Origin: Parasphingorhabdus marina DSM 22363
Lineage (GTDB): Bacteria; Pseudomonadota; Alphaproteobacteria; Sphingomonadales; Sphingomonadaceae
Assembly (NCBI RefSeq): GCF_900128895.1
Contig: NZ_FSQW01000001.1
Span: 62,001 to 126,000, forward strand
DNA length: 64,000 nt
Reading direction: 5' to 3'
Shown: one piece after another, positions 1 through 64,000 of the stretch
How positions within the stretch are numbered: the stretch's first letter is position 1
Layout: each line of letters starts with the position of its first letter
The notes under the pieces: model-generated
What the model was told of the DNA's origin: nothing
Databases searched by the model: none
What the model saw: only the letters and a program-made list of their open reading frames with translations
Program-made: the position numbers and the translations under genes

Positions 1-2669
1 TCAATAACGCATTGCCGGGCCCTGTCATACCCGTTCAAAAGGGCATGCCAGTCCTCCTGTCCGGCCGCTTTGGCGATCAGGTCGCGGCTGGCCTCGGGCG
101 GATAATCACAATTGGGTGACATCAGGCGCAGCGCTACCAACAGGCGGGTCATGAGTTCGTGCGCGTCCACCAGCCGCGGGTCGAGATGCCCGGCCCCGGC
201 CAGCGCGCGCGCTGCCTTCCCCAGCTGAGGATAGAGCGCATCCCCGGTCTTGAGCTGCAGGAAGTGGATGATGAACTCCCAGTCGACCAGACCGCCTTCC
301 ATCAGCTTGGTATCAAGCGGCCCTTGGGGCGGCTTGTGTTCAACAATATCGAGACGCATTTTGCGCACTTCCTTGCGCAGCCGTTCCGGTTCGCGTTCCT
401 TGCCCAGCACCGCGCAAATGTCGGCTTGCAGGATTTCGCAAGCTGCAGCGCTGCCATAAACCGGCCGCGCGCGAGTCAGGGCCATATGTTCCCAGGTCCA
501 GGCATTGTCATTTTGATATTTGCGGAAGCTTTCGAAGCTGACAGCCATCGGACCTTGCTGTCCCGATGGCCGCAACCTGGTGTCCACTTCGTAAAGCGGG
601 CCCGCAGCGGTCGGGACGGAAAGGGCCGAAACCACCCGCGTTGCCAGGCGATTGAAATACTGGGTTCCGCCCAGCGGCCGGTCCCCGTCGGAATCGGCGC
701 TGTGATCGCCGGTGAAAAGGAAGATCAGATCCAGATCCGACGCATGGGTCAGTGCCTCCCCGCCCAGCCGGCCAAGCGCGAGGATGATCAGCTCGCTGCC
801 CGGCACCTTGCCATGGACGGTTTCAAATTCGGCAATCGTGGCGTCTGCCAGAACCCTGATCGCTGCTTCTGAGACCCGGGCATAGCCGCCCGCCACCGCC
901 AGCGGGTCATGGCGCCCCTCGATCAGCTGGGTGCCGAGAGCAAAGCGCTTTTCGCCAACCCGCGCCCGGACCAGATCAAGCAGGACCTGATAATCATCCC
1001 CGCTTTCGGTGCGCGCAAATTCCTCTGCGAGCACCTCCACATCGGGCGGCAGATCGAGCGCGGTCGCATCGATCAGGCCTTCGAGATATTCGGTCCGCCG
1101 CGCCAGCGCATCCGCCAGCGTGGGGGCGTGGCTCAAAATCCGGCCAAGCAAGTCGCGCAGTCCGGGACGCGCTTCCAGCATGCGAAAGAAGTTGATCGCC
1201 GTCGGCAGTTTGTCGATCAGGCTGTCGAGACGGGACAGCGCCTTGTCCGGATTGGGCGATCCGGCCAGCGTCGCGATCAGCTCCGGCAGCACCGCTTCAA
1301 AAGACTCCAGCGCCGCCGCGCTGCGCAACGCCGTCACCTTGCCGCTGCGCCAGCGCTGAATCCGTTCGGCAAAGAAACCGGGATCCGTGACATCCAGTTT
1401 CTGGCAGGCTTCCTGCAGTTTCCGCTCATCCCGCGGCATCTGGCGGGTCTCGTCTGGATCGATCAGTGTATCATAGATCGTGCCGACCCGGTCGACATGC
1501 GGCGCGAGATGATCGAGCAGGCTGTTTCCGTCTTCGAGGCCGTGCAGCCGCGCCACCCGGTCCAGTCCGTCAGCAGTGTCGGGCAGACTGTGGGTCTGCT
1601 GGTCATTGACCATTTGCAGCCGGTGTTCAATCACCCGGTAGCGATGATAGGCTTGCTTCAGGCTCGCGCTTTTGTCGGGGTCAATCCGTCCGGCCTCTGC
1701 CAGCGCATCCAGCGCATCGCGCGTGGCAGGCGTGCGGAGTTCCGGCTGCCGACCGCCATAGATCAGCTGGTGCATCTGGGCAAAAAATTCCGCTTCCCGG
1801 ATGCCACCCCGGCCTTTTTTCAGATCATAGCCGGGACCAAATTTCTGCCCTGCGCGGAAATGATCCCGGATCTGCTCGGACACCGCACCAATGTTGCGGA
1901 TGGCGCCATAATCGAGTGATCGCCGCCAGATAAAGGGATGGATTGCTTCGAGAAAATTCCCGCCCAGTTGCCGGTCCCCGGCCGCGGCGCGGGACCGGAT
2001 ATAGGCCGCCTGCTCCCAGGCCAGCGCGCTGGATTCATAATAGCTGATCGCCGCGTCTACCGGCAGTGCCACCGGGCTGACCTCGGGCGAAGGTCGCAAG
2101 CGCATGTCGACCCGAAACACATAGCCATCCTCGTCTCGGGCATTGAGTGCCTCGACCAGCTTTTGCCCGATCCGGCGCGCGGCATCCGGCGGATCTTCCC
2201 GCCCCCGAGTTGGAATCCGCTCGGGATCGTAGATGAAGATCGGGTCGATATCGGAGGAATAGTTGAGCTCTCGGCTGCCATGCTTGCCCAGTCCGATGAT
2301 GGCAAAACCTTCCATTGGCGCATCGGGATAGCGCGTCGCATAGATGTCGGCGAGCGCGTCATCCAGCGCCCGGTCTGCGAAGTCCGACAGCCGGGTGATC
2401 ACCTCGGTGAGGCTCAACTGCCCGGCCAGATCCCCGATGGCCAGTGCCAAAGCCAATGCCCGTTTTTCGCGGCGCAACTTCTGACTGACGGTTTCCGCAC
2501 CGGCACCTGCCTGACCCACAAATTCCAGCGCGGCATCCAGATTCTCCTGCTCCAGCAAACTGGTCAGTTCCGGCTGGATATCCATGGCCATCGCCAGATA
2601 GGGGGCATTTTGACGCGCCCGTTCCATGGCATCTGCCAGACCGGTCGGAAGTGGCAGCAAATCCGTCAT
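1..2669 (-). CDS. glnE: Bifunctional glutamine-synthetase adenylyltransferase/deadenylase (3' end outside window)
   Basis: This cytosolic enzyme attaches and removes AMP on glutamine synthetase in response to PII and glutamine, tuning nitrogen assimilation. The minus-strand frame is open from the ATG at 2669 to the window edge, about 889 codons, with no stop in frame, so only the extreme C-terminus is missing. The nucleotidyltransferase signature occurs twice, as in all GlnE proteins: [17 protein letters not shown] at about residues 126-142, and a second one containing LGRLGGE and SDLDLIF near residue 635. The start codon overlaps the tgt stop as ATGA, so the two genes are probably translationally coupled, with tgt upstream. 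Long plus-strand frames across this region are antisense shadows. Confidence 0.93.
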
Positions 2670-3790
2670 CCGAGATATCTGCTCCGGAATGCCGACGCGA
2701 AGGCGGCAAACCGCCCCTCCCCGATCGCGCTGCGCATGTTGGCCATAAGTGCCTGGTACCAGGCAATATTATGCTCGGTCATGAGCATCGCACCGAGAAT
2801 TTCCTTCGCCTTGATCAGGTGATGAAGATAGGCGCGGCTGTAGGTCTGGCAGACCGGGCATGGGCATTCACTGTCCAGCGGTTCCAGGTCCTCGGCAAAT
2901 CTGGCATTGCGGATATTGAGCGCCCCATCGGCTGTAAACGCCTGTCCGTTGCGCCCCGAACGGCTCGGCAGCACACAGTCGAACATGTCCACCCCGCGCT
3001 CGACAGCGCCGACCAGATCATCCGGCTTCCCAACCCCCATCAGATAGCGCGGCTTGTCCTGCGGCAACTGGTCCGGCGCATAGTCGAGCACTCCGAACAT
3101 CGCCTCCTGCCCCTCGCCAACCGCAAGCCCGCCAATCGCATAGCCGTCAAATCCGATATCGATCAGCGCCTCCGCCGAGGCTGCGCGGATATCGGGGTCC
3201 AGTGCACCCTGCTGGATACCAAACAGTGCCGACCGCGCCGCATGTTCCTCGCCACTGTCAAAGCCGCCCCGCGACCGTTTGGCCCAGCGCATCGAGCGTT
3301 CCATCGATTCCAGCGCCTCATCCCTGGTCGCCCCGTTTTTGGTACATTCGTCAAACGCCATGACAATGTCACTGCCCAGCAGTCGCTGGATTTCCATCGA
3401 GCGTTCGGGAGTCAGCATGTGCCGTGAGCCATCGAGATGGCTTTGAAACTCGACGCCATCTTCGCTCATCCTGGTGAGCTCGGACAGGCTCATCACCTGA
3501 TAGCCGCCGCTGTCGGTCAGGATCGGCCGGTCCCAGTTCATGAAACTGTGCAGGCCGCCCAGTCGTGCCACCCGTTCGGCCCCGGGCCGCAGCATCAGAT
3601 GATAGGTGTTGCCAAGAATAATGTCTGCCCCCGCTGCACGCACTGATTCCGGCTTCATCGCCTTCACCGTGGCGGCAGTCCCGACCGGCATGAAGGCCGG
3701 CGTCCGGATTTCACCCCGCTGCATGTGGATCGTACCCAGCCGCGATCGTCCGTCGGTTGCGGAAATGGAAAAACGGAAGCGGTCGGTCAT
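2666..3790 (-). CDS. tgt: Queuine tRNA-ribosyltransferase (TGT)
   Basis: TGT exchanges guanine-34 of GUN-anticodon tRNAs for preQ1, the first committed step on the tRNA in queuosine synthesis. The 374-residue product has the normal bacterial length. Visible residues are LTDSGGYQ with the active-site Asp93, AFDEC with Asp147, nucleophile Asp271 in [10 protein letters not shown], and zinc ligands Cys309, Cys311, Cys314 and His340. The next queuosine enzyme, queA, lies on the same strand 2.2 kb upstream. In related genomes coaD, cyclophilin, queA and tgt are usually close, so extra genes seem to have entered between queA and tgt here. The 3' end overlaps glnE by 4 nt. Confidence 0.96.
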
Positions 3791-3942
3791 AAAATGTTCC
3801 CGGAAACGGTAATGATGGCCAGAACAAGGCAGATTTTGCGTTTTGGTTCTGATCGTGTAGTTAACGCTCTATCCTGTTCGAATCCCTCAGTGTCTGTGCA
3901 GGATATAGGTAATTTTTCAAAGACCAAAATCTGGAGCACAAT

Positions 3943-4293
3943 ATGACGAAAGCAAGTAAACTCGGTTCCGCTGCAACCGCCCTGATCGCAGCAGCGGCAC
4001 TGTCCGCCTGTTCCGGTGGTGCGGGTGAATCCACCGAAGGCGCAGAAGCCTCTGAAGCAGAAGCAACGGAAACTGCTGCGGCTGAAAAAGAAAAATGCTT
4101 CGGCATCGCCCTCGCGGGTGAAAATGACTGTGCTGCTGGTGAAGGCACAAGCTGCGCCGGTACATCGGTCGTCGACTATCAGGGCAATGCCTGGAAATAT
4201 ACCGACGCTGGTGAATGTGAAGCCCAGGGTGGTTCGCTGACCGAAGTTGCTGACAATGATCCGCCAGTCGCTCCGGCTGAAGCGGAAGGCTAA
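3943..4293 (+). CDS. DUF2282 / bufferin-like small cysteine lipoprotein, no modifying enzyme nearby
   Basis: This 116-residue secreted protein resembles DUF2282 (BufA1-type bufferin precursors), periplasmic peptides that bind copper after an MNIO (DUF692) enzyme modifies their cysteines. The conserved core is visible: KCFG with Cys52, NDCAAG with Cys63, CAGTS with Cys71, a WKY motif, and Cys92 near the end. Two features are unusual. The signal sequence ends in a good lipobox, LSAC with Cys23, and is followed by an acidic Ala/Glu linker, so the protein is probably membrane-anchored. No DUF692, DUF2063 or DoxX gene is next to it. It is the only plus-strand gene between tgt and queA. GGAG before the ATG serves as ribosome-binding site, and a strong terminator follows. 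Metal binding is inferred from family resemblance only. Confidence 0.75.
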
Positions 4294-4330
4294 GCAGTTC
4301 TGACTGGTAGCTGATACCATGTCCCAAAAA

Positions 4331-4359
4331 GGGCGGTTCCTCCGGGAGCCGCCCTTTTT
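4331..4359. terminator. Rho-independent terminator, bidirectional
   Basis: A 10-bp stem (GGGCGGTTCC paired with GGAGCCGCCC, one G-U pair) closes a TCCG loop of the stable UNCG class and is followed by five T. Five A precede the stem, so the minus strand also reads stem plus T-run. It lies between the converging DUF2282-like gene and the minus-strand gene ending at 4382 and can serve both. Confidence 0.9.
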
Positions 4360-4381
4360 CTTTGTGGATACGACAAACCGG

Positions 4382-5224
4382 TCAGACCGGATCGTCCGGA
4401 TGACGATAGACAAAGCGGAACGGCCGGATGTTCTGAATCGCGAGCGGACGGAAATCGAGGTCGGCGATCTCTGGTTCTGATATCGTCAGGCAGTCATGAG
4501 ACGGATCCCAGTGGCGGGCGATATTTTTGTCCGATGACGTGAATATCTGCGCCTTGCGATTTTGCGGCAATATCCTGCTGATCCGGTTCACCACATGGCC
4601 CGGCGCATAGGGCATCCGGCCCAGACGCATGATTTCCCTCAAGCCCGCTATACGCAACATTTCCCACCCGGCTTTCAGGCTCGTAGACCGGCTTTCCCGG
4701 ATCCGGCCCTCAATGATCGGATCGCCTGTCTCGGCGGTCACCCGAAACCCGACCTGACCTTCGTTTCTGTCGAACAGTCCAAAACTCGCCATCCGCGCAT
4801 TCAGTCCCAGATAGTCATTATTATAGGCGATGACGTCGGCCCTGTCGTTCCACAGGCGCACACATAATGTCCCCCAGTCCGGGCGACCCGCCATGGCGAG
4901 CGGAAGAGCGAAGGGAGCATCATCGATTGTCTCTCCTGGCCGCTCGCTGACCAGCACGAAAAACTGCAATTCATGATGGGGCCCCATGCTGGCATCGCGG
5001 AAATCTGCCATGATGAACCCAGCAGCAATATCGCCGGACATTGTGGTTACCGGACAGATACCCTCCTTTTCCAGAAGAGCCGTCAACGCATCATGATCCG
5101 CGTGACCGAAAATCAGCAGCCCTTCCCCGTCATAGACGTGATAAGGCACCGGCGCTGTCCCGGTTTCCAGATCGATTGTTCCGGTCAGAGGATTGTCGGC
5201 AAAAATCGGATGCTCTGTCGGCAT
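4382..5224 (-). CDS. Uncharacterised protein, possibly acetoacetate-decarboxylase-like
   Basis: This is a 280-residue soluble protein without signal peptide or membrane segment. I do not recognise it firmly. The stretch GPHHELQFFVLVS near residue 80 and a later EGRIRESRSTSLKAGWEML segment recall acetoacetate-decarboxylase-fold proteins, and the N-terminal part (GEGLLIFGHAD) fits that fold loosely. I cannot identify a catalytic lysine with confidence. It sits 8 nt downstream of the DsbA-like gene and is probably cotranscribed with it. The only alternative I can offer is an orphan conserved hypothetical protein. Confidence 0.5.
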   Translation of the reverse strand: MPTEHPIFADNPLTGTIDLETGTAPVPYHVYDGEGLLIFGHADHDALTALLEKEGICPVTTMSGDIAAGFIMADFRDASMGPHHELQFFVLVSERPGETIDDAPFALPLAMAGRPDWGTLCVRLWNDRADVIAYNNDYLGLNARMASFGLFDRNEGQVGFRVTAETGDPIIEGRIRESRSTSLKAGWEMLRIAGLREIMRLGRMPYAPGHVVNRISRILPQNRKAQIFTSSDKNIARHWDPSHDCLTISEPEIADLDFRPLAIQNIRPFRFVYRHPDDPV

Positions 5225-5232
5225 GGTCTGTC

Positions 5233-5895
5233 CTAGGATTCGGCCTCACGCGCAGCGGCAATGGCCCGCGCAAAATTCCGCTGAGACACCGCCCCGCGTA
5301 TCAGGATCGGGCCAATCAGAAAGGCCGGCGTCCCCTGGAGGTTCAGGCTGAACGCCTGCCGGCGATTGCGATCCAGCTGGTTGTCAATTTCCTGCTGATG
5401 GGCGTTGAGATCTTCCAGCAACCGGTCCCAGTTCCCGCCTGACTGCTCGACGGCATCCTGTAACCGGCCATTGCCGAGGCCTGCCTGACGCATCAGCCGG
5501 TCATAGACTTGCGGATACAGGCCCTGATAGTCCGCGGCCATGGCAATGCGAGCCGCGCGCTCGGATGCCGCACCGAAAATCGGCCAGTCCTTGTAAATCA
5601 TGTTGCACCGGCCATCTTCGGCCGCGGCCAGCTGGATTGCCGGATGGGCCTTGCGGCAGGCGGAGCAATTAAAATCATTGAAGGAAATGATCGTCAGATC
5701 CGCACCAGGAACCTGTTTCATCGGTGAAGAGCGATCAGCGCGGATTTCCTGGACAAGCCCGTTATTGCCCACATCTTCGCCCACCGAACGGCTGTTTCTC
5801 AGGAGGGTGGCCATACCGGCACCAACGAGGACCGCGGTGCCGATCTGAAGCACTGTGCGGCGATCAAGGCGACTGGATGATTTGGCAGCACTCAT
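5233..5895 (-). CDS. DsbA-family thioredoxin-fold protein, probably exported
   Basis: This 220-residue protein carries the thioredoxin-fold active site FNCSAC (Cys77, Cys80) and the cis-proline loop GTPAF (Pro190), with the helical insertion typical of DsbA. The N-terminus, DRRTVLQIG followed by a hydrophobic stretch to about residue 32, looks like a twin-arginine or uncleaved anchor signal, so the active domain should face the periplasm. Likely roles are disulfide formation or isomerisation; the sequence cannot separate these. It lies between queA and an unknown gene, inside the segment that separates queA from tgt. A substrate relationship with the neighbouring cysteine-rich lipoprotein is possible but unsupported. 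Confidence 0.85.
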   Translation of the reverse strand: MSAAKSSSRLDRRTVLQIGTAVLVGAGMATLLRNSRSVGEDVGNNGLVQEIRADRSSPMKQVPGADLTIISFNDFNCSACRKAHPAIQLAAAEDGRCNMIYKDWPIFGAASERAARIAMAADYQGLYPQVYDRLMRQAGLGNGRLQDAVEQSGGNWDRLLEDLNAHQQEIDNQLDRNRRQAFSLNLQGTPAFLIGPILIRGAVSQRNFARAIAAAREAES

Positions 5896-5978
5896 GGCTC
5901 TGCCGATTAAATGGCGCGGAAGGCCAAAGCAAGCAGACAGAAAAGATCCACGGCTTTTCTCTCACCGGAAGGGCAGCT

Positions 5979-7004
5979 TCAGGGAATCAAAAGACTGGAA
6001 TCACCATAGCTGTAGAAACGATAATCCTGCGCGATCGCATGGGCATATATCGCCTGCATCCGTTCGAGTCCCATCAGGGCACTGACCAGCATGAACAAGG
6101 TCGATCTCGGCAGGTGGAAATTGGTCATCAACCCGTCGATCGCCTTGAACCGGTAGCCCGGCGTGATGAAGATATCGGTATCTCCCGCGAACGGACGGAT
6201 GATGTCATCATCTCCCGCTGCGCTTTCAAGCAGACGCAAGCTGGTCGTGCCCACGGCAATGACGCGTCCACCCGAAGCACGGATATCGTTGAGCCGGTCC
6301 GCGACATCCGCTTCTATCCGGCCCCACTCGCTGTGCATCTGATGGTCGTCTGTCTCGTCCGCCTTCACCGGCAGAAACGTGCCCGCCCCGACATGCAGGG
6401 TGAGTGTCTGCGTGCCGATCCCGGCGGCGGCCAGACTGGCCATCAGCTCATCCGTAAAATGCAGCGCGGCAGTCGGCGCCGCCACGGCACCGTCTTCACG
6501 CGCGAACATGGTCTGATAGTCTTCCGCATCCCGTTCGTCGATTTCCCGCTTGCTGGCGATATAGGGAGGCAATGGCATGGTTCCCGCACGGTCCAGCAAT
6601 ATTTCAACCGGTTCGTCACCCAGGAACCGGAGAGTGAAGCTGCCATCCGGGTTTTTCTGTTCGGCGGTCGCAAACACGTCGGCACCGAAATCGATCCGGT
6701 CTCCCGGTTTCAACCGCTTCGCATTTTTGACGAAGGCCTGCCATCGGCGCAGATCCACCCGTTTGTGCAGCGTGGCGCCAATGGTGGCATTTCCGCGGCG
6801 TCCCGTCAGCTGAGCGGGAATAACCCGGGTGTCATTGAAGACCAGGACGTCGTTCGGTGTCAGCAGATCGGCGAGATCCCGGACGATATGGTCGGTGATA
6901 TGGCCATTTTGCGCAAGCAGCAGCCGGGCGCTGTCCCGCGGTACAGCCGGGCGGAGCGCGATATTTTCAGGAGGTAGCGCAAAGTCAAAAAGATCAACGC
7001 GCAC
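5979..7004 (-). CDS. queA: S-adenosylmethionine:tRNA ribosyltransferase-isomerase
   Basis: QueA transfers and isomerises the ribosyl part of SAM onto preQ1-tRNA, giving epoxyqueuosine. The 341-residue product matches the family length and begins [11 protein letters not shown], the usual N-terminus. Family blocks are present: [20 protein letters not shown]-like ([14 protein letters not shown]), [49 protein letters not shown]. It follows the cyclophilin gene by 8 nt in the run xseB-ispA-coaD-cyclophilin-queA, all on the minus strand, and is probably part of one operon. It works in the same pathway as tgt further downstream. Confidence 0.97.
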
Positions 7005-7012
7005 GAGTCAGG

Positions 7013-7669
7013 TCACGGATTGATCGGCGCGTTCAGATCGTCGATCGAAAATTCCCGCTCGGGAGCTGGCGTGAGCGCCGAAGGTGGCGGCGGCGCCTTG
7101 CCGTCTGCCGCGATCGAAGCCTGGATGACGCGGCTGGGATTGGCGGGCGGCTCGCCCCGGTTAATGGCATCGACATATTGCATCCCCGCGGTCACCCGGC
7201 CAAAGGCCGTATAGTTTCTGTCGAGCGAGAAACGCGGATAGAATACGATGAAGAACTGGCTGTTTGCGCTGTCTTCACTCTGCGCCCGGGCCATCGAAAC
7301 GGCACCCCGCAAGTGCGGGTAATTGTTAAACTCGGCTTTCAGATCGGGTAATTCGGATCCGCCAGTGCCGGTACCAGTGGGATCGCCGGTCTGCGCCATG
7401 AAACCTTCGATCACACGGTGAAAAATCACGCCGTCATAAAAGCCCTGGCGCGTCAGCGTTCTGACCCGCTCGACATGATTGGGGGCAATATCGGGGAACA
7501 TCTGGATCGAAACCCGGCCGCCGGTGGAAAGGTCGAGATGGAGGATATTTTCCTCGGGATTGACCGATGCCGGGGCGGCTTCAGTGGTTTCGCTTTCCTG
7601 TGCAAATGCCGGATTTGTGACAAGAACTGCGGCAGCGACTAGCTGAAAAAATTTGCGCAACATACTCAT
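7013..7669 (-). CDS. Periplasmic cyclophilin-type peptidyl-prolyl isomerase
   Basis: This protein catalyses cis-trans isomerisation of Xaa-Pro bonds. I use the ATG at 7669 because an AGGA lies about 10 nt upstream and the product then starts with a signal peptide (MSMLRKFFQ, hydrophobic core, NPAFA cleavage site). The longer frame to 7738 would bury the signal. Cyclophilin motifs follow: FHRVIEGFMAQTGDPTGTGTGG, with the catalytic Arg in FHRV, then NSQFFIVF and YTAFGRVTAGM. The C-terminal tail is proline-rich (APPPPSALTPAPE) and outside the fold. It sits between coaD and queA, the common alphaproteobacterial order. Confidence 0.94.
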   Translation of the reverse strand: MSMLRKFFQLVAAAVLVTNPAFAQESETTEAAPASVNPEENILHLDLSTGGRVSIQMFPDIAPNHVERVRTLTRQGFYDGVIFHRVIEGFMAQTGDPTGTGTGGSELPDLKAEFNNYPHLRGAVSMARAQSEDSANSQFFIVFYPRFSLDRNYTAFGRVTAGMQYVDAINRGEPPANPSRVIQASIAADGKAPPPPSALTPAPEREFSIDDLNAPINP

Positions 7670-7758
7670 ATCTGTTCGATCCTGATCTGGATAAGTCTGA
7701 TTGCCAACGCCTTTGAACCATCCGGCCTTTCGCTGCAATGAATTGCTTGCATCGGTGA

Positions 7759-8262
7759 CTATTGTTCGCCCTTGAGGCCGAGTTTCTGAACCCTTGCCAC
7801 AATCTCGTCCCGCACCAGCGGCGTCACGAATTTGTGGATTTCCCCGCCGAACATCGCAATTTCCTTCACAAGCCGCGACGCAATCGGCTGCAGCGAAACG
7901 TCCGCCATCAGGAAGACGGTTTCAATCTGGTCGTTGAGTTGCTGGTTCATTCCCGCCATCTGATACTCATATTCGAAATCGGCCACGGCGCGAAGCCCGC
8001 GAACAATGACGCTGGCCCCCTGTTTTTCTGCAAATTTCATCAGCAGGGCATCAAAGGCCACAACCTCGACGGCATCGCCCAGATCCGCTGTTTCGCGACG
8101 CACCATGTTCAGACGCTCTTCGAGCGAGAACATCGGCGACTTGGATGGATTCGTGGTGACACCGATGACCAGTTTGTCGACCAGCCGGGTTCCCCGCTGG
8201 ATGATATCCATATGCCCCAGGGTAATGGGGTCAAATGTCCCCGGATAAACGCCTACTCTCAT
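7759..8262 (-). CDS. coaD: Phosphopantetheine adenylyltransferase
   Basis: CoaD adenylylates 4'-phosphopantetheine to dephospho-CoA, the penultimate step of coenzyme A synthesis. The 167-residue size is typical. The nucleotidyltransferase signature TLGH at residues 14-17 follows GVYPGTFDPI, and the second signature region appears as ASRLVKEIAMFGG near the C-terminus. It is the third gene of the xseB-ispA-coaD run and is separated from ispA by 28 nt. Confidence 0.97.
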   Translation of the reverse strand: MRVGVYPGTFDPITLGHMDIIQRGTRLVDKLVIGVTTNPSKSPMFSLEERLNMVRRETADLGDAVEVVAFDALLMKFAEKQGASVIVRGLRAVADFEYEYQMAGMNQQLNDQIETVFLMADVSLQPIASRLVKEIAMFGGEIHKFVTPLVRDEIVARVQKLGLKGEQ

Positions 8263-8290
8263 GATCCATGCCCCCCTGCTTCTTTATCCA

Positions 8291-9193
8291 TCATCTGTCC
8301 CGTTCCACGGTAAATGCGGCAATCTCGCGAAGCATGTCCGCTTCGTCTCCATAGCTGCTCAAGTGCGATTGCGCCTGTTCAACAAGCATTTTTGCCTGTT
8401 CGCGGGCACGCTCCAGTCCCATCAGGCTCAAAAAGGTCTGTTTGCCGGCCTCTTCATCCTTGTGCAGGGCTTTGCCAGCCCGTTCCTCGTCACCCTCGAC
8501 ATCCAGAATATCATCGGCAATCTGAAAGGCGAGTCCGAGATCATGGGCATAGCCGCGAAGGCCCGTTCGCCCTTCGGACGGGACTTTCCCAAGAATCGCC
8601 CCAATCTCCACGCAGGCGGCGATGAGCGCGCCGGTCTTGAGCTGCTGCAACCGGGTCACGGTCTGCAGGTCAAATGTTTCGTTTTCGGCCACCAGATCCA
8701 TCATCTGGCCGCCCGCCATTCCCGACGGACCGGCCGCCTGGGCGAGACAGGACACCATTTCGGTCCGGACGAAAGGATCCGGATGAGTCGATTCGTCCGA
8801 CAGCAGATCAAAGGCCAGCGCATGTAATGCGTCACCGGCAAGCACCGCTTCGGCTTCCCCGAACGCCACATGCGCAGTGGGCTTGCCGCGGCGCAAATCA
8901 TCGTCATCCATGCACGGCAGATCGTCATGAACAAGCGAGTATACGTGCAGCGCCTCAACCGCGGTCGCCGCCTTGATGGCACTGACCTGGTCGACATTGA
9001 ACAACCGGGACGTCGCGATGACCAGCAGCGGGCGCAAACGTTTGCCACCACCGATGGCGGCGTGACGCATGGCCTTGAAAAGCACAGCTCTCGGATCTTC
9101 CGGAACCGCAAGCAGCAAGTCAAATTGTGAGTCGACGGCGTTCGCGACCGCCTGCATTTCCTGCAAAAGATCAAGATTGCTGTTGGCGGCCAC
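8291..9193 (-). CDS. ispA: Short-chain polyprenyl diphosphate synthase (farnesyl/geranyl type)
   Basis: This enzyme condenses isopentenyl diphosphate with allylic diphosphates to farnesyl diphosphate, precursor of quinone side chains, carotenoids and undecaprenyl carriers. In its 300 residues the first aspartate-rich motif lies at 90-98 (DDLPCMDDD), with the 2-residue insertion typical of bacterial IspA. The second motif, DDILD, is at 227-231. GGGKRLRP at 48-55 binds diphosphate. It is followed by coaD and preceded by xseB; the xseB-ispA pairing is widely conserved. A dxs gene, often next in this cluster, is not present in the window. Confidence 0.95.
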   Translation of the reverse strand: MAANSNLDLLQEMQAVANAVDSQFDLLLAVPEDPRAVLFKAMRHAAIGGGKRLRPLLVIATSRLFNVDQVSAIKAATAVEALHVYSLVHDDLPCMDDDDLRRGKPTAHVAFGEAEAVLAGDALHALAFDLLSDESTHPDPFVRTEMVSCLAQAAGPSGMAGGQMMDLVAENETFDLQTVTRLQQLKTGALIAACVEIGAILGKVPSEGRTGLRGYAHDLGLAFQIADDILDVEGDEERAGKALHKDEEAGKQTFLSLMGLERAREQAKMLVEQAQSHLSSYGDEADMLREIAAFTVERDR

Positions 9194-9201
9194 GACCGCG
9201 T

Positions 9202-9477
9202 TCAGTCCGCATCAAAGGCGGTGATGCCATCGGGATTGCCATCGCGATCGAGCGTGATTTTTTCAATCCTTGCCTGAGCCGCTTCCAGCCGTTGCTGGCA
9301 GAGGCCCCGCAGCTTCTCACCTTCGCTGTAGAGCGCGATCGACTGATCCAGAGGAACATCTCCACTTTCCAGCTTGCGGACAATATCTTCCAGCTTGCGC
9401 AGCGCATCTTCAAAACTCAGATCGCCCGCCCCCGCCGCATCCTGAGGGCCGGCATCTTGTGGAGTGGTTTCATTCAT
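9202..9477 (-). CDS. xseB: Exodeoxyribonuclease VII small subunit
   Basis: XseB is the small helical subunit of exonuclease VII, which degrades single-stranded DNA together with XseA. The body FEDALRKLEDIVRKLESGD, followed by PLDQSIALYSEGEKLRGLC, is the family consensus, with a glycine-poor helical hairpin. I choose the ATG at 9477 (91 residues). The longer frame adds an unconserved MTPTQSAV extension, and a GGA lies at the right distance before the internal ATG. It is probably the first gene of the xseB-ispA-coaD-cyclophilin-queA operon. No xseA gene is in the window. Confidence 0.93.
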   Translation of the reverse strand: MNETTPQDAGPQDAAGAGDLSFEDALRKLEDIVRKLESGDVPLDQSIALYSEGEKLRGLCQQRLEAAQARIEKITLDRDGNPDGITAFDAD

Positions 9478-9629
9478 TTGCAATCCAATGACGGCGCTTT
9501 GTGTCGGGGTCAAGTGCCGGGTCGCGCAAAATACCGCTTGCGCCGGGAAAAACGGCCCGTCTGGTCAAGCGGCGGCATCCGGACTAAGCTGAACGCCAGG
9601 CGACAGTCCTGAGGGGGAGAGACGAAACA

Positions 9630-10289
9630 ATGTTTATCGGTCATTTTGCGCCGGCCATGGTTGCCGCCACTCATCCCAAAGCGCCGGGTCTCGGAACGCT
9701 TTTCGTTGCCGGACAGCTGGTTGATTTCGGCTTTTTCGGTCTGGCTTTGCTGGGCATCGAAAAATTCCGTATCGTGCCCGGCACCACGGTGATGAATCCG
9801 CTGGACCTCTATCACATGCCCTATACGCACAGCCTGCTCGGCAGCGGCATATGGGCGCTGGCATTCGGGTTGCTGATCTGGATGATCACACGCAACCGGA
9901 CCGGCGCAATCATCGGGGGACTCGTCGTCCTGTCTCACTGGCTTCTCGACCTGCTCGTCCATGCCCCTGATCTCACGCTAACGGGCGCGCCGCCCATGCT
10001 CGGTCTCGGGCTGTGGAATTATCCCGCCATCACCATGCCGCTTGAGCTCATTCTGACATTCGGCGCGCTGGCCTTTTTTGTGAGCAGAACCCGTTCAACT
10101 TCGCCGCGATCGCGCCTGGCGCTCGTCCTTCTGGCCGTATTGCTGGCCTTTCTTCAAATCTATAACTGGTTTGGACCGGAGCCGGAAACCGCGGACGCGG
10201 CCATGATGATCACGGCGTTGATCGCGTTCGCCCTCGCAGCCGCAGCGGCCGCCTTTGTCGCCCGGACCCGGACACTGAAAACCGCCTGA
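9630..10289 (+). CDS. YdjM-like integral membrane protein (putative metal-dependent hydrolase)
   Basis: This 219-residue protein has about six membrane segments. Conserved polar residues sit at membrane edges: HFAPA near the start, MPYTHSLLGS, and SHWLLDLLVHAPDL. This His/Asp arrangement is typical of the YdjM/DUF457 group, annotated as membrane-bound metal-dependent hydrolases without proven substrates. GGGGGAGAG upstream is a purine-rich ribosome-binding site. It starts a plus-strand cluster with DUF2177, a flavoprotein and a methyltransferase, separated by gaps of 21 and 32 nt and one overlap, so coexpression is likely. A second, unrelated-looking YdjM-type gene lies at 31.0-31.5 kb. Confidence 0.75.
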   Translation: MFIGHFAPAMVAATHPKAPGLGTLFVAGQLVDFGFFGLALLGIEKFRIVPGTTVMNPLDLYHMPYTHSLLGSGIWALAFGLLIWMITRNRTGAIIGGLVVLSHWLLDLLVHAPDLTLTGAPPMLGLGLWNYPAITMPLELILTFGALAFFVSRTRSTSPRSRLALVLLAVLLAFLQIYNWFGPEPETADAAMMITALIAFALAAAAAAFVARTRTLKTA

Positions 10290-10310
10290 GCAGGCACCGA
10301 GGAACCAACC

Positions 10311-10718
10311 ATGACCCAATATATTGTCGCCTATCTTGTTGCTGCCGTCATTTTCGGCATTCTCGACTTTCTGTGGCTCAGCAATATGGCGAGCTCGCTC
10401 TATCGACCGGTCATTGGAGAGATCATGGCCGACGAGTTCCGCAAGGCGCCGGCGGCGGCATTCTATTTCATCTATTTGTTCGGCATAGTCTGGTTCGGGA
10501 TCAAACCGGCACTGATCAGCGGACAGTGGACGAGCGCTCTGCTCAACGGGGCGCTGTTTGGCGGCATTGCCTATGCCACTTATGACCTGACCAGTCAGGC
10601 GGTGCTCAAGACCTGGTCGACAAAGATCACGCTCTATGACATTGCCTGGGGAACATTTGCCACCGGCACAACCGCCGCACTCACGGCCTATTTGATCTTG
10701 CGCTTCGTCAAAGCCTGA
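10311..10718 (+). CDS. DUF2177 family membrane protein
   Basis: This 135-residue protein has four predicted membrane helices and matches DUF2177: a start with a hydrophobic helix ending in LDFLWLSNM, then AAFYFIYLFGIVWFGIKPAL, GALFGGIAYATYDLTSQAVLK and DIAWGTFATG. Its function is unknown. DUF2177 genes often stand near COG2907 flavoproteins and cyclopropane-synthase-type methyltransferases, and that context occurs here directly downstream. A role in membrane lipid modification is therefore possible but only inferred. Confidence 0.85.
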   Translation: MTQYIVAYLVAAVIFGILDFLWLSNMASSLYRPVIGEIMADEFRKAPAAAFYFIYLFGIVWFGIKPALISGQWTSALLNGALFGGIAYATYDLTSQAVLKTWSTKITLYDIAWGTFATGTTAALTAYLILRFVKA

Positions 10719-10750
10719 ATAGGCTGGCCGTCAGGAGATTCTGAACAAAA

Positions 10751-12043
10751 ATGCCCGAACGCAAACTGACTCTGGCGGTCATCGGTACCGGGATAGCCGG
10801 CCTGTCCGCGGCCTGGCTGTTGCGCAACCAGTATCGGGTGACGGTGTTCGAAAGCCAGTCGCGGGCCGGCATGGGTGTCCATACAATCGACTGGACCAGT
10901 CGGGGGAAACAGAGCCGGATTGATGTGCCCTTGCGGATTTTCAGCCGCGGATATTACAAGCATTTGCTCGCACTTTACGAACATGTCGGGGTCAAAATTC
11001 TGGCCACCGATCATGCCGGAGCATTTGCCGACGGGGACGGGGACATGCTGTTTCATTACGGCAATTTCAACATTGGTGGTCAGAGCATCTCCTATCCCAG
11101 AGGCCGCAGCCTGTTTGATCCGCACGCCTGGAAAATCGGCCTCCAGGGCCGCCGTTTTTTCGCCCGGGCGACCAAGGACATGAAGAATCCGGGCACCCTG
11201 TCGGACACTAGTTTTGGACAATATCTGCAGGACAGCAAAGCGGGCCCCGAATTTGTCGATACTGTCCTGCTGCCGATGATGTCGGTGACCTGCACCTGTG
11301 ATTATCAGGCGGTCCGGGATTATCCGGCGGACATCATGCTCGGCTATCTGACCAGCGGCGTGCAGGAGCTCGGGATCATGAGCGCGGCGAAGGGCGTCGA
11401 CGATATTGTGCCCCGGCTGCTCGACGGCGTGGAATTGCTGACCGACAGTCCGGTTGCGGAAATCCGGTCAGGCGATGACGCGCTGACCGTCACCGTCGCG
11501 GGCGGAGACAGCCGGACATTCGATCATGTCGTCGTCGCAGCCCAGGCGCAGCAGGCTTCGGCGATGCTGTCCGGCTTTGATGCGCAGAAACAGCTGCTCG
11601 ACACGGTCCCTTTCGAAACATCCGAAATGAGCGTGCACACCGACGAAAGCCTTTTGCCCGGCCGGGCAGATCAGCTGTCCCCGGTCAGCTACCATATTCC
11701 GGAGGGCAGCACCCGCTCCGAAGTCACCGTGAACCTGACCCGGACCATTGCCCGCCTGAACGACCAGGACACCGTGTTCCAGACATGGAATCCGATCCGC
11801 GACCCGGATCCGGACAAGGAGCTGGCCCGCGTGAGCTTCACCCGGCCGACCGTCACTCAGGATAGTCGGGACGCCATGTCGCAACTGCGCGATTTCCACG
11901 GCCAGCAAGGGAATCGCCTGTGGTTTTGCGGATCCTATGTGGCGGACAAGATCCCGCTTCTGGATGCGGCGGTCGACTCTTCTGTCGCCGTTGCTGAGCG
12001 GCTTGGAGTACCAATCCCGTGGCAATCCGGGGCCGCAGACTGA
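10751..12043 (+). CDS. FAD-dependent oxidoreductase, COG2907-like
   Basis: This 430-residue flavoprotein starts with a Rossmann dinucleotide-binding motif, VIGTGIAGLSAAWLL (residues 9-23), followed by FESQSRAGMG. The C-terminal FAD closing segment is LWFCGSYVADKIPLLDAAVDSSVAVAERLG. The central VDVP-like stretch SRIDVPLRIFSRGYYKHLLALYE matches COG2907 proteins, some of which belong to fatty-acid modifying operons such as furan fatty-acid (Ufa-type) genes. The next gene, a SAM methyltransferase, starts inside this one or directly after it, which supports a joint job. No DUF1365 gene, a frequent partner, is present. Substrate unknown. Confidence 0.82.
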   Translation: MPERKLTLAVIGTGIAGLSAAWLLRNQYRVTVFESQSRAGMGVHTIDWTSRGKQSRIDVPLRIFSRGYYKHLLALYEHVGVKILATDHAGAFADGDGDMLFHYGNFNIGGQSISYPRGRSLFDPHAWKIGLQGRRFFARATKDMKNPGTLSDTSFGQYLQDSKAGPEFVDTVLLPMMSVTCTCDYQAVRDYPADIMLGYLTSGVQELGIMSAAKGVDDIVPRLLDGVELLTDSPVAEIRSGDDALTVTVAGGDSRTFDHVVVAAQAQQASAMLSGFDAQKQLLDTVPFETSEMSVHTDESLLPGRADQLSPVSYHIPEGSTRSEVTVNLTRTIARLNDQDTVFQTWNPIRDPDPDKELARVSFTRPTVTQDSRDAMSQLRDFHGQQGNRLWFCGSYVADKIPLLDAAVDSSVAVAERLGVPIPWQSGAAD

Positions 12044-12867
12044 GCCGCCCGATGTCCGAATTTCATGACCTTGCCGAAGTCACGCTGAACAGCGAAGGGC
12101 AAGCCTGGGGCAATCTCGGATACTGGAAAGACGCCACCGATTATTCCGCCGCCTGCGCCGCACTGGCCCGGCTGCTTGGGGACGCCGTGCATCTGGGTTC
12201 CCGTTCGGTAGTCATGGACGCCGGTTTCGGTTGTGGCGACCAGTTGCTAATGTGGCTGAATCGTTATCAGGTTGCCGGGGTCCGCGGCGTGAATCATTCC
12301 CGTTCCCAAACGGCGATGGCGCGGCGTCGCCTCGCGGAGGCAGGCCATGCTGGTGATGCGGAAAATCTGCGTGAAGGCGATATCCATGATCCTGACAATT
12401 GGGATTTCGGGGACGACATGCCATCCGTGAACCGCTTGATCGCACTGGATTGCGCCTATCATTTCCCTGATCGCGACCGGTTCTGGCATCAGGCAGTCCG
12501 CGCGCTGCCACCCGGCGGACGGATTGGAGTCACCGACCTGATATTGTCCGATCATTACCGGCCAGGAGGTTTCCGCGCACTTGTCCTGAAGCTCATGCTG
12601 AAGAGTTCTCGCATACCATCGGCCAACCTGGTCCGGGAAAACGATTATGTGCGAAACATGACGCAAGCCGGATTCGAGCAAATCGAATTGCAGGACATCA
12701 GCTCTGACGTCCTTCCGGCTTTCGGACAATGGTGGCGGGACTATCGGCCACCCGCCCGATTGCCTTTGTCGAGTCGGTTGAAATACGGAATCACCGCGCG
12801 CTTTCTGGATTGGGCCTGGCGGAAAGACCTGTTGCGCTATCTGGTCGTGACGGCGATCCGGCCCTAG
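12019..12867 (+). CDS. Class I SAM-dependent methyltransferase
   Basis: The motif VMDAGFGCGDQ binds SAM. It is followed by NHSRSQTAMARRRL, and later by CAYHFPDRDRFW and LPPGGRIGVTDLIL, the order of UbiE/cyclopropane-synthase-like methyltransferases. Two starts are possible: a GTG at 12019 inside the flavoprotein gene, with GGAG about 10 nt upstream, or an ATG at 12052, 8 nt behind that gene's stop, with a weak ribosome site. I list the GTG start (282 residues). The stop is the palindrome CTAG, which is also the stop of the convergent isomerase gene. Substrate unknown; a lipid is plausible from context. Confidence 0.8.
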   Translation: MAIRGRRLSRPMSEFHDLAEVTLNSEGQAWGNLGYWKDATDYSAACAALARLLGDAVHLGSRSVVMDAGFGCGDQLLMWLNRYQVAGVRGVNHSRSQTAMARRRLAEAGHAGDAENLREGDIHDPDNWDFGDDMPSVNRLIALDCAYHFPDRDRFWHQAVRALPPGGRIGVTDLILSDHYRPGGFRALVLKLMLKSSRIPSANLVRENDYVRNMTQAGFEQIELQDISSDVLPAFGQWWRDYRPPARLPLSSRLKYGITARFLDWAWRKDLLRYLVVTAIRP

Positions 12868-13469
12868 CCAGCGACCTGCAATTGCTCGTCAATCTGGCCC
12901 AGCCGTTCCTTGCCGAAATACATCTCGCCGTCGACATACATGGTGGGGATGCCAAAGGCTCCACGCGCGACTGCCTGTTCAGTATTGTCGATCAGTTGCT
13001 GCTTGATCGCCGGATCCTGAGTTTTTTCCAGCAGCGCCTTGGCATCATATCCGGCGTCGGTCAGGATTTTCCCGAGTACCTCAAGATCGGTCACGTCGAG
13101 ACCCTGTTCCCACACCCCGGGCTGAAGCGCTTCGACCAGTTTGATGCGCTCCGAAGGCTCCACTGCCAGCAGCAGGCGCTGCAGCGTCACGGTGTTGAAG
13201 GGAAATTTCGGATTCATCTTGAATTTCGTCAGACCATATCTGGCAATATAGCGGTTCATCTCGAGCATCGCATATTCGTTTTTACCTTTGACATCCGCAT
13301 CGCGCATGAATGGCGGCGCATTGCCGGTCAGCTTGTGCATACCGCCCAGAAAGGCCGGGGTGATCACCAGTTCGGCCCCGTGCTTTTCGGCCAGCGCCTT
13401 CAGCGGTTGCCAGATCAGATAGGCATTCGGGCTGACGAAATCGAAAATCAGTTCAATGGTCCTGGTCAT
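12864..13469 (-). CDS. 2-hydroxychromene-2-carboxylate isomerase / DsbA-like GST-kappa family
   Basis: Members isomerise hydroxychromene carboxylates with glutathione in naphthalene-type degradation, or act as GST-kappa-like enzymes. The 201-residue product starts with FDFVSPNAYL, the family's Ser-containing active-site loop. It continues with PAFLGGMHKLTGN and ends with GAFGIPTMYVDGEMYFGKERLGQIDE, containing the cis-Pro GIPT. No other aromatic degradation gene is nearby, so the physiological substrate is open. The stop codon is shared with the convergent methyltransferase through CTAG. Confidence 0.88.
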   Translation of the reverse strand: MTRTIELIFDFVSPNAYLIWQPLKALAEKHGAELVITPAFLGGMHKLTGNAPPFMRDADVKGKNEYAMLEMNRYIARYGLTKFKMNPKFPFNTVTLQRLLLAVEPSERIKLVEALQPGVWEQGLDVTDLEVLGKILTDAGYDAKALLEKTQDPAIKQQLIDNTEQAVARGAFGIPTMYVDGEMYFGKERLGQIDEQLQVAG

Positions 13470-13561
13470 GCGGAGCCGCTCCTGTCAATTTACTCTCATC
13501 ATGAAACCATGTTTTGGCCCGGGGAGCAAAGCTTTTCGGCAGGAGCGTAAGATCGACCGGT

Positions 13562-14551
13562 CTATTTTACATATTTGGCCGCCACTTTTGCAATGCCACC
13601 ATTGCTGTGCGCGACGTCCTTGACCACTGCTCCGCGCCAGCCAAAGGTCACGCCCAGCCGTTCGGCCTGCAGGCGCCCGGCATCCAGAAATGACGCACCC
13701 CGGTTGAACCGGTGGGCGCCCTGCAACATCGCCTCCGGGGTCCGGCGCAGGCTTTTGTGAGTGACATCGATATCCTTGTCCCCCAGCAAAATGATCATGT
13801 CTTTCTGCACCGCCATCCGGATCCGGTCTTCGCCCAGCGCGGCATCGGCAAGCCCGTAAGGATCCTTGAATCCATAGGGATAGACCTGCTCCGTATCCGG
13901 CATGGTGTACCAGCCGGCATTGGCAGCGAGATACCGTTTTACCCGGGCGTCGGGCTTGTAATAGAGAAACCGGTGGACGAACTGCGAGCCGGCGGAATGA
14001 CCATAGAGCGTGTATTTTTTCTGCCCGCTGCCCAGCGCGCGAACTGCATGATCAAACAGCGGTTCAATAGCGGAGAAAGTCCATTTTTCTTCGTCGCGCA
14101 GATAATAATCGTCACCTTTTCGACCAAAGACAAAGCCGAGATTGTATCGGCGTGATCCCGAAAAATCGCGCTTGGCAAATTCGGGACCGATCACAACAAA
14201 CCCATATTGCTGGGCATAGGGCACCCATTCCAGAAGATAGCGCGCCGGATTGCGCGTTGCGCCATGCATCATGAACATGATCGGCGCCTTGCTTACATCC
14301 ACCCCGCGCGGCACATAGGTCCACACCGGGATCGGCTTCCCGGCCCAGCCATCGAACATGAAACGGGTGACCTCTCCGGCCGTGAATGGCGCGGCCTTGA
14401 ACTGTCCGTGCGCAACAAATTTCTTGTCTCCCGGATTTTTCGGCACCCGATATTCGGGTACGGCACCATCTTCCTTGGCAGCGGCGGACACGGCCGTCGG
14501 CTGCCAAAACATCATCAGCGTGGCGCAAAGCCCGGCAAGCATGCGGATCAT
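13562..14551 (-). CDS. Secreted alpha/beta hydrolase (esterase/depolymerase-like)
   Basis: This 329-residue protein begins with a signal peptide (MIRMLAGLCATLMMFW...AVSAAA). The alpha/beta-hydrolase nucleophile elbow is GHSAGSQ, the oxyanion region is MFMMHGATRN, an acidic residue lies in LLGDKDID, and a C-terminal histidine in KDVAHSNGG could complete the triad. This resembles poly(3-hydroxyalkanoate) depolymerase-like or feruloyl-esterase-like secreted enzymes. The substrate cannot be told. GGGAGAGAGAA before the ATG is a good ribosome site. The gene stands alone. Confidence 0.82.
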   Translation of the reverse strand: MIRMLAGLCATLMMFWQPTAVSAAAKEDGAVPEYRVPKNPGDKKFVAHGQFKAAPFTAGEVTRFMFDGWAGKPIPVWTYVPRGVDVSKAPIMFMMHGATRNPARYLLEWVPYAQQYGFVVIGPEFAKRDFSGSRRYNLGFVFGRKGDDYYLRDEEKWTFSAIEPLFDHAVRALGSGQKKYTLYGHSAGSQFVHRFLYYKPDARVKRYLAANAGWYTMPDTEQVYPYGFKDPYGLADAALGEDRIRMAVQKDMIILLGDKDIDVTHKSLRRTPEAMLQGAHRFNRGASFLDAGRLQAERLGVTFGWRGAVVKDVAHSNGGIAKVAAKYVK

Positions 14552-14732
14552 TTCTCTCTCCCTGTTATCGGTCCGTGCCTATCAAAACATCCGGATTACG
14601 GCCAATGCCAAAAAGGAAGGGCATAATGCCAAATTGGAATAGCCTGTTCCCGGACCGCCTGGATGGAGATTCCCGCCACCAAAACAGACTTTCCCTCTAG
14701 GCGAAATAGACCGGTCTCGCTAAAGGGGCAGC

Positions 14733-17003
14733 ATGACCACAGACACGCTGATCGCCGAGCCGCAAATCTCACCCGAAACCGTTGCCGAACATGGCCTGAA
14801 CGAAGAGGAATATCAGCGCATCCTCAACGCGCTGGGCCGGGAACCGAATATCACCGAACTGGGGATTTTTTCGGTCATGTGGTCCGAGCATTGCTCCTAC
14901 AAATCCTCTCGCCTGCACCTCAAGAAACTGCCGACCACCGGGCCCCAGGTCATTTGTGGTCCCGGCGAGAATGCCGGCGTCATCGACATTGGCGACGGTC
15001 AGGCCGCAATCTTCAAGATGGAGAGCCACAACCACCCGAGCTATATCGAACCCTATCAGGGCGCAGCCACCGGCGTTGGCGGGATCCTGCGCGACGTGTT
15101 TACCATGGGCGCGCGACCGGTCGCGAATCTCAACGCGCTGCGCTTCGGCCGGCCCGAACATCCGAAGATGAAGCATCTGGTCAAGGGCGTGGTCGCGGGC
15201 ATCGGCGGCTATGGCAATTGCGTCGGTGTTCCTACCGTCGGCGGCGAGACCAATTTTCACGAAGCCTATGACGGCAATATCATTGTCAATGCGATGACCG
15301 TCGGAGTCGCGGATGCGAACAAGATTTTCTATTCTGCCGCCAGCGGCGTCGGCAATCCGATTGTCTATGTCGGCTCCAAGACCGGCCGCGATGGTATTCA
15401 TGGCGCGACCATGGCGAGCGCGGAATTTGATGATGACAGCGACGAGAAGCGCCCCACCGTGCAGGTCGGCGATCCGTTCACCGAGAAACTGCTGATCGAG
15501 GCCTGCCTCGAGCTGATGGCCAGCGATGCGATTGTCGCGATCCAGGACATGGGTGCCGCCGGACTGACCAGCTCCAGCGTCGAAATGGCGACCAATGGCG
15601 AAGTCGGCATCATTCTCGACATGGACAAGGTGCCGTGCCGCGAAACCGGCATGACAGCCTATGAAATGATGCTCAGCGAGTCACAGGAACGCATGCTGAT
15701 GGTGCTGAAACCCGGCCGCGAGGAGATGGCCGAGGCGATTTTCCGCAAATGGGAACTGGACTTCGCGGTGATCGGCGAAGTCACGGACAGCCGCCGCATG
15801 GTGCTGACCCACAAGGGCGAGACAGTTTGCGACATCCCGCTGGGCCCCCTCGCCGACGACGCGCCGCTCTATGACCGCCCGCATCTGACGCAGGATGAAT
15901 ATAAAGCGCATGTCGCGATTACCGAGCTGGGCGACATACCCGAAAGCACCGACATTGGCGCGGACCTGCTCAAGATGATGGCAAGCCCGGCCTTGGCCTC
16001 GCGCCGCTGGATCTGGGAGCAATATGACAGCCAGGTCGGCGCCGACACCTGCCAGCGCAGCGGCGGCGATGCCGCGGTCGTCCGCGTCCACGGCACCAAC
16101 AAGGGCCTCGCCATCACCACCGACTGCACCCCCCGCTATTGCAAGGCCGATCCGGTTGAGGGCGGCAAGCAGGCCATTGCCGAAGCCTGGCGCAACCTCA
16201 CCGCCGTCGGGGCGAAACCCCTGGCGACCACCGACTGCATGAATTTCGGCAATCCCGAGAAGCCGCATATCATGGCGCAATTTGTCGGCTGTATCGAAGG
16301 CATGGCCGAAGCCTGCGAAGCGCTCGACATGCCGATCGTGTCCGGCAATGTCAGCCTTTATAATGAGACTACCGGCGCGGATGGTGTTAGCCACGCGATC
16401 CTGCCGACCCCCGCGATAGGTGCGGTGGGCCTGATTGAAGATCTCGACAAGATGATGACGATCGGGTTCAAGGATGAAGGGGACATCCTTCTGGTGATAG
16501 GAGAACCAGACAATCATTTGGGTCAGTCTGTCTGGTTACGCCAAATTCATGGGCAGGAAAATGGCAACCCTCCGAAGGTGGATCTTGCCACAGAGAAAAA
16601 GAACGGAGATTTTGTACGTGAGCTGGTAGCTTCAGGTCGGGTCAACGCTGTTCACGACATTTCTGATGGTGGTTTGGCTGTCGCAGTGGCGGAAATGGCA
16701 CTGAATGGAGACCGCGGTGCGCACCTTTACAACAATCCTGGATCGATTTCCGACGAAGTTCGATTGTTCGGAGAAGGGCAAGGGCGATACGTCGTTTCTC
16801 TCTCGTCTGAAGATGAGGTGGATGCAGTCCAAACCCTGGCCAAAGAACGAGACGTTCCCGCGCATGTAGCTGGAATTGTTGCCGGAGACAGTCTTGAAAT
16901 CTATCAGACTGGTGATGGCTCCAAAATTTCCGGACACTCTGTCCCCCTCGCCGATCTTCGCGAAGCCAGTGACAGTTTCTTCCGCGACTGGATGGCGGAT
17001 TAA
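14733..17003 (+). CDS. purL: Phosphoribosylformylglycinamidine synthase, large subunit (PurL)
   Basis: PurL uses ATP and PurQ-derived ammonia to turn FGAR into FGAM in purine synthesis. The 756-residue form is the small PurL that needs separate PurS and PurQ, which are absent here. Visible are [13 protein letters not shown] with catalytic His53, ESHNHPS at 98-104, and the second AIRS-like half with [15 protein letters not shown]. Composition changes near nucleotide 16480 (about residue 582). Upstream the codons are strongly GC-ending. From there to the stop, TTG, TTA, TCT, GGA, CGA and ACA codons become common. The reading frame stays intact and the end, [10 protein letters not shown], looks functional, so this looks like recombination within the gene rather than decay. 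Confidence 0.95.
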
Positions 17004-17005
17004 CA

Positions 17006-17566
17006 ATGGCGGCCGGCGGCCCAGTTACACCATTGGCTTTTCACACATCTGCTGAGGCCGCCCGGCAACTTGAAGCAATTCCCCAAATTTGCATTTTGGC
17101 AATTGGATTGCTTTTCGTTTTTTCCATTTATCTGATTTTGAGAGTCCTTTTTACGCCTGCCGGCAATTTATCAAAATCATCGGCACATGTCAGAAGCGCT
17201 TCACCAATTTTGATCTGGATAGCAGGTATATCACTCCTGCTGGCCTTCATTGCAGCTGGGTTCGACGTTTATGATCAGCTTTGGCAAGTTGGAATCTCTG
17301 GAACGTTTGATCTGTCCCAACTCGCCGTGATATTCATGGTGGGCTTGGTTATTCTGGGCATCGGATTTTTTTTCCGCACTGATCGCACTGTTGGGAACAG
17401 CATTGGTTTTCTTCAAAAAACAGAATTCTGCAAGGGAGATCTGAACGTGTTCCATGACTGTATGACCGACTGCCCATGTCATGCTGAACCTGTTTCAGCA
17501 TCCATGGTGCCACATCGCTCTGTTCCCTGTTCCGGAGAAATGGATCCTGAAACGAGTTCAGGATGA
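17006..17566 (+). CDS. Hypothetical membrane protein, C-terminus runs into a repeat
   Basis: This open frame of 186 codons starts 2 nt behind the purL stop. It shows three hydrophobic segments, around residues 27-47 (ICILAIGLLFVFSIYLILRV), 67-86 (PILIWIAGISLLLAFIAAGF) and 103-120. The last 30 or so codons are translation of a REP-like palindrome (17479-17566), so the native end is probably lost or replaced. Base composition matches the unusual 3' part of purL, suggesting both came in one transfer. No family recognised. It may be a remnant. Confidence 0.45.
   Translation: MAAGGPVTPLAFHTSAEAARQLEAIPQICILAIGLLFVFSIYLILRVLFTPAGNLSKSSAHVRSASPILIWIAGISLLLAFIAAGFDVYDQLWQVGISGTFDLSQLAVIFMVGLVILGIGFFFRTDRTVGNSIGFLQKTEFCKGDLNVFHDCMTDCPCHAEPVSASMVPHRSVPCSGEMDPETSSG
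17479..17566. repeat. REP-like inverted repeat pair
   Basis: Two 27-nt arms face each other: 17479-17505 contains ATGCTGAACCTGTTTCAGC, and 17540-17566 carries the complement of CATCCTGAACTCGTTTCAGG. Mismatches between arms are few. The left arm matches the single half-element at 44779-44803. This type of palindrome is dispersed in many sphingomonad genomes as I remember them; no function is established. It supplies the apparent C-terminus of the preceding ORF. Confidence 0.8.
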
Positions 17567-17574
17567 CGCAGTAG

Positions 17575-17919
<345 letters not shown>

Positions 17920-17943
17920 AGACCGTCTCAAGAGGAGCATTTC

Positions 17944-18351
17944 ATGGCATCAGGCTATTCCGGAACACCGCTGGCGAAAAAGCTGACGCTGAAAGACGGG
18001 ATGACCGTCTGGTTTGAAGGCATGCCGGACAGCGTGCGCGACGAGATTGATGACCATGGCCTGCAGCTGTTTGAAAAGGTGGTGCCGGTCGAGGGCCTGA
18101 ACGCCGCGCATGTTTTTGTCACCGAGCGCGCGGTTATGGAACAACATCTGACCAGCCTGCGGCGCCTGATCGACCCGGCGGGACAGGTGTGGGTCAGCTG
18201 GCCGAAAAAAGCGTCGAAGGTCGAAACTGACATTACCGAAGACACGATCCGCAGCGTCTGCCTGCCGATGGGGTTTGTCGACATCAAGGTCTGCGCCGTC
18301 GATGCGGTGTGGTCCGGGCTGAAACTGGTCATCCGCAAGGAGCTGCGCTAG
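17944..18351 (+). CDS. DUF3052 family protein
   Basis: A 135-residue soluble protein with the DUF3052 pattern: GYSGTPLAKKLTLKDG at the start, then VFVTERAVMEQHL, VWVSWPKKASKVETDITEDTIR and LPMGFVDIKVCAVDAVWSGLKLVIR. Members are widespread and have no known activity; the fold is predicted to be compact alpha/beta. AGAGGAGC ahead of the ATG is a clear ribosome site. It follows the DUF6122 gene and has a 98-nt gap to the convergent coq4 gene. Confidence 0.9.
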   Translation: MASGYSGTPLAKKLTLKDGMTVWFEGMPDSVRDEIDDHGLQLFEKVVPVEGLNAAHVFVTERAVMEQHLTSLRRLIDPAGQVWVSWPKKASKVETDITEDTIRSVCLPMGFVDIKVCAVDAVWSGLKLVIRKELR

Positions 18352-18449
18352 GTGGTCACTGGCAAACCCGGCGGAACACCGGACCATCTCGCGGACCGGC
18401 TGTTGCCGACTGTATCTGCGATTTTGGCGGGTCCCGCCGTCGAACCGGA

Positions 18450-19274
18450 TCAGGCGGCTTGCGCTTCGCCTTCCGCCAGCAGGTCATAGGGATCGATCCC
18501 CTCTGACCGATAAATCTCATGCGACTGCTGGTAATATTTGGGCGTACCGATTCCGAACTCGCGGCGCACTTCCTCTAGTGGGCGCGCCAGCAGGTCAGTG
18601 ATCGACCGGTCGGTAATCTTGGGACAGGCCCGACCCATTTTCTGCGCCTCCCGGATCGCCTTGAATATCGGCGCCTTGCTTTTGACCGTCTGCTTGAGGT
18701 TCAGTCCGCCGCCATAGGCAATGAACAAATGGCCCAGTGCCGGACTCTGGCCATAGGTGAAAGCCAGCACGCATTGTTCGCCGAGCGCATCGCGGCCATA
18801 GCCGGTCAGCACATGCAGCAGATCATGCGTGTCACGCTGCCTGTAGCCATACCATTCGATCAGATCGCCATAGCGTTTCTGCTGAAACTTGTCCGATTCC
18901 GCGACCAGTCCGGCAGCGGTCAGACCTTCCTGCTCCATGAAATCGCAATAGGCGTGGGCAAGACTGCCTTCGGGCATTGCCCGCAACCGTTCATGGTCAT
19001 CGAGCAGTTCGGGTAGGGAGGGTTCCTGGGCACGCACGGCGCGTCCGTTTTCGCTGAGCGCAAATTCCGCGGCATCAGTCCGGAAATTCTTGCGCGGGAG
19101 CGATTCGAATATGTGAAAGACCTGTTCGGTATCTTCCTTGTCTTTCAGCAGCTCGCGAAAATGATGCAGCGCCTTGAACGGACGAAAGCGCGGTTCCGGG
19201 CGTTCGGGATGGACCAGAGGCGGTTCTCCGGCGGTTCCGCCCTGACTGGCGGCAAAGTCATGTTGAATCTTCAT
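18450..19274 (-). CDS. Coq4-family ubiquinone biosynthesis protein
   Basis: Coq4 proteins take part in ubiquinone synthesis; in eukaryotes Coq4 acts in C1 oxidative decarboxylation. The signature metal-binding motif HD-x2-H-x11-E is complete (HDLLHVLTGYGRDALGE). Product length is about 274 residues. I start at the ATG at 19274 (MKIQHDF); the frame upstream adds only six residues and would enter the palindrome at 19291-19314, which is more likely an operator. A divergently oriented nitroreductase-like gene shares the upstream region. Confidence 0.9.
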   Translation of the reverse strand: MKIQHDFAASQGGTAGEPPLVHPERPEPRFRPFKALHHFRELLKDKEDTEQVFHIFESLPRKNFRTDAAEFALSENGRAVRAQEPSLPELLDDHERLRAMPEGSLAHAYCDFMEQEGLTAAGLVAESDKFQQKRYGDLIEWYGYRQRDTHDLLHVLTGYGRDALGEQCVLAFTYGQSPALGHLFIAYGGGLNLKQTVKSKAPIFKAIREAQKMGRACPKITDRSITDLLARPLEEVRREFGIGTPKYYQQSHEIYRSEGIDPYDLLAEGEAQAA

Positions 19275-19290
19275 GATTTTCGCTCTAACC

Positions 19291-19314
19291 ACTACTTACA
19301 TTACTGTCAATAGT
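19291..19314. promoter_or_regulatory. Imperfect palindrome upstream of coq4, TetR-type operator candidate
   Basis: A 24-nt sequence reads ACTACTTACATT then ACTGTCAATAGT; 18 of 24 positions are self-complementary. It ends 17 nt upstream of the chosen coq4 start, within the divergent region. Half-sites of this kind (TTACAT/ACTGTAA-like) are common for TetR-family repressors. No TetR gene is adjacent, so the regulator is unknown. Confidence 0.4.
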
Positions 19315-19391
19315 AGAAACGCGCTTTCCACGGGGAGCCCGCTCGGCTATTCCTCCAGCTCTCATGTCAGCCTGATCGCAGGACCCTGTTT

Positions 19392-20066
19392 ATGCAACCT
19401 CATGAAACCCTGCCCTATACCGAATTGCCGGACTATTCGGACGATGAGCGCATCGCCCGGGCAAAGGCTTTTTACGAGGCCATCCGGACCCGGCGCACGT
19501 GCCGCTATTTTTCGGACGAGCCCGTGCCGCGCGCGGTGATCGAACATGCCCTGCTGGCGGCCGGGACCGCGCCCAATGGTGCCAATCACCAGCCGTGGCA
19601 TTTCGCGGTGATCGAATCTCCGGACAAGAAAGCGGCCCTGCGCGAAGCCGCCGAACAGGAAGAGCGGGAGTTTTATGAAAAGAAAGCCAGTGATGAATGG
19701 CTGGAAGCGCTCGATCCGCTGGGAACCGATGCGGACAAGCCGTTTCTGGAAACCGCGCCCTATCTCATCGTGATCTTTGGCCAGCGCAAGGGCGGCATGT
19801 TCCCCGGCGAGAAGAAACAGAATTATTATGTCAACGAGAGCGTTGGCATTGCCACCGGCATGCTGATTACCGCGCTCCATGACGCCGGGCTGGCAACGCT
19901 GACCCACACGCCCAACCCAATGAAATTCCTCAACCAGATTTGTGATCGTCCGTCGGATGAAAAACCGATGATGGTGCTTGTTGTCGGGAAACCGGCGGCG
20001 GATGCGACCATTCCCAAACATGCCACGTTCAAGAAACCGCTCGACCAGATTGCGTCCTGGCTTTGA
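19392..20066 (+). CDS. Nitroreductase-fold flavoprotein with iodotyrosine-deiodinase active-site triad
   Basis: This 224-residue FMN enzyme has the nitroreductase start [15 protein letters not shown] and [12 protein letters not shown]. Between residues 86 and 120 it carries Glu91, Tyr95 and Lys116, spaced exactly as the substrate-lid triad of iodotyrosine deiodinase (human Glu157, Tyr161, Lys182), within [15 protein letters not shown] and [13 protein letters not shown]. This group removes halogen reductively from halotyrosines. Bacterial members are known but their natural substrate is not clear. The gene is divergent from coq4. A general quinone or nitro reductase is the alternative, but the triad argues for the deiodinase branch. 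Confidence 0.85.
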
Positions 20067-20120
20067 ACGCCCGGGCGCAGAGCCCATCACGGCCCCGTCT
20101 ATAGAAGGACACACACCCGC

Positions 20121-21368
20121 ATGACCTCAGCCAAACCGGCCCTGCCACGCCATATCGAGCTGGATGCCCTGCGCGGATTTGCGGTCATGGGCATATTGCT
20201 GATGAACATCATCGGCTTTGCCTTGCTCGAAATGGCCTATGTCAATCCGGCTGTTTACGGCATGTCAAACAACGCGGATACGATCAGCTGGTTTCTCTCC
20301 TTCGTCCTGGTCGACGGCAAGATGCGCGGACTGTTCACCCTGCTGTTCGGTGCCAGCATGATGCTGATTATCGCGCGCGCCGAAGCGAAGGGTGAAAATG
20401 CGGCGAAAGTGCACTTCACGCGCATGGGCTGGCTGGCGCTGTTCGGCCTCGCGCATTTCTTCCTGGTCTGGTTTGGTGACATCCTGTTTCTCTACGCCGT
20501 AATCGGCTGTCTCGCCTGGTTCGTGGCGGACTGGGATAGCGACGAGCTGATCCGCAAGGCGCTGCTCATCTATGCGATGGGTTTTATTGCCTATTTGCTG
20601 TTCATGGGCGGCATGTTTTACCTGGAATATCTGGCGGAAATGGCCGGACCGGGTTCGGAATCGGACGCCGATTACAGGGATATGCTCTCCGAAATTGCAC
20701 CCGGCGCAGCAGTTACTGCTGAGGAAATTGCCAAATATCAGGGCAGCTATTTCCAGATTCTCACGGACAAGCTCACCAATAAATGGGACGGCCCGCTCAT
20801 ACTTCTCGTCATGAACGGACTGGAAACTCTGCCTCTCATGATGCTGGGCATGGCGTTCTACAAAAATGGATTCATGACCGGGCAATGGGATGCGGCACGC
20901 TACCGTTCCTTCGGTCTGCGTTTGGTCGGATGGGGGCTTTTGCTGATGCTGCCACTGGCCTGGCTGGTCTGGGCGTCGGGATTTGATCCGCTGATCGCCA
21001 TCAACGCCTCACTCGCCTGGTCGATTCCCTCGCGAATGTTGCTGACGTTGGGATTTGCGGCCTTGCTCATCCTGTTGATCCAGAAGCTCGCCCATCATTC
21101 GATCCTCCAGCGCATCGCCGCGGCCGGGCGTGTCGCCTTTACAAACTATCTCGGCACCAGCATTCTGATGACCTTCATATTCTATGGTTGGGGCCTGGGG
21201 CTGTTCGGGCAATTTGGCCGGGCCGAGCTTTATCTGTTCGTATTGGGAACATGGATCGTGATGCTGCTCTGGTCCCAGCCCTGGCTCAGCCATTTCCGCT
21301 ATGGACCGCTCGAATGGCTCTGGCGTTCGCTGGCCCGGGGACAGATGCAGAAGATGCGTGTCGAATAG
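20121..21368 (+). CDS. DUF418 family integral membrane protein (YeiB-like)
   Basis: A 415-residue protein with about ten membrane helices. It starts RHIELDALRGFAVMGILLMNI, the typical opening of DUF418/YeiB proteins, and ends with the DUF418 block GRVAFTNYLGTSILMTFIFYGWGLGLFGQ and the WSQPWLSHFRYGPLEWLWRSL tail. Function is unknown; acyltransferase-like or transport roles have been suggested for relatives. It follows the nitroreductase gene by 54 nt on the same strand and may be cotranscribed. Confidence 0.9.
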   Translation: MTSAKPALPRHIELDALRGFAVMGILLMNIIGFALLEMAYVNPAVYGMSNNADTISWFLSFVLVDGKMRGLFTLLFGASMMLIIARAEAKGENAAKVHFTRMGWLALFGLAHFFLVWFGDILFLYAVIGCLAWFVADWDSDELIRKALLIYAMGFIAYLLFMGGMFYLEYLAEMAGPGSESDADYRDMLSEIAPGAAVTAEEIAKYQGSYFQILTDKLTNKWDGPLILLVMNGLETLPLMMLGMAFYKNGFMTGQWDAARYRSFGLRLVGWGLLLMLPLAWLVWASGFDPLIAINASLAWSIPSRMLLTLGFAALLILLIQKLAHHSILQRIAAAGRVAFTNYLGTSILMTFIFYGWGLGLFGQFGRAELYLFVLGTWIVMLLWSQPWLSHFRYGPLEWLWRSLARGQMQKMRVE

Positions 21369-21380
21369 TCGCGCGATCCT

Positions 21381-22271
21381 CTACTCGTCTTGTGCGTCCT
21401 CTTCTATAAAATCAAACAGCGAACTGCTCGCCTTCGACGTCAATTGCTCGCGCAGGTCGAAATTCTGGACAATACGCGTCAGCTGAGTGCCATCATCAAC
21501 ATTTCCGAGAGGTTCACCATTCCGGTTATAGGTGACTTCCCGGAACATATCTTTCCCGGCAGCCTCGTACACGACACATATCTGCGGGAAATCAATTGCG
21601 GCGAAGAGACGCATCAGGACCATGGCTTCAATTTCCGGGTCGAGGTCTTCGTCAGTCGTCGTATCAAATGAAAATCTGGAATCGCGGTACACGCGAAAAT
21701 GGCTGGGCAAATCCTCTATGCCCTCGGGCGTACAGTGGGCCCGTCCCAGCATTTCGGTTTTGGTTCCATCAAAAAAGACAATATGGCGTTTACCCAATGC
21801 AACAAACCCACCCGACACCGCCTCGCCTGGTTCTGTCGAATTTTCTCCGGCATGAATCAATTGCCAATCCTTCAGCAGTTTCGGAGGAATGCGTCCGAAA
21901 AAAGTGATCGATGGCGATTCACCCGAACTGAGCAGCGCATTGCCCGCGAAACCACCGGACCGACTGGACAATAGCGCCAGGACATCGACTCCCGCCTCTT
22001 GCCAGTCCGGATTCATCGAACCGGTTGGCGCCATCAGCTCTTCCCAGATTGGTTCCAGTGTCGGCTCCATGTCGTCCAGTATCTGGTCCACGCTGTTCTG
22101 CATGAGCTGCCAAAAAAGCGGCGCCGAAAAGGTAAATCTCTCCTTTTCCTTGTCGGGCTGATCCAGATGGGATCTGCTTTCACGGGGAACGACAACCTTT
22201 TCATTTGGAACCGCACCGGCTGATGGACCAAAGAGAAAAACGAAAGGCAGGACTATGTGGGTGATTTTCAT
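21381..22271 (-). CDS. Hypothetical secreted protein
   Basis: About 296 residues beginning with a signal peptide (MKITHIVLPFVFLFGPSAGAVP). The rest is soluble and acidic with no motif I recognise. It contains LEPIWEELMAPTGSMNPDWQ, a run LLSSRSGGFAGNALLSSGES, and a C-terminal part with AMVLMRLFAAIDFPQICVVYE. I start at the third possible ATG because the signal then begins with MK. Base composition is somewhat lower in GC than the neighbours. It ends 12 nt from the convergent DUF418 gene. Confidence 0.7.
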   Translation of the reverse strand: MKITHIVLPFVFLFGPSAGAVPNEKVVVPRESRSHLDQPDKEKERFTFSAPLFWQLMQNSVDQILDDMEPTLEPIWEELMAPTGSMNPDWQEAGVDVLALLSSRSGGFAGNALLSSGESPSITFFGRIPPKLLKDWQLIHAGENSTEPGEAVSGGFVALGKRHIVFFDGTKTEMLGRAHCTPEGIEDLPSHFRVYRDSRFSFDTTTDEDLDPEIEAMVLMRLFAAIDFPQICVVYEAAGKDMFREVTYNRNGEPLGNVDDGTQLTRIVQNFDLREQLTSKASSSLFDFIEEDAQDE

Positions 22272-22348
22272 ACCCATCAACTAGCCGTGCAAAACCGGAT
22301 CGCCAATAGTTGATCGGGATTGCGGAAATCGCCTCCACTTTTGCTATT

Positions 22349-22367
22349 GCGATCTATTCTCATTAGC
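22349..22367. promoter_or_regulatory. Putative Fur box upstream of bfd
   Basis: On the minus strand the 19-mer GCTAATGAGAATAGATCGC matches the classic Fur consensus at about 12 of 19 positions, with one half (TAATGAGAAT) close to perfect. It ends 27 nt before the bfd start codon. Iron control fits the downstream bfd-bacterioferritin pair. Alphaproteobacteria may use Irr instead, so the assignment is tentative. Confidence 0.4.
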
Positions 22368-22394
22368 TATATACGAGTCGGACAGGAGCAAAAT

Positions 22395-22565
22395 ATGGTT
22401 GTTTGTGTCTGCAATGCGATAAAGGAAAAAGACCTGCGAGCCGCGGTTCGCAGCGGTGCGGAGAAGCCCTCCGACGTCTATGCCCAGCTCGGCCGCAAGC
22501 CGAAATGCGGTCAGTGCCTTTCGTTTGCGCAAACCATTATCAAGTCAGAAGTTGCGACCGCTTAG
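22395..22565 (+). CDS. bfd: Bacterioferritin-associated ferredoxin
   Basis: A 56-residue [2Fe-2S] protein that, in known systems, reduces bacterioferritin to release stored iron. The cluster ligands are Cys4 and Cys6 in VCVCN, and Cys38 and Cys41 in KCGQC. I begin at the ATG at 22395, preceded by AGGAG at 22384-22388; a longer frame upstream has no support. A bacterioferritin gene follows 122 nt downstream. Confidence 0.93.
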   Translation: MVVCVCNAIKEKDLRAAVRSGAEKPSDVYAQLGRKPKCGQCLSFAQTIIKSEVATA

Positions 22566-22687
22566 CATTCTCTTTAGCATCCCATTGAAATAATTACATT
22601 TTCTATCATTGCGGGCCTTCCGTTTCGATCGGCCATGCTGTATAGGCTTGCCTTCACATGCAATCGGCAACTGGGAAGGAAGCTGCC

Positions 22688-23164
22688 ATGAAGGGCGACG
22701 CAAAGGTCATCGACTATCTCAACGAGTGTCTCAAGAACGAGCTCACCGCGATCAACCAGTATTTTCTACACAGCAAGATGCTCGACAACTGGGGTGTGAG
22801 CAAACTCGCGAAATTCGAATATGAAGAATCGATCGACGAGATGAAGCATGCCGACAAGCTGGCGGAACGCATATTGTTTCTCGACGGTTTGCCCAATTTC
22901 CAGCTGCTTGGCCGGTTGAAAATCGGTGAGACGGTGGAGGAAATCCTGAAAGCCGATCTGGCGCTGGAGCATGAAGCCCTGCCTCCGCTCAAGGATGCCA
23001 TCGAGCATTGCGAAAAGGTCCGCGACTATGTCAGCCGCGACCTGTTCGCCGAGATCCTGGAAAGCGAAGAAGAACATGTCGATACGCTGGAACAGCAGTT
23101 TGACATGATCGAACGCATGGGCATCGAAAATTATGTCCAGCTGCAATCGGAATCGGCGGAATAG
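22688..23164 (+). CDS. bfr: Bacterioferritin
   Basis: A 158-residue ferritin-like subunit forming a 24-mer iron store. Ferroxidase residues are visible: Glu in [39 protein letters not shown] containing Glu and His ligands and the haem-binding Met, and [13 protein letters not shown] in the last long helix. I choose ATG 22688 ([12 protein letters not shown], the family's usual start) with GGAAGGAAG upstream. Bfd directly precedes it, which makes a complete storage and release unit. Confidence 0.96.
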
Positions 23165-23201
23165 AAAACCCGCTTGTTGCTCGATCTGAGCACCGACCGA
23201 T

Positions 23202-23615
23202 TTAGAAACCGCTGGCGCGAGAGCCGAATCCGTTGCTTTCACGCTGGACAACGGGGCTGGACTCGCGATCGAGTTCGGCCAGCGTTTCCTCGAACATCGG
23301 CCGCAGCGCTACGATCGCTTCAAGCAGTTCGTCGGGACCCTGGTGATAGTCCACGCATTTGCGCGCCGTCATTTCAATATTTTCTGCCGCAGAGGACAGC
23401 TGGACCGCTCCGAACTGGGCGGATTCGCCTTTCAGGGTATGGGCCGGCATGACAATACCTGCCGCATCGCCATTGCGCATCGCGGTTTCGATCTGTGCGA
23501 CCGATTGCGTTCCATCTTCCCGAAAATAGCCCAGAATCCGGACAAAATCGGGCCCGAGCGCATTGCGCGATTCGGTAAACACCGTCCAGTCTATGAGTTC
23601 GTTTTCAAGCTCCAC
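23202..23615 (-). CDS. HPt domain phosphotransfer protein
   Basis: A 137-residue single-domain histidine phosphotransfer protein. The phosphoaccepting histidine lies in MPAHTLKGESAQFGA near residue 58, within a four-helix bundle pattern. Such proteins relay phosphate between hybrid kinases and response regulators; no partner is encoded near it. The start is a GTG at 23615 with a weak GGGAA upstream. The last 20 or so residues are a disordered tail. Convergent to bfr with a gap of 37 nt. Confidence 0.85.
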   Translation of the reverse strand: MELENELIDWTVFTESRNALGPDFVRILGYFREDGTQSVAQIETAMRNGDAAGIVMPAHTLKGESAQFGAVQLSSAAENIEMTARKCVDYHQGPDELLEAIVALRPMFEETLAELDRESSPVVQRESNGFGSRASGF

Positions 23616-23750
23616 CGCGCAAGATTTCCCTGTGATGTGTGATCAGAGAACTGGTCCTATGCGGCAAGATAGAACGCAATATGTAAAAACAGGGTTAACC
23701 GGCTTAAATGAAGTTAACCATGGAGCCGGCAAGAATAGCGGAAAACCGGG

Positions 23751-25142
23751 CTATTCCTTGTCATGATAGGGGTTTTTCGGCGACCGGATGATCAGCCGTA
23801 CAGGCACGCCGCCAAAGCCCAGATTTTTGCGAATCCCGTTGATCAGATAACGGCGATAGCTCTCCGGCAAATCGTCCACCCGGGTCCCGAAGATGACAAA
23901 TGAAGGCGGCCGGGTTTTGGCCTGGGTAATGTAGCGCAGCTTGATCCGTTTGCCGCCCGGGGCCGGCGGCGGATTGTCCTCGATGGCGTCTTCAAACCAG
24001 CGATTGAGCTGACCGGTCGGGACGCGTTGCGACCAGGTCTTGCGGACCTGGAAAGCGGCACTGACCAGCTGATCGATCCCTTTCCCGGTGAATGCCGATA
24101 CGGCGATCAGCGGCACATCGCGCACCTGGGCCAGACCGTCATCCAGCGCCGCCCGGATCCCGTTGAACAACGCACTCGGTCCTTCGGCCACGTCCCATTT
24201 GTTGATCGCGATCACCAGACAGCGGCCTTCCTGAATGACCTGATCCGCAATCCGCAAATCCTGCGCCTCCAGCCCCTTGGTCGCGTCGAGCAGCAACACC
24301 ACGACTTCGGCAAAATCGATCGCCCGCTTGGCATCAGCGACGGACAGCTTTTCCAGCTTGTCATTGACCTTTGCCCGCTTGCGCATGCCAGCGGTATCGA
24401 TCAGACGCACGCGCCGTTCCGGATCGATCCCGTCCAGCCGGTCTTCCTCTGACAGATGGGCATCATGCCAGATCCAGTCGACGGTGATGCTGTCCCGGGT
24501 GATCCCCGCTTCCGGTCCGGTGATCAGCCGGTCCTCGTCGAGCATTTTGTTGATCAGCGTCGACTTCCCGGCATTGGGGCGCCCGACAATGGCGAGTTTC
24601 AGCGGCGCGTTCTGGTCCGCCGGATCGTCATGAGCCGCTGCTTCAAAGCCCTCGACAAAGGGCCGTATCGCCTGGAACAAATCGGCAATGCCATCGCCAT
24701 GTTCGGCGCTGAGCGGGATCGGATCTCCGAACCCCAGGGAATAGCTTTCCAGGATTCCCGATTCCGCAGCCTTGCCTTCGGCCTTGTTCACGATCAGCAC
24801 CACCGGGGTTTTCGAACTGCGCAACCAGCGGGCGATTTCTTCATCCAGCGGGGTCAGGCCAGCGCGCCCGTCAATCACGAACAGCGCCAGTTCGGCACCG
24901 GCGACGGCCATCTCCGTCTGTTTGCGCATCCGCCCGGGCAGGCTCCGCGCATCCTCGTCCTCATAGCCAGCCGTGTCGATGATGTTGAAGTCGAGACCCA
25001 GCAGATGCGCAGCGCCTTCGCGCCGGTCGCGGGTCACGCCAGGACGGTCGTCAACCAGCGCCAGCTTCTTGCCGACAAGCCGGTTGAACAGGGTGGACTT
25101 TCCAACATTGGGCCGCCCGATGATCGCGATATTGGGCAGCAT
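23751..25142 (-). CDS. der: Ribosome biogenesis GTPase Der (EngA)
   Basis: Der has two tandem GTPase domains and a KH-like C-terminal domain, and acts in 50S subunit maturation. The P-loops are GRPNVGKSTLFN at residues 8-19 and GRPNAGKSTLIN near 187; DTAGYEDED and DTAGMRKRAK are the two G3 regions, and NKAEG and NKWDV the two G4 regions. Its 463 residues are the normal length. It follows bamB by 30 nt; the bamB-der linkage is conserved in many proteobacteria. Confidence 0.97.
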   Translation of the reverse strand: MLPNIAIIGRPNVGKSTLFNRLVGKKLALVDDRPGVTRDRREGAAHLLGLDFNIIDTAGYEDEDARSLPGRMRKQTEMAVAGAELALFVIDGRAGLTPLDEEIARWLRSSKTPVVLIVNKAEGKAAESGILESYSLGFGDPIPLSAEHGDGIADLFQAIRPFVEGFEAAAHDDPADQNAPLKLAIVGRPNAGKSTLINKMLDEDRLITGPEAGITRDSITVDWIWHDAHLSEEDRLDGIDPERRVRLIDTAGMRKRAKVNDKLEKLSVADAKRAIDFAEVVVLLLDATKGLEAQDLRIADQVIQEGRCLVIAINKWDVAEGPSALFNGIRAALDDGLAQVRDVPLIAVSAFTGKGIDQLVSAAFQVRKTWSQRVPTGQLNRWFEDAIEDNPPPAPGGKRIKLRYITQAKTRPPSFVIFGTRVDDLPESYRRYLINGIRKNLGFGGVPVRLIIRSPKNPYHDKE

Positions 25143-25172
25143 GTGGCTGGGTCCCGTCCTTTTTCTGAATCC

Positions 25173-26522
25173 TTACCGAAAAGCCGAAATGCGGCCGCTG
25201 TCGTCGAGGATATAAAGCATCCCGCCCGCCACAATCGGCGGCAAGGAAACGCTGTCTTTCAGTTCGAACAAAGTCGTACTCGAGCCTTCACCCGGCGAAA
25301 CCGAGACCACTTCGCCCTCGGTGCTCGCCACGATCAGCCGGTTACCGGCAAGAACCGGACCGGTCCAGTTGATCGGGTTCTTTTTCTTCTTCGGATTGCG
25401 ATAGGACGCCAGCTGGCTGATCCAGCGGACCTTGCCGGTCGGCCGGGCGATGCACAGCAACTTCGCGTCATCGGTCAGCACGAATACCCATTCACCGGCC
25501 ACAACCGGCGTCGCAATCCCGGCAATATTCAGTTCCCAGATCCGCTGTCCGGTGACCAGTTCATAGGCGGCCATGCGACCACCCTGCCCCAGCGCGAAAA
25601 CCCGGCCGCGATCGATCACCGGGTCGGCATCGATGTCGGAAAGGGTTGCAACAGATGTGGAAATACTGGTCCGCGCGAGCGCGTCATTCCAGAGATTCCG
25701 GCCGTTCTCATAGCGATAGGCGGTCAGCTCGCCGGACGAATAGCCTGCGATCACCGTTCCCTGTGCCGCGGCCGGGGCAGCCACTCCGAAAATTCCGGCG
25801 AGACCGACGGTACCCGCTTCATTCCATTGCACCGACCCGTCACTCTGGCTGAGCGCGTAGATCTGGTTGTCCTGGGTCATCACATAGACATTGCCATTGG
25901 ATATGGTCGGCGCCCCGCGCAGCGGTCCGGCCGGACGCACCTTCCAGGCCTGGCTGCCATCGCTGGCATTGAGCGCCACGACATCGCCGACACCGTTGGT
26001 TGCATAGACCATCGTGCCCTCAGCGCTGACGCCGCCGCCAAATACCGAGGAGGACCCATCGCCCTTGACCTCGATCTGCATGGACCACGCTTTTGAACCC
26101 GTCTCGGCATCAAAGGCATGGACGACGGCATTGGTATCCATGGCATAGAGCCGTCCGCCAGAGACGACCGGCGCCGCAGCCAGACGTTCGCGTTTGGTGG
26201 TTCCGCTGATATCCGCAGTCCAGACACGAGACGGGGATTCCCCCAGCGCCACATGGCCAACGGATTTGCCGGCATTACCACCCGATTGTGCCCAGTCGGC
26301 ATTTGCTGCAGGGATCGGCAGAATGACCGAAATACCCGCCAGGGCCGGATCTACTTCCGCTCCGCTTTCGCCGGTCAGGATATTGGTCCGCTTGCCGAGC
26401 GTCGGCGTGTTCTTCTTGCTGTCGCCATCACCGCCGCCCAGTACGCCGCAACCTGCGAGCAGCGACAGCGCGATCAGTCCGGCACAGGCTTTTGCAAAAT
26501 ATCCTTGTCGGGACTTACGCAT
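25173..26522 (-). CDS. bamB: Outer-membrane assembly lipoprotein BamB
   Basis: BamB is a beta-propeller lipoprotein of the BAM complex that inserts beta-barrel proteins in the outer membrane. The signal ends in the lipobox LLAGC (Cys25). Repeated PQQ-like blades follow, for example RLYAMDTNAVVHAFDAETGSKAWSM, VVALNASDGSQAWKV and QIYALSQSDGSVQWN. The protein has 449 residues, longer than the E. coli form, as usual in alphaproteobacteria. Its ATG shares one base with the yfgM stop (TAATG). Genes yfgM, bamB and der form one unit. Confidence 0.95.
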   Translation of the reverse strand: MRKSRQGYFAKACAGLIALSLLAGCGVLGGGDGDSKKNTPTLGKRTNILTGESGAEVDPALAGISVILPIPAANADWAQSGGNAGKSVGHVALGESPSRVWTADISGTTKRERLAAAPVVSGGRLYAMDTNAVVHAFDAETGSKAWSMQIEVKGDGSSSVFGGGVSAEGTMVYATNGVGDVVALNASDGSQAWKVRPAGPLRGAPTISNGNVYVMTQDNQIYALSQSDGSVQWNEAGTVGLAGIFGVAAPAAAQGTVIAGYSSGELTAYRYENGRNLWNDALARTSISTSVATLSDIDADPVIDRGRVFALGQGGRMAAYELVTGQRIWELNIAGIATPVVAGEWVFVLTDDAKLLCIARPTGKVRWISQLASYRNPKKKKNPINWTGPVLAGNRLIVASTEGEVVSVSPGEGSSTTLFELKDSVSLPPIVAGGMLYILDDSGRISAFR

Positions 26523-27283
26523 TACTCAGTCTCTCCCGTGCCGGTTTCGGCATCCTCTTCAATTTCCGTTACGGCATCAATGCCCTGCACGCCCGCCATC
26601 TGCAAGGCACGCGACCGGATGGTCGGCGGAACCGACAGATCCTGCGCCAGTTGCGCGAAGAGCGGCCCGGCCAAGTCTGTATTTTCCATTTGCAGATAGG
26701 CAATAGCGACCATTTCGCCAGCGCTGCCAAACCAGGGATTGCCGGGAACCGCAAGCGGTTTCAGGCGATCGACCACCTGCTGCGGCTCCAGCGAATCATA
26801 TTCGGTGGCAGTCTGACGGATCAGTGCCAGATCGCGAAAGGGCTGGGGCAATGTCTCGTCCGCAGCGACCTTCTGATATCCTGCAATCGCCGCTGCCGGA
26901 TCTTCTTTTTCGAGCGCAATATTCGCCTGCATCAGCTGAGCCGCGGCGCGATACCCGTCTTGCTTGGCTTCTTCCAGCGGTTTCAGCGCCGTCGAAGCAC
27001 CATCCAGATTATTCTGCCGCATGCTGTCGATCGCCGCGACATATTCCTCGCTGCGCAATCCGGCTTCTTCTTGCTGGCTGTTGTTCCAGAATATCCAGCC
27101 TGCGAGCGATGCCAGACCGACCACAATCACCAGTCCGATCCAGATGCCATAACGGGCCGCGAAATTCTGCAGATCGGCCTGACGCACGGCGTCATCCACT
27201 TCGCGCATGAAGACCTGTTCACTGCGATCCGGTTCTTCTTCCGGGGTTTTCTTGTCGTCTTTTGCCAATGTGGCTTCCTTCAA
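26522..27283 (-). CDS. YfgM-like tetratricopeptide membrane protein
   Basis: A 253-residue inner-membrane protein with one N-terminal transmembrane helix (residues 46-67, IWIGLVIVVGLASLAGWIFW) and a periplasmic TPR region. In E. coli the homologue YfgM is an ancillary subunit of SecYEG that works with the chaperone PpiD. The N-terminal cytoplasmic part is charged (KDDKKTPEEEPDRSEQ). The C-terminus ends in an acidic tail. It overlaps bamB by one base, consistent with a joint role in envelope protein export. Confidence 0.85.
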   Translation of the reverse strand: MKEATLAKDDKKTPEEEPDRSEQVFMREVDDAVRQADLQNFAARYGIWIGLVIVVGLASLAGWIFWNNSQQEEAGLRSEEYVAAIDSMRQNNLDGASTALKPLEEAKQDGYRAAAQLMQANIALEKEDPAAAIAGYQKVAADETLPQPFRDLALIRQTATEYDSLEPQQVVDRLKPLAVPGNPWFGSAGEMVAIAYLQMENTDLAGPLFAQLAQDLSVPPTIRSRALQMAGVQGIDAVTEIEEDAETGTGETE

Positions 27284-27433
27284 CTTTTTCCGGCTTCAGC
27301 CAGGTCTGCCGGAGACAAAAAAAGCGTGCCCCGGATTTTTCGCCTGTTCTTTAGCGTTGGTACGCCAAAAGTCCAAGCCAATCGTCCATTTCCACAAGCT
27401 GAACATGAAATTCGCCCACGATTCAAAAACTGT

Positions 27434-28306
27434 CTATTTTTTCGGCTGGTAGAGCTGGTCTGGGCCCGGAAAACTGCGATTGCGCACATCCTCGGCATAT
27501 TCTCCGGCCGCCTGCTCGATCTGTTCCGAAATATTATGATAGCGTTTGACGAAACGGGCTGTGCGCTCAAACATGCCCAGCATGTCTTCAGTGACCAGAA
27601 CCTGACCATCGCACTGCGCCGAGGCACCAATTCCGATAACCGGAATTTCGACCGATTTGGTGAGCGCGATGGCGATCGGCTCGAGTACGCCTTCCACGAC
27701 CATCGCAAAGGCTCCGGCATCTGCGACGGCTTTGGCGTCCGCGAGGATCTTGTCATGCTCTTCCTGGCTGCGACCACGCGCGGCATATCCGCCGAGCGTA
27801 TTCACCGCCTGTGGTGTCAGACCGACATGCGCCATGACCGGAATGCCGCGTTTCGACAGGAACGCGATGGTTTCCGCCATCGAATCGCCGCCTTCCAGCT
27901 TGACCGCCGCACATCCGGTTTCGGCCATGATCCGGCTCGCCGATTCAAACGCTTTTTGCGGAGATTCCTCGTAGCTGCCGAACGGCATGTCGACGATGAC
28001 GAGGCTGTGATAGCTTCCGCGCACGACCGCCGCCCCATGGTTGCACATCATGTCCAGCGTCACTGGCAGGGTGGACGGCAAACCGTAAATCACCTGGCCG
28101 AGAGAATCGCCGACCAGCAGCATGTCGCAATGGGCGTCAAGCAGCTGCGCCGTCCGCGCGGTATAGGCGGTGAGCATGACCAGCGGTTCTTCGGTCTTGC
28201 CCTCGAATTTCCGGCGCTGAATCACAGGTACGGTCAGTCGCTTGCGGGGCTGCGGAGTCGGATTGGCCCGGCTCGTCGATGTATCAAGTTTGTAGGTTGT
28301 AGACAT
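27434..28306 (-). CDS. panB: 3-methyl-2-oxobutanoate hydroxymethyltransferase
   Basis: PanB makes ketopantoate, the first step of pantothenate synthesis. I use the ATG at 28306 ([11 protein letters not shown], 290 residues); the frame extends further upstream but overlaps the divergent MFS promoter region. Diagnostic blocks are [27 protein letters not shown] (Mg-binding Asp), [27 protein letters not shown] with the loop around the active-site region, and [16 protein letters not shown]. The CoA pathway is also represented by coaD in this window. The next gene downstream on the same strand is yfgM, 150 nt away. Confidence 0.96.
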
Positions 28307-28427
28307 GCCTGTCCAATAGCTCCGACAGTCGCATAAGGCCAGCATTGCGTTTCCCCCGGAAATGCGGCAGACAATAATTCTCTCACGACTCAGCACCGAA
28401 ATATTTCTCCAGATTTGGGAATTTGTC

Positions 28428-29654
28428 ATGCCTACGGCCCGCAAGCCGCAGTCCATATTGCTGTTCGTCGCGTTCATTGTCTTCATCGACATGGTGGGGA
28501 TCGGCCTGATCCTGCCGGTTATGCCTTCCCTGATCGGCGGGCTCAGCGGCGCAACCATCGACCGCGCCGCTGAAATTGGTGGCTGGTTGCTGTTTGCTTA
28601 TGCCACGATGCAATTCCTGTTTGCGCCGGTGATCGGTGGCCTCAGCGACCGGTTCGGGCGGCGACCGGTTTTGCTCGTCACGCTGTTCCTGTTGGGTCTG
28701 GACTATGCGATCATGGCTTGGGCCCCCGATTTGGTCTGGCTGTTTATCGGCCGGATCATCTCCGGCATCATGGGTGCCAGCTGGGCCGCGGCGAATAGCT
28801 GTGTCGCCGATGTTGCCAGCCCGAAGGAACGTGGGAAATTTTTCGGAATATTGGGTGGCGCTGGTGCTTTTGGCTTCGTGATCGGCCCCGGAATCGGTGG
28901 TTTGCTCGGCCAATATGGCGACCGGCTGCCGTTTATTGCGGCCGCCATACTCGCCCTGCTCGGGGCGCTGATCGGCCTGTTCATTCTCCAGGAAACGCTG
29001 CCACCGGAAAAACGCCGGTCCTTCTCGCTGACGCGCGCCAATCCCTTGGGCAGCATCATCCAGATGGCGCGGACGCCGCTGGTGATCGGCTTTCTGTCGT
29101 CGATCTTTGTGCTGCAGCTCGCCGCGCAGGCCCAGATTGCGGTCTGGGCCTACTGGCTGATCGAACGGTTCAGCTGGAGCGTACTGCAGATCGGGATCAG
29201 CGTTGCGATTTACGGCCTGCTCATTGCGATCGTGCAAGGCGGCCTGACCGGGCTCGCCATTGCCCGGTTCGGGGAACGGCGCACCGGACTGTTCGGCCTG
29301 ATGTTCGCAATGCCTGCCTATCTCTGCTTCGCTTTCGCCACCCAGGAATGGATGGTCTATTTCGGCATCGTCATCGGCGCGATGAGCGGCTTTGCCTTTC
29401 CCGCCATGCAGCAGATGATGAGCAGCCGGATCAGCGAGAATGCGCAGGGGGAATTGCAGGGCGCAGTTGCCAGCATGATCAGCCTGACATCCATATTCGG
29501 TCCGGTCATGATGACCGCGATTTTCGCGGCATGGGCGGATGATACCGGTTATTATTTCCCCGGCGCGCCGTTTCTTGTCGGCACGGTTTTGATGGGGCTG
29601 TCGTTATTGATCTATGCCGTAACCGCTCGGCGTTTCTACTCAGCGCCGGCCTGA
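28428..29654 (+). CDS. MFS efflux transporter of the TetA/TCR type
   Basis: A 408-residue protein of 12 membrane helices. The MFS motif A between helices 2 and 3, [14 protein letters not shown], is perfect, and helix 5 shows the antiporter motif C form [19 protein letters not shown]. Together with the start [23 protein letters not shown] this is the TetA-like drug:H+ antiporter group. The actual substrate is unknown. I start at ATG 28428 (MPTARKPQ) rather than an upstream Met. Its 3' end overlaps glpQ by 19 nt in a convergent arrangement. Confidence 0.9.
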
Positions 29655-30727
29655 TTACGGGCCGTCACGGCTTCCGGCACATTGTCGCTGAACAGCCCGT
29701 CGACCCCGACCGCGAGAAAACGCTGGATTTCCTCTTCGAGATATCCGGTCCCGGCGGGATTGATGCTGCCCTTGAGATCTGTCGGCAGGAAATAGTTCTC
29801 ACGCCGGAACGTCCAGGGATGCACTGCCAGCCCGGCCGCGTGGGCGGCCGCGACCAGACCGGTGTCGGCATCAAGGCGGTCCAGCGAATCCCGGCTGATC
29901 ACCATGGATTTGGAGGGGCCGATACCGCTGGCATAGAGGGCGATGTCCGCCAGTCCTTCCGCCGAGACCATGTCCGCATAGCTGGTGTCTGGCTGGTCCG
30001 GCGGACCGCCTTCTCCGGCTACAAGCTGGATCAGGCGCACCTTCGTGCCGAGCTTGAGCAGTTTGAGATTATCGACCTCGAACGACTGGATGAATACCGG
30101 GTCTTCCGGCCCATCATAACCATAGCGGGCGAGCAGTTCGAGCAGCGGCGCGTCATGCGGCAAGCCGATACCGGCAAAATAGGACGGGTGCTTGGTTTCG
30201 GGGTAAACACCGATCCGCTTGCCGGTTTCGGCTTCATGCTGCTTGAGAAGCTCCAGTATCTCCTCAAAAGTCGGCACCGGATATTTGCCGTCATGTGCGG
30301 TATTGGCTTCGCGAAGCTGCGGCAGGCGTTCCCGCGCAAACAGCGTTTTCAGTTCAGCCAGCGTGAAGTCTTCGGTGAACCAGCCTTCATAGTCGCGGCC
30401 GTCGATGGTCTTGCTGGTCTTGCGATCGGCAAATTCCGGCCGGTCGGCGACATCCGTCGTCTCGCTGATCTCATTCTCGTGCCGCGCAACCAGGATCCCG
30501 TCTTTGGTCAGCACCAGATCCGGTTCGATAAAATCCGCACCTTGTGCGATGGCGAGTTCATAGGACGCCAGTGTATGCTCCGGCCGTTCCCCACTCGCGC
30601 CGCGATGGGCGATGATGATCGGCGGTTCGCCGTTCAGGGTGGGCATGTTGTTCGTCACCTCCGCATCCGTTCCGCAACCGCCGAGCATCAGTGTCAGCGG
30701 GATGAGCCACGCCCAGCTGGCGCGCAT
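29636..30727 (-). CDS. glpQ: Glycerophosphodiester phosphodiesterase, lipoprotein
   Basis: GlpQ hydrolyses glycerophosphodiesters to glycerol-3-phosphate and an alcohol. The 363-residue product has a lipobox (LMLGGC, Cys18), then the catalytic start IIIAHRGASGERPEHTLASY with the His/Arg/Glu set, FIEPDLVLTKDGILVARHE with the metal-binding Glu-Asp pair and second His, and PETKHP. The ATG at 30727 is the first after the DUF427 stop and overlaps it (TGATG). It resembles the periplasmic GlpQ type. The 3' end overlaps the convergent MFS gene. Confidence 0.93.
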   Translation of the reverse strand: MRASWAWLIPLTLMLGGCGTDAEVTNNMPTLNGEPPIIIAHRGASGERPEHTLASYELAIAQGADFIEPDLVLTKDGILVARHENEISETTDVADRPEFADRKTSKTIDGRDYEGWFTEDFTLAELKTLFARERLPQLREANTAHDGKYPVPTFEEILELLKQHEAETGKRIGVYPETKHPSYFAGIGLPHDAPLLELLARYGYDGPEDPVFIQSFEVDNLKLLKLGTKVRLIQLVAGEGGPPDQPDTSYADMVSAEGLADIALYASGIGPSKSMVISRDSLDRLDADTGLVAAAHAAGLAVHPWTFRRENYFLPTDLKGSINPAGTGYLEEEIQRFLAVGVDGLFSDNVPEAVTARNQAGAE

Positions 30728-31011
30728 CAGGCCGACACCTCGACGCCCTTCCAGAACGCGATCCGGTCCCGGATTTCCGCCGCGGCATCCTTGGGATCGG
30801 GATAGTACCAGGCCGCATCGCCATTGGTTTCCCCATCGACAACAAGATTGTGATAAGAGGCCGTGCCTTTCCACGGGCAGAAGCTGCTATGACTACTGTC
30901 GGTCAGAAATTCCGCCCGGACCGCTTCGCGCGGGAAATAGTGATTGCCTTCAACCACAACTGTATCGTCACTTTCCGCAATCACCGTGCCGTTCCATTTC
31001 GCCTGCACCAT
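30727..31011 (-). CDS. DUF427 domain protein
   Basis: A small protein of 94 residues with the DUF427 pattern VVEGNHYFPREAV, SFCPWKGTASYHNLVVDG and AAWYYPDPKDAAAEIRDRIAFWKGVEV. Its function is unknown. Two adjacent ATGs follow the GGGAGAAG site; the second, at 31011, has 6-nt spacing, while the first overlaps the upstream stop as ATGA. It lies between glpQ and a YdjM-like gene, overlapping both by one to a few bases, so the three form a coupled operon. Confidence 0.88.
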   Translation of the reverse strand: MVQAKWNGTVIAESDDTVVVEGNHYFPREAVRAEFLTDSSHSSFCPWKGTASYHNLVVDGETNGDAAWYYPDPKDAAAEIRDRIAFWKGVEVSA

Positions 31012-31532
31012 CATCTTCTCCCTTTTCGGACATAAATCACAATTGCCGTCAGCAGGGCAAGCGGCAACCAGATCCATTTGGCCTCGGATTGTAGCACGGC
31101 CAGACCACGTTCACTGACAAAATTTGCGATTCCGATGGGGGACACGGCGATCGGAGTATGTGGCGCGAAATGGCGCGTATCGCTCCACGGCCAGAATAAA
31201 GCCGCCCCCAGACCGCCATTGGTCAGCGTATCCAGCAAGCCATGGGAAGCCATGGCAATGAAAAGAAAAAGTCCCGCGACCAGATATTTCTGCGGTCGCA
31301 GCAGCGCCGTGGCCAGCAAAGCAGCGACAGCCGCAAAGGCCAGGCTGTGCGTGGCCCCGCGATGGCCCCAGCTGTGCGCATAGTCGATACCATAGCTGAA
31401 TCCGATGACATCGGCATCTGGCAACATCGCGAACGCCATGCCGGTCACAAGCACCGGCATCGGGATCCGCTGGCGTCCCAGCATCAGCGCTCCGGCAATC
31501 GGCACCGCGGCGTGGGTCATGATCGTGGGCAT
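31011..31532 (-). CDS. YdjM/DUF457-like membrane-bound metal-dependent hydrolase
   Basis: A 173-residue protein with four to five membrane segments and the family's metal-site residues: MTHAAVPIAG at the start, MLPDADVIGF, GHRGATHSLAFA and ASHGLLDTLTNGG. This is the classical DUF457 pattern (H-x-D-x-H-rich edges). Substrate unknown; YdjM of E. coli is a LexA-controlled gene. First gene of the run with DUF427 and glpQ. Confidence 0.88.
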   Translation of the reverse strand: MPTIMTHAAVPIAGALMLGRQRIPMPVLVTGMAFAMLPDADVIGFSYGIDYAHSWGHRGATHSLAFAAVAALLATALLRPQKYLVAGLFLFIAMASHGLLDTLTNGGLGAALFWPWSDTRHFAPHTPIAVSPIGIANFVSERGLAVLQSEAKWIWLPLALLTAIVIYVRKGRR

Positions 31533-31560
31533 CAGGTCAGTCCCTCACGCCCGGCCCATA

Positions 31561-31929
31561 TCAGCTGTTGCGGGCTTCCAGACCGGCGGCCTCATAATCT
31601 GAAGCCTTGAATCCGACGACCAGCTCGTCACCATGTTCCAGCACCGGGCGTTTGATCATGCTGGGATTTTCCGCCATCAGCATCACCGCCGTGTCATCGC
31701 CGACATTCTGTTTCACCATGTCGGGAAGTTTTTTGAACGTGGTGCCACGCTTGTTGAGCAGGGTTTCCCAGCCCACCTGCAACACCCACATTTCCAGCTT
31801 TTCCTTGGTGATTCCCGACTTTTTATAGTCATGGAACACATAATTGTGGCCGTTCTTCTCCATCCAGTTGCGCGCTTTCTTGATCGTGTCGCAATTGGAG
31901 ATGCCATACATCTTGGTTTCGCCTGCCAT
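31561..31929 (-). CDS. ArsC/Spx-family thioredoxin-fold protein (YffB-like)
   Basis: The 122-residue product starts MAGETKMYGISNCDTIKKARNWMEKNG, where a single active-site cysteine is followed by the TIKKAR of YffB/Spx-type ArsC relatives. KRPVLEHGDELVVGF near the end contains the conserved RP. These proteins are glutathione-dependent thiol reductases in some cases; true arsenate reduction is unlikely without the Arg triad and an ars operon. I start at ATG 31929; a longer frame runs upstream into the repeat at 32095. Confidence 0.85.
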   Translation of the reverse strand: MAGETKMYGISNCDTIKKARNWMEKNGHNYVFHDYKKSGITKEKLEMWVLQVGWETLLNKRGTTFKKLPDMVKQNVGDDTAVMLMAENPSMIKRPVLEHGDELVVGFKASDYEAAGLEARNS

Positions 31930-32094
31930 GATATTTACCCTGCTTTCTGGTCTGCTGCATGCGGTTACTTGTTCGCGCAGCGTTTGAGGAACGGAGATAG
32001 CCACAAATCGCGGCGGTGCAAGAGGCAATCGTGCGGGATGAGCAGTATGGAGACGCGAGATTTTAGTATCGTTTGCGTGTGGATCGAGTGTTTT

Positions 32095-32356
32095 GAGTCT
32101 TGATTTTAACCTCAAGCGCCGGGCGCGGGCATCCGCCCGCTTGGCTACGCGCCATAAGGCGCGGCGGCCGGTCGGCCTTGCCTCCGCTTCGCGTCGGTTT
32201 GGCGCTCCTTCATGAGGTCGCGTTTCCGAGCGCAGCGAGGCAAGCGCGACTGCGCGCCCGAGCTACTGCGAGGAAAGCCAAGCGGGCGGATGCCCGCGCC
32301 CGGCGCCTGAGGTCAAAACAAAGACTCTTCTCCAGCTCGACGCCTGAGGTCAAAAA
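32095..32356. repeat. Multi-hairpin dispersed repeat, copy A
   Basis: Copy A of a family found three times in this window. Two GC-rich arms (about 32110-32197 and 32226-32313) face each other around a 28-nt centre (32198-32225). The arms hold successive hairpins: GCGGGC-ATCC-GCCCGC, CGCGCC-ATAA-GGCGCG and GGCC-GGTC-GGCC on the left, and GCGGGC with GCGCG-loop-CGCGC on the right. Short tail units CGCCTGAGGTCAAAA repeat on the high-coordinate side. Compared with copies B and C the two arm types are swapped, so the copy is inverted. It lies 44 nt behind the GFA gene's stop. Confidence 0.9.
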
Positions 32357-32399
32357 ATCCATTCTCATCGCACTACGACACCAGATGTCCGGTAAATCG

Positions 32400-32804
32400 T
32401 CAATCCCGCGCTTCATAGCCTTCGGGCAGCTGGCGGATCTCATGATCCGGATCGAACCAGGGCGCGGCATCCGAACGCCATATATGGGCGTCCGGTTTCC
32501 GGGTGATCTCGGTATCCATGCAACCCATGCGCAGCAGCACCATATTGGCCGCTTTCCGTTCGGCGATCAGCTGCGAGCCGCATTTGGTACAGAAATACCG
32601 GTGCTTGCCGGGCGATGACTCGAACCGGTTCAGCACATCCTTCCCCGCCGTCCAGCGGAACGCTTCGGGCGCAATCGGCATGACGCTGGAAAAGGCCGCG
32701 CTGTGCGCCTTTCGGCAGGTTTGGCAATGACAATGGATGATGATGCCCGGATCACAGTCGGCTTCGTATCTGACCGACCCACACAGACAGCTCCCCTCTA
32801 GCAT
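32400..32804 (-). CDS. GFA-family zinc protein (CENP-V/Gfa)
   Basis: A 134-residue protein with the Gfa zinc fold: GSCLCGSVRYEA, HCHCQTCRKAHSAAFSS and RYFCTKCGSQL supply the cysteines. Relatives were first described as glutathione-dependent formaldehyde-activating enzymes, but most have no proven activity. The gene is 13 nt downstream of the GNAT gene and probably cotranscribed with it. A second, different GFA protein is encoded at 51520-51927. Confidence 0.9.
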   Translation of the reverse strand: MLEGSCLCGSVRYEADCDPGIIIHCHCQTCRKAHSAAFSSVMPIAPEAFRWTAGKDVLNRFESSPGKHRYFCTKCGSQLIAERKAANMVLLRMGCMDTEITRKPDAHIWRSDAAPWFDPDHEIRQLPEGYEARD

Positions 32805-32817
32805 CTCGTCAATCTCC

Positions 32818-33249
32818 TCATATCGAATCCAGTCTGCGACCGATGGTCACCACCGGCTGCGTTTCATATCCGATGGCCTGATAAAACCCGATGGCCTGCG
32901 CATTATCTTCGCGAACCATCAGCTGGATCTTCAGCGCCTTGCGGTCCCGCAACCATTGCTCCGCCGCGCCCATCATCTTCCGGCCATATCCGGCACGTCG
33001 ATGTCCCGGATCCACGGCCAGATAATAGACCCAGCCGCGATGCCCGTCGAATCCGGTCATGATCGTGGCCACTATCTGGCGGTCCCGCTGCAGGATCAGA
33101 ATGACGGATGTCTCACCTTCAATGGCCAGCTGAAAATCTGCCGCCGCATCATTCCAGGGCCGGGTCAGGTCGCAGGCTTGCCACAAAGCAATCACTGCCT
33201 CCCGATCGTCCGGCGTGGCACTGCGCACAGATTCAGCCCGCCCGGTCAT
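32818..33249 (-). CDS. GNAT-family N-acetyltransferase
   Basis: A 143-residue single-domain acetyltransferase. The acetyl-CoA binding motif A appears as VYYLAVDPGHRRAGYGRKMM, and the C-terminal part NAQAIGFYQAIGYETQP is the usual NxxAxxFYxxxGF. The arrangement is close to YpeA-like proteins. Acceptor unknown. Its start overlaps the stop of the dehydrogenase gene upstream (TGATG). Confidence 0.92.
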   Translation of the reverse strand: MTGRAESVRSATPDDREAVIALWQACDLTRPWNDAAADFQLAIEGETSVILILQRDRQIVATIMTGFDGHRGWVYYLAVDPGHRRAGYGRKMMGAAEQWLRDRKALKIQLMVREDNAQAIGFYQAIGYETQPVVTIGRRLDSI

Positions 33250-34256
33250 CAGATATCGACGACAATTTTTCCGAAATGCTGACCCGATTCCTGGTGACGG
33301 AACGCGTCGGCGAGATCCGCCAGCGGGAAGGATTTGTCGAGCACCGGCTTGATGCCATTGGCATTGATCGCCGCGATCATCTCCTCCTGCTGCGCCCGGC
33401 TGCCCACGGTCAGCCCCTGCACACGCAGATTTTTCGCCATCAGCATCGCGGTCTGGACGGGTCCGGCAAATCCGGTGAGCACGCCGATCAAGGCGATATG
33501 TCCGCCAATCCGGCTCGCCATCATCGACTGGTCGAGTGTGCCGGGACCACCGATCTCGACAACACAGTCGACACCCTTGCCGCCGGTCAGCTCCAGCACT
33601 TTCGGGCCCCAGGCCTCCACTTGCTTGTAGTTGATCAGATGATCGGCACCCAGTTGTTTCAGCCGGGCGAGTTTGTCATCCGACGAGGATGTTGCGATCA
33701 CCGTGGCGCCGGCCGCCTTGGCAAATTGCAGCGCAAATACCGATACGCCGCCCGTCCCCTGCACCAGCACAGCATCGCCCGGCTTCACACAGCCATCGAC
33801 AAACAATGCGCGCCAGGCGGTCAGACCGGCGCAGGTCAGGGTCGCAGCTTCCGCCGCGTTGTAACCGTCCGGCGCATGGGTCCAGGATGTGGCCGGACCA
33901 ACCGCCTGTTCGCACGCATAGCCGTCAATGCCGTCGCCCGGCACCCGCTGGAAGCCGCCCTCGGGCGGCGTGCCGTCAATCCAGTCGGGAAAGAAGGTCG
34001 AGACCACCAGATCCCCCGCCTTGAATTCGGTCACGCCTTCGCCCACGGCGGTCACTTCGCCGGCACCGTCGGACATGGGAATCCGGTTTTCCGCGGTCGG
34101 CAGCATGCCCTTGACCACCGCATAGTCATGATAGTTGAGCGAGGAGGCCCGGAGACGCACCGCAATCTCGCCGGGCCCCGGAACGGCCGGATCGGGCAGA
34201 TCCACAAGTGCAAGATTATCGAGTGATGCGGGTGCGGCGAGCTGGATGGCTTTCAT
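33249..34256 (-). CDS. Zinc-independent NAD(P)-dependent alcohol dehydrogenase / quinone oxidoreductase (MDR family)
   Basis: A 335-residue medium-chain dehydrogenase/reductase. GroES-like N-terminus with SSLNYHDYAVVKG and PMSDGAGEVTAVGEGVTEFKAGD; Rossmann motif VLVQGTGGVSVFALQFAKAAGATVIATSSSDDK. The GTGGVS form and the absence of the zinc-ligand cysteines point to the quinone-oxidoreductase branch. First gene of a run with GNAT and GFA genes, all overlapping or within 13 nt. Confidence 0.92.
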   Translation of the reverse strand: MKAIQLAAPASLDNLALVDLPDPAVPGPGEIAVRLRASSLNYHDYAVVKGMLPTAENRIPMSDGAGEVTAVGEGVTEFKAGDLVVSTFFPDWIDGTPPEGGFQRVPGDGIDGYACEQAVGPATSWTHAPDGYNAAEAATLTCAGLTAWRALFVDGCVKPGDAVLVQGTGGVSVFALQFAKAAGATVIATSSSDDKLARLKQLGADHLINYKQVEAWGPKVLELTGGKGVDCVVEIGGPGTLDQSMMASRIGGHIALIGVLTGFAGPVQTAMLMAKNLRVQGLTVGSRAQQEEMIAAINANGIKPVLDKSFPLADLADAFRHQESGQHFGKIVVDI

Positions 34257-34295
34257 GTTGTCAGGATTCCTCTGTTCTTGTTTTCCGGCCCTCTA

Positions 34296-34997
34296 TCACA
34301 TCTGCCCGGCGGTTCGGCAATCCTGACGAATTGGACAGGAGGCACAATCGGGCTGCTTCGGCCGGCAATATGTCTGGCCGAGGCGTTTCGCCAGCAGATG
34401 ATGCTCGTCCATATCTTCCGCCGCCCACTCTTCGGGCAGCACCGGCATCAACTCGTCAAACGCGCGGGCAAAGTCGGCAGTGGGAGGGATCAGACCGGTA
34501 CGCTGCATCACCCGGCAGTGGGCGGTTTCGATCACGAGGGCTTTGCGGTTTAGCGTGCTGGCGTTGAGCACCCCGGCGCTGATCTTGCGCCCGACGCCAG
34601 GCAGGCTTTCCAGCCATGCCATCGCGTCTTCAATCGGCAGGTTGTGCAAATGGGTCAGGCTGACCTCGCCGCGTTGTTCGCGGATTTCAGTGAGGCAGGC
34701 CTTGAGCCGCTGCGCCGACTGCCCGGGAAAAGTCGCGGTGCGCAGACGGTCGGTCAGCTCGTCGACCGGCGCATCCGCAACGCTTTCCCACGCGCCATAT
34801 TCCGCGAGCAGGTTATCGGTATTTGCATTGGAAATCCGCGTCTTCGACCGCGCGCCGACCACTCCCTGCACCAGCGTCCAGACCGGGTCCCGGCGCTTCT
34901 CCGGCGGCCGGATGATCCGGCCAAAACGCGCAATCAGCGCCGCGTGAATGCGGCGAAGGATTTCGGTGCGCGGATCAGAACCAAGAGGGAGTTGCAT
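34296..34997 (-). CDS. Endonuclease III-like HhH-GPD protein with altered catalytic region
   Basis: A 233-residue base-excision-repair glycosylase homologue. The helix-hairpin-helix LPGVGRK contains Lys138, equivalent to Lys120 of E. coli Nth. The [4Fe-4S] ligands Cys211, Cys218, Cys221 and Cys227 keep the spacing 7-3-6. The segment that is VDTH in Nth reads IETAH here, so the catalytic Asp is replaced by Glu157 and the next His by Ala. The protein may be a distinct subfamily or may lack lyase activity. I start at ATG 34997; the upstream extension is unconserved. Confidence 0.85.
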   Translation of the reverse strand: MQLPLGSDPRTEILRRIHAALIARFGRIIRPPEKRRDPVWTLVQGVVGARSKTRISNANTDNLLAEYGAWESVADAPVDELTDRLRTATFPGQSAQRLKACLTEIREQRGEVSLTHLHNLPIEDAMAWLESLPGVGRKISAGVLNASTLNRKALVIETAHCRVMQRTGLIPPTADFARAFDELMPVLPEEWAAEDMDEHHLLAKRLGQTYCRPKQPDCASCPIRQDCRTAGQM

Positions 34998-35049
34998 GGA
35001 GGAGGATATGCGCGAGTTGCGCTCGGTTTTCCAGCTTGTCGTGACCTGA

Positions 35050-35805
35050 TTAGTCCGCAGTGCGACGGGCAACATAATAGCCATAGCCGAAAAAGTCGGC
35101 ATGACGCTCGTAGAGATCGATCTCTTTCTGCTCGGCCCTCAGGATCGCCTGTGCCGCTTCGGATTGGCCATGGCGTTCGAGAAATTCCGGAAAGCGGGCC
35201 TGCATCGGCCGGTAATAATTGTCGAGCCAGCAATGTCTGGGCAGTGGAAAATAGCCGAGCGGGGCATATCCGGCCCGTTCCAGAATCGCCATTTTCGCGG
35301 ATCCCGTCGCGACTTCGGGATATTCCCGGGTCCAGTGGTCTTCCAGTTCGGTCGGCCGCGCATCGGTCAGCCAGGTCAGTTCGGACACCGCCAGTATCCC
35401 GTCCGGCTTCAGAAAATCCCGCCACGCCCGGACGCCCTTTTCAAAACCGATATTGTAGATCGCCCCCTCCGACCAGATCGCGTCAAGCGAGCCGGGGTCA
35501 AAGGTCAGCGCATCCATGGAGACCGCCTGTGTGGTGATCCGGTCTGACAGCCCGGCTGCTGCGGCCCCCTCATCTAGCCGCTCCAGAAAATCGGGCAAAA
35601 AGTCGACTGCGATCACCTGCGCATCCAGTGCCTCTGCCAGCACCAGCGTCGACGCCCCCGTGCCGCAGCCGATATCGGCGATTGTCAGACCGGACTTGTC
35701 CTGCAGGCCGGACAGCGTGATCGCCAGCCGCGTCTCGTCATCACCGCCGGGGCCTTGCCGGTGGCCCTGTTTGTGCAGATCGATGATCAGGTCGAGTTCG
35801 GTCAC
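35050..35805 (-). CDS. Class I SAM-dependent methyltransferase
   Basis: The product, about 251 residues from a GTG at 35805, contains motif I LTIADIGCGTGAST, an acidic residue in VIAVDFLPDF, and SLDAIWSEGAIYNIGFEKGVRAWRDFLKPDGILAVSELTWLTDARP, an arrangement of small-molecule methyltransferases. The frame continues upstream of 35805, but that part overlaps the DUF4238 gene on the same strand and is not conserved. Substrate unknown. Confidence 0.82.
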   Translation of the reverse strand: MTELDLIIDLHKQGHRQGPGGDDETRLAITLSGLQDKSGLTIADIGCGTGASTLVLAEALDAQVIAVDFLPDFLERLDEGAAAAGLSDRITTQAVSMDALTFDPGSLDAIWSEGAIYNIGFEKGVRAWRDFLKPDGILAVSELTWLTDARPTELEDHWTREYPEVATGSAKMAILERAGYAPLGYFPLPRHCWLDNYYRPMQARFPEFLERHGQSEAAQAILRAEQKEIDLYERHADFFGYGYYVARRTAD

Positions 35806-35854
35806 GATAGTGTTTCCATGCCTCCCAATATCGTCATCCCGTTGCGCGGCCGGG

Positions 35855-36682
35855 TTACCCAAAAATAGATTGGACCGTATCCAGCTTGCTTTTTCCAAAG
35901 CGATTGACAATGAAACGCTCTTGGCTTTTGTCGCTTGCCGCCACAAAATGCGAAGCGCGTTCAACTACTTGTCTGTTCAAATTTCTCACTACTTCCTCCA
36001 GCTTTTGCCTCTTCAGTTTCGTCATGAAATTTGAGTCTGTTCGAATTGCCAAAAAAATTTCCGTTGGAGAAATTGGTAATGCAATGTGACCATCTTCGCG
36101 CATCAAGCCATTTGTCATCACTATTGGTTGCTCGGAGACAAGCAACTGAAACCTGCAGCTATCGGTTCTTACAACGTGCCAATCCATTTGAGCTATGAAC
36201 AAGACTGTTCGCTCACTTTCAATGAAAAAGGGAAGATTCTGTTTTGCCATTTCAACGGCCTCGGAATCATTCAAGAAAGACCCGTCGGACAATTGAGTCG
36301 ATCGCCATTTTTCTTTCCACATTTCGATCGATTGAGGAACTCGGTGCATCAATGAATAGACAAATCTTGCCCAATTAACGATGTCATCATCGCTCATCGA
36401 TTCAATTTCCCTGTTCAAAATTTTGTAGAATGTCTTAGCGGCCAATGAATCGACCTTCTGAAAGAATTCCAACTCAATGTGATGCCGGTGCTCAGTTGCA
36501 ACATCATCAAGTGTATAAATATCTTTCTGAAAGCCGGTAGCACTTGGAAACACTCGCCTTGAAACAATTTTTCCATCGATAGGACTGGTGTACCTTTCCA
36601 GTCGGCCGTCATCTCCACACCAGTTTTTTAGCAGAAATTCCGGGATGAAATGCTGCTTCACAGCCTCAGCGGCTCCTTGCAT
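35855..36682 (-). CDS. DUF4238 domain protein in low-GC segment
   Basis: A 275-residue soluble protein beginning AVKQHFIPEFLLKNWCGDDGRLERY, the DUF4238 opening (K/Q-H-x-x-P-x-F-x-L). It continues with FQKVDSLAAKTFYKIL, ARFVYSLMHRVP, and a later LLVSEQPIVMTNG block typical of that family. The function is unknown. Base composition is clearly lower in GC than guaA and the methyltransferase on either side, with many AAA, ATT and TTT codons, which suggests recent acquisition. It sits alone between them. Confidence 0.85.
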   Translation of the reverse strand: MQGAAEAVKQHFIPEFLLKNWCGDDGRLERYTSPIDGKIVSRRVFPSATGFQKDIYTLDDVATEHRHHIELEFFQKVDSLAAKTFYKILNREIESMSDDDIVNWARFVYSLMHRVPQSIEMWKEKWRSTQLSDGSFLNDSEAVEMAKQNLPFFIESERTVLFIAQMDWHVVRTDSCRFQLLVSEQPIVMTNGLMREDGHIALPISPTEIFLAIRTDSNFMTKLKRQKLEEVVRNLNRQVVERASHFVAASDKSQERFIVNRFGKSKLDTVQSIFG

Positions 36683-36730
36683 TGCCGAGTGAAACCGGAA
36701 ACCGTCTCCCGGACGATTTCTGTTGCGGCT

Positions 36731-38290
36731 TCACTCCCACTCAATCGTCCCGGGCGGTTTGCTGGTATAATCATAAACCACCCGGTTGATCCCCTTCACC
36801 TCATTCACAATTCGCGTCGCCACGCGGGTCAGGAAGCTGGAGTCAAAGGGGTAGACATCGGCGGTCATGCCATCTGTGCTGGTCACGGCACGGAGGCCGC
36901 AGACATTGTCGTAGGTGCGGCCGTCGCCCATCACGCCGACGGTTTTCACCGGCAGCAGCACCGCAAAGGCCTGCCAGATCGCGTCATAGAGCCCGGCATT
37001 GCGGATTTCCTCCAGATAGATGGCGTCGGCTTTTCTGAGGATATCACAGCGTTCCTTGGTCACTTCGCCGGGAATGCGGATCGCGAGGCCCGGGCCGGGG
37101 AACGGGTGGCGGCCGACGAATATCTCGGGCAGGCCGAGCTCGCGGCCGAGCGCCCGGACTTCGTCCTTGAACAGCTCGCGCAGCGGTTCGACCAGTTGCA
37201 TGTTCATCCGCTCGGGCAGGCCGCCGACATTGTGATGCGACTTGATCGTCACGCTCGGGCCGCCGGTGAAGGATACGCTTTCAATGACGTCGGGATAGAG
37301 CGTGCCCTGGGCCAGGAAATCAGCACCACCCACCTTGTTCGCCTCGATCTCGAACACGTCGATAAAGGTCTTGCCGATAAATTTGCGTTTCTTTTCGGGG
37401 TCGGTCTCGCCTTTCAGGCCATTGAGGAACAGCGTCTCGACATCGAGATGCACGAGCGGGATGTTGTAATGTCCCTTGAAAAGGCTCACCACCTGATCCG
37501 CCTCACCCTGGCGCATCAGGCCATGGTCGACGAACACGCAGGTCAGCTGTTCGCCAATCGCTTCGTGGATCAGGACGGCCGCGACCGCGCTGTCGACACC
37601 GCCGCTGAGCCCGCAAATCACCTTGCCGTCCCCGACCTGTTCGCGAATTTCCTTGATCTTGGCTTCCTTGAACTCGGCCATGGTCCAGTCGCCGGCACAG
37701 CCGCAGACATGACGGACGAAATTGGCGATCATCTTGCCGCCATCGGGCGTGTGGACCACTTCGGGATGGAACTGCGTGCCATAATAGCGCCGTTCGTCAT
37801 CCGCGATCAGCGCGAAGGGCGCGCCGTCGGTGGTGGCGACGATGCGGAAGCCGGGCGCAAATTCGGTCACCTTGTCGCCGTGGCTCATCCACACCTGGTG
37901 CTTTTCGCCGACTTTCCAGAGGCCGTCGAAAAGGACACATTCTTCGGAAATCTCGATAAAGGCACGACCAAATTCGCCGCTGTCGCCGGACTCGACCTGT
38001 CCGCCGAGCTGATGCGTCATGACCTGCTGGCCATAACAGATGCCGAGGATCGGCAATCCGGAATCAAAAATCACATCCGGCGCGCGCGGGCTGCCCTCTT
38101 CCGGCACCCCGGCCGGCGATCCGGACAGGATCACGCCCTTCGGTTTCAGGCGGTTGAACGCCTCCTCGGCATTGTTGAACGGCGCGATCTCGGAATAGAC
38201 CCCGGCCTCGCGCACGCGGCGGGCAATAAGCTGCGTCACCTGACTGCCGAAATCGACGATCAGGATGGTTTCTTCATGAGCTATGGACAT
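36731..38290 (-). CDS. guaA: GMP synthase (glutamine-hydrolysing)
   Basis: GuaA aminates XMP to GMP. The N-terminal class I glutamine amidotransferase has nucleophile Cys85 (ILGICYGQQ) and His175/Glu177 (GTQFHPEV). The ATP pyrophosphatase domain has the P-loop SGGVDS at 229-234, followed by the dimerisation domain ending in [14 protein letters not shown], the invariant C-terminus. Length 519 residues is normal. A long plus-strand frame over the whole gene is an antisense artefact. Upstream lies copy B of the multi-hairpin repeat. Confidence 0.98.
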
Positions 38291-38319
38291 GGCGTTGCGC
38301 TTAATGAGACGCGGGGGAA

Positions 38320-38590
38320 GAGTCTATATTTTTTGTCCCTCAAGCGCCGGGCGCGGGCATCCGCCCGCTTGGCTTTCCTCGCATAAGCTCGGGCGCGCGG
38401 TCGCGCTTGCCGACGCTGCGCGTCGGTTTGGTGAACTCCCGAGAGGGCTCCGAACCGAGCGCAGCGAGGCAAGGCCGAATGGCCGCCGCGCCTTATGGCG
38501 CGTAGCCAAGGCGACGGATGTCGCCGCCCGGCGCCTGAGGTCCAAAAAAAACTCTTCCGCGCCCGGCGCTTGAGGTCCAAACAAAGACTC
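38320..38590. repeat. Multi-hairpin dispersed repeat, copy B
   Basis: Same family as copy A but in the opposite orientation. The left arm (38339-38426) has hairpins GCGGGC-ATCC-GCCCGC, GCGCG-CGGT-CGCGC and CCGACGC-TGC-GCGTCGG. A 28-nt centre (38427-38454) follows, then a right arm with GGCC-GAAT-GGCC, CGCGCC-TTAT-GGCGCG and GGCGAC-GGAT-GTCGCC. Two tail units with TGAGGTCCAAA end the element, 62 nt behind the TPR gene's stop and about 30 nt upstream of guaA. Confidence 0.9.
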
Positions 38591-38651
38591 AAAACCTCAC
38601 CGCTACACCAAATATCCGCTCGGGATAGCCGGAAAATAGGTGTCGTATCCT

Positions 38652-40301
38652 CTAATTCCACGCCAGCAGATTGTCGATCTGCACCTGCTGTTCCCCCTGC
38701 GCCTGCGCCGCGAGACTGCTTGCAATCTGGCGCGCCTCGTCTGCTTCGCCGTTCACCGCCAGCGCATTGGCAAGGTGCCAGCGAAACTCGATATTGCCAG
38801 GCTGGGCCGCCGCCGCTTCGCGGATCAGCGCGAGGGCCCGGACGGGATCCTTGCGTGTCTTGAGCAGGATCCAGCCGAGTGTGTCCTTGACCATCGCGTC
38901 ATCGGGCGCCAGTGCCAGCGCCTCTCGCGCCAGTTCCACCGCCCGGTCGCCCTGCGACAGGTTCAGCTGCGCCATGGCCGCATTGTTGAGCAGCATCACC
39001 TTTTGCGGATGGGGTTTGGCCAGCAGCCGGTCGTAGATCTCGGCCGTCGTCCGCCAGTCCTGTGCGATGATCGCCTGTTCTGCCCGGAACACGGCATTCA
39101 GGTCCGCTACCTTTTTAAGCTCCGCTGCCCGACGGGCATAATCCGCACCATCCTGACCGGCCGCATCTGCCAGCTTTGCCGCCTGCTGCAGCACCGCAAC
39201 CGGTGCCGTCACCGTGTCCGCGAGCGGGGCGATGGCCTGCCAGGCTTCACTGGCATTGCCCGCTGCGGACAGGGCCGAGGACAAGGCCACAACCGATTCC
39301 GCATCCGCCGGATTTTGCGACAGATAGCGGCTGAGCTTGTCAATCGCCTGTTCGTGATTGCCGCGCCGCATGTCGAGAATACCGGCAAGCCGCAAGGCCG
39401 GTGGTGCCTCGGCCAGGTCCGCCTGCGAATTCAGGATCCGCTCGAAGGCAGCGTCGCTTTTGCCGGCATCAAAATCCATCCGGGCAAGATAATAGGTCGC
39501 CCAGGGATGGGCCGGAGATGCAGTCAGCACCTTTTCAAAGCTCTGCCGCGCGGCGCGGCCGTCGCCCATGTCGCGCAGGACTGCACCGCGCAGATACTCC
39601 GCCATGACGCTATCCTGACGAATTTCCCGGACGCGGTCAAAAGCCGCCAGCGCCGCCTTGCCATCGGCTTTCGCCAGCGCCACGCGCCCCTGGAGCAACA
39701 GCGCTTCCATGCTGTCGGGTGCCTGCTGCAGCGCGCGGTCTGCATGCTCCGCGGCGCCGTCAAAATCGCCGAGGTCGAGCGCGCGGCTGCCGCGCACCCA
39801 GTTGAGTTCGGCATGATCAGGAGAGGCCTGCAGAGCTTCGGCCAGCGCGGCCTCGGCTTCGCTATCGCGCCCCAGCCCAAACAGTGCCAGCACATGCACG
39901 GCCTGCAATTCCGGTGCCGTTGCTCCCCCGGCGTCGGCGACCAGTTCCAGCGCCGCGTCATTCTTGCCGTTGAGCAGCAGCGCCTTGCCGAGAAGGGGCC
40001 GCACCTTGTCCGCAAATTCCGCCTGCCCGTCCAGCTTGCGCAGCGCTGCCTCTGCGCCGATGCCATCGCCCAGTTCGATCAGCGTCCGCGCATAGAGCAG
40101 GTTGGTTTCCGGATTGCGGCTGTCCTCGCGCAGCGCGGTCATCAGATGGATGCGGGCGGACAGATAGTCCTGCGCACCCATCGCCGCCTCGGCGTCCGCC
40201 ACCGGATTATCCGAGCCGGCCGAACAGGCACTCAGGGCGCCGGCGGCCATAATCTGGAACAGGACAAGGCCCTGCAATCTCTTTTTGCGCGTCATTTTCA
40301 T
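38652..40301 (-). CDS. Tetratricopeptide-repeat lipoprotein
   Basis: A 549-residue protein with a lipoprotein signal (LSAC lipobox, Cys26) and about a dozen TPR-like units, such as AEAALAEALQASPDHAELNWVRGSRALDLGDFD and DRAVELAREALALAPDDAMVKDTLGWILL. The architecture resembles PEP-CTERM-associated PrsT-like TPR lipoproteins, and a PEP-CTERM protein is encoded divergently 263 nt away. The exosortase locus itself is not in the window, so this link is tentative. Very GC-rich; the long antisense frame is an artefact. Confidence 0.85.
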   Translation of the reverse strand: MKMTRKKRLQGLVLFQIMAAGALSACSAGSDNPVADAEAAMGAQDYLSARIHLMTALREDSRNPETNLLYARTLIELGDGIGAEAALRKLDGQAEFADKVRPLLGKALLLNGKNDAALELVADAGGATAPELQAVHVLALFGLGRDSEAEAALAEALQASPDHAELNWVRGSRALDLGDFDGAAEHADRALQQAPDSMEALLLQGRVALAKADGKAALAAFDRVREIRQDSVMAEYLRGAVLRDMGDGRAARQSFEKVLTASPAHPWATYYLARMDFDAGKSDAAFERILNSQADLAEAPPALRLAGILDMRRGNHEQAIDKLSRYLSQNPADAESVVALSSALSAAGNASEAWQAIAPLADTVTAPVAVLQQAAKLADAAGQDGADYARRAAELKKVADLNAVFRAEQAIIAQDWRTTAEIYDRLLAKPHPQKVMLLNNAAMAQLNLSQGDRAVELAREALALAPDDAMVKDTLGWILLKTRKDPVRALALIREAAAAQPGNIEFRWHLANALAVNGEADEARQIASSLAAQAQGEQQVQIDNLLAWN

Positions 40302-40564
40302 CCGTTCAAATTAGCAAAAAGGTCTTTCTTTTTGGCTAACGATTCGATGCAAAAGCCGCGCGCAAACCGGGATTGCGCCAATCGGCCAATGGTGTCGGAA
40401 ATTTTAACGTTATTGCCTAGCTAATGATTGTGGTTAATATATATCCATCTGATATTTAATGATATTCTCCGAGTGGCACGTCACTTGCTTATCCTGTTCC
40501 GGGAATGTTTTTGGTGTCCGGCAAAGGACCGCGGCATCGAAAACAGAGATGGAAGGACAATTTG

Positions 40565-41101
40565 ATGAAAAAGACATTGATCATCACCGCAATCGCCGGA
40601 ACGCTGGCCGCGATGACGCCGGCCAAGGCGGCGATCTACAATTATAACGCCTGGATCAGCAACGGCATCGGTAGCGCGCAGGTATCGGTGGATTCAACCG
40701 CCGGTACCGCAACCTATACCGGTCGCAACATCAATCTGACGGTCTCCAGCAACTCGCTCAAAGGCTTTTCCGGGGCCAACAGCCGCCGGACCACCTACAA
40801 GGCGGAAAATATCAGCGGATCGTTCCGTCGCTATGGCCGCACTTACAGTGCCTATCAGTCGACCCGGCCGAAGCACACGCAGATCGCGCTGGGCGGCAAT
40901 TCCAACTTCCTGTGGACCTATGGCCGCGACCGCTGGGGTCGTCACATTGACTTTGATGGCAAAGGCAAGCTGAAATATACCGGTTCGACCGGCGGAACTC
41001 CGGTTCCGGCACCGGGCATGCTCGGCCTGCTCGCGCTGGCCCTCGCCGGCCTCGGCTTCGCGCGTCGTCCGAAAGCGGCGAAAGCCACCGTCACCGCCTG
41101 A
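40565..41101 (+). CDS. PEP-CTERM sorting-domain protein
   Basis: A 178-residue exported protein. A signal peptide (MKKTLIITAIAGTLAAMTPAKA) precedes a Ser/Thr/Tyr-rich body. The C-terminus PVPAPGMLGLLALALAGLGFARR is a PEP-CTERM signal of the VPAPG type used in sphingomonads: motif, hydrophobic helix, arginine cluster. Such proteins are thought to be cleaved by exosortase and linked to exopolysaccharide or the surface. AAGGA before the ATG is the ribosome site. The 263-nt region upstream is AT-rich and shared with the divergent TPR gene. A terminator follows. Confidence 0.9.
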   Translation: MKKTLIITAIAGTLAAMTPAKAAIYNYNAWISNGIGSAQVSVDSTAGTATYTGRNINLTVSSNSLKGFSGANSRRTTYKAENISGSFRRYGRTYSAYQSTRPKHTQIALGGNSNFLWTYGRDRWGRHIDFDGKGKLKYTGSTGGTPVPAPGMLGLLALALAGLGFARRPKAAKATVTA

Positions 41102-41125
41102 TCGAAGGTCAGAACAGAATTTCAG

Positions 41126-41156
41126 AAGGGCTGCGGTGACGCGGCCCTTTTTCTTT
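41126..41156 (+). terminator. Rho-independent terminator after PEP-CTERM gene
   Basis: An 8-bp stem GGGCTGCG/CGCGGCCC (one G-U pair) closes a GTGA loop of the GNRA type and is followed by TTTTTCTTT. It lies 25 nt after the stop codon. Confidence 0.9.
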
Positions 41157-41218
41157 GGGCGTTTGCTTTCACCCGAGCCAGTGTCTACCCTCGCCGCTGC
41201 CAATCGGGGAGCAGGGCC

Positions 41219-42745
41219 ATGACAATCACACAGACGCTTGGAGCAGCGATAGGCTCCCTTCTGGCCCTGTGCCTGTCTGTCGCCGCGACGGCCGAGCCCC
41301 TGCACAGCATCCGCTATGACATGGTAATCGAAAACGGACGCGCAATGGATCCCGAAACCGGTCTGGATGCGGTGCGCCATATCGGGATTTCCGGCGGGAC
41401 TATTGTGGCTATTTCGGACCAGCCGCTGACCGGCGCCCGCACCATCGATGCTACCGGCCACATCGTGGCACCCGGCTTTATCGATATCCACAGCCACAGC
41501 CCGACGCCGCTGGGCCTTCATTATCAGGCGCAGGACGGTGTCACGACCACATTGGATCTGGAAGCCGGCGCATATCCGCTGGCCGCTTATGGCCGACTGA
41601 TACGTGACAAGGCACTGATAAACCACGGGTCCTCTGCCGGTTTCGCTTCGGCCCGGGTCGCAGTGATGACAGACTATCAGCAATCTCACGGTGTGGAACC
41701 ACTGGTCAAAACCGGCGACGAGGGCAAGCCCATAACCCGCGCATTTCTCGCCGAAGCCAGTGCGCAAGAACTGACCGAACTGAAGGCGCGTATCACCGAA
41801 GCGCTGGATGCCGGAGCGATCGGCATTGGGGTGCCGCTGGATTATGTCAGTGCTGCGGTGAAAACGCCCGAACTGGACATGCTGTTTGCGCTGGCGGCCA
41901 GCCATGACGCACCGCTCTTCATCCATATCCGTCGCGGCCTGGCAGGTGACCCGGCGGGACTTGACGAAGCGATTGCGATGGCCCGCAAACATGGCAGCCG
42001 CACCCTGATCTGTCACATGTCCCACAGCGCGATCCAGAACACCGGGCTGTTCCTCGAAAAGGTCCGCGCCGCCCGCCGTGAGGGCGTCGACATCTGGGCC
42101 GAGGTCCTGCCCTATAATGCCGGATCGGTCTTTATCGGTGCCGCGGCCTTCCAGCGCGACTGGAAGGCGATTTTCAACATCGACTATGGCGACATCCAGC
42201 TGGCCGCGACCGGCGAATGGTTCACCAAAGAGAGCTTTGAACGCACCCAACGGGACAATCCCCGGGCCGACATCATCCACCATTATCTGAAGGAAGAATG
42301 GACCCGGATGCTGGTCGCCGCACCCGATGTGATCATCTCCAGCGACGGCCTGGTCGCCCGGACCACGGAGGAGAATATTCCGCCCCAGGGCGTCGGCAGC
42401 TTTGCCAAAATCCTCGGCAAATATGTCCGCGACGAACAGGCACTGGACATGATGACGGCCCTGTCAAAAATGTCGCTGCAACCCGCACAATTGCTGGAGA
42501 AATCGGCTCCCGTCTTCCGCCTGAAAGGCCGCTTGCAAATCGGCATGGACGCGGATCTGACCATATTCGATCCGAAAACCGTCCGCGCCAATACGACTTA
42601 TGAACAACCGCATCAGGCCTCGACGGGCGTAAACTGGCTGCTGGTCGACGGAAAGCTGGTCATCGCCGACGGTGCGCTCCGGCCCGACATGTTCCCCGGC
42701 CAGTTTCTTCGCGCCACGCCGCGGCGAAAGCTTCCCAGTAGGTAG
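41219..42745 (+). CDS. Secreted amidohydrolase, N-acyl-D-amino-acid deacylase-like
   Basis: The 508-residue protein starts with a signal peptide (residues 1-26, ending SVAATAEP). The amidohydrolase core follows: the N-terminal beta-sandwich piece VIENGRAMDPETGLDAVRHIGISGGTIVAIS, metal site GFIDIHSHS, the QDGVTTTLDLEAG strand, LFIHIRRG and LICHMSHSA with further ligands, and SDGLVARTTEENIPPQG with the catalytic Asp. The pattern is that of D-aminoacylases. GGGAGCAGG is a good ribosome site. No neighbour clarifies its substrate. Confidence 0.88.
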   Translation: MTITQTLGAAIGSLLALCLSVAATAEPLHSIRYDMVIENGRAMDPETGLDAVRHIGISGGTIVAISDQPLTGARTIDATGHIVAPGFIDIHSHSPTPLGLHYQAQDGVTTTLDLEAGAYPLAAYGRLIRDKALINHGSSAGFASARVAVMTDYQQSHGVEPLVKTGDEGKPITRAFLAEASAQELTELKARITEALDAGAIGIGVPLDYVSAAVKTPELDMLFALAASHDAPLFIHIRRGLAGDPAGLDEAIAMARKHGSRTLICHMSHSAIQNTGLFLEKVRAARREGVDIWAEVLPYNAGSVFIGAAAFQRDWKAIFNIDYGDIQLAATGEWFTKESFERTQRDNPRADIIHHYLKEEWTRMLVAAPDVIISSDGLVARTTEENIPPQGVGSFAKILGKYVRDEQALDMMTALSKMSLQPAQLLEKSAPVFRLKGRLQIGMDADLTIFDPKTVRANTTYEQPHQASTGVNWLLVDGKLVIADGALRPDMFPGQFLRATPRRKLPSR

Positions 42746-42782
42746 ATCGCCGCTTTGATTTGTCCCGACAATAACAGGTCAC

Positions 42783-43217
42783 CTACGGTCGCCAATCTTC
42801 CCTGATGTCGTGCCTTTCGCAATAGGGAATACCATTGACAGAACCGTTGCGGGAATAGGCCGAAATCAGATGCAAACGGCGATAATCATGCTCCGATGAT
42901 TTGTGGGTTGAGATGGAACTTTTCATTTCAATCTTTGCTGCATCGCAATCCGTGACCAACAGATTCCAGTTATCAAGCCATTCTATCTTTACCGGCGAAC
43001 CACCTGACGAACGATACACTTCTTCTGTCACGCGCTCAGACTTCCAGTTCGTGTAAGTTAACTCAATTCGCGAATGCATGGAACAGCAGGCGCCAAGGTT
43101 CGTGGTATAGAAATTCGCGGACATAGAACCATCTGGTGATTCTGCGGTTTGCACCAGCTTTTCTGCAGATCCGCATGCCGCAAGAAGGAAAAGCACAGAA
43201 AAACCGAGTTGCTTCAT
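42783..43217 (-). CDS. Hypothetical lipoprotein
   Basis: A 144-residue protein with a short signal and lipobox LAAC (Cys15). The remainder has no recognised family; it contains four further cysteines (GACCSMH, VTDCDA, IPYCERH) and aromatic/charged strands such as RIELTYTNWKSERV and VKIEWLDNWNLLVTD. Base composition is lower in GC than that of its neighbours. It overlaps the acyl-CoA ligase stop by 4 nt (ATGA) and is probably translated with it. Confidence 0.75.
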   Translation of the reverse strand: MKQLGFSVLFLLAACGSAEKLVQTAESPDGSMSANFYTTNLGACCSMHSRIELTYTNWKSERVTEEVYRSSGGSPVKIEWLDNWNLLVTDCDAAKIEMKSSISTHKSSEHDYRRLHLISAYSRNGSVNGIPYCERHDIREDWRP

Positions 43218-44782
43218 ATCTCCACGTCAACCAGTGCCCGCAATTCGGTCTTCAGGATCTTGCCGATATGGCTGCGCGGGAGCTCGGCGATCAGGCGCAG
43301 TTCGGAGAGGCGCTGGGTCTTGCCGAGATCGGCATTGGTCGCCGCCCGCAAGCCTTCCGGGTCAAGCGTCACACCCGGTTCCGCGACAACAAAGCCAAGC
43401 GGCGTCTCGCCCCATTGTTTCGAGGGCACGCCGATCACTGCGGCATCGGCGACACCGGGCTGCTCCATCAGTGCTTCTTCCAGATCGCGCGGATAGATGT
43501 TGAAGCCGCCGGAAATGATCATGTCCTTGGACCGGCCCATCAGGGTGATGAAGCCGTCTGCATCGACCCGGCCGATATCGCCCATGCGCTGCCAGCGGTC
43601 GCCATTTTCGTCATACCAGCTGGCTTCCTCGGTCTTTTCCGGCTGGTTCTGATAGCCGCTCATCATCGTCTGTGAGCGCCCGACCAGCTCACCCATTTCG
43701 CCAGTGGGCAGGCGATTCAGATCCTCGTCGACCGTGATCACCTCGCTGCCGCCCCAGGCGATTCCGACCGTGTGCAGCTTGTCGGGATGGGCGTGGGCGA
43801 GCAGGATGCAGACCACCCCGCCCTCGGTCATCGAATAGATCTCGATCAGCCCGCCCGGCATGCGTTCGAGCACCTCGGCTTTCAGCTCGGCCGAGAAGGG
43901 CGCGCTGGTACAATATTTGTGGGTGAAGGTCGAAAGGTCATAATCATCAAAACCCTCAAAATCCATAAGTCTTTGATATTGAACCGGAACCAGCATGGTA
44001 TGCGTGGCGCGATGTTGCTGGGCCAGCTCCAGCCAGCGCTGGCAGTCAAACTTGCGCATCAGCACGGCGGTGCCGCCATAGGCCATGGTCGCGACGAAGA
44101 TTCCGAGCGTCGTGTTGGAATAGAGCGGCGTCGAAAAGAGCGACACCTGACCCGGCTTGCCATAGCCCGAATTCTCGCCCACCGCCATCTGGTACCAGCG
44201 CATCTGGCGGCTGTGGACAATGCCCTTGGGCGTGCCGGTGGTGCCGCTGGAATAGATGATATTATAGGGATCTTCCGGGCCAACACCGGGATCCGCAGGC
44301 ATCGCGCCTTCCTCCGCCATCCAGTCGAAGAAGAGCGGTGCGTCGTCCTCGGCGGCATCCATCATGATGTGCTTGAGCGGCGGTAACTCGAGCCCGCTGT
44401 CACGCATCTCGGCGCGTTTGGGGCCGTCGATAAACCAGTGCATCGCCCCGCTGTCCCGCGCCATGTTCGCCAGCTGCTTCGGCGTTGCCGAGGTCGTCAG
44501 CGGCGCCGCACAACCGCCGGCGACAATCGCCGCGAGATAGACCAAAGCATAGCGAATGGTCGTCGTGCCCAAGATCGCCACCGCCTGGCCTTTCTCGAGC
44601 CCGTCCGCCTGCAACTGCGCCGCAATCCGGTTGACCAGCGCCGCCGTCTCCGCCCAGCTGAGCTGCTCCTCCCCGTCATCCAGCGCGATCCGGTCAGGCT
44701 GATTGACCGCATGGGCGTTGATAAGATCGGCGAGATGGCCGAAAGGCTGGTCGAGATAGGCGATGGGGTCGATTTTGGTCAT
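43214..44782 (-). CDS. AMP-binding acyl-CoA synthetase
   Basis: A 522-residue adenylate-forming enzyme activating a carboxylic acid to its CoA thioester. The P-loop is YSSGTTGTPKGIVHS, the central motif YSMTEGGVVCI, the hinge region GRSKDMIISGGFNIYPRDLEEAL, and the C-terminal lysine lies in PRSHIGKILKTELR. The substrate acid is not evident. The start codon at 44780-44782 lies inside a REP-like half element, and no Shine-Dalgarno sequence is visible in front of it, which is odd for a gene of this kind. Confidence 0.93.
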   Translation of the reverse strand: MTKIDPIAYLDQPFGHLADLINAHAVNQPDRIALDDGEEQLSWAETAALVNRIAAQLQADGLEKGQAVAILGTTTIRYALVYLAAIVAGGCAAPLTTSATPKQLANMARDSGAMHWFIDGPKRAEMRDSGLELPPLKHIMMDAAEDDAPLFFDWMAEEGAMPADPGVGPEDPYNIIYSSGTTGTPKGIVHSRQMRWYQMAVGENSGYGKPGQVSLFSTPLYSNTTLGIFVATMAYGGTAVLMRKFDCQRWLELAQQHRATHTMLVPVQYQRLMDFEGFDDYDLSTFTHKYCTSAPFSAELKAEVLERMPGGLIEIYSMTEGGVVCILLAHAHPDKLHTVGIAWGGSEVITVDEDLNRLPTGEMGELVGRSQTMMSGYQNQPEKTEEASWYDENGDRWQRMGDIGRVDADGFITLMGRSKDMIISGGFNIYPRDLEEALMEQPGVADAAVIGVPSKQWGETPLGFVVAEPGVTLDPEGLRAATNADLGKTQRLSELRLIAELPRSHIGKILKTELRALVDVEI

Positions 44783-44803
44783 GCTGAACTTGTTTCAGCA
44801 TCC
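44779..44803. repeat. REP-like half-element overlapping a start codon
   Basis: The 25 nt containing CATGCTGAACTTGTTTCAGC match the left arm of the palindrome at 17479-17505 with one difference. Here it includes the ATG of the acyl-CoA synthetase (minus strand), so the element replaced the gene's native leader. Confidence 0.8.
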
Positions 44804-44856
44804 GTTCTGAAAAGCAACGCGCGATATTTGTGGTCGCGTCCGATTCCGAAGATTTT

Positions 44857-45307
44857 TCACGCGAAGCCGCGAAGGCACTAAGAGGTCGGCGTGTAGTTGT
44901 TGGCTATGCGCTTCAATCCTTCTTTGAAAGTGGCGCAACCAAAGTTCATGAGAAGGCCTATCGGCAGATTCATGAGACGCAGATATGTCAGTACCTGTTT
45001 TCCATAAACCGGAGCCATGCGCTCTGTGGATTTCAGTTCGACAAGCAATATTTCATTCACAACAATATCCGCCCGAAACCCTTCGCGAAAAGTCATGTCG
45101 TCAAATTGGATTTCGACCGGCTTCTGCCGGTCAACAGCATAACCCCGCTTTTGGAGAGTCGTTGCGAGAACGGTTTCATACACCGATTCCAGCAGACCCG
45201 GACCAAGCTGTTTGTGAATATGAAACCCACAATCGATCACATCGGTTATCACATCTTCCAACCGGTCCAACAGCGCCTTCGCTTTGTGCCTTCGCGGCTT
45301 CGCGTGA
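44857..45307. mobile_element. GxxExxY cassette copy 1 with terminal inverted repeats
   Basis: A 451-bp unit. The left end (44857-44882) contains CACGCGAAGCCGCGAAGGC and the right end (45282-45307) is its reverse complement, 25 of 26 positions matching. Only one gene, a GxxExxY protein on the minus strand, lies inside, and its stop codon (44878-44880) falls within the left repeat. A second unit with the same design lies at 46789-47232. I see no target-site duplication and no transposase. It is inserted between two same-strand genes without disturbing them. Confidence 0.75.
44878..45270 (-). CDS. GxxExxY protein (PDDEXK_3), copy 1
   Basis: A 130-residue protein named after its motif, here GLLESVY within LGPGLLESVYE. 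It also has the PD-(D/E)XK-like core REGFRADIVV and LLVELKSTE (Asp, then Glu-x-Lys), so it looks like a small nuclease-fold protein; activity is unproven. YGKQVLTYLRLMNLPIGLLMNFG is the conserved C-terminal half. The first usable start is TTG at 45270. It is the only gene of the inverted-repeat cassette and roughly half of its residues match copy 2 at 46.8-47.2 kb. Confidence 0.88.
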   Translation of the reverse strand: MDRLEDVITDVIDCGFHIHKQLGPGLLESVYETVLATTLQKRGYAVDRQKPVEIQFDDMTFREGFRADIVVNEILLVELKSTERMAPVYGKQVLTYLRLMNLPIGLLMNFGCATFKEGLKRIANNYTPTS

Positions 45308-45371
45308 TTAAACTTTACGAAGCGAGTCTAATGCAGACAGACGTTCAATCCAATTGACAAGACGGGACAAT

Positions 45372-45860
45372 CTACCCCGCCACCAGCTTCACGAAGGTGC
45401 TCTCGACCCAGCCGCTGGCGCAGGGGCCGTCATAGTTGCGTTTGGAGCGGACCGGTGAGGAGACGCCGCAATCGACCGCGCTTTCGCCCTCGGCAGGCGT
45501 GGGCGCATAGACAACGCCGAGCCATTGCTGGTCATGGCTGCGGGTGCAGATATAGACCTGCTGGCCGATTTGCAGCCCGTCCTTGCGCTCTGCGGCGTCA
45601 AAGGGGGCGATCAGGACGCTGAGGGGGCCGCCTGGCGGGCCCGTAACCTGACCAACCGCCTGACAGGCATCAAATCGCGGACCGCCCTCGCCGATCCGCA
45701 CCGGGCGTTCGCCGGGACTGGAGGCGACCCGGTCACCGCGGCCCGTGGGATTGGCTACGTCGGTCTGAGCATCGGGCAGGTCCTCGCTGACCTGGGTATT
45801 TTCCGCGCAGCCACTGGCGAGAAGCACAGCGGGCAAAAGAACAAGCAATCGTCTGAACAT
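45372..45860 (-). CDS. Lipoprotein with SH3-like domain
   Basis: A 162-residue protein with a lipobox (ASGC, Cys18) followed by a Pro/Gly/Asp linker and a C-terminal SH3-like beta-barrel: LQIGQQVYICTRSHDQQWLGVVYA, then CASGWVESTFVKLVAG. Bacterial SH3-like domains often bind peptidoglycan or accompany envelope hydrolases. Four cysteines in the domain could pair. No specific partner is next to it. Confidence 0.82.
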   Translation of the reverse strand: MFRRLLVLLPAVLLASGCAENTQVSEDLPDAQTDVANPTGRGDRVASSPGERPVRIGEGGPRFDACQAVGQVTGPPGGPLSVLIAPFDAAERKDGLQIGQQVYICTRSHDQQWLGVVYAPTPAEGESAVDCGVSSPVRSKRNYDGPCASGWVESTFVKLVAG

Positions 45861-45965
45861 GTTGCGGGTCTAGACCAAAAGCATGGGCTTTGGGAAGATT
45901 TGAATGCGGGGCAGCGTGAGAGAACGGATTTCTGTTCATCGTGAACCGGAGAAGAAGTCCCCGGC

Positions 45966-46039
45966 CCCGCTCGTGGTGAGCCTGTCGAACCATGATGGTC
46001 ATGCCATTTCATCCTTCGACAGGCTCAGGATGAGCGGGG
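45966..46039. repeat. REP-like palindrome with GAGCCTGTCGAA arms
   Basis: Arms CCCGCTCGTGGTGAGCCTG... at 45966-45992 and its near complement at 46012-46039 share the perfect 12-mer GAGCCTGTCGAA/TTCGACAGGCTC. This palindrome is very common between genes of alphaproteobacteria in my recollection. It stands in the 500-nt gene-free stretch 45861-46362, together with the multi-hairpin repeat copy C. Confidence 0.8.
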
Positions 46040-46062
46040 GTTTGGAATAGCGGAGAGGTATT

Positions 46063-46351
46063 GAGTCTTTTTTTGAACCTCAAGCGCCGGGCGCGGGCAT
46101 CCGCCCGCTTGGCTTTCCTCGCATAAGCTCGGGCGCGCAGTCGCGCTTGCCTCGCTGCGCTCGGTTCACCGATCTATCGAGAGGGCACTAATCCGACGCG
46201 ATGCGGAGGCAAGGCCGACCGGCCGCCGCGCCTTATTGGCGCGTAGCCAAGGCGACGGATGTCGCCGCCCGGCGCTTGAGGTCTAAAAAAGACTCTTCCG
46301 CGCCCGGCGCCTGAGGTTCAAAAAAGAATCTCCGGCGATTGAGGTCTAAAA
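46063..46351. repeat. Multi-hairpin dispersed repeat, copy C
   Basis: Same orientation as copy B. The left arm (46078-46164) has GCGGGC-ATCC-GCCCGC and GCGCG-CAGT-CGCGC. The centre is again exactly 28 nt (46165-46192). The right arm has GGCC-GACC-GGCC, CGCGCC-TTATT-GGCGCG and GGCGAC-GGAT-GTCGCC. Three tail units with TGAGGT and A-runs follow, ending 12 nt behind the thioesterase stop. Confidence 0.9.
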
Positions 46352-46362
46352 TATTTCCCCGT

Positions 46363-46773
46363 TCACAAAACAATCTGCGTCTGGGTCACCACCGCCACCA
46401 GCGTGCCGTCCGCCAGCGTGATCCGTGTCTGCCAGACCGACTGGCGCCGCCCGACTTTCAGCGGAGTTGCCTCACCAAATACCGTCTGGCCTTCCGGCGC
46501 AGCGCTGAGGAAATTGGTCTTGCTTTCCGAGGTAGTGGTCCCGTTCGATCCTTCGGGCAGATTGGCAAAGCCGCCAAAGGCACCCAGCACATCAGCAAAG
46601 GTCATCACCGCACCGCCATGAATTGACGGCGTCCCGCGGCCATTGCCAGCCGTACAGATTTCCGGCCGCACCAGCATCTGCCCGACAATCCGGTCCTTGC
46701 TCATCTCGGTTATTTCAATACCCATTGTCTTGGCAAAAGGTACCATGTCGGCAGGATTGGTCATCGGGATCAC
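46363..46773 (-). CDS. PaaI-like hotdog thioesterase
   Basis: A 136-residue hotdog-fold acyl-CoA thioesterase. The catalytic-helix region is GRGTPSIHGGAVMTFADVLGAFGGFAN (HGG motif of the PaaI group), followed by TTTSESKTNFLSAAPEGQTVFGEATPLKVGRRQSVWQTRITLADGTLVAVVTQTQ. The upstream end collides with the extended reading frame of the second GxxExxY gene. ATG at 46773 or 46764 are both possible starts. The substrate is unknown. Confidence 0.9.
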   Translation of the reverse strand: MIPMTNPADMVPFAKTMGIEITEMSKDRIVGQMLVRPEICTAGNGRGTPSIHGGAVMTFADVLGAFGGFANLPEGSNGTTTSESKTNFLSAAPEGQTVFGEATPLKVGRRQSVWQTRITLADGTLVAVVTQTQIVL

Positions 46774-47200
46774 CTTGTTCGGTTTGATTCACGCGAAGGC
46801 GCGAAGAAGCGAAGTCACTATGGTTGTTGACGATACGTTTGCAACCTTCCTTGAATGTCGGGGCGCCGAAATTCATCAAAAGACCGAGCGGCAATTGCAT
46901 CAAACGCAAATAGGTCAGAACCTGCTTTGCATGCACGGGCATGTGCCGCTCGGTAGATTTCAACTCAATCAGCAGCTTGTTCCCGACAACAATATCAGCC
47001 CGAAATCCTTCCCGCAGGATTATTCCATCATGTTCAATCCTGACCGGTTTTTGCCGGTCGACTTGCAATCCATGCCCGGCCAGGGCGTTGGCCATCAATG
47101 CCTCATATACGCTTTCCAGCAGTCCCGGACCAAGGTCTACATGCAGCTTGTAACCGCAATTCACCGCAATTTCGGAAAGCCTTTCAACAGAATGTTCCAT
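46715..47200 (-). CDS. GxxExxY protein (PDDEXK_3), copy 2, C-terminally extended
   Basis: This has the same family blocks as copy 1: LGPGLLESVYEAL, REGFRADIVV, LLIELKSTERH, HAKQVLTYLRLMQLPLGLLMNFG. The conserved part ends near CKRIVNNH. In copy 1 a stop follows within a few codons in the terminal repeat; here no stop is present. The frame runs through the repeat (translated DFASSRLRVN) and on into the start of the thioesterase gene, adding about 35 unrelated residues. Start ATG at 47200. Confidence 0.85.
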   Translation of the reverse strand: MEHSVERLSEIAVNCGYKLHVDLGPGLLESVYEALMANALAGHGLQVDRQKPVRIEHDGIILREGFRADIVVGNKLLIELKSTERHMPVHAKQVLTYLRLMQLPLGLLMNFGAPTFKEGCKRIVNNHSDFASSRLRVNQTEQGDPDDQSCRHGTFCQDNGY

Positions 47201-47232
47201 GGGCTTATCTTCGCATTCTTCGCGCCTTCGCG
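46789..47232. mobile_element. GxxExxY cassette copy 2 with terminal inverted repeats
   Basis: A 444-bp unit of the same design as copy 1. The left end contains CACGCGAAGGCGCGAAGAAG (46789-46814). The right end (47209-47232) is the complement of CGCGAAGGCGCGAAGAA plus GCGAAG with one extra base. The shared core between both copies is CGCGAAGscGCGAAG. It lies between the divergent thioesterase and gyrB genes. Confidence 0.72.
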
Positions 47233-47339
47233 CGACAAGAAACGGAAGAATGTCCTTTTATGGTAACCATCTGTTTTTATTGGCTTATAATATCCGAAAA
47301 TCCAACAAATTCCTTGGGTTTCCCGGGCCAAAGGTCTAA

Positions 47340-49874
<2,535 letters not shown>

Positions 49875-49888
49875 TTGGGCGGAGCCCG

Positions 49889-49917
49889 ATGTCCGCTTTG
49901 GGTGCAAAAGCGGGCAT
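49889..49917. repeat. REP-like hairpin behind gyrB
   Basis: ATGTCCGCTTT and AAAGCGGGCAT form an 11-bp stem (one T-G pair) with a 7-nt loop. There is no T-run. It lies between the convergent gyrB and tetR genes and resembles a dispersed TGTCCGCTTT palindrome known from sphingomonads; it may help to end transcription from both sides. Confidence 0.6.
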
Positions 49918-49932
49918 TGGTTGGAACAATCG

Positions 49933-50544
49933 TCACGTTGGACATTCAACTCCCAATTTTGCACTTATCAAGCTCATCAGCATGTCCGCATATCGACGCA
50001 TTTCGTCTGCATCAGTGATTTTCCGAGAAATGGACCAGAGGCCTAGTACTGATGTGGTCGTAAACTCGGCAAGAGCAATGACATCCTGATCGCTCAATGC
50101 GCCAGTCAAAGCGTTTTCACGCTCAAACACCGTCCGAAATCCATTGGTGAGACGGGTGGTATGGAAATCAAGATATTGCTTGGTTTCCTTATCCGCGGGG
50201 TCGAGCTGCGCCAAGGTATTAACGACCAGGCATCCCCGCATTGGGCCATCAAACGATTCCTGACTTGCAATACCATCTTCCAAAAACTGTTTGATCTCGG
50301 AAAGTTTTGCCCCCTCGGCTTCAACCCGTGCAAACTTTGGCGTGACCGCCACTTCCTGATAGCGGGCAAGACAGGCATGGAAGAGCTCGCGCTTTCCCTT
50401 GAAGTCACTGTAAATCGAACCCCGGCTGACCCCTGTTTCTTGAACCAGGTCACCCATTGATATCGCCTGAAAGCCGACGTTCCAGAATGCTGCAAGAGCA
50501 TTGTCCACAAGGTCGGTGCGGGACTGAGATATAGGTCTTGGCAT
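49933..50544 (-). CDS. TetR/AcrR-family regulator next to haloalkane dehalogenase
   Basis: A 203-residue repressor with the N-terminal HTH: LVDNALAAFWNVGFQAISMGDLVQETGVSRGSIYSDFKGKRELFHACL. The C-terminal part (AMRGCL-like GPMRGCLVVNTLAQLDPADKE) is common in TetR proteins near redox or xenobiotic genes. I use ATG 50544 (MPRPISQS). The 28-nt palindrome directly upstream is probably its operator, controlling itself and the divergent dehalogenase gene. Lower in GC than its core neighbours. Confidence 0.92.
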   Translation of the reverse strand: MPRPISQSRTDLVDNALAAFWNVGFQAISMGDLVQETGVSRGSIYSDFKGKRELFHACLARYQEVAVTPKFARVEAEGAKLSEIKQFLEDGIASQESFDGPMRGCLVVNTLAQLDPADKETKQYLDFHTTRLTNGFRTVFERENALTGALSDQDVIALAEFTTTSVLGLWSISRKITDADEMRRYADMLMSLISAKLGVECPT

Positions 50545-50552
50545 ATGCCACC

Positions 50553-50580
50553 TTGTAATGGAACGATCATTCCAATACAA
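50553..50580. promoter_or_regulatory. TetR operator candidate between regulator and dehalogenase
   Basis: A 28-nt imperfect palindrome with core TGGAACGATCATTCCA and outer arms TTGTA and TACAA. Most positions are symmetric. It is 9 nt upstream of the tetR start and 36 nt upstream of the dehalogenase start, a position that would block both promoters. Confidence 0.7.
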
Positions 50581-50616
50581 GCTACTTCGACTCACCCATC
50601 AGTTTAGGAGCACATC

Positions 50617-51492
50617 ATGGCGACCGCCTTTCGTGACAAGAAAAAATTCCAGACGGTTCACGGCAAACAAATGGCCTATATCGACGAGGGTGAAGGAGAT
50701 CCGATTGTTTTCCTGCATGGAAATCCTACGTCATCATATCTCTGGCGAAACATCATGCCGCATCTTGCCGGTCGAGGCCGCCTGATTGCACCTGACCTCA
50801 TCGGCATGGGGGATTCTGATAAGCTCGATAACAGTGGGCCAGACAGTTATACCTTTGTGGAGCACCGCCAATATCTGTTCACATTGCTTGATCAACTCGG
50901 CGTGAAGGAGAATGTAACGCTCGTCATTCACGACTGGGGATCGGGGCTGGGATTTCACTGGGCGCATCAAAACCCGAATGCGGTCAAAGGCATCGCCTTC
51001 ATGGAAGCTATCGTTGCTCCCATTCCGAGTTGGGAGAGCTTTCCACCAGATTTTGCTGAAGTTTTTGGAGGGTTCCGCTCACCTAGCGGCGAAGAGATGG
51101 TGCTTCAAAACAATATGTTTATTGAAGCTATCCTGCCGGGCGCAATTTTGCGTCAGCTCACCGGCGAAGAGATGACCGAATATCGCAGGCCCTTTGCCAA
51201 TCCGGGCGAAAATCGCCGACCGACCCTGACATGGCCGCGCCAGATTCCTATCGCTGGGGAACCCGCTGATGTCGTTGAAATTGTCAGCCAATATAATGCG
51301 TGGCTGGCTGAAACACAGATTCCGAAACTGTTCGTCAATGCCGAACCGGGTGCTCTGATCGTCGGGCCTGTAAGAGATATGGTGCGCTCATGGCCCAATC
51401 TCAGCGAAGTGACTGTCGCCGGAACCCATTTCATCCAGGAAGACTCTCCTGAAGAGATTGGGAAAGCAATTGCAGATTGGCTGCCAGACTGA
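50617..51492 (+). CDS. Haloalkane dehalogenase, LinB-like (HLD-II)
   Basis: This enzyme cleaves carbon-halogen bonds in haloalkanes hydrolytically. The 291-residue alpha/beta hydrolase shows all HLD-II residues: Asn36 in [10 protein letters not shown], nucleophile Asp106 and Trp107 in [11 protein letters not shown], acid Glu130 in AFMEAI, and His271 in [10 protein letters not shown]. Blocks such as [21 protein letters not shown] and [12 protein letters not shown] are nearly as in LinB of lindane-degrading sphingomonads. AGGAG is the ribosome site. No other lin gene or IS6100 is nearby. Natural substrate unknown. Confidence 0.95.
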
Positions 51493-51519
51493 ATGTGAGT
51501 TCAACACAGGAGTTAAACA

Positions 51520-51927
51520 ATGCCCATTTCAGCACAATGTGCATGCAAATCCGTTTCGATAGAGTTAGCCGGTGATCCAATAAGATGCTTCGTTTGCCAT
51601 TGTGACTACTGCCAGCGAATGACGGGTTCCGTGGGGAATGCCGTTGCGGTTTTTCCGGAAACAGACGTTGTCAGAATGTCAGATGCTCATGAACTCGATC
51701 CTCAAATGCCCAAATGGCCGGGGGTGAAGAGGTATGTTTGTCCTGAATGCTATTCTAATGTGCATTGGGTGAACCCAAAAGCCTATCCCGGGATGCGACT
51801 GGTCTCTCTCGGATGCTTCGATGATCCATCGGCCTTCAAACTTTCAAGCACCGTGCAAAATCAGCACCGGCCAACATGGTGCCCCGAATTGGATGCTTCC
51901 GAAGCGTTTGAAGCATATCCCGGATAA
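51520..51927 (+). CDS. GFA-family zinc protein
   Basis: A 135-residue Gfa-fold protein with QCACKSVSIELAG, CFVCHCDYCQRMTGS and YVCPECYSNVHW as zinc-site cysteines. It differs from the GFA protein at 32.4 kb. It starts 27 nt after the dehalogenase stop with AGGAG 7 nt before its ATG, so it is probably part of the dehalogenase operon; some GFA proteins use glutathione adducts, which could suit aldehyde products, but this is inference. Confidence 0.88.
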   Translation: MPISAQCACKSVSIELAGDPIRCFVCHCDYCQRMTGSVGNAVAVFPETDVVRMSDAHELDPQMPKWPGVKRYVCPECYSNVHWVNPKAYPGMRLVSLGCFDDPSAFKLSSTVQNQHRPTWCPELDASEAFEAYPG

Positions 51928-51944
51928 TCTGAAAAAGTAGTTCA

Positions 51945-52277
51945 ATGTCAAATCATGCCTACATGATAACCAACGAGCTTTGGACCTGGACCAGCGAAAA
52001 CCGTCGCGGCAACTATCATTTTCTGTCTGTACCCGATGATATTGAGAAAGAGATTCGGACACACGCCGCAGTCAGGCGACTGGAACTCGGGCTGCCGACA
52101 AAGCGCGGCTGGGGCGCGGTGAAGGTGGAGGCAACGATTGGCAAGACGGTTTGGCAGACATCGATGTTTCCGGGAATTGATGAGAATGCCTATGTGCTTC
52201 CTGTTAAAGCCTCGGTGCGTAAGGCAGAAGGCATCGTCGTGGGAAATAAGGTTTCTTGCAAGCTAGAACTGCTATGA
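51945..52277 (+). CDS. DUF1905 domain protein
   Basis: A 110-residue protein with the DUF1905 pattern: a start with LWTWTSENRRGNYHFLSVPDDIEKEIRTHA, then RRGWGAVKVEATIGKTVWQTSMFP in the form KRGWGAVKVEATIG, and YVLPVKASVRKAEGIVVGNKVSCKLEL. The function is unknown. The gene follows the GFA gene by 17 nt with a weak ribosome site. Its composition matches the lower-GC dehalogenase island, and it seems to be the last gene of it. The next 231 nt contain no gene. Confidence 0.88.
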   Translation: MSNHAYMITNELWTWTSENRRGNYHFLSVPDDIEKEIRTHAAVRRLELGLPTKRGWGAVKVEATIGKTVWQTSMFPGIDENAYVLPVKASVRKAEGIVVGNKVSCKLELL

Positions 52278-52508
52278 CGCCTGATTGATGGACTGGCATG
52301 CATAGCGGTTGCTTAGTATTATTCAGAAGCAAGTTTGACTGCGCTCCTGGGTATTAAGATCCAGGAAGGTGGTCCGGTTTGACCTTCAAGAACCCGCCGT
52401 GAGACATAGTAACAACAAATACCCGCTTTCGGGACAATGCAGATTTAACTCCCTGCCTGCAACAACACACGGTTCCCCAACAGAACAAATTGGTGATAAC
52501 AGCGCTCC

Positions 52509-52925
52509 ATGCCCCATCATACCAACAGCCTTACCATTGCCACCCACGGCCCGTCACTGACCGAATTCACCCGCGAAGCCGCAGACTGGGTGGCGGAGAC
52601 AGAGATCGCCACCGGCCTGTTGACACTCTTCTGTCGTCACACCTCCGCATCGCTGGTCATTCAGGAAAATGCCGCACCGGAAGTGCAGGATGATCTTGTC
52701 GCCGCCTTTGATCGATTGGCACCGGAGGGATCGCATTACCTGCATGACAGTGAAGGACCGGACGACATGCCGGCCCATGTCAAGGCAGCATTGACCCAGA
52801 CGCATCTTGCCATCCCGGTGGTGGCAGGCCGGCTGGTGCTGGGCACATGGCAGGGCATCTATCTGTTCGAACATCGCCGCCACCCGCATCAGCGGGAAGT
52901 GGTCCTGCACCTGTCCGGGGACTAG
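52509..52925 (+). CDS. YjbQ / UPF0047 family protein
   Basis: A 138-residue protein of the YjbQ family, which shows weak thiamine-phosphate synthase activity in E. coli. Typical blocks are GLLTLFCRHTSASLVIQENA, GSHYLHDSEGPDDMPAHVKAAL, and LVLGTWQGIYLFEHRRHPHQREV. The stop codon is part of a CTAG palindrome shared with the convergent serine hydrolase. The ribosome site is weak. Confidence 0.93.
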   Translation: MPHHTNSLTIATHGPSLTEFTREAADWVAETEIATGLLTLFCRHTSASLVIQENAAPEVQDDLVAAFDRLAPEGSHYLHDSEGPDDMPAHVKAALTQTHLAIPVVAGRLVLGTWQGIYLFEHRRHPHQREVVLHLSGD

Positions 52926-54397
52926 GCTCGACCTGCTCCCCAGCGCAAAAACGGCCGCACAGCGGCCCAGAACAGCGCAAGATAGCCCCCGGTCTGGAGC
53001 AACAGGCCGAGGTCCGGGTTGAACAGCGATATTGCCGACATGGGCGCGCCGTTGGCCCGGGGAATCCCAAACAAAAGCAGCCAGGCAATTCCCGCAAGGA
53101 TCAGCGACGGCAGAAGCAGTCGTGTGATCGTCGAACTGGACCGGAATTTGCCGCTCACCGGAACAAGCTTTTTGCGGATGGTGAGGAATCCGATCATCAC
53201 CATGACCATGAACAGCGGGAACAGGCAGATCCCGAAATAGGCGATCCGGGACAGGATATCGGGAGAAGCCGGTGGCACTGGTTGACCCATCATCAGGTTA
53301 CCCACTCCCCAGGTCAGGCGGCCAATCTCCCTGTTGCCAAAACTCGTGGTGGCATTGGCCAGCACCACGAAGCCATATCGGTGTTCCGGCGAGAAACCGG
53401 CGATCGATTGATAGCCGGGATTGCTGCCGGTATGAAAGACCAGCCGGTCGTCGTCAAAATCGCGGACAAACCAGCCCAGCGCATATCGGGCGGACGACCC
53501 GGGCTCCGAAGGGGTCAGCATTTGATCCTGCATTTCGGGTGACAGGAAATGGCCATCGCGATTGAGAAAATGGATCAGAAATCCAGCCAGGTCCCGGCTC
53601 GAGGCATGCACGCCGCCTTGCGCGACCACGGCGCGGCCAATCTCGCCGCGATAGAGCTGTGGCCGTGTCAGCCAGTAGCGATGCCCCAGCGCCGCGCCTG
53701 CGGTACCCGGCTGCAACTGCCCTGCCCCACTGTCCGGCATGGTTTCCGGGGTAATGATGCTGGCAGTGACCGCGTCTTCATAGGGCCGACCGCCAAGCTG
53801 CTCGAGCAGCAGCCCGAGTATCTGATAATTGGCGTTGGAATATTGGTACCGGGCACCGGGAGCCGAGACCAGTTGCAAATTCGCCATGTCGCGTACCACT
53901 TGCTCCAGCGCGTCTGCCGCATTGCTGACACCGTCCTGGTTGCGGTTGCCGTCAAACATCGAAAGTCCGCTGCGATGGCTGAGCAGATGGCGGATGGTGA
54001 TCGCGTCAGACCTGGATTTTTCCCGGGTCCGGAACCAAGGCAAATGCTGCACGACCGGGTCATCAAGACCCAGCACGCCCTGGTCCGCCAGTTGCAAAAT
54101 GGCGGTTGCGGTAAATGGCTTGCTGATCGATCCGATCATGAACGCGGTATTTTCGGTCACCGGCTCGCCTTCGGCATGTGTCACGCCAAAGCCCCTGGCA
54201 TGCACAATCTCGCCATCCGCGATCAGCGCAATGGCAACACCCGGGACAGCCAGATCTGCCATGCGCTGTTCGACGAAGCTGTCAATTTCGGCGATCCGCT
54301 CTGCGGTTAGCGGCGGCGGAGCGGACTGGGCAGGAGCGAGGGCAAGGACGACCGAGAGCCAGATGGCCAAGACAGAGCGAAGTTGCGATCCCGACAT
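52922..54397 (-). CDS. Serine hydrolase of the class C beta-lactamase / PBP4* family with C-terminal membrane segments
   Basis: About 491 residues: signal peptide (to AQSA), then the serine-hydrolase domain with SISK in MIGSISKPFTATAIL, the tyrosine motif YSN in QYSNANYQILG, and HTG in VFHTGSNPGYQS. After residue 370 there are about three hydrophobic segments (IAYFGICLFPLFMVMVMIGF, LLLPSLILAGIAWLLLFGI, and GGYLALFWAAV), so the enzyme is anchored. Likely a D,D-peptidase or esterase. GGGGA precedes the ATG at 54397. The stop is shared with yjbQ (CTAG). Confidence 0.88.
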   Translation of the reverse strand: MSGSQLRSVLAIWLSVVLALAPAQSAPPPLTAERIAEIDSFVEQRMADLAVPGVAIALIADGEIVHARGFGVTHAEGEPVTENTAFMIGSISKPFTATAILQLADQGVLGLDDPVVQHLPWFRTREKSRSDAITIRHLLSHRSGLSMFDGNRNQDGVSNAADALEQVVRDMANLQLVSAPGARYQYSNANYQILGLLLEQLGGRPYEDAVTASIITPETMPDSGAGQLQPGTAGAALGHRYWLTRPQLYRGEIGRAVVAQGGVHASSRDLAGFLIHFLNRDGHFLSPEMQDQMLTPSEPGSSARYALGWFVRDFDDDRLVFHTGSNPGYQSIAGFSPEHRYGFVVLANATTSFGNREIGRLTWGVGNLMMGQPVPPASPDILSRIAYFGICLFPLFMVMVMIGFLTIRKKLVPVSGKFRSSSTITRLLLPSLILAGIAWLLLFGIPRANGAPMSAISLFNPDLGLLLQTGGYLALFWAAVRPFLRWGAGRA

Positions 54398-54690
54398 TCC
54401 ATTCCCCGATTGCCTCCTGGGCATAGGACAAATGCGAAGCGCTTGCCCAGCGAAAAAGCGCGATTGGGAAATCCCACCTTGCTGTTGATCGAACAGAACC
54501 GGCCATTGGTCGATGCCTGGCTGCGCTGATCGACGGCCGAATCACGCCGGTCGACATCAACTTTCCAATATCTCTGGACTGACCAGAATGGTCAGTGCCG
54601 GATGCCGGGAGGGCGCTCGGCGGCCAATAATCCGTCAGGAATTACATCCCGGCATGCACCGGCACCGATGGGGGCATCGGGAGGGACATG

Positions 54691-55953
54691 ATGGGGAATC
54701 CGCAGCTTAAGGAGACAACTCGCAGCGCCTTGCGTGCGGCGGAGGAGGGCGACCCGGAACGGGGCGTCAAACTGGAAAGGGCGCTCGAAACCGACCCCTA
54801 TAACGGTGCCCTGATCATCCAGCATGCTGTGGCACGGGTGGATTCCGGAGACCGCGATCCGTTCGCACATCTCACCGATATCATCCGCCGCGCGCCGGAC
54901 TGGGTGGACGGCCATGCCGCACTGGCACGGCTGCGCTGGGAGACCGGGGATCGGGAAAATTTCCTCTTTGATCTCGAACAGGCACTCGGGCAACAGCCGA
55001 AAAATCCCGCATTATGGAACCTTTACATTGACCTGCTGGCGGCCGTCGAACGCTTCGAAGAGGCTGCTGATGGGGCCCGGGCCGCGATCAATGCCGGCTT
55101 TGCGGATCCCGTGCTGCAATTGATCGAAGCCATGCATGCCGGTTCGGCCGGCGACCACCGACGCGCCATGCAGCTTTTCGCCGAACTGCCAGACCAACTC
55201 ACCGGGCGCGCTGTCAACGAGGCCCGGCAGCACATGCGGATGAACCAGCTCGACCGGGCTTCCGTCCTGCTCGATCAGGCGCGGGAGGAAAATCCCGAGG
55301 ACCTGACCGCCTGGGCGCTCACCGAATTGATCTGGAGATCCCGCAAGGACCCCCGCCATGACTGGCTGTTCCGGAATGGGGGGCTGATTTCCTTTGCCCC
55401 GGTTGGTCTGGACGACACAGAGCTGGAAGACCTGACGGCCCTTCTCGAAAAATTGCACGCGTCCCAGTATCAGCCGGTCGGCCAGAGCGTCCGCAACGGG
55501 ACCCAGACCCGGGGAAATCTGCAGCGCAACAGAAATCCGCTGCTCGTCCATCTGTTCAATCGCCTGCAATCGGCCGTCGATACCTGGTTCGCAACCCTGC
55601 CCGATCCTGATCCCGCGCATCCACTATTGAAGCATCGACAGTCAGCGATCAGGATTACGGGCGGCTGGTCGATCCGTGCCACCGCCGGTGGCTATCACAC
55701 CAGCCATCTGCACCCGGGCGGCAAGATCAGCTCGGCCTGCTATATCAGCATACCCGAACTGAATGACAAGGAGCGGGCCGGCCACTTGCAACTGGGCCAC
55801 CCGCCAAAAGACATCCCCATGGCGCTTGAACCGGTTCATATGATCAAGCCGCGCGCCGGTCATCTCGCGCTTTTCCCGAGTTTTCTGTATCATGGAACGG
55901 TCCCGTTTTCCTGCTCCGGGCAGCGCATGACGGTCGCATTTGACGCGGCCTAG
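54691..55953 (+). CDS. TPR protein with C-terminal 2OG-Fe(II) oxygenase domain
   Basis: A protein of about 420 residues. The N-terminal two thirds are TPR-like (EEGDPERGVKLERALETDPYNGALI, DGHAALARLRWETGDRENFLFDLEQALGQQP). The C-terminal 150 residues match the putative 2OG-Fe(II) oxygenase family PF13759: YHTSHLHPGGKISSACYISIP, LGHPPKDIP, and PRAGHLALFPSFLYHGTVPFSCSGQRMTVAFD with metal-binding histidines and the Arg that binds 2-oxoglutarate. The target is unknown. The second of two ATGs (54691) has GGAGG at 6 nt. It shares its stop (CTAG) with the DNA ligase gene. Confidence 0.85.
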   Translation: MGNPQLKETTRSALRAAEEGDPERGVKLERALETDPYNGALIIQHAVARVDSGDRDPFAHLTDIIRRAPDWVDGHAALARLRWETGDRENFLFDLEQALGQQPKNPALWNLYIDLLAAVERFEEAADGARAAINAGFADPVLQLIEAMHAGSAGDHRRAMQLFAELPDQLTGRAVNEARQHMRMNQLDRASVLLDQAREENPEDLTAWALTELIWRSRKDPRHDWLFRNGGLISFAPVGLDDTELEDLTALLEKLHASQYQPVGQSVRNGTQTRGNLQRNRNPLLVHLFNRLQSAVDTWFATLPDPDPAHPLLKHRQSAIRITGGWSIRATAGGYHTSHLHPGGKISSACYISIPELNDKERAGHLQLGHPPKDIPMALEPVHMIKPRAGHLALFPSFLYHGTVPFSCSGQRMTVAFDAA

Positions 55954-57536
55954 GGTACCATCGCCTTCAGCGTTGCCACCCGGTCCGCCTCTTCCGGTGG
56001 CTTGTCCTGACGAATGCGGTGAATGCGGGGGAAACGCATGGCGAGTCCCGACTTGTGCCGTTTACTGTCATGAATGGAATCGAAAGCCACTTCGAGCACC
56101 AGAGTCTTCGCCACTTCCCGCACCGGACCAAAGCGGTTCAGCGTGTTCTGCCGGACAAACCGGTCGAGCATCTTGAGCTCAGCGTCTGTGAAGCCGGAAT
56201 AGGCCTTGCCAACCGGAAGCAACTGACCTTCATCGCTCCAGCAGCCAAATGTATAGTCGGAATAGAAGGACGCGCGCCGGCCATTGCCGCGCTGGGCGTA
56301 CATCATCACGCAATCCGCTGTCAGCGGGTCGCGTTTCCATTTGTACCAATGCCCGACCTTGCGACCGGAAAGATAGGGGCTGTCCCGGCGTTTGAGCATG
56401 ACGCCCTCGATTGCCGCATCGCGCGAGGATGCCCGAAGCTCTGCCAGCGCTTCAAAATCCGGCACATCGATCACCTGCGACAAGTCAAAGCGATCTGCAG
56501 TGAGGCGCGGCACAAAATCTTCAAGATGCCCCCGCCGTTGATCCCAGGGCAGTTCCCGCCGGTCGGTACCCCCATCGACCAGCAGATCGTAAAGGCGGAT
56601 AAAGGCCGGTGCCTCCTGCAACATTTTTTTCGATACGGTTTTGCGGCCCAGCCGTTTCTGCAGGGCGTTGAAACTGGCCGCGCCACCGCCGGCGACATCC
56701 GCACCCTGGGCTTCGCCGCGCACCATCAGCTCGCCATCGACCACGCCATCAACGTCAAAAGCCGCAACAACATCGGGAAAGGCCTTGCTGATTTCGTCCC
56801 CGCCACGGCTGTAGAGCCGGGTTTCGCCAGCGATCCGCGCAATTTGCACGCGGATGCCATCCCATTTCCACTCCGCGGCATATTCGGTGAGGTCGAGGCT
56901 TTCACCCTCGAACGGGTGCGACAGCATGAACGGCCGGAAAAACGGAATCGCAGAGAGATCCGGGGCCGGGCCACCGTCGGCTGCCCAAGCGAAAAGCTCG
57001 GTATAGGGCGGCTCCAGCGCGTGCCAATATTCCTCGACCGCATCGACCGATACGTCGAAGGCCTGCGCAAAGGCGGTTTTTGCGAGGCGCGCGGAAAGCC
57101 CGATGCGCATGCCGCCAAGCGCGAGTTTGAGCATCGCATAGCGACTGTCGACATCCATACGATGGAGCAGATCGGCAACCGCATCGGGTGCCGTCGTCCG
57201 GGTCGTTGCCGCAAGCGCATCCACCACCGTCGACAGGCGCTGATCTTCCGGCTCCACTCCCTCGCTGCCCGGCCAGATCAGCGCGACTGTCTCCGCCGTG
57301 TCTCCGACATGATGACGCGACAGACGAAACAAGTCAGGATCAATCCGGGTTCCGGCGAGATTGCGGATCGTCGAGCTTTTTACCGCCGGAAAATCCAGAC
57401 TGTCAGTCAGCGCCGCCAGCGCCCAGCCGCGATCCGGATCCGGCGTTTCCCGCAAATAAGTCGCCAGCGCGTGCAGCTTGGCATTGCGCGAACGGGTGTA
57501 GATCAGCCGGTCAATCAGGGCGGCGAAGCGCTGCAT
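55950..57536 (-). CDS. ATP-dependent DNA ligase, exonuclease-associated type
   Basis: A 528-residue ligase that seals nicks via a lysine-AMP intermediate. The active-site motif is EWKWDGIRVQ with Lys224; further nucleotidyltransferase motifs are DGELMVR, AIEGVMLKRRDSPYLSGRKVGHWYKWKR, and the OB-fold region RFGPVREVAKTLVLEVAFDSIHDSKRHKSGLAMRFPRIHRIRQDK. An N-terminal DNA-binding domain precedes. It overlaps the exonuclease stop (TGATG). In other genomes these two go with the helicase Lhr and a phosphoesterase; neither is present here. Confidence 0.93.
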   Translation of the reverse strand: MQRFAALIDRLIYTRSRNAKLHALATYLRETPDPDRGWALAALTDSLDFPAVKSSTIRNLAGTRIDPDLFRLSRHHVGDTAETVALIWPGSEGVEPEDQRLSTVVDALAATTRTTAPDAVADLLHRMDVDSRYAMLKLALGGMRIGLSARLAKTAFAQAFDVSVDAVEEYWHALEPPYTELFAWAADGGPAPDLSAIPFFRPFMLSHPFEGESLDLTEYAAEWKWDGIRVQIARIAGETRLYSRGGDEISKAFPDVVAAFDVDGVVDGELMVRGEAQGADVAGGGAASFNALQKRLGRKTVSKKMLQEAPAFIRLYDLLVDGGTDRRELPWDQRRGHLEDFVPRLTADRFDLSQVIDVPDFEALAELRASSRDAAIEGVMLKRRDSPYLSGRKVGHWYKWKRDPLTADCVMMYAQRGNGRRASFYSDYTFGCWSDEGQLLPVGKAYSGFTDAELKMLDRFVRQNTLNRFGPVREVAKTLVLEVAFDSIHDSKRHKSGLAMRFPRIHRIRQDKPPEEADRVATLKAMVP

Positions 57537-58537
57537 CAGCCGTCATCCTCTTCCCCGCGGCCAACCATCGCCAGCGCCCGCGCCTTGCGCTGAGTCAGTT
57601 CGCACCAGCGCAACAGGCCATCTTCGCTGCCATGGGTGATCCAGGTTTCCCGCGGTGAGAGATCCGCAATCGTGCTGGTCAGCTCGTTCCAGTCCGCATG
57701 GTCGGAGATGATCAGCGGCAGTTCGACATTGCGCTGCCGCGCCCGGCCACGCACCCGCATCCAGCCGGAGGCCATGGCCGTCACCGGATTGGGAAGCCTC
57801 CGGCTCCAGCGATCGGTGAGCGCCGAGGGCGGGCAAAGAACAATCTTGCCCGCCATCTCTTCTTTCGGCGTGTCGGCAACCGATCGCAACATGCCCAGAT
57901 CGACCCCCAGATCTTCGTAAAGCCGGCACATTTTCTCCAGCGCGCCATGCAGGTAAACGGGTTCGTCCCACCCGGCCGCCCGCAATTCGGCGATTACCCG
58001 CTGCGCCTTGCCCAGTGCATAGGCGCCGACCAGAACGCAGCGCTCCGGCTCTGCCTCCAGCCGGTCAAACAGCTTCCCGATTTCCCCCGCGATCGGCGGA
58101 TGGGTGAAGACCGGCAGTCCAAAAGTCGCCTCGGTAATGAAAATATCACAGGGGACCAGCTCAAATGGTGCGCAGGTCGGGTCTGGCCGGCGCTTGTAAT
58201 CCCCGGTCACGACCACCCGCTCACCCTGATACTCCATCAGAATCTGGGCAGAACCCAGCACATGGCCCGCCGAATGGAGACTGAAGGTCACGCCGCCCTC
58301 TTCCATCGTTTCTCCATAGCGCAAGGCCGTTCCGGCATCGGTGCCGTACCGCAATCCCATGATCGCGAGGGTCTCACGCGTGGCCCAGACCTGGCCATGG
58401 CCGCCGCGCGCATGGTCGGCATGGCCATGGGTGACCACCGCCCGCGGCTGTGCGCCGGACGGATCAATCCAGACATCCGCCGGCCGGACATAAATCCCCT
58501 GCGGATGTGGTTCGATCCAGTGTTTGCTATTGGCCAT
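57536..58537 (-). CDS. Ligase-associated DNA exonuclease (metallo-beta-lactamase fold)
   Basis: A 333-residue metallo-beta-lactamase/beta-CASP-like nuclease. The metal motif is HGHADH at residues 37-42, with further ligands in SAGHVLGSAQILMEY and VVTGDYKRR, and SDHADWNEL near the end. The family always accompanies the ligase type found directly downstream and probably processes DNA ends before sealing. Start codon ATG; the HxlR gene lies 59 nt upstream on the same strand. Confidence 0.93.
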   Translation of the reverse strand: MANSKHWIEPHPQGIYVRPADVWIDPSGAQPRAVVTHGHADHARGGHGQVWATRETLAIMGLRYGTDAGTALRYGETMEEGGVTFSLHSAGHVLGSAQILMEYQGERVVVTGDYKRRPDPTCAPFELVPCDIFITEATFGLPVFTHPPIAGEIGKLFDRLEAEPERCVLVGAYALGKAQRVIAELRAAGWDEPVYLHGALEKMCRLYEDLGVDLGMLRSVADTPKEEMAGKIVLCPPSALTDRWSRRLPNPVTAMASGWMRVRGRARQRNVELPLIISDHADWNELTSTIADLSPRETWITHGSEDGLLRWCELTQRKARALAMVGRGEEDDG

Positions 58538-58596
58538 GGTCGTCCAACGTCTGATTGTTTAGCCGGTTCCCGCTATCATCTGCGGTTGGCGGTCTG

Positions 58597-59283
58597 TCAG
58601 GCCGCCACAGCTGTCCGGGGGGATTCGGCGAATACGCTGGGTGTGAGCCAGGAAGAAATGTTGCGCGTCAGTGCCGCTTCTCCCTCCACAAACAGGTCGC
58701 CGGACTTTATGGCCTCACGATAAGTGCGATCCCCCATCCAGACATCGTGCATGGTCACAATGGAACAGGTGAAATAGACATCCACGTCCTTGCCCGGATC
58801 CTTGAGACACAGATCGACTTTCTCACCATTGACCAGCAGCCACCAGTTTTTCTGTTCATCGATATCATTGAAGTGAAAACGGATCACCGTCTGGTCGCCG
58901 ATCAGCTTGGCCGGGTTTATGCTGCGTTCCAGATAATACATCAGGAATTCGGGATCGATATCTTCTCCCAGCACCGTGTGCCGCGCCCAGCACAAACCCC
59001 ATTCTCCCAGATTCACCAGAACCGGGAGCAGCGCCTCACAGGCTTCGGTGGGGTAATATTCATAGCCTTTCTGCCCTTGCAGCTTGCGCCGTACAACCAT
59101 GCCCTGTTCTTCCAGCGATTTCAGCCGGCTGGTCAGCAAGGCCGGGGATATGTCCCCCAGACCGCGCTGCAATTCGTTAAACCTGCGCCCACCCATCAGC
59201 AGTTCGCGGACAATCAGGATCGTCCATTTTTCACCCAGAATTTCGGTGGCTTTGGCAATCGGGCAAAACTGACCATATTTCAT
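58597..59283 (-). CDS. HxlR-family regulator with C-terminal SCP2-like extension
   Basis: A 228-residue protein. Residues 1-100 are a winged helix of the HxlR type (CPIAKATEILGEKWTILIVRELLMGGRRFNELQRGLGDISPALLTSRLKSLEEQGMVVR). The remainder (from about 125) resembles an SCP2/lipid-carrier-like domain, as in other long HxlR proteins. It is divergent from the tautomerase and acyl-CoA dehydrogenase genes and probably controls them through repeats at 59305-59331. Confidence 0.9.
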   Translation of the reverse strand: MKYGQFCPIAKATEILGEKWTILIVRELLMGGRRFNELQRGLGDISPALLTSRLKSLEEQGMVVRRKLQGQKGYEYYPTEACEALLPVLVNLGEWGLCWARHTVLGEDIDPEFLMYYLERSINPAKLIGDQTVIRFHFNDIDEQKNWWLLVNGEKVDLCLKDPGKDVDVYFTCSIVTMHDVWMGDRTYREAIKSGDLFVEGEAALTRNISSWLTPSVFAESPRTAVAA

Positions 59284-59304
59284 AAGCTCTTCCCCTCAAC
59301 AGCA

Positions 59305-59331
59305 AACTTCTGAAGCTAAGTTCAACTTCTG
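59305..59331. promoter_or_regulatory. HxlR operator candidate
   Basis: Two direct copies of AACTTCTG (59305-59312 and 59324-59331) are 19 nt apart. The second is part of the perfect 11-nt palindrome AAGTTCAACTT (59318-59328). It lies 22 nt upstream of the hxlR start and 120 nt upstream of the tautomerase gene. Confidence 0.5.
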
Positions 59332-59453
59332 TAGTGGGATACTCTATACTTTGTAGCGCAATGCTTCAATGCGTGAACTAAACCCCGAGACCGGGTCCGC
59401 CTAGAGAAGCTCCTGTCGCCGGATGGTCCGGCTCAACTTACAGGAGAAACACA

Positions 59454-59684
59454 ATGCCACTCGTAACAATTGACGTCATCAAGGATGTATTCACCCCGGA
59501 GCAGAAGCAGGACATTATTTCCCGCGTCACCGAAACCATGGTCGCCATCGAAGGCGAAGCCCTGCGGCCGGTCACCTGGGTCCGGATTCAGGAAGTCGAA
59601 CAGGGCGACTGGGGTATTGGCGGCCAGATGCTGAAAGCCGCCGACGTTCATGCTATGGCCGGTGCCGAGGCACAGGCTGCATAG
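59454..59684 (+). CDS. 4-oxalocrotonate-tautomerase-like protein
   Basis: A 76-residue tautomerase-superfamily protein. The catalytic proline would be residue 2 (Pro1 after Met removal, [13 protein letters not shown]), followed by the helix [22 protein letters not shown] and [19 protein letters not shown]. The sequence starts as in the 4-OT family but has an unusual end. It lies behind an AGGAGAAAC ribosome site and 65 nt ahead of an acyl-CoA dehydrogenase gene. Confidence 0.9.
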
Positions 59685-59749
59685 TCTGACAATCAAACGG
59701 GGCGGGATCGGCAAAGGGTCCCGCCACCGGACATTCAGGAGGCAAAACC

Positions 59750-60871
59750 ATGACGACAGAATCAATGGTCGCAGAAGCCGCCGAGCTCGGCGCGAAATTT
59801 GCAGAACACTCGTCGCAATTTGAACAGGACGACGCGTTTGTTTTCGACAATTACAAAATCCTCAAGGATCAGAAGATTTTTTCCGGTCAGGTGCCCGTCG
59901 AATTCGGCGGACGTGGCCTGTCCCATCGCGAGATGTGCGCCTTTTTGCGGCGGCTCGCCAAAGACTGCCCGTCGACCGCTCTCGCCGTGGCGATGCACCA
60001 GCATCTGGTCAGCGCCGCGCGAAAAAATCATGAATCCGGCAATCCCGGACAGGCCCTGCTGGAAAAGGTCGCCGCGGGCGAGCTGGTCCTTGTCAGCACC
60101 GGCGCCAATGACTGGCTGGAATCCAATGGTGAGGCCACCCGTGTCGACGGCGGCTACAAGGTCAACGCGATCAAGCCTTTCGGCAGCGGCTCGCCCTGTG
60201 GAGACCTGGCGATCACGTCATGCGCCATTGACTGTCCCGAAGACGGGCCGTCTGTACTGCATTTCCCCCTCAGCCTGAAAAGCGAGGGCGTCGAATTTCT
60301 CGACGACTGGAAAGCCATGGGCATGCGTGCCACCGGGTCGCAAACCCTGCGTTTCAAGGATGTGTTCGTTCCCGAGGAAGCGGTCGGTCTCAAGCGGCCC
60401 CGCGGACCATTTCATGGCGCATTCAGCATCATCGTGACCGTCGCCATGCCGCTCATCATGTCGGTTTACACCGGCGTGGCAGAAGCCGCGGCAGAGATCG
60501 CAAGGGAACGTGCCAAAAAACGTGCCGGGGATCCGGTCACGCCATTTCTTGTCGGAGAAATGGAAAATGCCCTGACCACCGCACAGCTGGCGGTCGATTC
60601 CATGGTGGACCTCTGTGACGATCTGACCTTTGCGCCCAGCGAACAGCTCGCCAGCCAGATCCTTGCGCGCAAGACGATCTGCGCCAATCACGTCATTCTG
60701 GCCTGCGAAAAGGCGCTGGAAGCCAGCGGCGGCGGCGGGTTCATGCGCGGTGCCGGTATTGAACGCCTGCTTCGCGATGCCCATGCCGGGCAATTTCATC
60801 CGCTGCCCGAGAAACGGCAGCATCAGTTTACCGGTCGTGTCGCCATGGGGCTCGAGCCCGTGGCTGGCTGA
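59750..60871 (+). CDS. Acyl-CoA dehydrogenase family protein
   Basis: A 373-residue flavoprotein of the acyl-CoA dehydrogenase superfamily: VPVEFGGRGLSHREMCAFLRRLAKDCPSTALAVAMHQHLV, the FAD-binding middle domain (GEATRVDGGYKVNAIKPFGSGSPCGDLAI), and LEASGGGGFMRGAGIERLLRDAHAGQFHPLPEKRQHQFTGR at the end. The usual catalytic Glu and some C-terminal features are not obvious, so it may belong to the flavin-dependent monooxygenase (DszC/HpaH-like) branch. It probably forms an operon with the tautomerase under HxlR control. Confidence 0.88.
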   Translation: MTTESMVAEAAELGAKFAEHSSQFEQDDAFVFDNYKILKDQKIFSGQVPVEFGGRGLSHREMCAFLRRLAKDCPSTALAVAMHQHLVSAARKNHESGNPGQALLEKVAAGELVLVSTGANDWLESNGEATRVDGGYKVNAIKPFGSGSPCGDLAITSCAIDCPEDGPSVLHFPLSLKSEGVEFLDDWKAMGMRATGSQTLRFKDVFVPEEAVGLKRPRGPFHGAFSIIVTVAMPLIMSVYTGVAEAAAEIARERAKKRAGDPVTPFLVGEMENALTTAQLAVDSMVDLCDDLTFAPSEQLASQILARKTICANHVILACEKALEASGGGGFMRGAGIERLLRDAHAGQFHPLPEKRQHQFTGRVAMGLEPVAG

Positions 60872-60879
60872 TCCCGCCG

Positions 60880-61059
60880 CTAGCGTTTGCGGGCAATCTT
60901 GAGCTTGTCCTGCTTCGCCCGTTTCCTGATCGATTCCTCGCTGCGGGTCAGCGCCTTGCTGATCGCCTTGAGGGTCATCCCCTTTTTGGCAAAGGCATGC
61001 AGCTTCTGGATTTCTTCGGAATTCCAGGGCTGCTTGTGCCGTTCAAACCTGTCCTTCAT
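60880..61059 (-). CDS. Small basic HTH-like protein
   Basis: A 59-residue protein rich in Lys/Arg; WNSEEIQKLHAFAKKGMTLKAISKALTRSEESIRKRAKQ has the look of a Myb/SANT or GcrA-like helix-turn-helix (Trp start, two helices, ISKAL-RSEESI). I choose the ATG at 61059, which overlaps the tag stop (ATGA). DNA binding is inferred. Convergent to the acyl-CoA dehydrogenase gene with 8 nt between them. Confidence 0.75.
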   Translation of the reverse strand: MKDRFERHKQPWNSEEIQKLHAFAKKGMTLKAISKALTRSEESIRKRAKQDKLKIARKR

Positions 61060-61631
61060 GCTTTCCAGCATCCTTTCAGATGATCATCGGTCATCCCGAT
61101 CGCCTGCATATAGGCGTAAATGATTGTGCTGCCGACAAAGCTCATGCCCCGCTTCTTGAGAGACCTGGAGATGGTATCGCTGACCGGACTGGTCGTTGCC
61201 ATATCCGAAAAACTTGCCGGGCGATTGATTGGTGGCGGCCCATTGAGATGTTCCCACAACCAGCTGTCGAAACTGCCAAATTCTTCTTGCATGTCCAGAA
61301 AGATTCGCGCGTTCTTGCGCACAGAATAGATTTTCAGGCGATTGCGGATAATTCCCTCATCCTCGCGCAACGCTTCCAGTTCGGTGTCGCTCATTTCTGC
61401 ACATCTTTCGATGTTAAAGCCATGAAAGGCGCGGCGGTAGCCATCGCGTTTGCGCAGCACGGTTTCCCAGCTCAGGCCGGCCTGAGCCCCTTCCAGGATC
61501 AGGTCTTCGAACAGCAGTTGGTCATCATGAACAGGCACTCCCCATTCATTGTCGTGATAGTCGCCGTAAAATTCCTTGCCCGCCTGTCCGCCGAAACAGC
61601 GCGCCTTTCCGTCTGAACCCATGGTTGTCAT
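61056..61631 (-). CDS. tag: DNA-3-methyladenine glycosylase I
   Basis: Tag removes 3-methyladenine from alkylated DNA. The 191-residue product follows the family line: KARCFGG near the start (zinc Cys), YHDNEWGVPVHDDQLLFEDLILEGAQAGLSWETVLRKRDGYRRAFHGFN with the catalytic Glu, AGIIRNRLKI-like EGIIRNRLKIYSVRKNAR, LKKRGMSFVGSTIIYAYMQAIGMTDDHLKGCW with zinc His and Cys. I use ATG 61631; ATG 61622 is an alternative. It is coupled to the small downstream gene. Confidence 0.95.
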   Translation of the reverse strand: MTTMGSDGKARCFGGQAGKEFYGDYHDNEWGVPVHDDQLLFEDLILEGAQAGLSWETVLRKRDGYRRAFHGFNIERCAEMSDTELEALREDEGIIRNRLKIYSVRKNARIFLDMQEEFGSFDSWLWEHLNGPPPINRPASFSDMATTSPVSDTISRSLKKRGMSFVGSTIIYAYMQAIGMTDDHLKGCWKA

Positions 61632-61680
61632 GTCTCCGGGATAGGCCCGGATATGCGGCTTGGGAAGACTCTCTTCCGGA

Positions 61681-63006
61681 TTATTCGGCGGGCTGGATAT
61701 CGGGCGTACGTCCCTTGTCCGGTCCCCACCAGCCACTGCGGCGCTTGGCCCAGTTGATCGCGCGCGGGATCGGGGCATTGCGGTCCATCCACTCGGCATA
61801 TTCCTTGTAGGCCGGATCGGCGAGCAAATGCTTTTCCTCGGTCTTCGCTCGCCAGTAATAGACACCGCTGACCGCAGCCAGAATCACGGCATTGCGGATC
61901 ATGTCGGTATAATTGCCGCCCACGGTCAGGAACGGCAGCGAGGCCAGCCACCAATAGGCATTCTTCGCCATATAGGCCGGGTGCTTGGTCCAGGAATAGG
62001 GGCCATGGGTCAAGATTCCGCGATGGGTGAGATTGGAGAAGCGCAGACCAAAGGCCACCGTTGCCCAGGCATAGATAGCGGTCAGGATGACCAGCAGGCT
62101 GCCCCAGATCCAGAGCAAAGTCTCATGGCCCTGGAACCAGTAGTCCCAGCCCGCCGTGTCCACCTCATAATGCAGCGGACCGCCAGGATACATCAGCGCA
62201 AAGGGCGGGTAGCAGATCAGGGCCGCGACCCAGCCGCCGAGATAGGGATTGGCCGTGCGGATATGCGCATCGAGCGGCTTCATGGTCAGCAGATAGCCGA
62301 CCGTCGCAAACTGCACGTCGACCACGAACATGGCGACGATCAGCCAGTGCGCGATCGCGACGGGGTCGCCGGCAATTTCCGCAAAATCCAGCCGGACAAA
62401 ATCGCCGAAGCCGCCGGGCACAATCGAGATCATGAACGCGAGGAAAAAGCCTTTTACCGCCCAGGCGCGCAGGTGGTGATAGATCTGTTCCGGTTCAAAA
62501 CTGCCCCGCTGACGGATCAGGAACTGGCCGAGATGCCAGGCCCCGTCGCGCGGGTCGACCAGATAGCGGTCGAGCCACAGAACATAGGGAACGGAAATGG
62601 CGACCAGCCAGGGTGCAACGGTCTCCATCATGTCCATCGAGAACTGATATTGACCGGTCCAATACCAGCGGCCGATACAGTAGATCAGCGCGATCAGTCC
62701 CCAGGTTGCCCAGAGGCCGGTCAGCTTGACGATACTGACATCCAGCGTCTCTTTCAGCGGTCTGGGGTTTTGCCAGTCAATGCCCGTTGTCGGGCGCAGA
62801 TGGACCTTGTCATAGAGCAGCGACCAGATGATCATCGGGAGCGCACAGGCGGCGCAGGCCGCGAGCGCCGAATAGGGCCCGTCCATGCCATATTGACGAG
62901 CGATCAGGACCCAGCAGCCCAGCCCGATCAGTCCGGCGAGGCCGACACCGGACGAGACCGCAGATTGCGGACGCGGGTCCGCCCCGGATGATTTTGGTCC
63001 GAACAT
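61681..63006 (-). CDS. Integral membrane protein with ICMT/PEMT-like methyltransferase domain
   Basis: About 441 residues with some ten membrane helices. The C-terminal third has the isoprenylcysteine-carboxyl-methyltransferase pattern: LTHRGILTHGPYSWTKHPAYMAKNAYWWL (GPY..xxHPxY) and YWRAKTEEKHLLADPAYKEYAEW (EE..L....Y..Y). This is the SAM-binding element of membrane methyltransferases. The substrate is unknown. I start at ATG 63006 (MFGPKSSG). It lies 49 nt upstream of tag on the same strand. Confidence 0.85.
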   Translation of the reverse strand: MFGPKSSGADPRPQSAVSSGVGLAGLIGLGCWVLIARQYGMDGPYSALAACAACALPMIIWSLLYDKVHLRPTTGIDWQNPRPLKETLDVSIVKLTGLWATWGLIALIYCIGRWYWTGQYQFSMDMMETVAPWLVAISVPYVLWLDRYLVDPRDGAWHLGQFLIRQRGSFEPEQIYHHLRAWAVKGFFLAFMISIVPGGFGDFVRLDFAEIAGDPVAIAHWLIVAMFVVDVQFATVGYLLTMKPLDAHIRTANPYLGGWVAALICYPPFALMYPGGPLHYEVDTAGWDYWFQGHETLLWIWGSLLVILTAIYAWATVAFGLRFSNLTHRGILTHGPYSWTKHPAYMAKNAYWWLASLPFLTVGGNYTDMIRNAVILAAVSGVYYWRAKTEEKHLLADPAYKEYAEWMDRNAPIPRAINWAKRRSGWWGPDKGRTPDIQPAE

Positions 63007-63149
63007 GGCCCGGGCTTTAACCAAAAATGGTAAGTAACCCGTGAACAGCACCGGATGCAGCGGAAAAACCTAGGAAATTCCGGTCTCAGTCCCTATATTG
63101 CGACCATCTTCAAACCGGAACGCAAACCCTCATGCCGACAGGACAATTT

Positions 63150-64000
63150 ATGAAAACCCTCAGTTTAATTGCTCTCCCGATTGCACTTGTAGCATGCACC
63201 AACAGCGAGGACGCCCAGGCTACCGACGCAGCCTCCGAAGAACGAGCGGCGCTGGCGGATATTTCGCCGGTTGACCGTATGCCATTTGAAAAAACTGAAA
63301 TTGCCGTTTTTGACGAACCCTGGGCGATGACTTTCCTGCCGGATGGCCGGATGCTGGTGACCGAAAAAGCCGGCAAATTGCTCCTCGTCGATAATTCCGG
63401 CAGCAAGACAGAAATCGCAAATGTCCCCGACGTGGCTTATGGCGGTCAGGGCGGCTTTGGCGATGTCATCCTGGCGCCCGATTTCGCGAGCAGCGGGACC
63501 ATTTACCTGAGCTGGGCGGAGGCCGGAGACGATAATACCCGCGGGGCAGTCGTCGGCATGGCGAAGCTGGATCTGGGGAGCGAGAATCTGGCGCTGGAGG
63601 ATCTGAAAGTCATCTGGACGCAGACGCCCAAGGTCACCGGGCGCGGACACTATTCTCACCGCATGGTTTTCTCGCCCGATGGCAAATATCTGTTCATCGG
63701 GTCCGGCGAACGCCAGAAGTTCGATCCCTCCCAGGACATGGCCAGCAACATGGGCAAGATCGTCCGGCTTTATCCCGACGGCAGCATTCCGGAGGACAAC
63801 CCTTTTGTCGATCAGGAAGGCGCACTGCCCGACATCTGGTCTCTCGGTCACCGCAATATCCTGGGCATTGCCTATGATAGTGAAGGCCGGCTGTGGAACA
63901 CCGAAATGGGACCTCGGGACGGGGATGAACTGAACCTTGTCCAGCGCGGATCCAATTACGGCTATCCGATCGTGTCGGAAGGCGTGCACTATGACGGCAA
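63150..64000 (+). CDS. PQQ-dependent sugar dehydrogenase (3' end outside window)
   Basis: The first 284 codons of a secreted beta-propeller enzyme of the soluble glucose dehydrogenase/YliI type, which oxidises aldoses using PQQ. The signal ends in a lipobox-like ALVAC (Cys16). Propeller blocks include FDEPWAMTFLPDGRMLVTEKAGKLLL, GGQGGFGDVILAPDF, RGHYSHRMVFSPDGKYLFIGSGERQ with the catalytic His, LWSLGHRNILGIAYD in the form IWSLGHRNILG, and NTEMGPRDGDELN. AGGACAATTT precedes the ATG. No PQQ synthesis gene is in the window. Confidence 0.93.
   Translation, partial: MKTLSLIALPIALVACTNSEDAQATDAASEERAALADISPVDRMPFEKTEIAVFDEPWAMTFLPDGRMLVTEKAGKLLLVDNSGSKTEIANVPDVAYGGQGGFGDVILAPDFASSGTIYLSWAEAGDDNTRGAVVGMAKLDLGSENLALEDLKVIWTQTPKVTGRGHYSHRMVFSPDGKYLFIGSGERQKFDPSQDMASNMGKIVRLYPDGSIPEDNPFVDQEGALPDIWSLGHRNILGIAYDSEGRLWNTEMGPRDGDELNLVQRGSNYGYPIVSEGVHYDG

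Follow-up and report, generated by a model that had tools for sequence, protein, structure and literature searches.

Among the repeat systems described in bacteria, that of REPINs, which are REP dimers, and RAYTs, the REP-associated tyrosine transposases, comes closest to the one considered here. According to the part of the source available, the RAYT gene is flanked by its own repeat, occurs in few copies, is inherited vertically and is rare or absent on plasmids, and genomes with a RAYT gene hold more repeats (PMC8049555). REPs with a CGTC tag are reported, in an excerpt, to lack a dedicated transposase (PMC3733652), and the 23S rRNA intervening sequence with an S23 protein is given, likewise in an excerpt, as a 428-nt element (PMC4990558). 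Regarding GxxExxY proteins, a widespread family of unknown function, the excerpts of the open-licence PMC literature contain only a passing mention in each of two papers, PF13366 being also named in one; in this literature, neither a description of an arm-repeat/GxxExxY system nor any occurrence of six 15-nt arm words was found. The TIGR04256 and PF13366 models concern the protein only, and the arms, i.e., the inverted repeats on either side of the gene, are what is new here.

The window, a stretch of 64,000 nt from Parasphingorhabdus marina DSM 22363, harbors two units of about 451 and 444 bp with one GxxExxY gene in each (Table 1), as the initial annotation had proposed and as arms, open reading frames and both family models bear out. 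The arms of unit 1 pair over 34 nt (88% complementary) and contain the 26-nt core with 25 matches already described, while those of unit 2 pair over 20 nt (95% complementary); the arms of the two units are also complementary to each other. With inverted-repeat scores of 48 and 44, both repeats lie beyond the 99th percentile of 2669 control windows, which is 26 (same scoring, slightly longer flanks), and are thus more than chance. Gene 1 has its stop codon within one of its arms. In gene 2, the open frame continues at its C-terminal end across the arm and as far as the beginning of the thioesterase gene. Both proteins match TIGR04256 (E 2.9e-36, 124.4 bits and E 2.2e-34, 118.3 bits, respectively; cut-off 35) and PF13366 (E 9.1e-36, 123.2 bits and E 7.6e-33, 113.8 bits; cut-off 22), and with a domain identity of 63% they are similar but diverged, as had been stated. 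A profile search of the genome finds these two PF13366 genes only, and the arm repeats have further occurrences there without a gene. Open reading frames and family searches reveal no known transposase in the two units, only the nuclease gene, and no partner gene lies inside them; Rfam gives three matches at 44000-48000, all below the gathering scores, and promoter and terminator scans stay at chance level.

Table 1. Features of the two GxxExxY units and of the neighbors of unit 2 (positions in the window)
Feature	Position	Strand	Basis and remarks
Left arm, unit 1 (gene 3' side)	44849..44882		Inverted-repeat search; core TCACGCGAAG-CCGCGAAG-GCACTAAG
GxxExxY protein 1, 130 aa	44878..45270	-	TTG start (uncertain); predicted PD-(D/E)XK fold; family domain ~44905-45255
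Right arm, unit 1 (gene 5' side)	45282..45315		Inverted-repeat search
Left arm, unit 2 (gene 3' side)	46789..46808		Inverted-repeat search
GxxExxY protein 2, open frame, 161 aa	46715..47200	-	ORFs and profile matches; family domain ~46832-47182
Right arm, unit 2 (gene 5' side), upstream of gyrB	47216..47235		Inverted-repeat search
Thioesterase gene, neighbor of unit 2	46363..46773	-	ORF and family search
gyrB-like gene (name presumed from the protein), neighbor of unit 2	47349-49874	+	ORF

Such arms are usual at genes of this kind. Among the scorable GxxExxY loci, which come from many phyla, 130 of 159 (128/157 distinct loci, two having been counted twice) have an inverted repeat that exceeds the 99th percentile of the 2669 control windows; so do 20/20 family loci fetched later, one of them part of the wide set before, and all eight GxxExxY genes of genome G514. 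The remaining 29 loci have none above the threshold, at least two of them (L044 and L061) having weaker arms. The arms are built from three tandem words of 8-10 nt, approximately TCRCGNRAG, with sharp limits near -4 and +26 relative to the first word, and their first 12 nt are far more alike within a unit than between units (identity 0.91 vs 0.59). The distance from gene to arm is near-constant at most genes examined, in agreement with the initial expectation that most GxxExxY genes are bounded by such repeats in this way.

The AlphaFold model of protein 1 (pLDDT 94.3) has SSO0001 (4ic1), MGME1 and LHK-Exo as its best PDB neighbors, all of them weak PD-(D/E)XK matches (best E 1.1e-3), and no convincing relative of solved structure is found by sequence. 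Across 72 sequences, E28, D68, and K80 are invariant and E78 is nearly so. The PD-(D/E)XK fold with catalytic E, D, and ExK is borne out by this conservation and by the confident model. The protein subfamily predicts the arm word, a pairing expected if the protein recognizes the ends. Arms ending in AT go with proteins lacking one residue before the catalytic Asp in 10 of 11 cases, against 0 of 118 others; the loci that suggested this rule also served for the count, and it reflects few independent changes (five of arm class and two of the gap, by parsimony). In genomes G056 and G079, where AG-class and AT-class units coexist, arm word and protein subfamily still go together. Within the main subfamily, protein and arm co-vary weakly, with a Mantel r of 0.16 compared with 0.08 for control pieces (69/999 when thinned further). 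The proposal that the protein recognizes its ends is hence strengthened by subfamily and arm word going together, and tempered by the small number of independent changes.

The same arm pairs also occur as hairpins without a gene, often of 57-62 or 71-74 bp, with a length peak at 71-74 bp in two genera and loops that frequently measure about 8 or 21 nt. The arm pattern of the genus is matched in 24 of 32 genomes and its reversed control in none of the 32, while 1.21 Mb around 80 loci contain 61 motif matches and six hairpins, compared with three and none for the reversed motif. When three mismatches to the own-genome pattern are allowed, counts are near control (43 + 27 vs 30 + 28), and only closer matches exceed it. 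In the bacterial family tested, any arm match is found in 73/87 genomes with the gene vs 38/290 without, and 31/87 vs 8/290 exceed two arm words per gene by at least 10; the association between gene and arm words was reached in 0 of 5000 within-genus permutations. As to whether the repeats are equally common without the gene, the outcome is mixed but points mostly the other way: gene-less repeats do exist, but mainly in gene-carrying genomes. The two thus give the impression of a paired DNA system that may spread itself and whose dispersed part is mostly the gene-less hairpin. Eighteen of the 290 gene-less genomes have at least five arm words, which could be explained by past loss of the gene. 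That the hairpins are internal deletions of gene cassettes was rejected, the loops of 21 hairpins being unlike the unit ends (0 and 1 reaching or exceeding the 95th percentile of the null). By eye, two longer units in G002 and G005 (261 and 283 bp) resemble decayed cassettes with another repeat. Genes and hairpins occurring apart, together with the arm-rich gene-less genomes, would suit a gene that is passive cargo, repeatedly captured by pre-existing hairpin repeats; this is very unlikely given arms at 130/159 gene copies across phyla and an arm word that tracks the protein subfamily even within G056 and G079.

The arms could instead be operators and terminators, the protein regulating its own gene and, via the hairpins, others, with no movement of DNA. 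The link between protein and word requires binding alone, the dispersed hairpins lie in apparently intergenic stretches in the pieces read, and purifying selection and units shared at fixed sites (see below) would agree with this too. However, autoregulation needs no second arm past the stop codon, the catalytic residues are invariant or nearly so, and three congeners, G514, G566, and G443, have 172, 1, and 0 arm words, respectively, which looks like amplification; regulation alone therefore seems to us rather unlikely.

In G514, about half of the sampled hairpins lie inside dimers of CGTC-tagged REPs, and the REP pairs enclosing hairpins make up units of about 157 bp at about 40 places; the amplified unit is bounded by outer CGTC-type REPs and not by arms. 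Of 30 flank sides, 15 carry an outer hairpin, compared with 0-1 of 30 when other distances are taken, and this genome has one PF01797 gene. These features fit hairpins that belong to other repeats, the arms riding inside REP dimers moved by a RAYT (HUH) or another transposase. Against this stand Parasphingorhabdus, with an outer hairpin on only 7 of 58 hairpin sides, the scored gene cassettes, with no excess of outer hairpins, and the distribution of PF01797, which has no match in the window genome, in 30 of the 42 genomes tested, or in 7 of the 10 tested with GxxExxY and at least 35 arm words (one of the seven, G627, having a broken GxxExxY gene). Such passenger hairpins are an unlikely explanation, and RAYT as general mover was rejected on the same PF01797 counts. 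CGTC shows no excess at GxxExxY cassette ends (7/260 vs 15/254 at 200 bp out), and GTAG is found near 0/58 hairpin ends and 6/260 cassette ends, compared with 2/58 and 4/254 at 200 bp out.

Regarding inheritance, 80 of 87 carriers have one or two GxxExxY matches, the maximum being eight, and the genes are under purifying selection (median dN/dS 0.097; dS above 1 in 12 of 15 pairs). Even distant species within the genus share the unit sites, which are either full, internally deleted or empty; all three states are seen at the thioesterase-gyrB site in congeneric genomes. Presence is patchy on the gyrB tree, so exchange of whole sites between species may have contributed. The units are often decayed. 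Among 72,556 plasmid records, eight contain GxxExxY (the identical ones with two queries), whereas none of 50,697 phage records does (one query, L066, a relative from another family), and carriage by phages or plasmids was rejected on these counts; viral_contigs yields six divergent loci with query A1 (31-42% identity) and none with A2. There is no sign of target-site duplication among 83 units with ungapped arms (direct match of at least 6 bp in 3.6% vs 2.7% in the null). The empty sites foreseen in relatives were seen only as empty or alternative states: the thioesterase-gyrB, ligase, and L047 sites give no clean one, the flanks being diverged, and empty intergenic regions of 151-163 bp have flanks too diverged to delimit an insertion site of the kind that a homing endonuclease element would split. 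When 19 G514 elements were compared with G566 stretches, 14 were unmatched, three lacked the hairpin and two had other sequence, the junctions not being clean; no transposition or movement was observed. As for the mobile or selfish cassette initially proposed, what is dispersed is mostly the hairpin, and the cassette itself does not look freely hopping, with its shared sites and its rarity in plasmid and phage records. The rarity in plasmid and phage records also counts against a defense or toxin-antitoxin nuclease whose repeats would protect self DNA or act as sensors, as do the missing partner gene in the window units and the housekeeping neighbors in the few contexts read (gyrB, radA, fabD/fabG). 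A PD-(D/E)XK nuclease would be in keeping with that role, and protein 2 weakly matches an RT-associated PDDEXK in PADLOC (E 9e-4, 35 residues), the single weak partial match in the defense search; the phage libraries likewise give one weak partial match, again for protein 2 only. Such a role nevertheless appears highly improbable.

On balance, we lean towards a two-part repeat system that spreads arm hairpins via cleavage, with the GxxExxY unit as the member coding for the enzyme. The nuclease gene sits between two inverted arms, and the same arms with a loop form the hairpins scattered between genes. The protein, probably a dimer, would recognize its own arm class, most likely as an extruded hairpin or cruciform, and cut there. 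From time to time, arm pairs would then be copied by host repair or replication to further intergenic positions, the gene itself mostly staying where it is and being inherited. Arm binding, cleavage and the step from cleavage to copying are what we infer. A further extension, in which GxxExxY nucleases form a second class of REPIN mobilizers across bacteria, read their repeat through a word code and, themselves or via their arms, also drive the spread of CGTC REP dimers by way of hairpins lodged between the two REPs, as in G514, is unlikely. Should the enzyme spread its arms, a lead on how CGTC-tagged REPs spread may follow. The family is now tied to a defined candidate DNA substrate, for which AG-class and AT-class arms provide a built-in specificity control in binding or cleavage assays.

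With regard to known systems, insertion sequences and MITEs likewise have a gene inside terminal inverted repeats and short gene-less relatives, but the only gene of the GxxExxY unit is a predicted PD-(D/E)XK nuclease, no target duplication was found, copy number is low and sites are shared. Intervening sequences of 23S rRNA form hairpins and, as far as the excerpt goes, are elements of comparable size that carry a small gene, although GxxExxY units hold another protein and lie outside rRNA genes. The link with CGTC-tagged REPs is that the GxxExxY hairpin of G514 often fills the gap between two of them, whereas cassette ends lack an excess of CGTC or of outer hairpins. The likeness to REPIN-RAYT extends, within what the excerpt covers, to an enzyme gene flanked by the repeat it presumably acts on and absent or rare on plasmids, as well as to gene-less hairpins of this repeat between genes, more numerous with the gene, and to few, vertically inherited copies under purifying selection, albeit patchy on the gyrB tree. 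Unlike RAYTs, the enzyme is of predicted PD-(D/E)XK type rather than an HUH/Y1 tyrosine transposase, the arms are three tandem words without a GTAG tag, and the system exists in genomes without a PF01797 match. The best reading is that it works by analogy like REPIN-RAYT with an unrelated enzyme; should this enzyme spread the arms, a class of intergenic repeats would be explained by a system that resembles REPINs but depends on an unrelated nuclease.

Only two GxxExxY (TIGR04256/PF13366) genes were found in the 3.55-Mb genome of Parasphingorhabdus marina (family Sphingomonadaceae), each in a unit with two inverted arms (see table). Unit 1 has an AMP-binding ligase gene on one side and a small open frame on the other, and unit 2 is flanked by a thioesterase gene and gyrB. 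An arm consists of three copies of a word close to TCRCGNRAG (consensus drawn by eye). Other repeats are found nearby, among them a hairpin at 45965-46039 that resembles a common alphaproteobacterial REP.

GxxExxY units and neighboring repeats in the window
Position	Feature	Strand	Remarks
44778-44812	hairpin repeat GTCATGCTGAAC...TTTCAGCATCC		few tens of bases beyond the left arm of unit 1
44849-45315	unit 1, inverted arms and GxxExxY gene	gene on minus	
45965-46039	hairpin of GAGCCTGTCGAA / TTCGACAGGCTC type		sub-threshold Rfam match to an Aggregatibacter sRNA
46069-46325	long imperfect palindrome		complementarity 73% over 85-nt arms and 96% over 28-nt arms; repeated CGGCGCTTGAGGTCTAAAA units, no relation to GxxExxY arms
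46789-47235	unit 2, inverted arms and GxxExxY gene	gene on minus	

Such arms are widespread. The two flanks of each gene were compared for their best mutual inverted repeat, and a locus was called arm-positive if this repeat scored above 26, the 99th percentile of 2669 control windows taken from these loci. This was the case for 24/30 genus loci, 42/50 phylum loci, and 64 of the 79 scorable loci (80 sampled) from GTDB species, the 80 wide loci being the best-scoring of 579 candidates, with a bias to sphingomonads. As two loci were sampled twice (L034/L119 and L039/L130), the distinct total is 128/157; 39/159 loci exceed the single highest control window. Positives span Alpha- and other Proteobacteria, Verrucomicrobia, Planctomycetes, Chloroflexi, Cyanobacteria, Bacteroidetes, and Gemmatimonadetes, with a median unit length of 470 bp (5-95% range 435-614). 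The 29 loci under the threshold include weaker-armed units (L044, L061), broken units, and some without detectable arms. Prospectively, 20/20 family loci (L449 being the same place as L143) and all eight GxxExxY genes of the arm-rich genome G514 were arm-positive. On plasmid records, 4/8 loci score above 26 (Bacteroides finegoldii, Gemmatirosa, Bernardetia, and Sphingomonas parapaucimobilis), a Treponema locus reaches 22 through a short AT-class repeat (arm words are classed by their ending, AG or AT), and flank scoring found no arms at the Prevotella and Persicobacter loci. In Fusobacteria bacterium ZRK30 (L413, score 13), the AT-class words on either side of the gene are repeated in direct rather than inverted orientation (by eye). 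The S. parapaucimobilis unit (L411, 1471-1899) sits between fabD and fabG, all three on the same strand, and its protein C-terminus is read through the arm, leaving few bases before fabG.

Among 83 units whose arms are ungapped, the left and right arms have an identity of 0.91 over the first 12 nt, compared with 0.59 between units. Identity is close to background farther out than about -13 and +32, counted from the first word, so paired arms are more alike than their shared consensus requires. Target-site duplications, GTAG, and CGTC are not enriched at unit ends. The arm word also follows the protein subfamily: arms end in AT for 10/11 proteins that have a single-residue gap ahead of the catalytic Asp and for 0/118 other proteins, a rule noticed and then counted in the same locus set. 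Beyond this set, the Treponema and Fusobacteria proteins, whose loci have AT words, appear gap-type by eye. CACGGAA arms accompany three NQ-Y-PD proteins, and AG- and AT-class units coexist in G056 and in G079. Over 69 thinned loci, protein and arm distances correlate (Mantel r 0.327, 0/999; distal control pieces 0.079), unchanged after correction for flank composition; the correlation is weak within the main subfamily (0.162 vs. 0.083 for the control) and not significant in a harder-thinned set of 16 (69/999). Parsimony on a FastTree tree gives five changes of arm class (vs. a mean of 15.8 and a minimum of 13 after shuffling) and two gap changes. The link between protein and word is strong, yet based on few events. 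One G514 gene (L328, near 9776-10123) is enclosed by A-rich arms of an unusual kind, AAAAGCCACAAAG..., and L335 has a similar string near 7400, next to a hairpin; possibly these represent a further arm class.

Arm pairs can also be found without a gene. With at most one mismatch, 18 word matches occur in the window genome, at least two of them apparently intragenic; close matches comprise the arms of both units, four more inverted pairs (64-71 bp), and one outward-facing pair. When three mismatches are permitted, the count in this genome (70 vs. 58 for the control) is near control. Exact matches were found in 24 of 32 genus genomes, at most 27 per genome, and none for the reversed pattern. Outside units, the surroundings of the 80 wide loci hold 61 words and six hairpins (reversed motif, three and none). 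Hairpin spans are grouped in length, 15/34 distinct spans in Parasphingorhabdus being 71-74 bp (some orthologous) and 9/34 being 57-62 bp; in G514, 26/32 are 71-74 bp, mostly copies of one family.

These words go with the gene. Across 377 family genomes, of which 87 have a GxxExxY gene and 111 the word, 1611 matches were counted vs. 27 for the reversed pattern (maximum four per genome). The word is present in 73/87 gene-bearing vs. 38/290 gene-less genomes, and at least 10 words beyond two per gene in 31/87 vs. 8/290; when gene labels were shuffled within the 28 mixed genera (214 genomes), none of 5000 trials gave a value as high as that observed. Exceptions are 18 gene-less genomes with at least five words and 14 gene-bearing ones with none of the exact pattern, some of which, e.g., G024 and G029, have differently spaced arms. 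In 12 genus genomes with complete match lists, uncorrected for kinship, the seven that carry a class-A gene have 37 free class-A words (none in G003) and the five that lack one have five, four of these in G012 (82% complete).

G514 has 172 words in addition to its eight genes; its gene-less congeners G566 and G443 have one and none. Many G514 hairpins fall within a ~157-bp element bounded at both ends by CGTC-tagged REPs and present in about 40 places (count from 75 match rows). Outer hairpins occur at 15/30 sides of 15 G514 hairpins in the stretches retrieved and at 7/58 sides in Parasphingorhabdus, without excess at the scored gene cassettes. As single-stranded DNA, one composite element folds with much greater stability than its shuffled versions (z -8.7). 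Of five matchable hairpin sites, three lack the hairpin in G566, with junctions that are not clean. An HUH transposase gene (PF01797) is present in G514; none matched in the window genome, and it is absent from 7/10 tested genomes with GxxExxY matches and at least 35 words.

The thioesterase-gyrB site, read in 30 genomes and sorted into classes by eye, has a full-length unit in eight (stop codons in G006 and G029), a shortened one in five (G018, G025, and G027 with a protein remnant; G011 and G016 by eye), a 256-282-bp region with arm relics or unclear content in eight, and is empty (151-163 bp) in nine. In G007, G008, G010, G012, G014, G019, and G022 (L238, L242, L234, L246, L237, L247, and L243, respectively), ~260 bp with common stretches such as TTTTGCACAAAG and CCCCTAT...TTTGATAA replaces the unit; this is either a relic or another conserved element. 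Carriers and empty sites are interleaved on the gyrB tree, which requires repeated loss or site exchange. The ligase site of unit 1 can be intact, tandem, decayed, or empty, and a third site has a different hairpin repeat instead in some genomes (by eye). Seven copies of the thioesterase-gyrB site (G029 with its stop) indicate purifying selection, with a median dN/dS of 0.097 from the 15/21 pairs that yielded a value, dS exceeding 1 in 12 of the 15 (thioesterase, 0.041; gyrB, 0.065). Considering the site states and this selection, the units look old in place, mostly inherited and often lost.

Regarding the protein, E28, D68, and K80 are the same in all 72 sequences compared, and E78 in nearly all. 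The AlphaFold model of protein 1 is confident (pLDDT 94.3, pTM 0.88), and its nearest solved structures by Foldseek are SSO0001 (Cas4-like), MGME1, and LHK-Exo, all weak and none at E 0.001 or better. The simplest account is that protein and arms are a putative enzyme and its substrate; its strongest rival is regulation through binding alone. As enzyme and substrate, they would work in a way parallel to REPIN-RAYT systems, in which REP dimers accompany an HUH/Y1 transposase. However, the GxxExxY enzyme has another fold and its repeat lacks the GTAG tag, and the system is therefore not a member of that group. Since none of the known repeat or mobile families tested fits, we rate it as a new kind of system, with a mode of working that has a known parallel.
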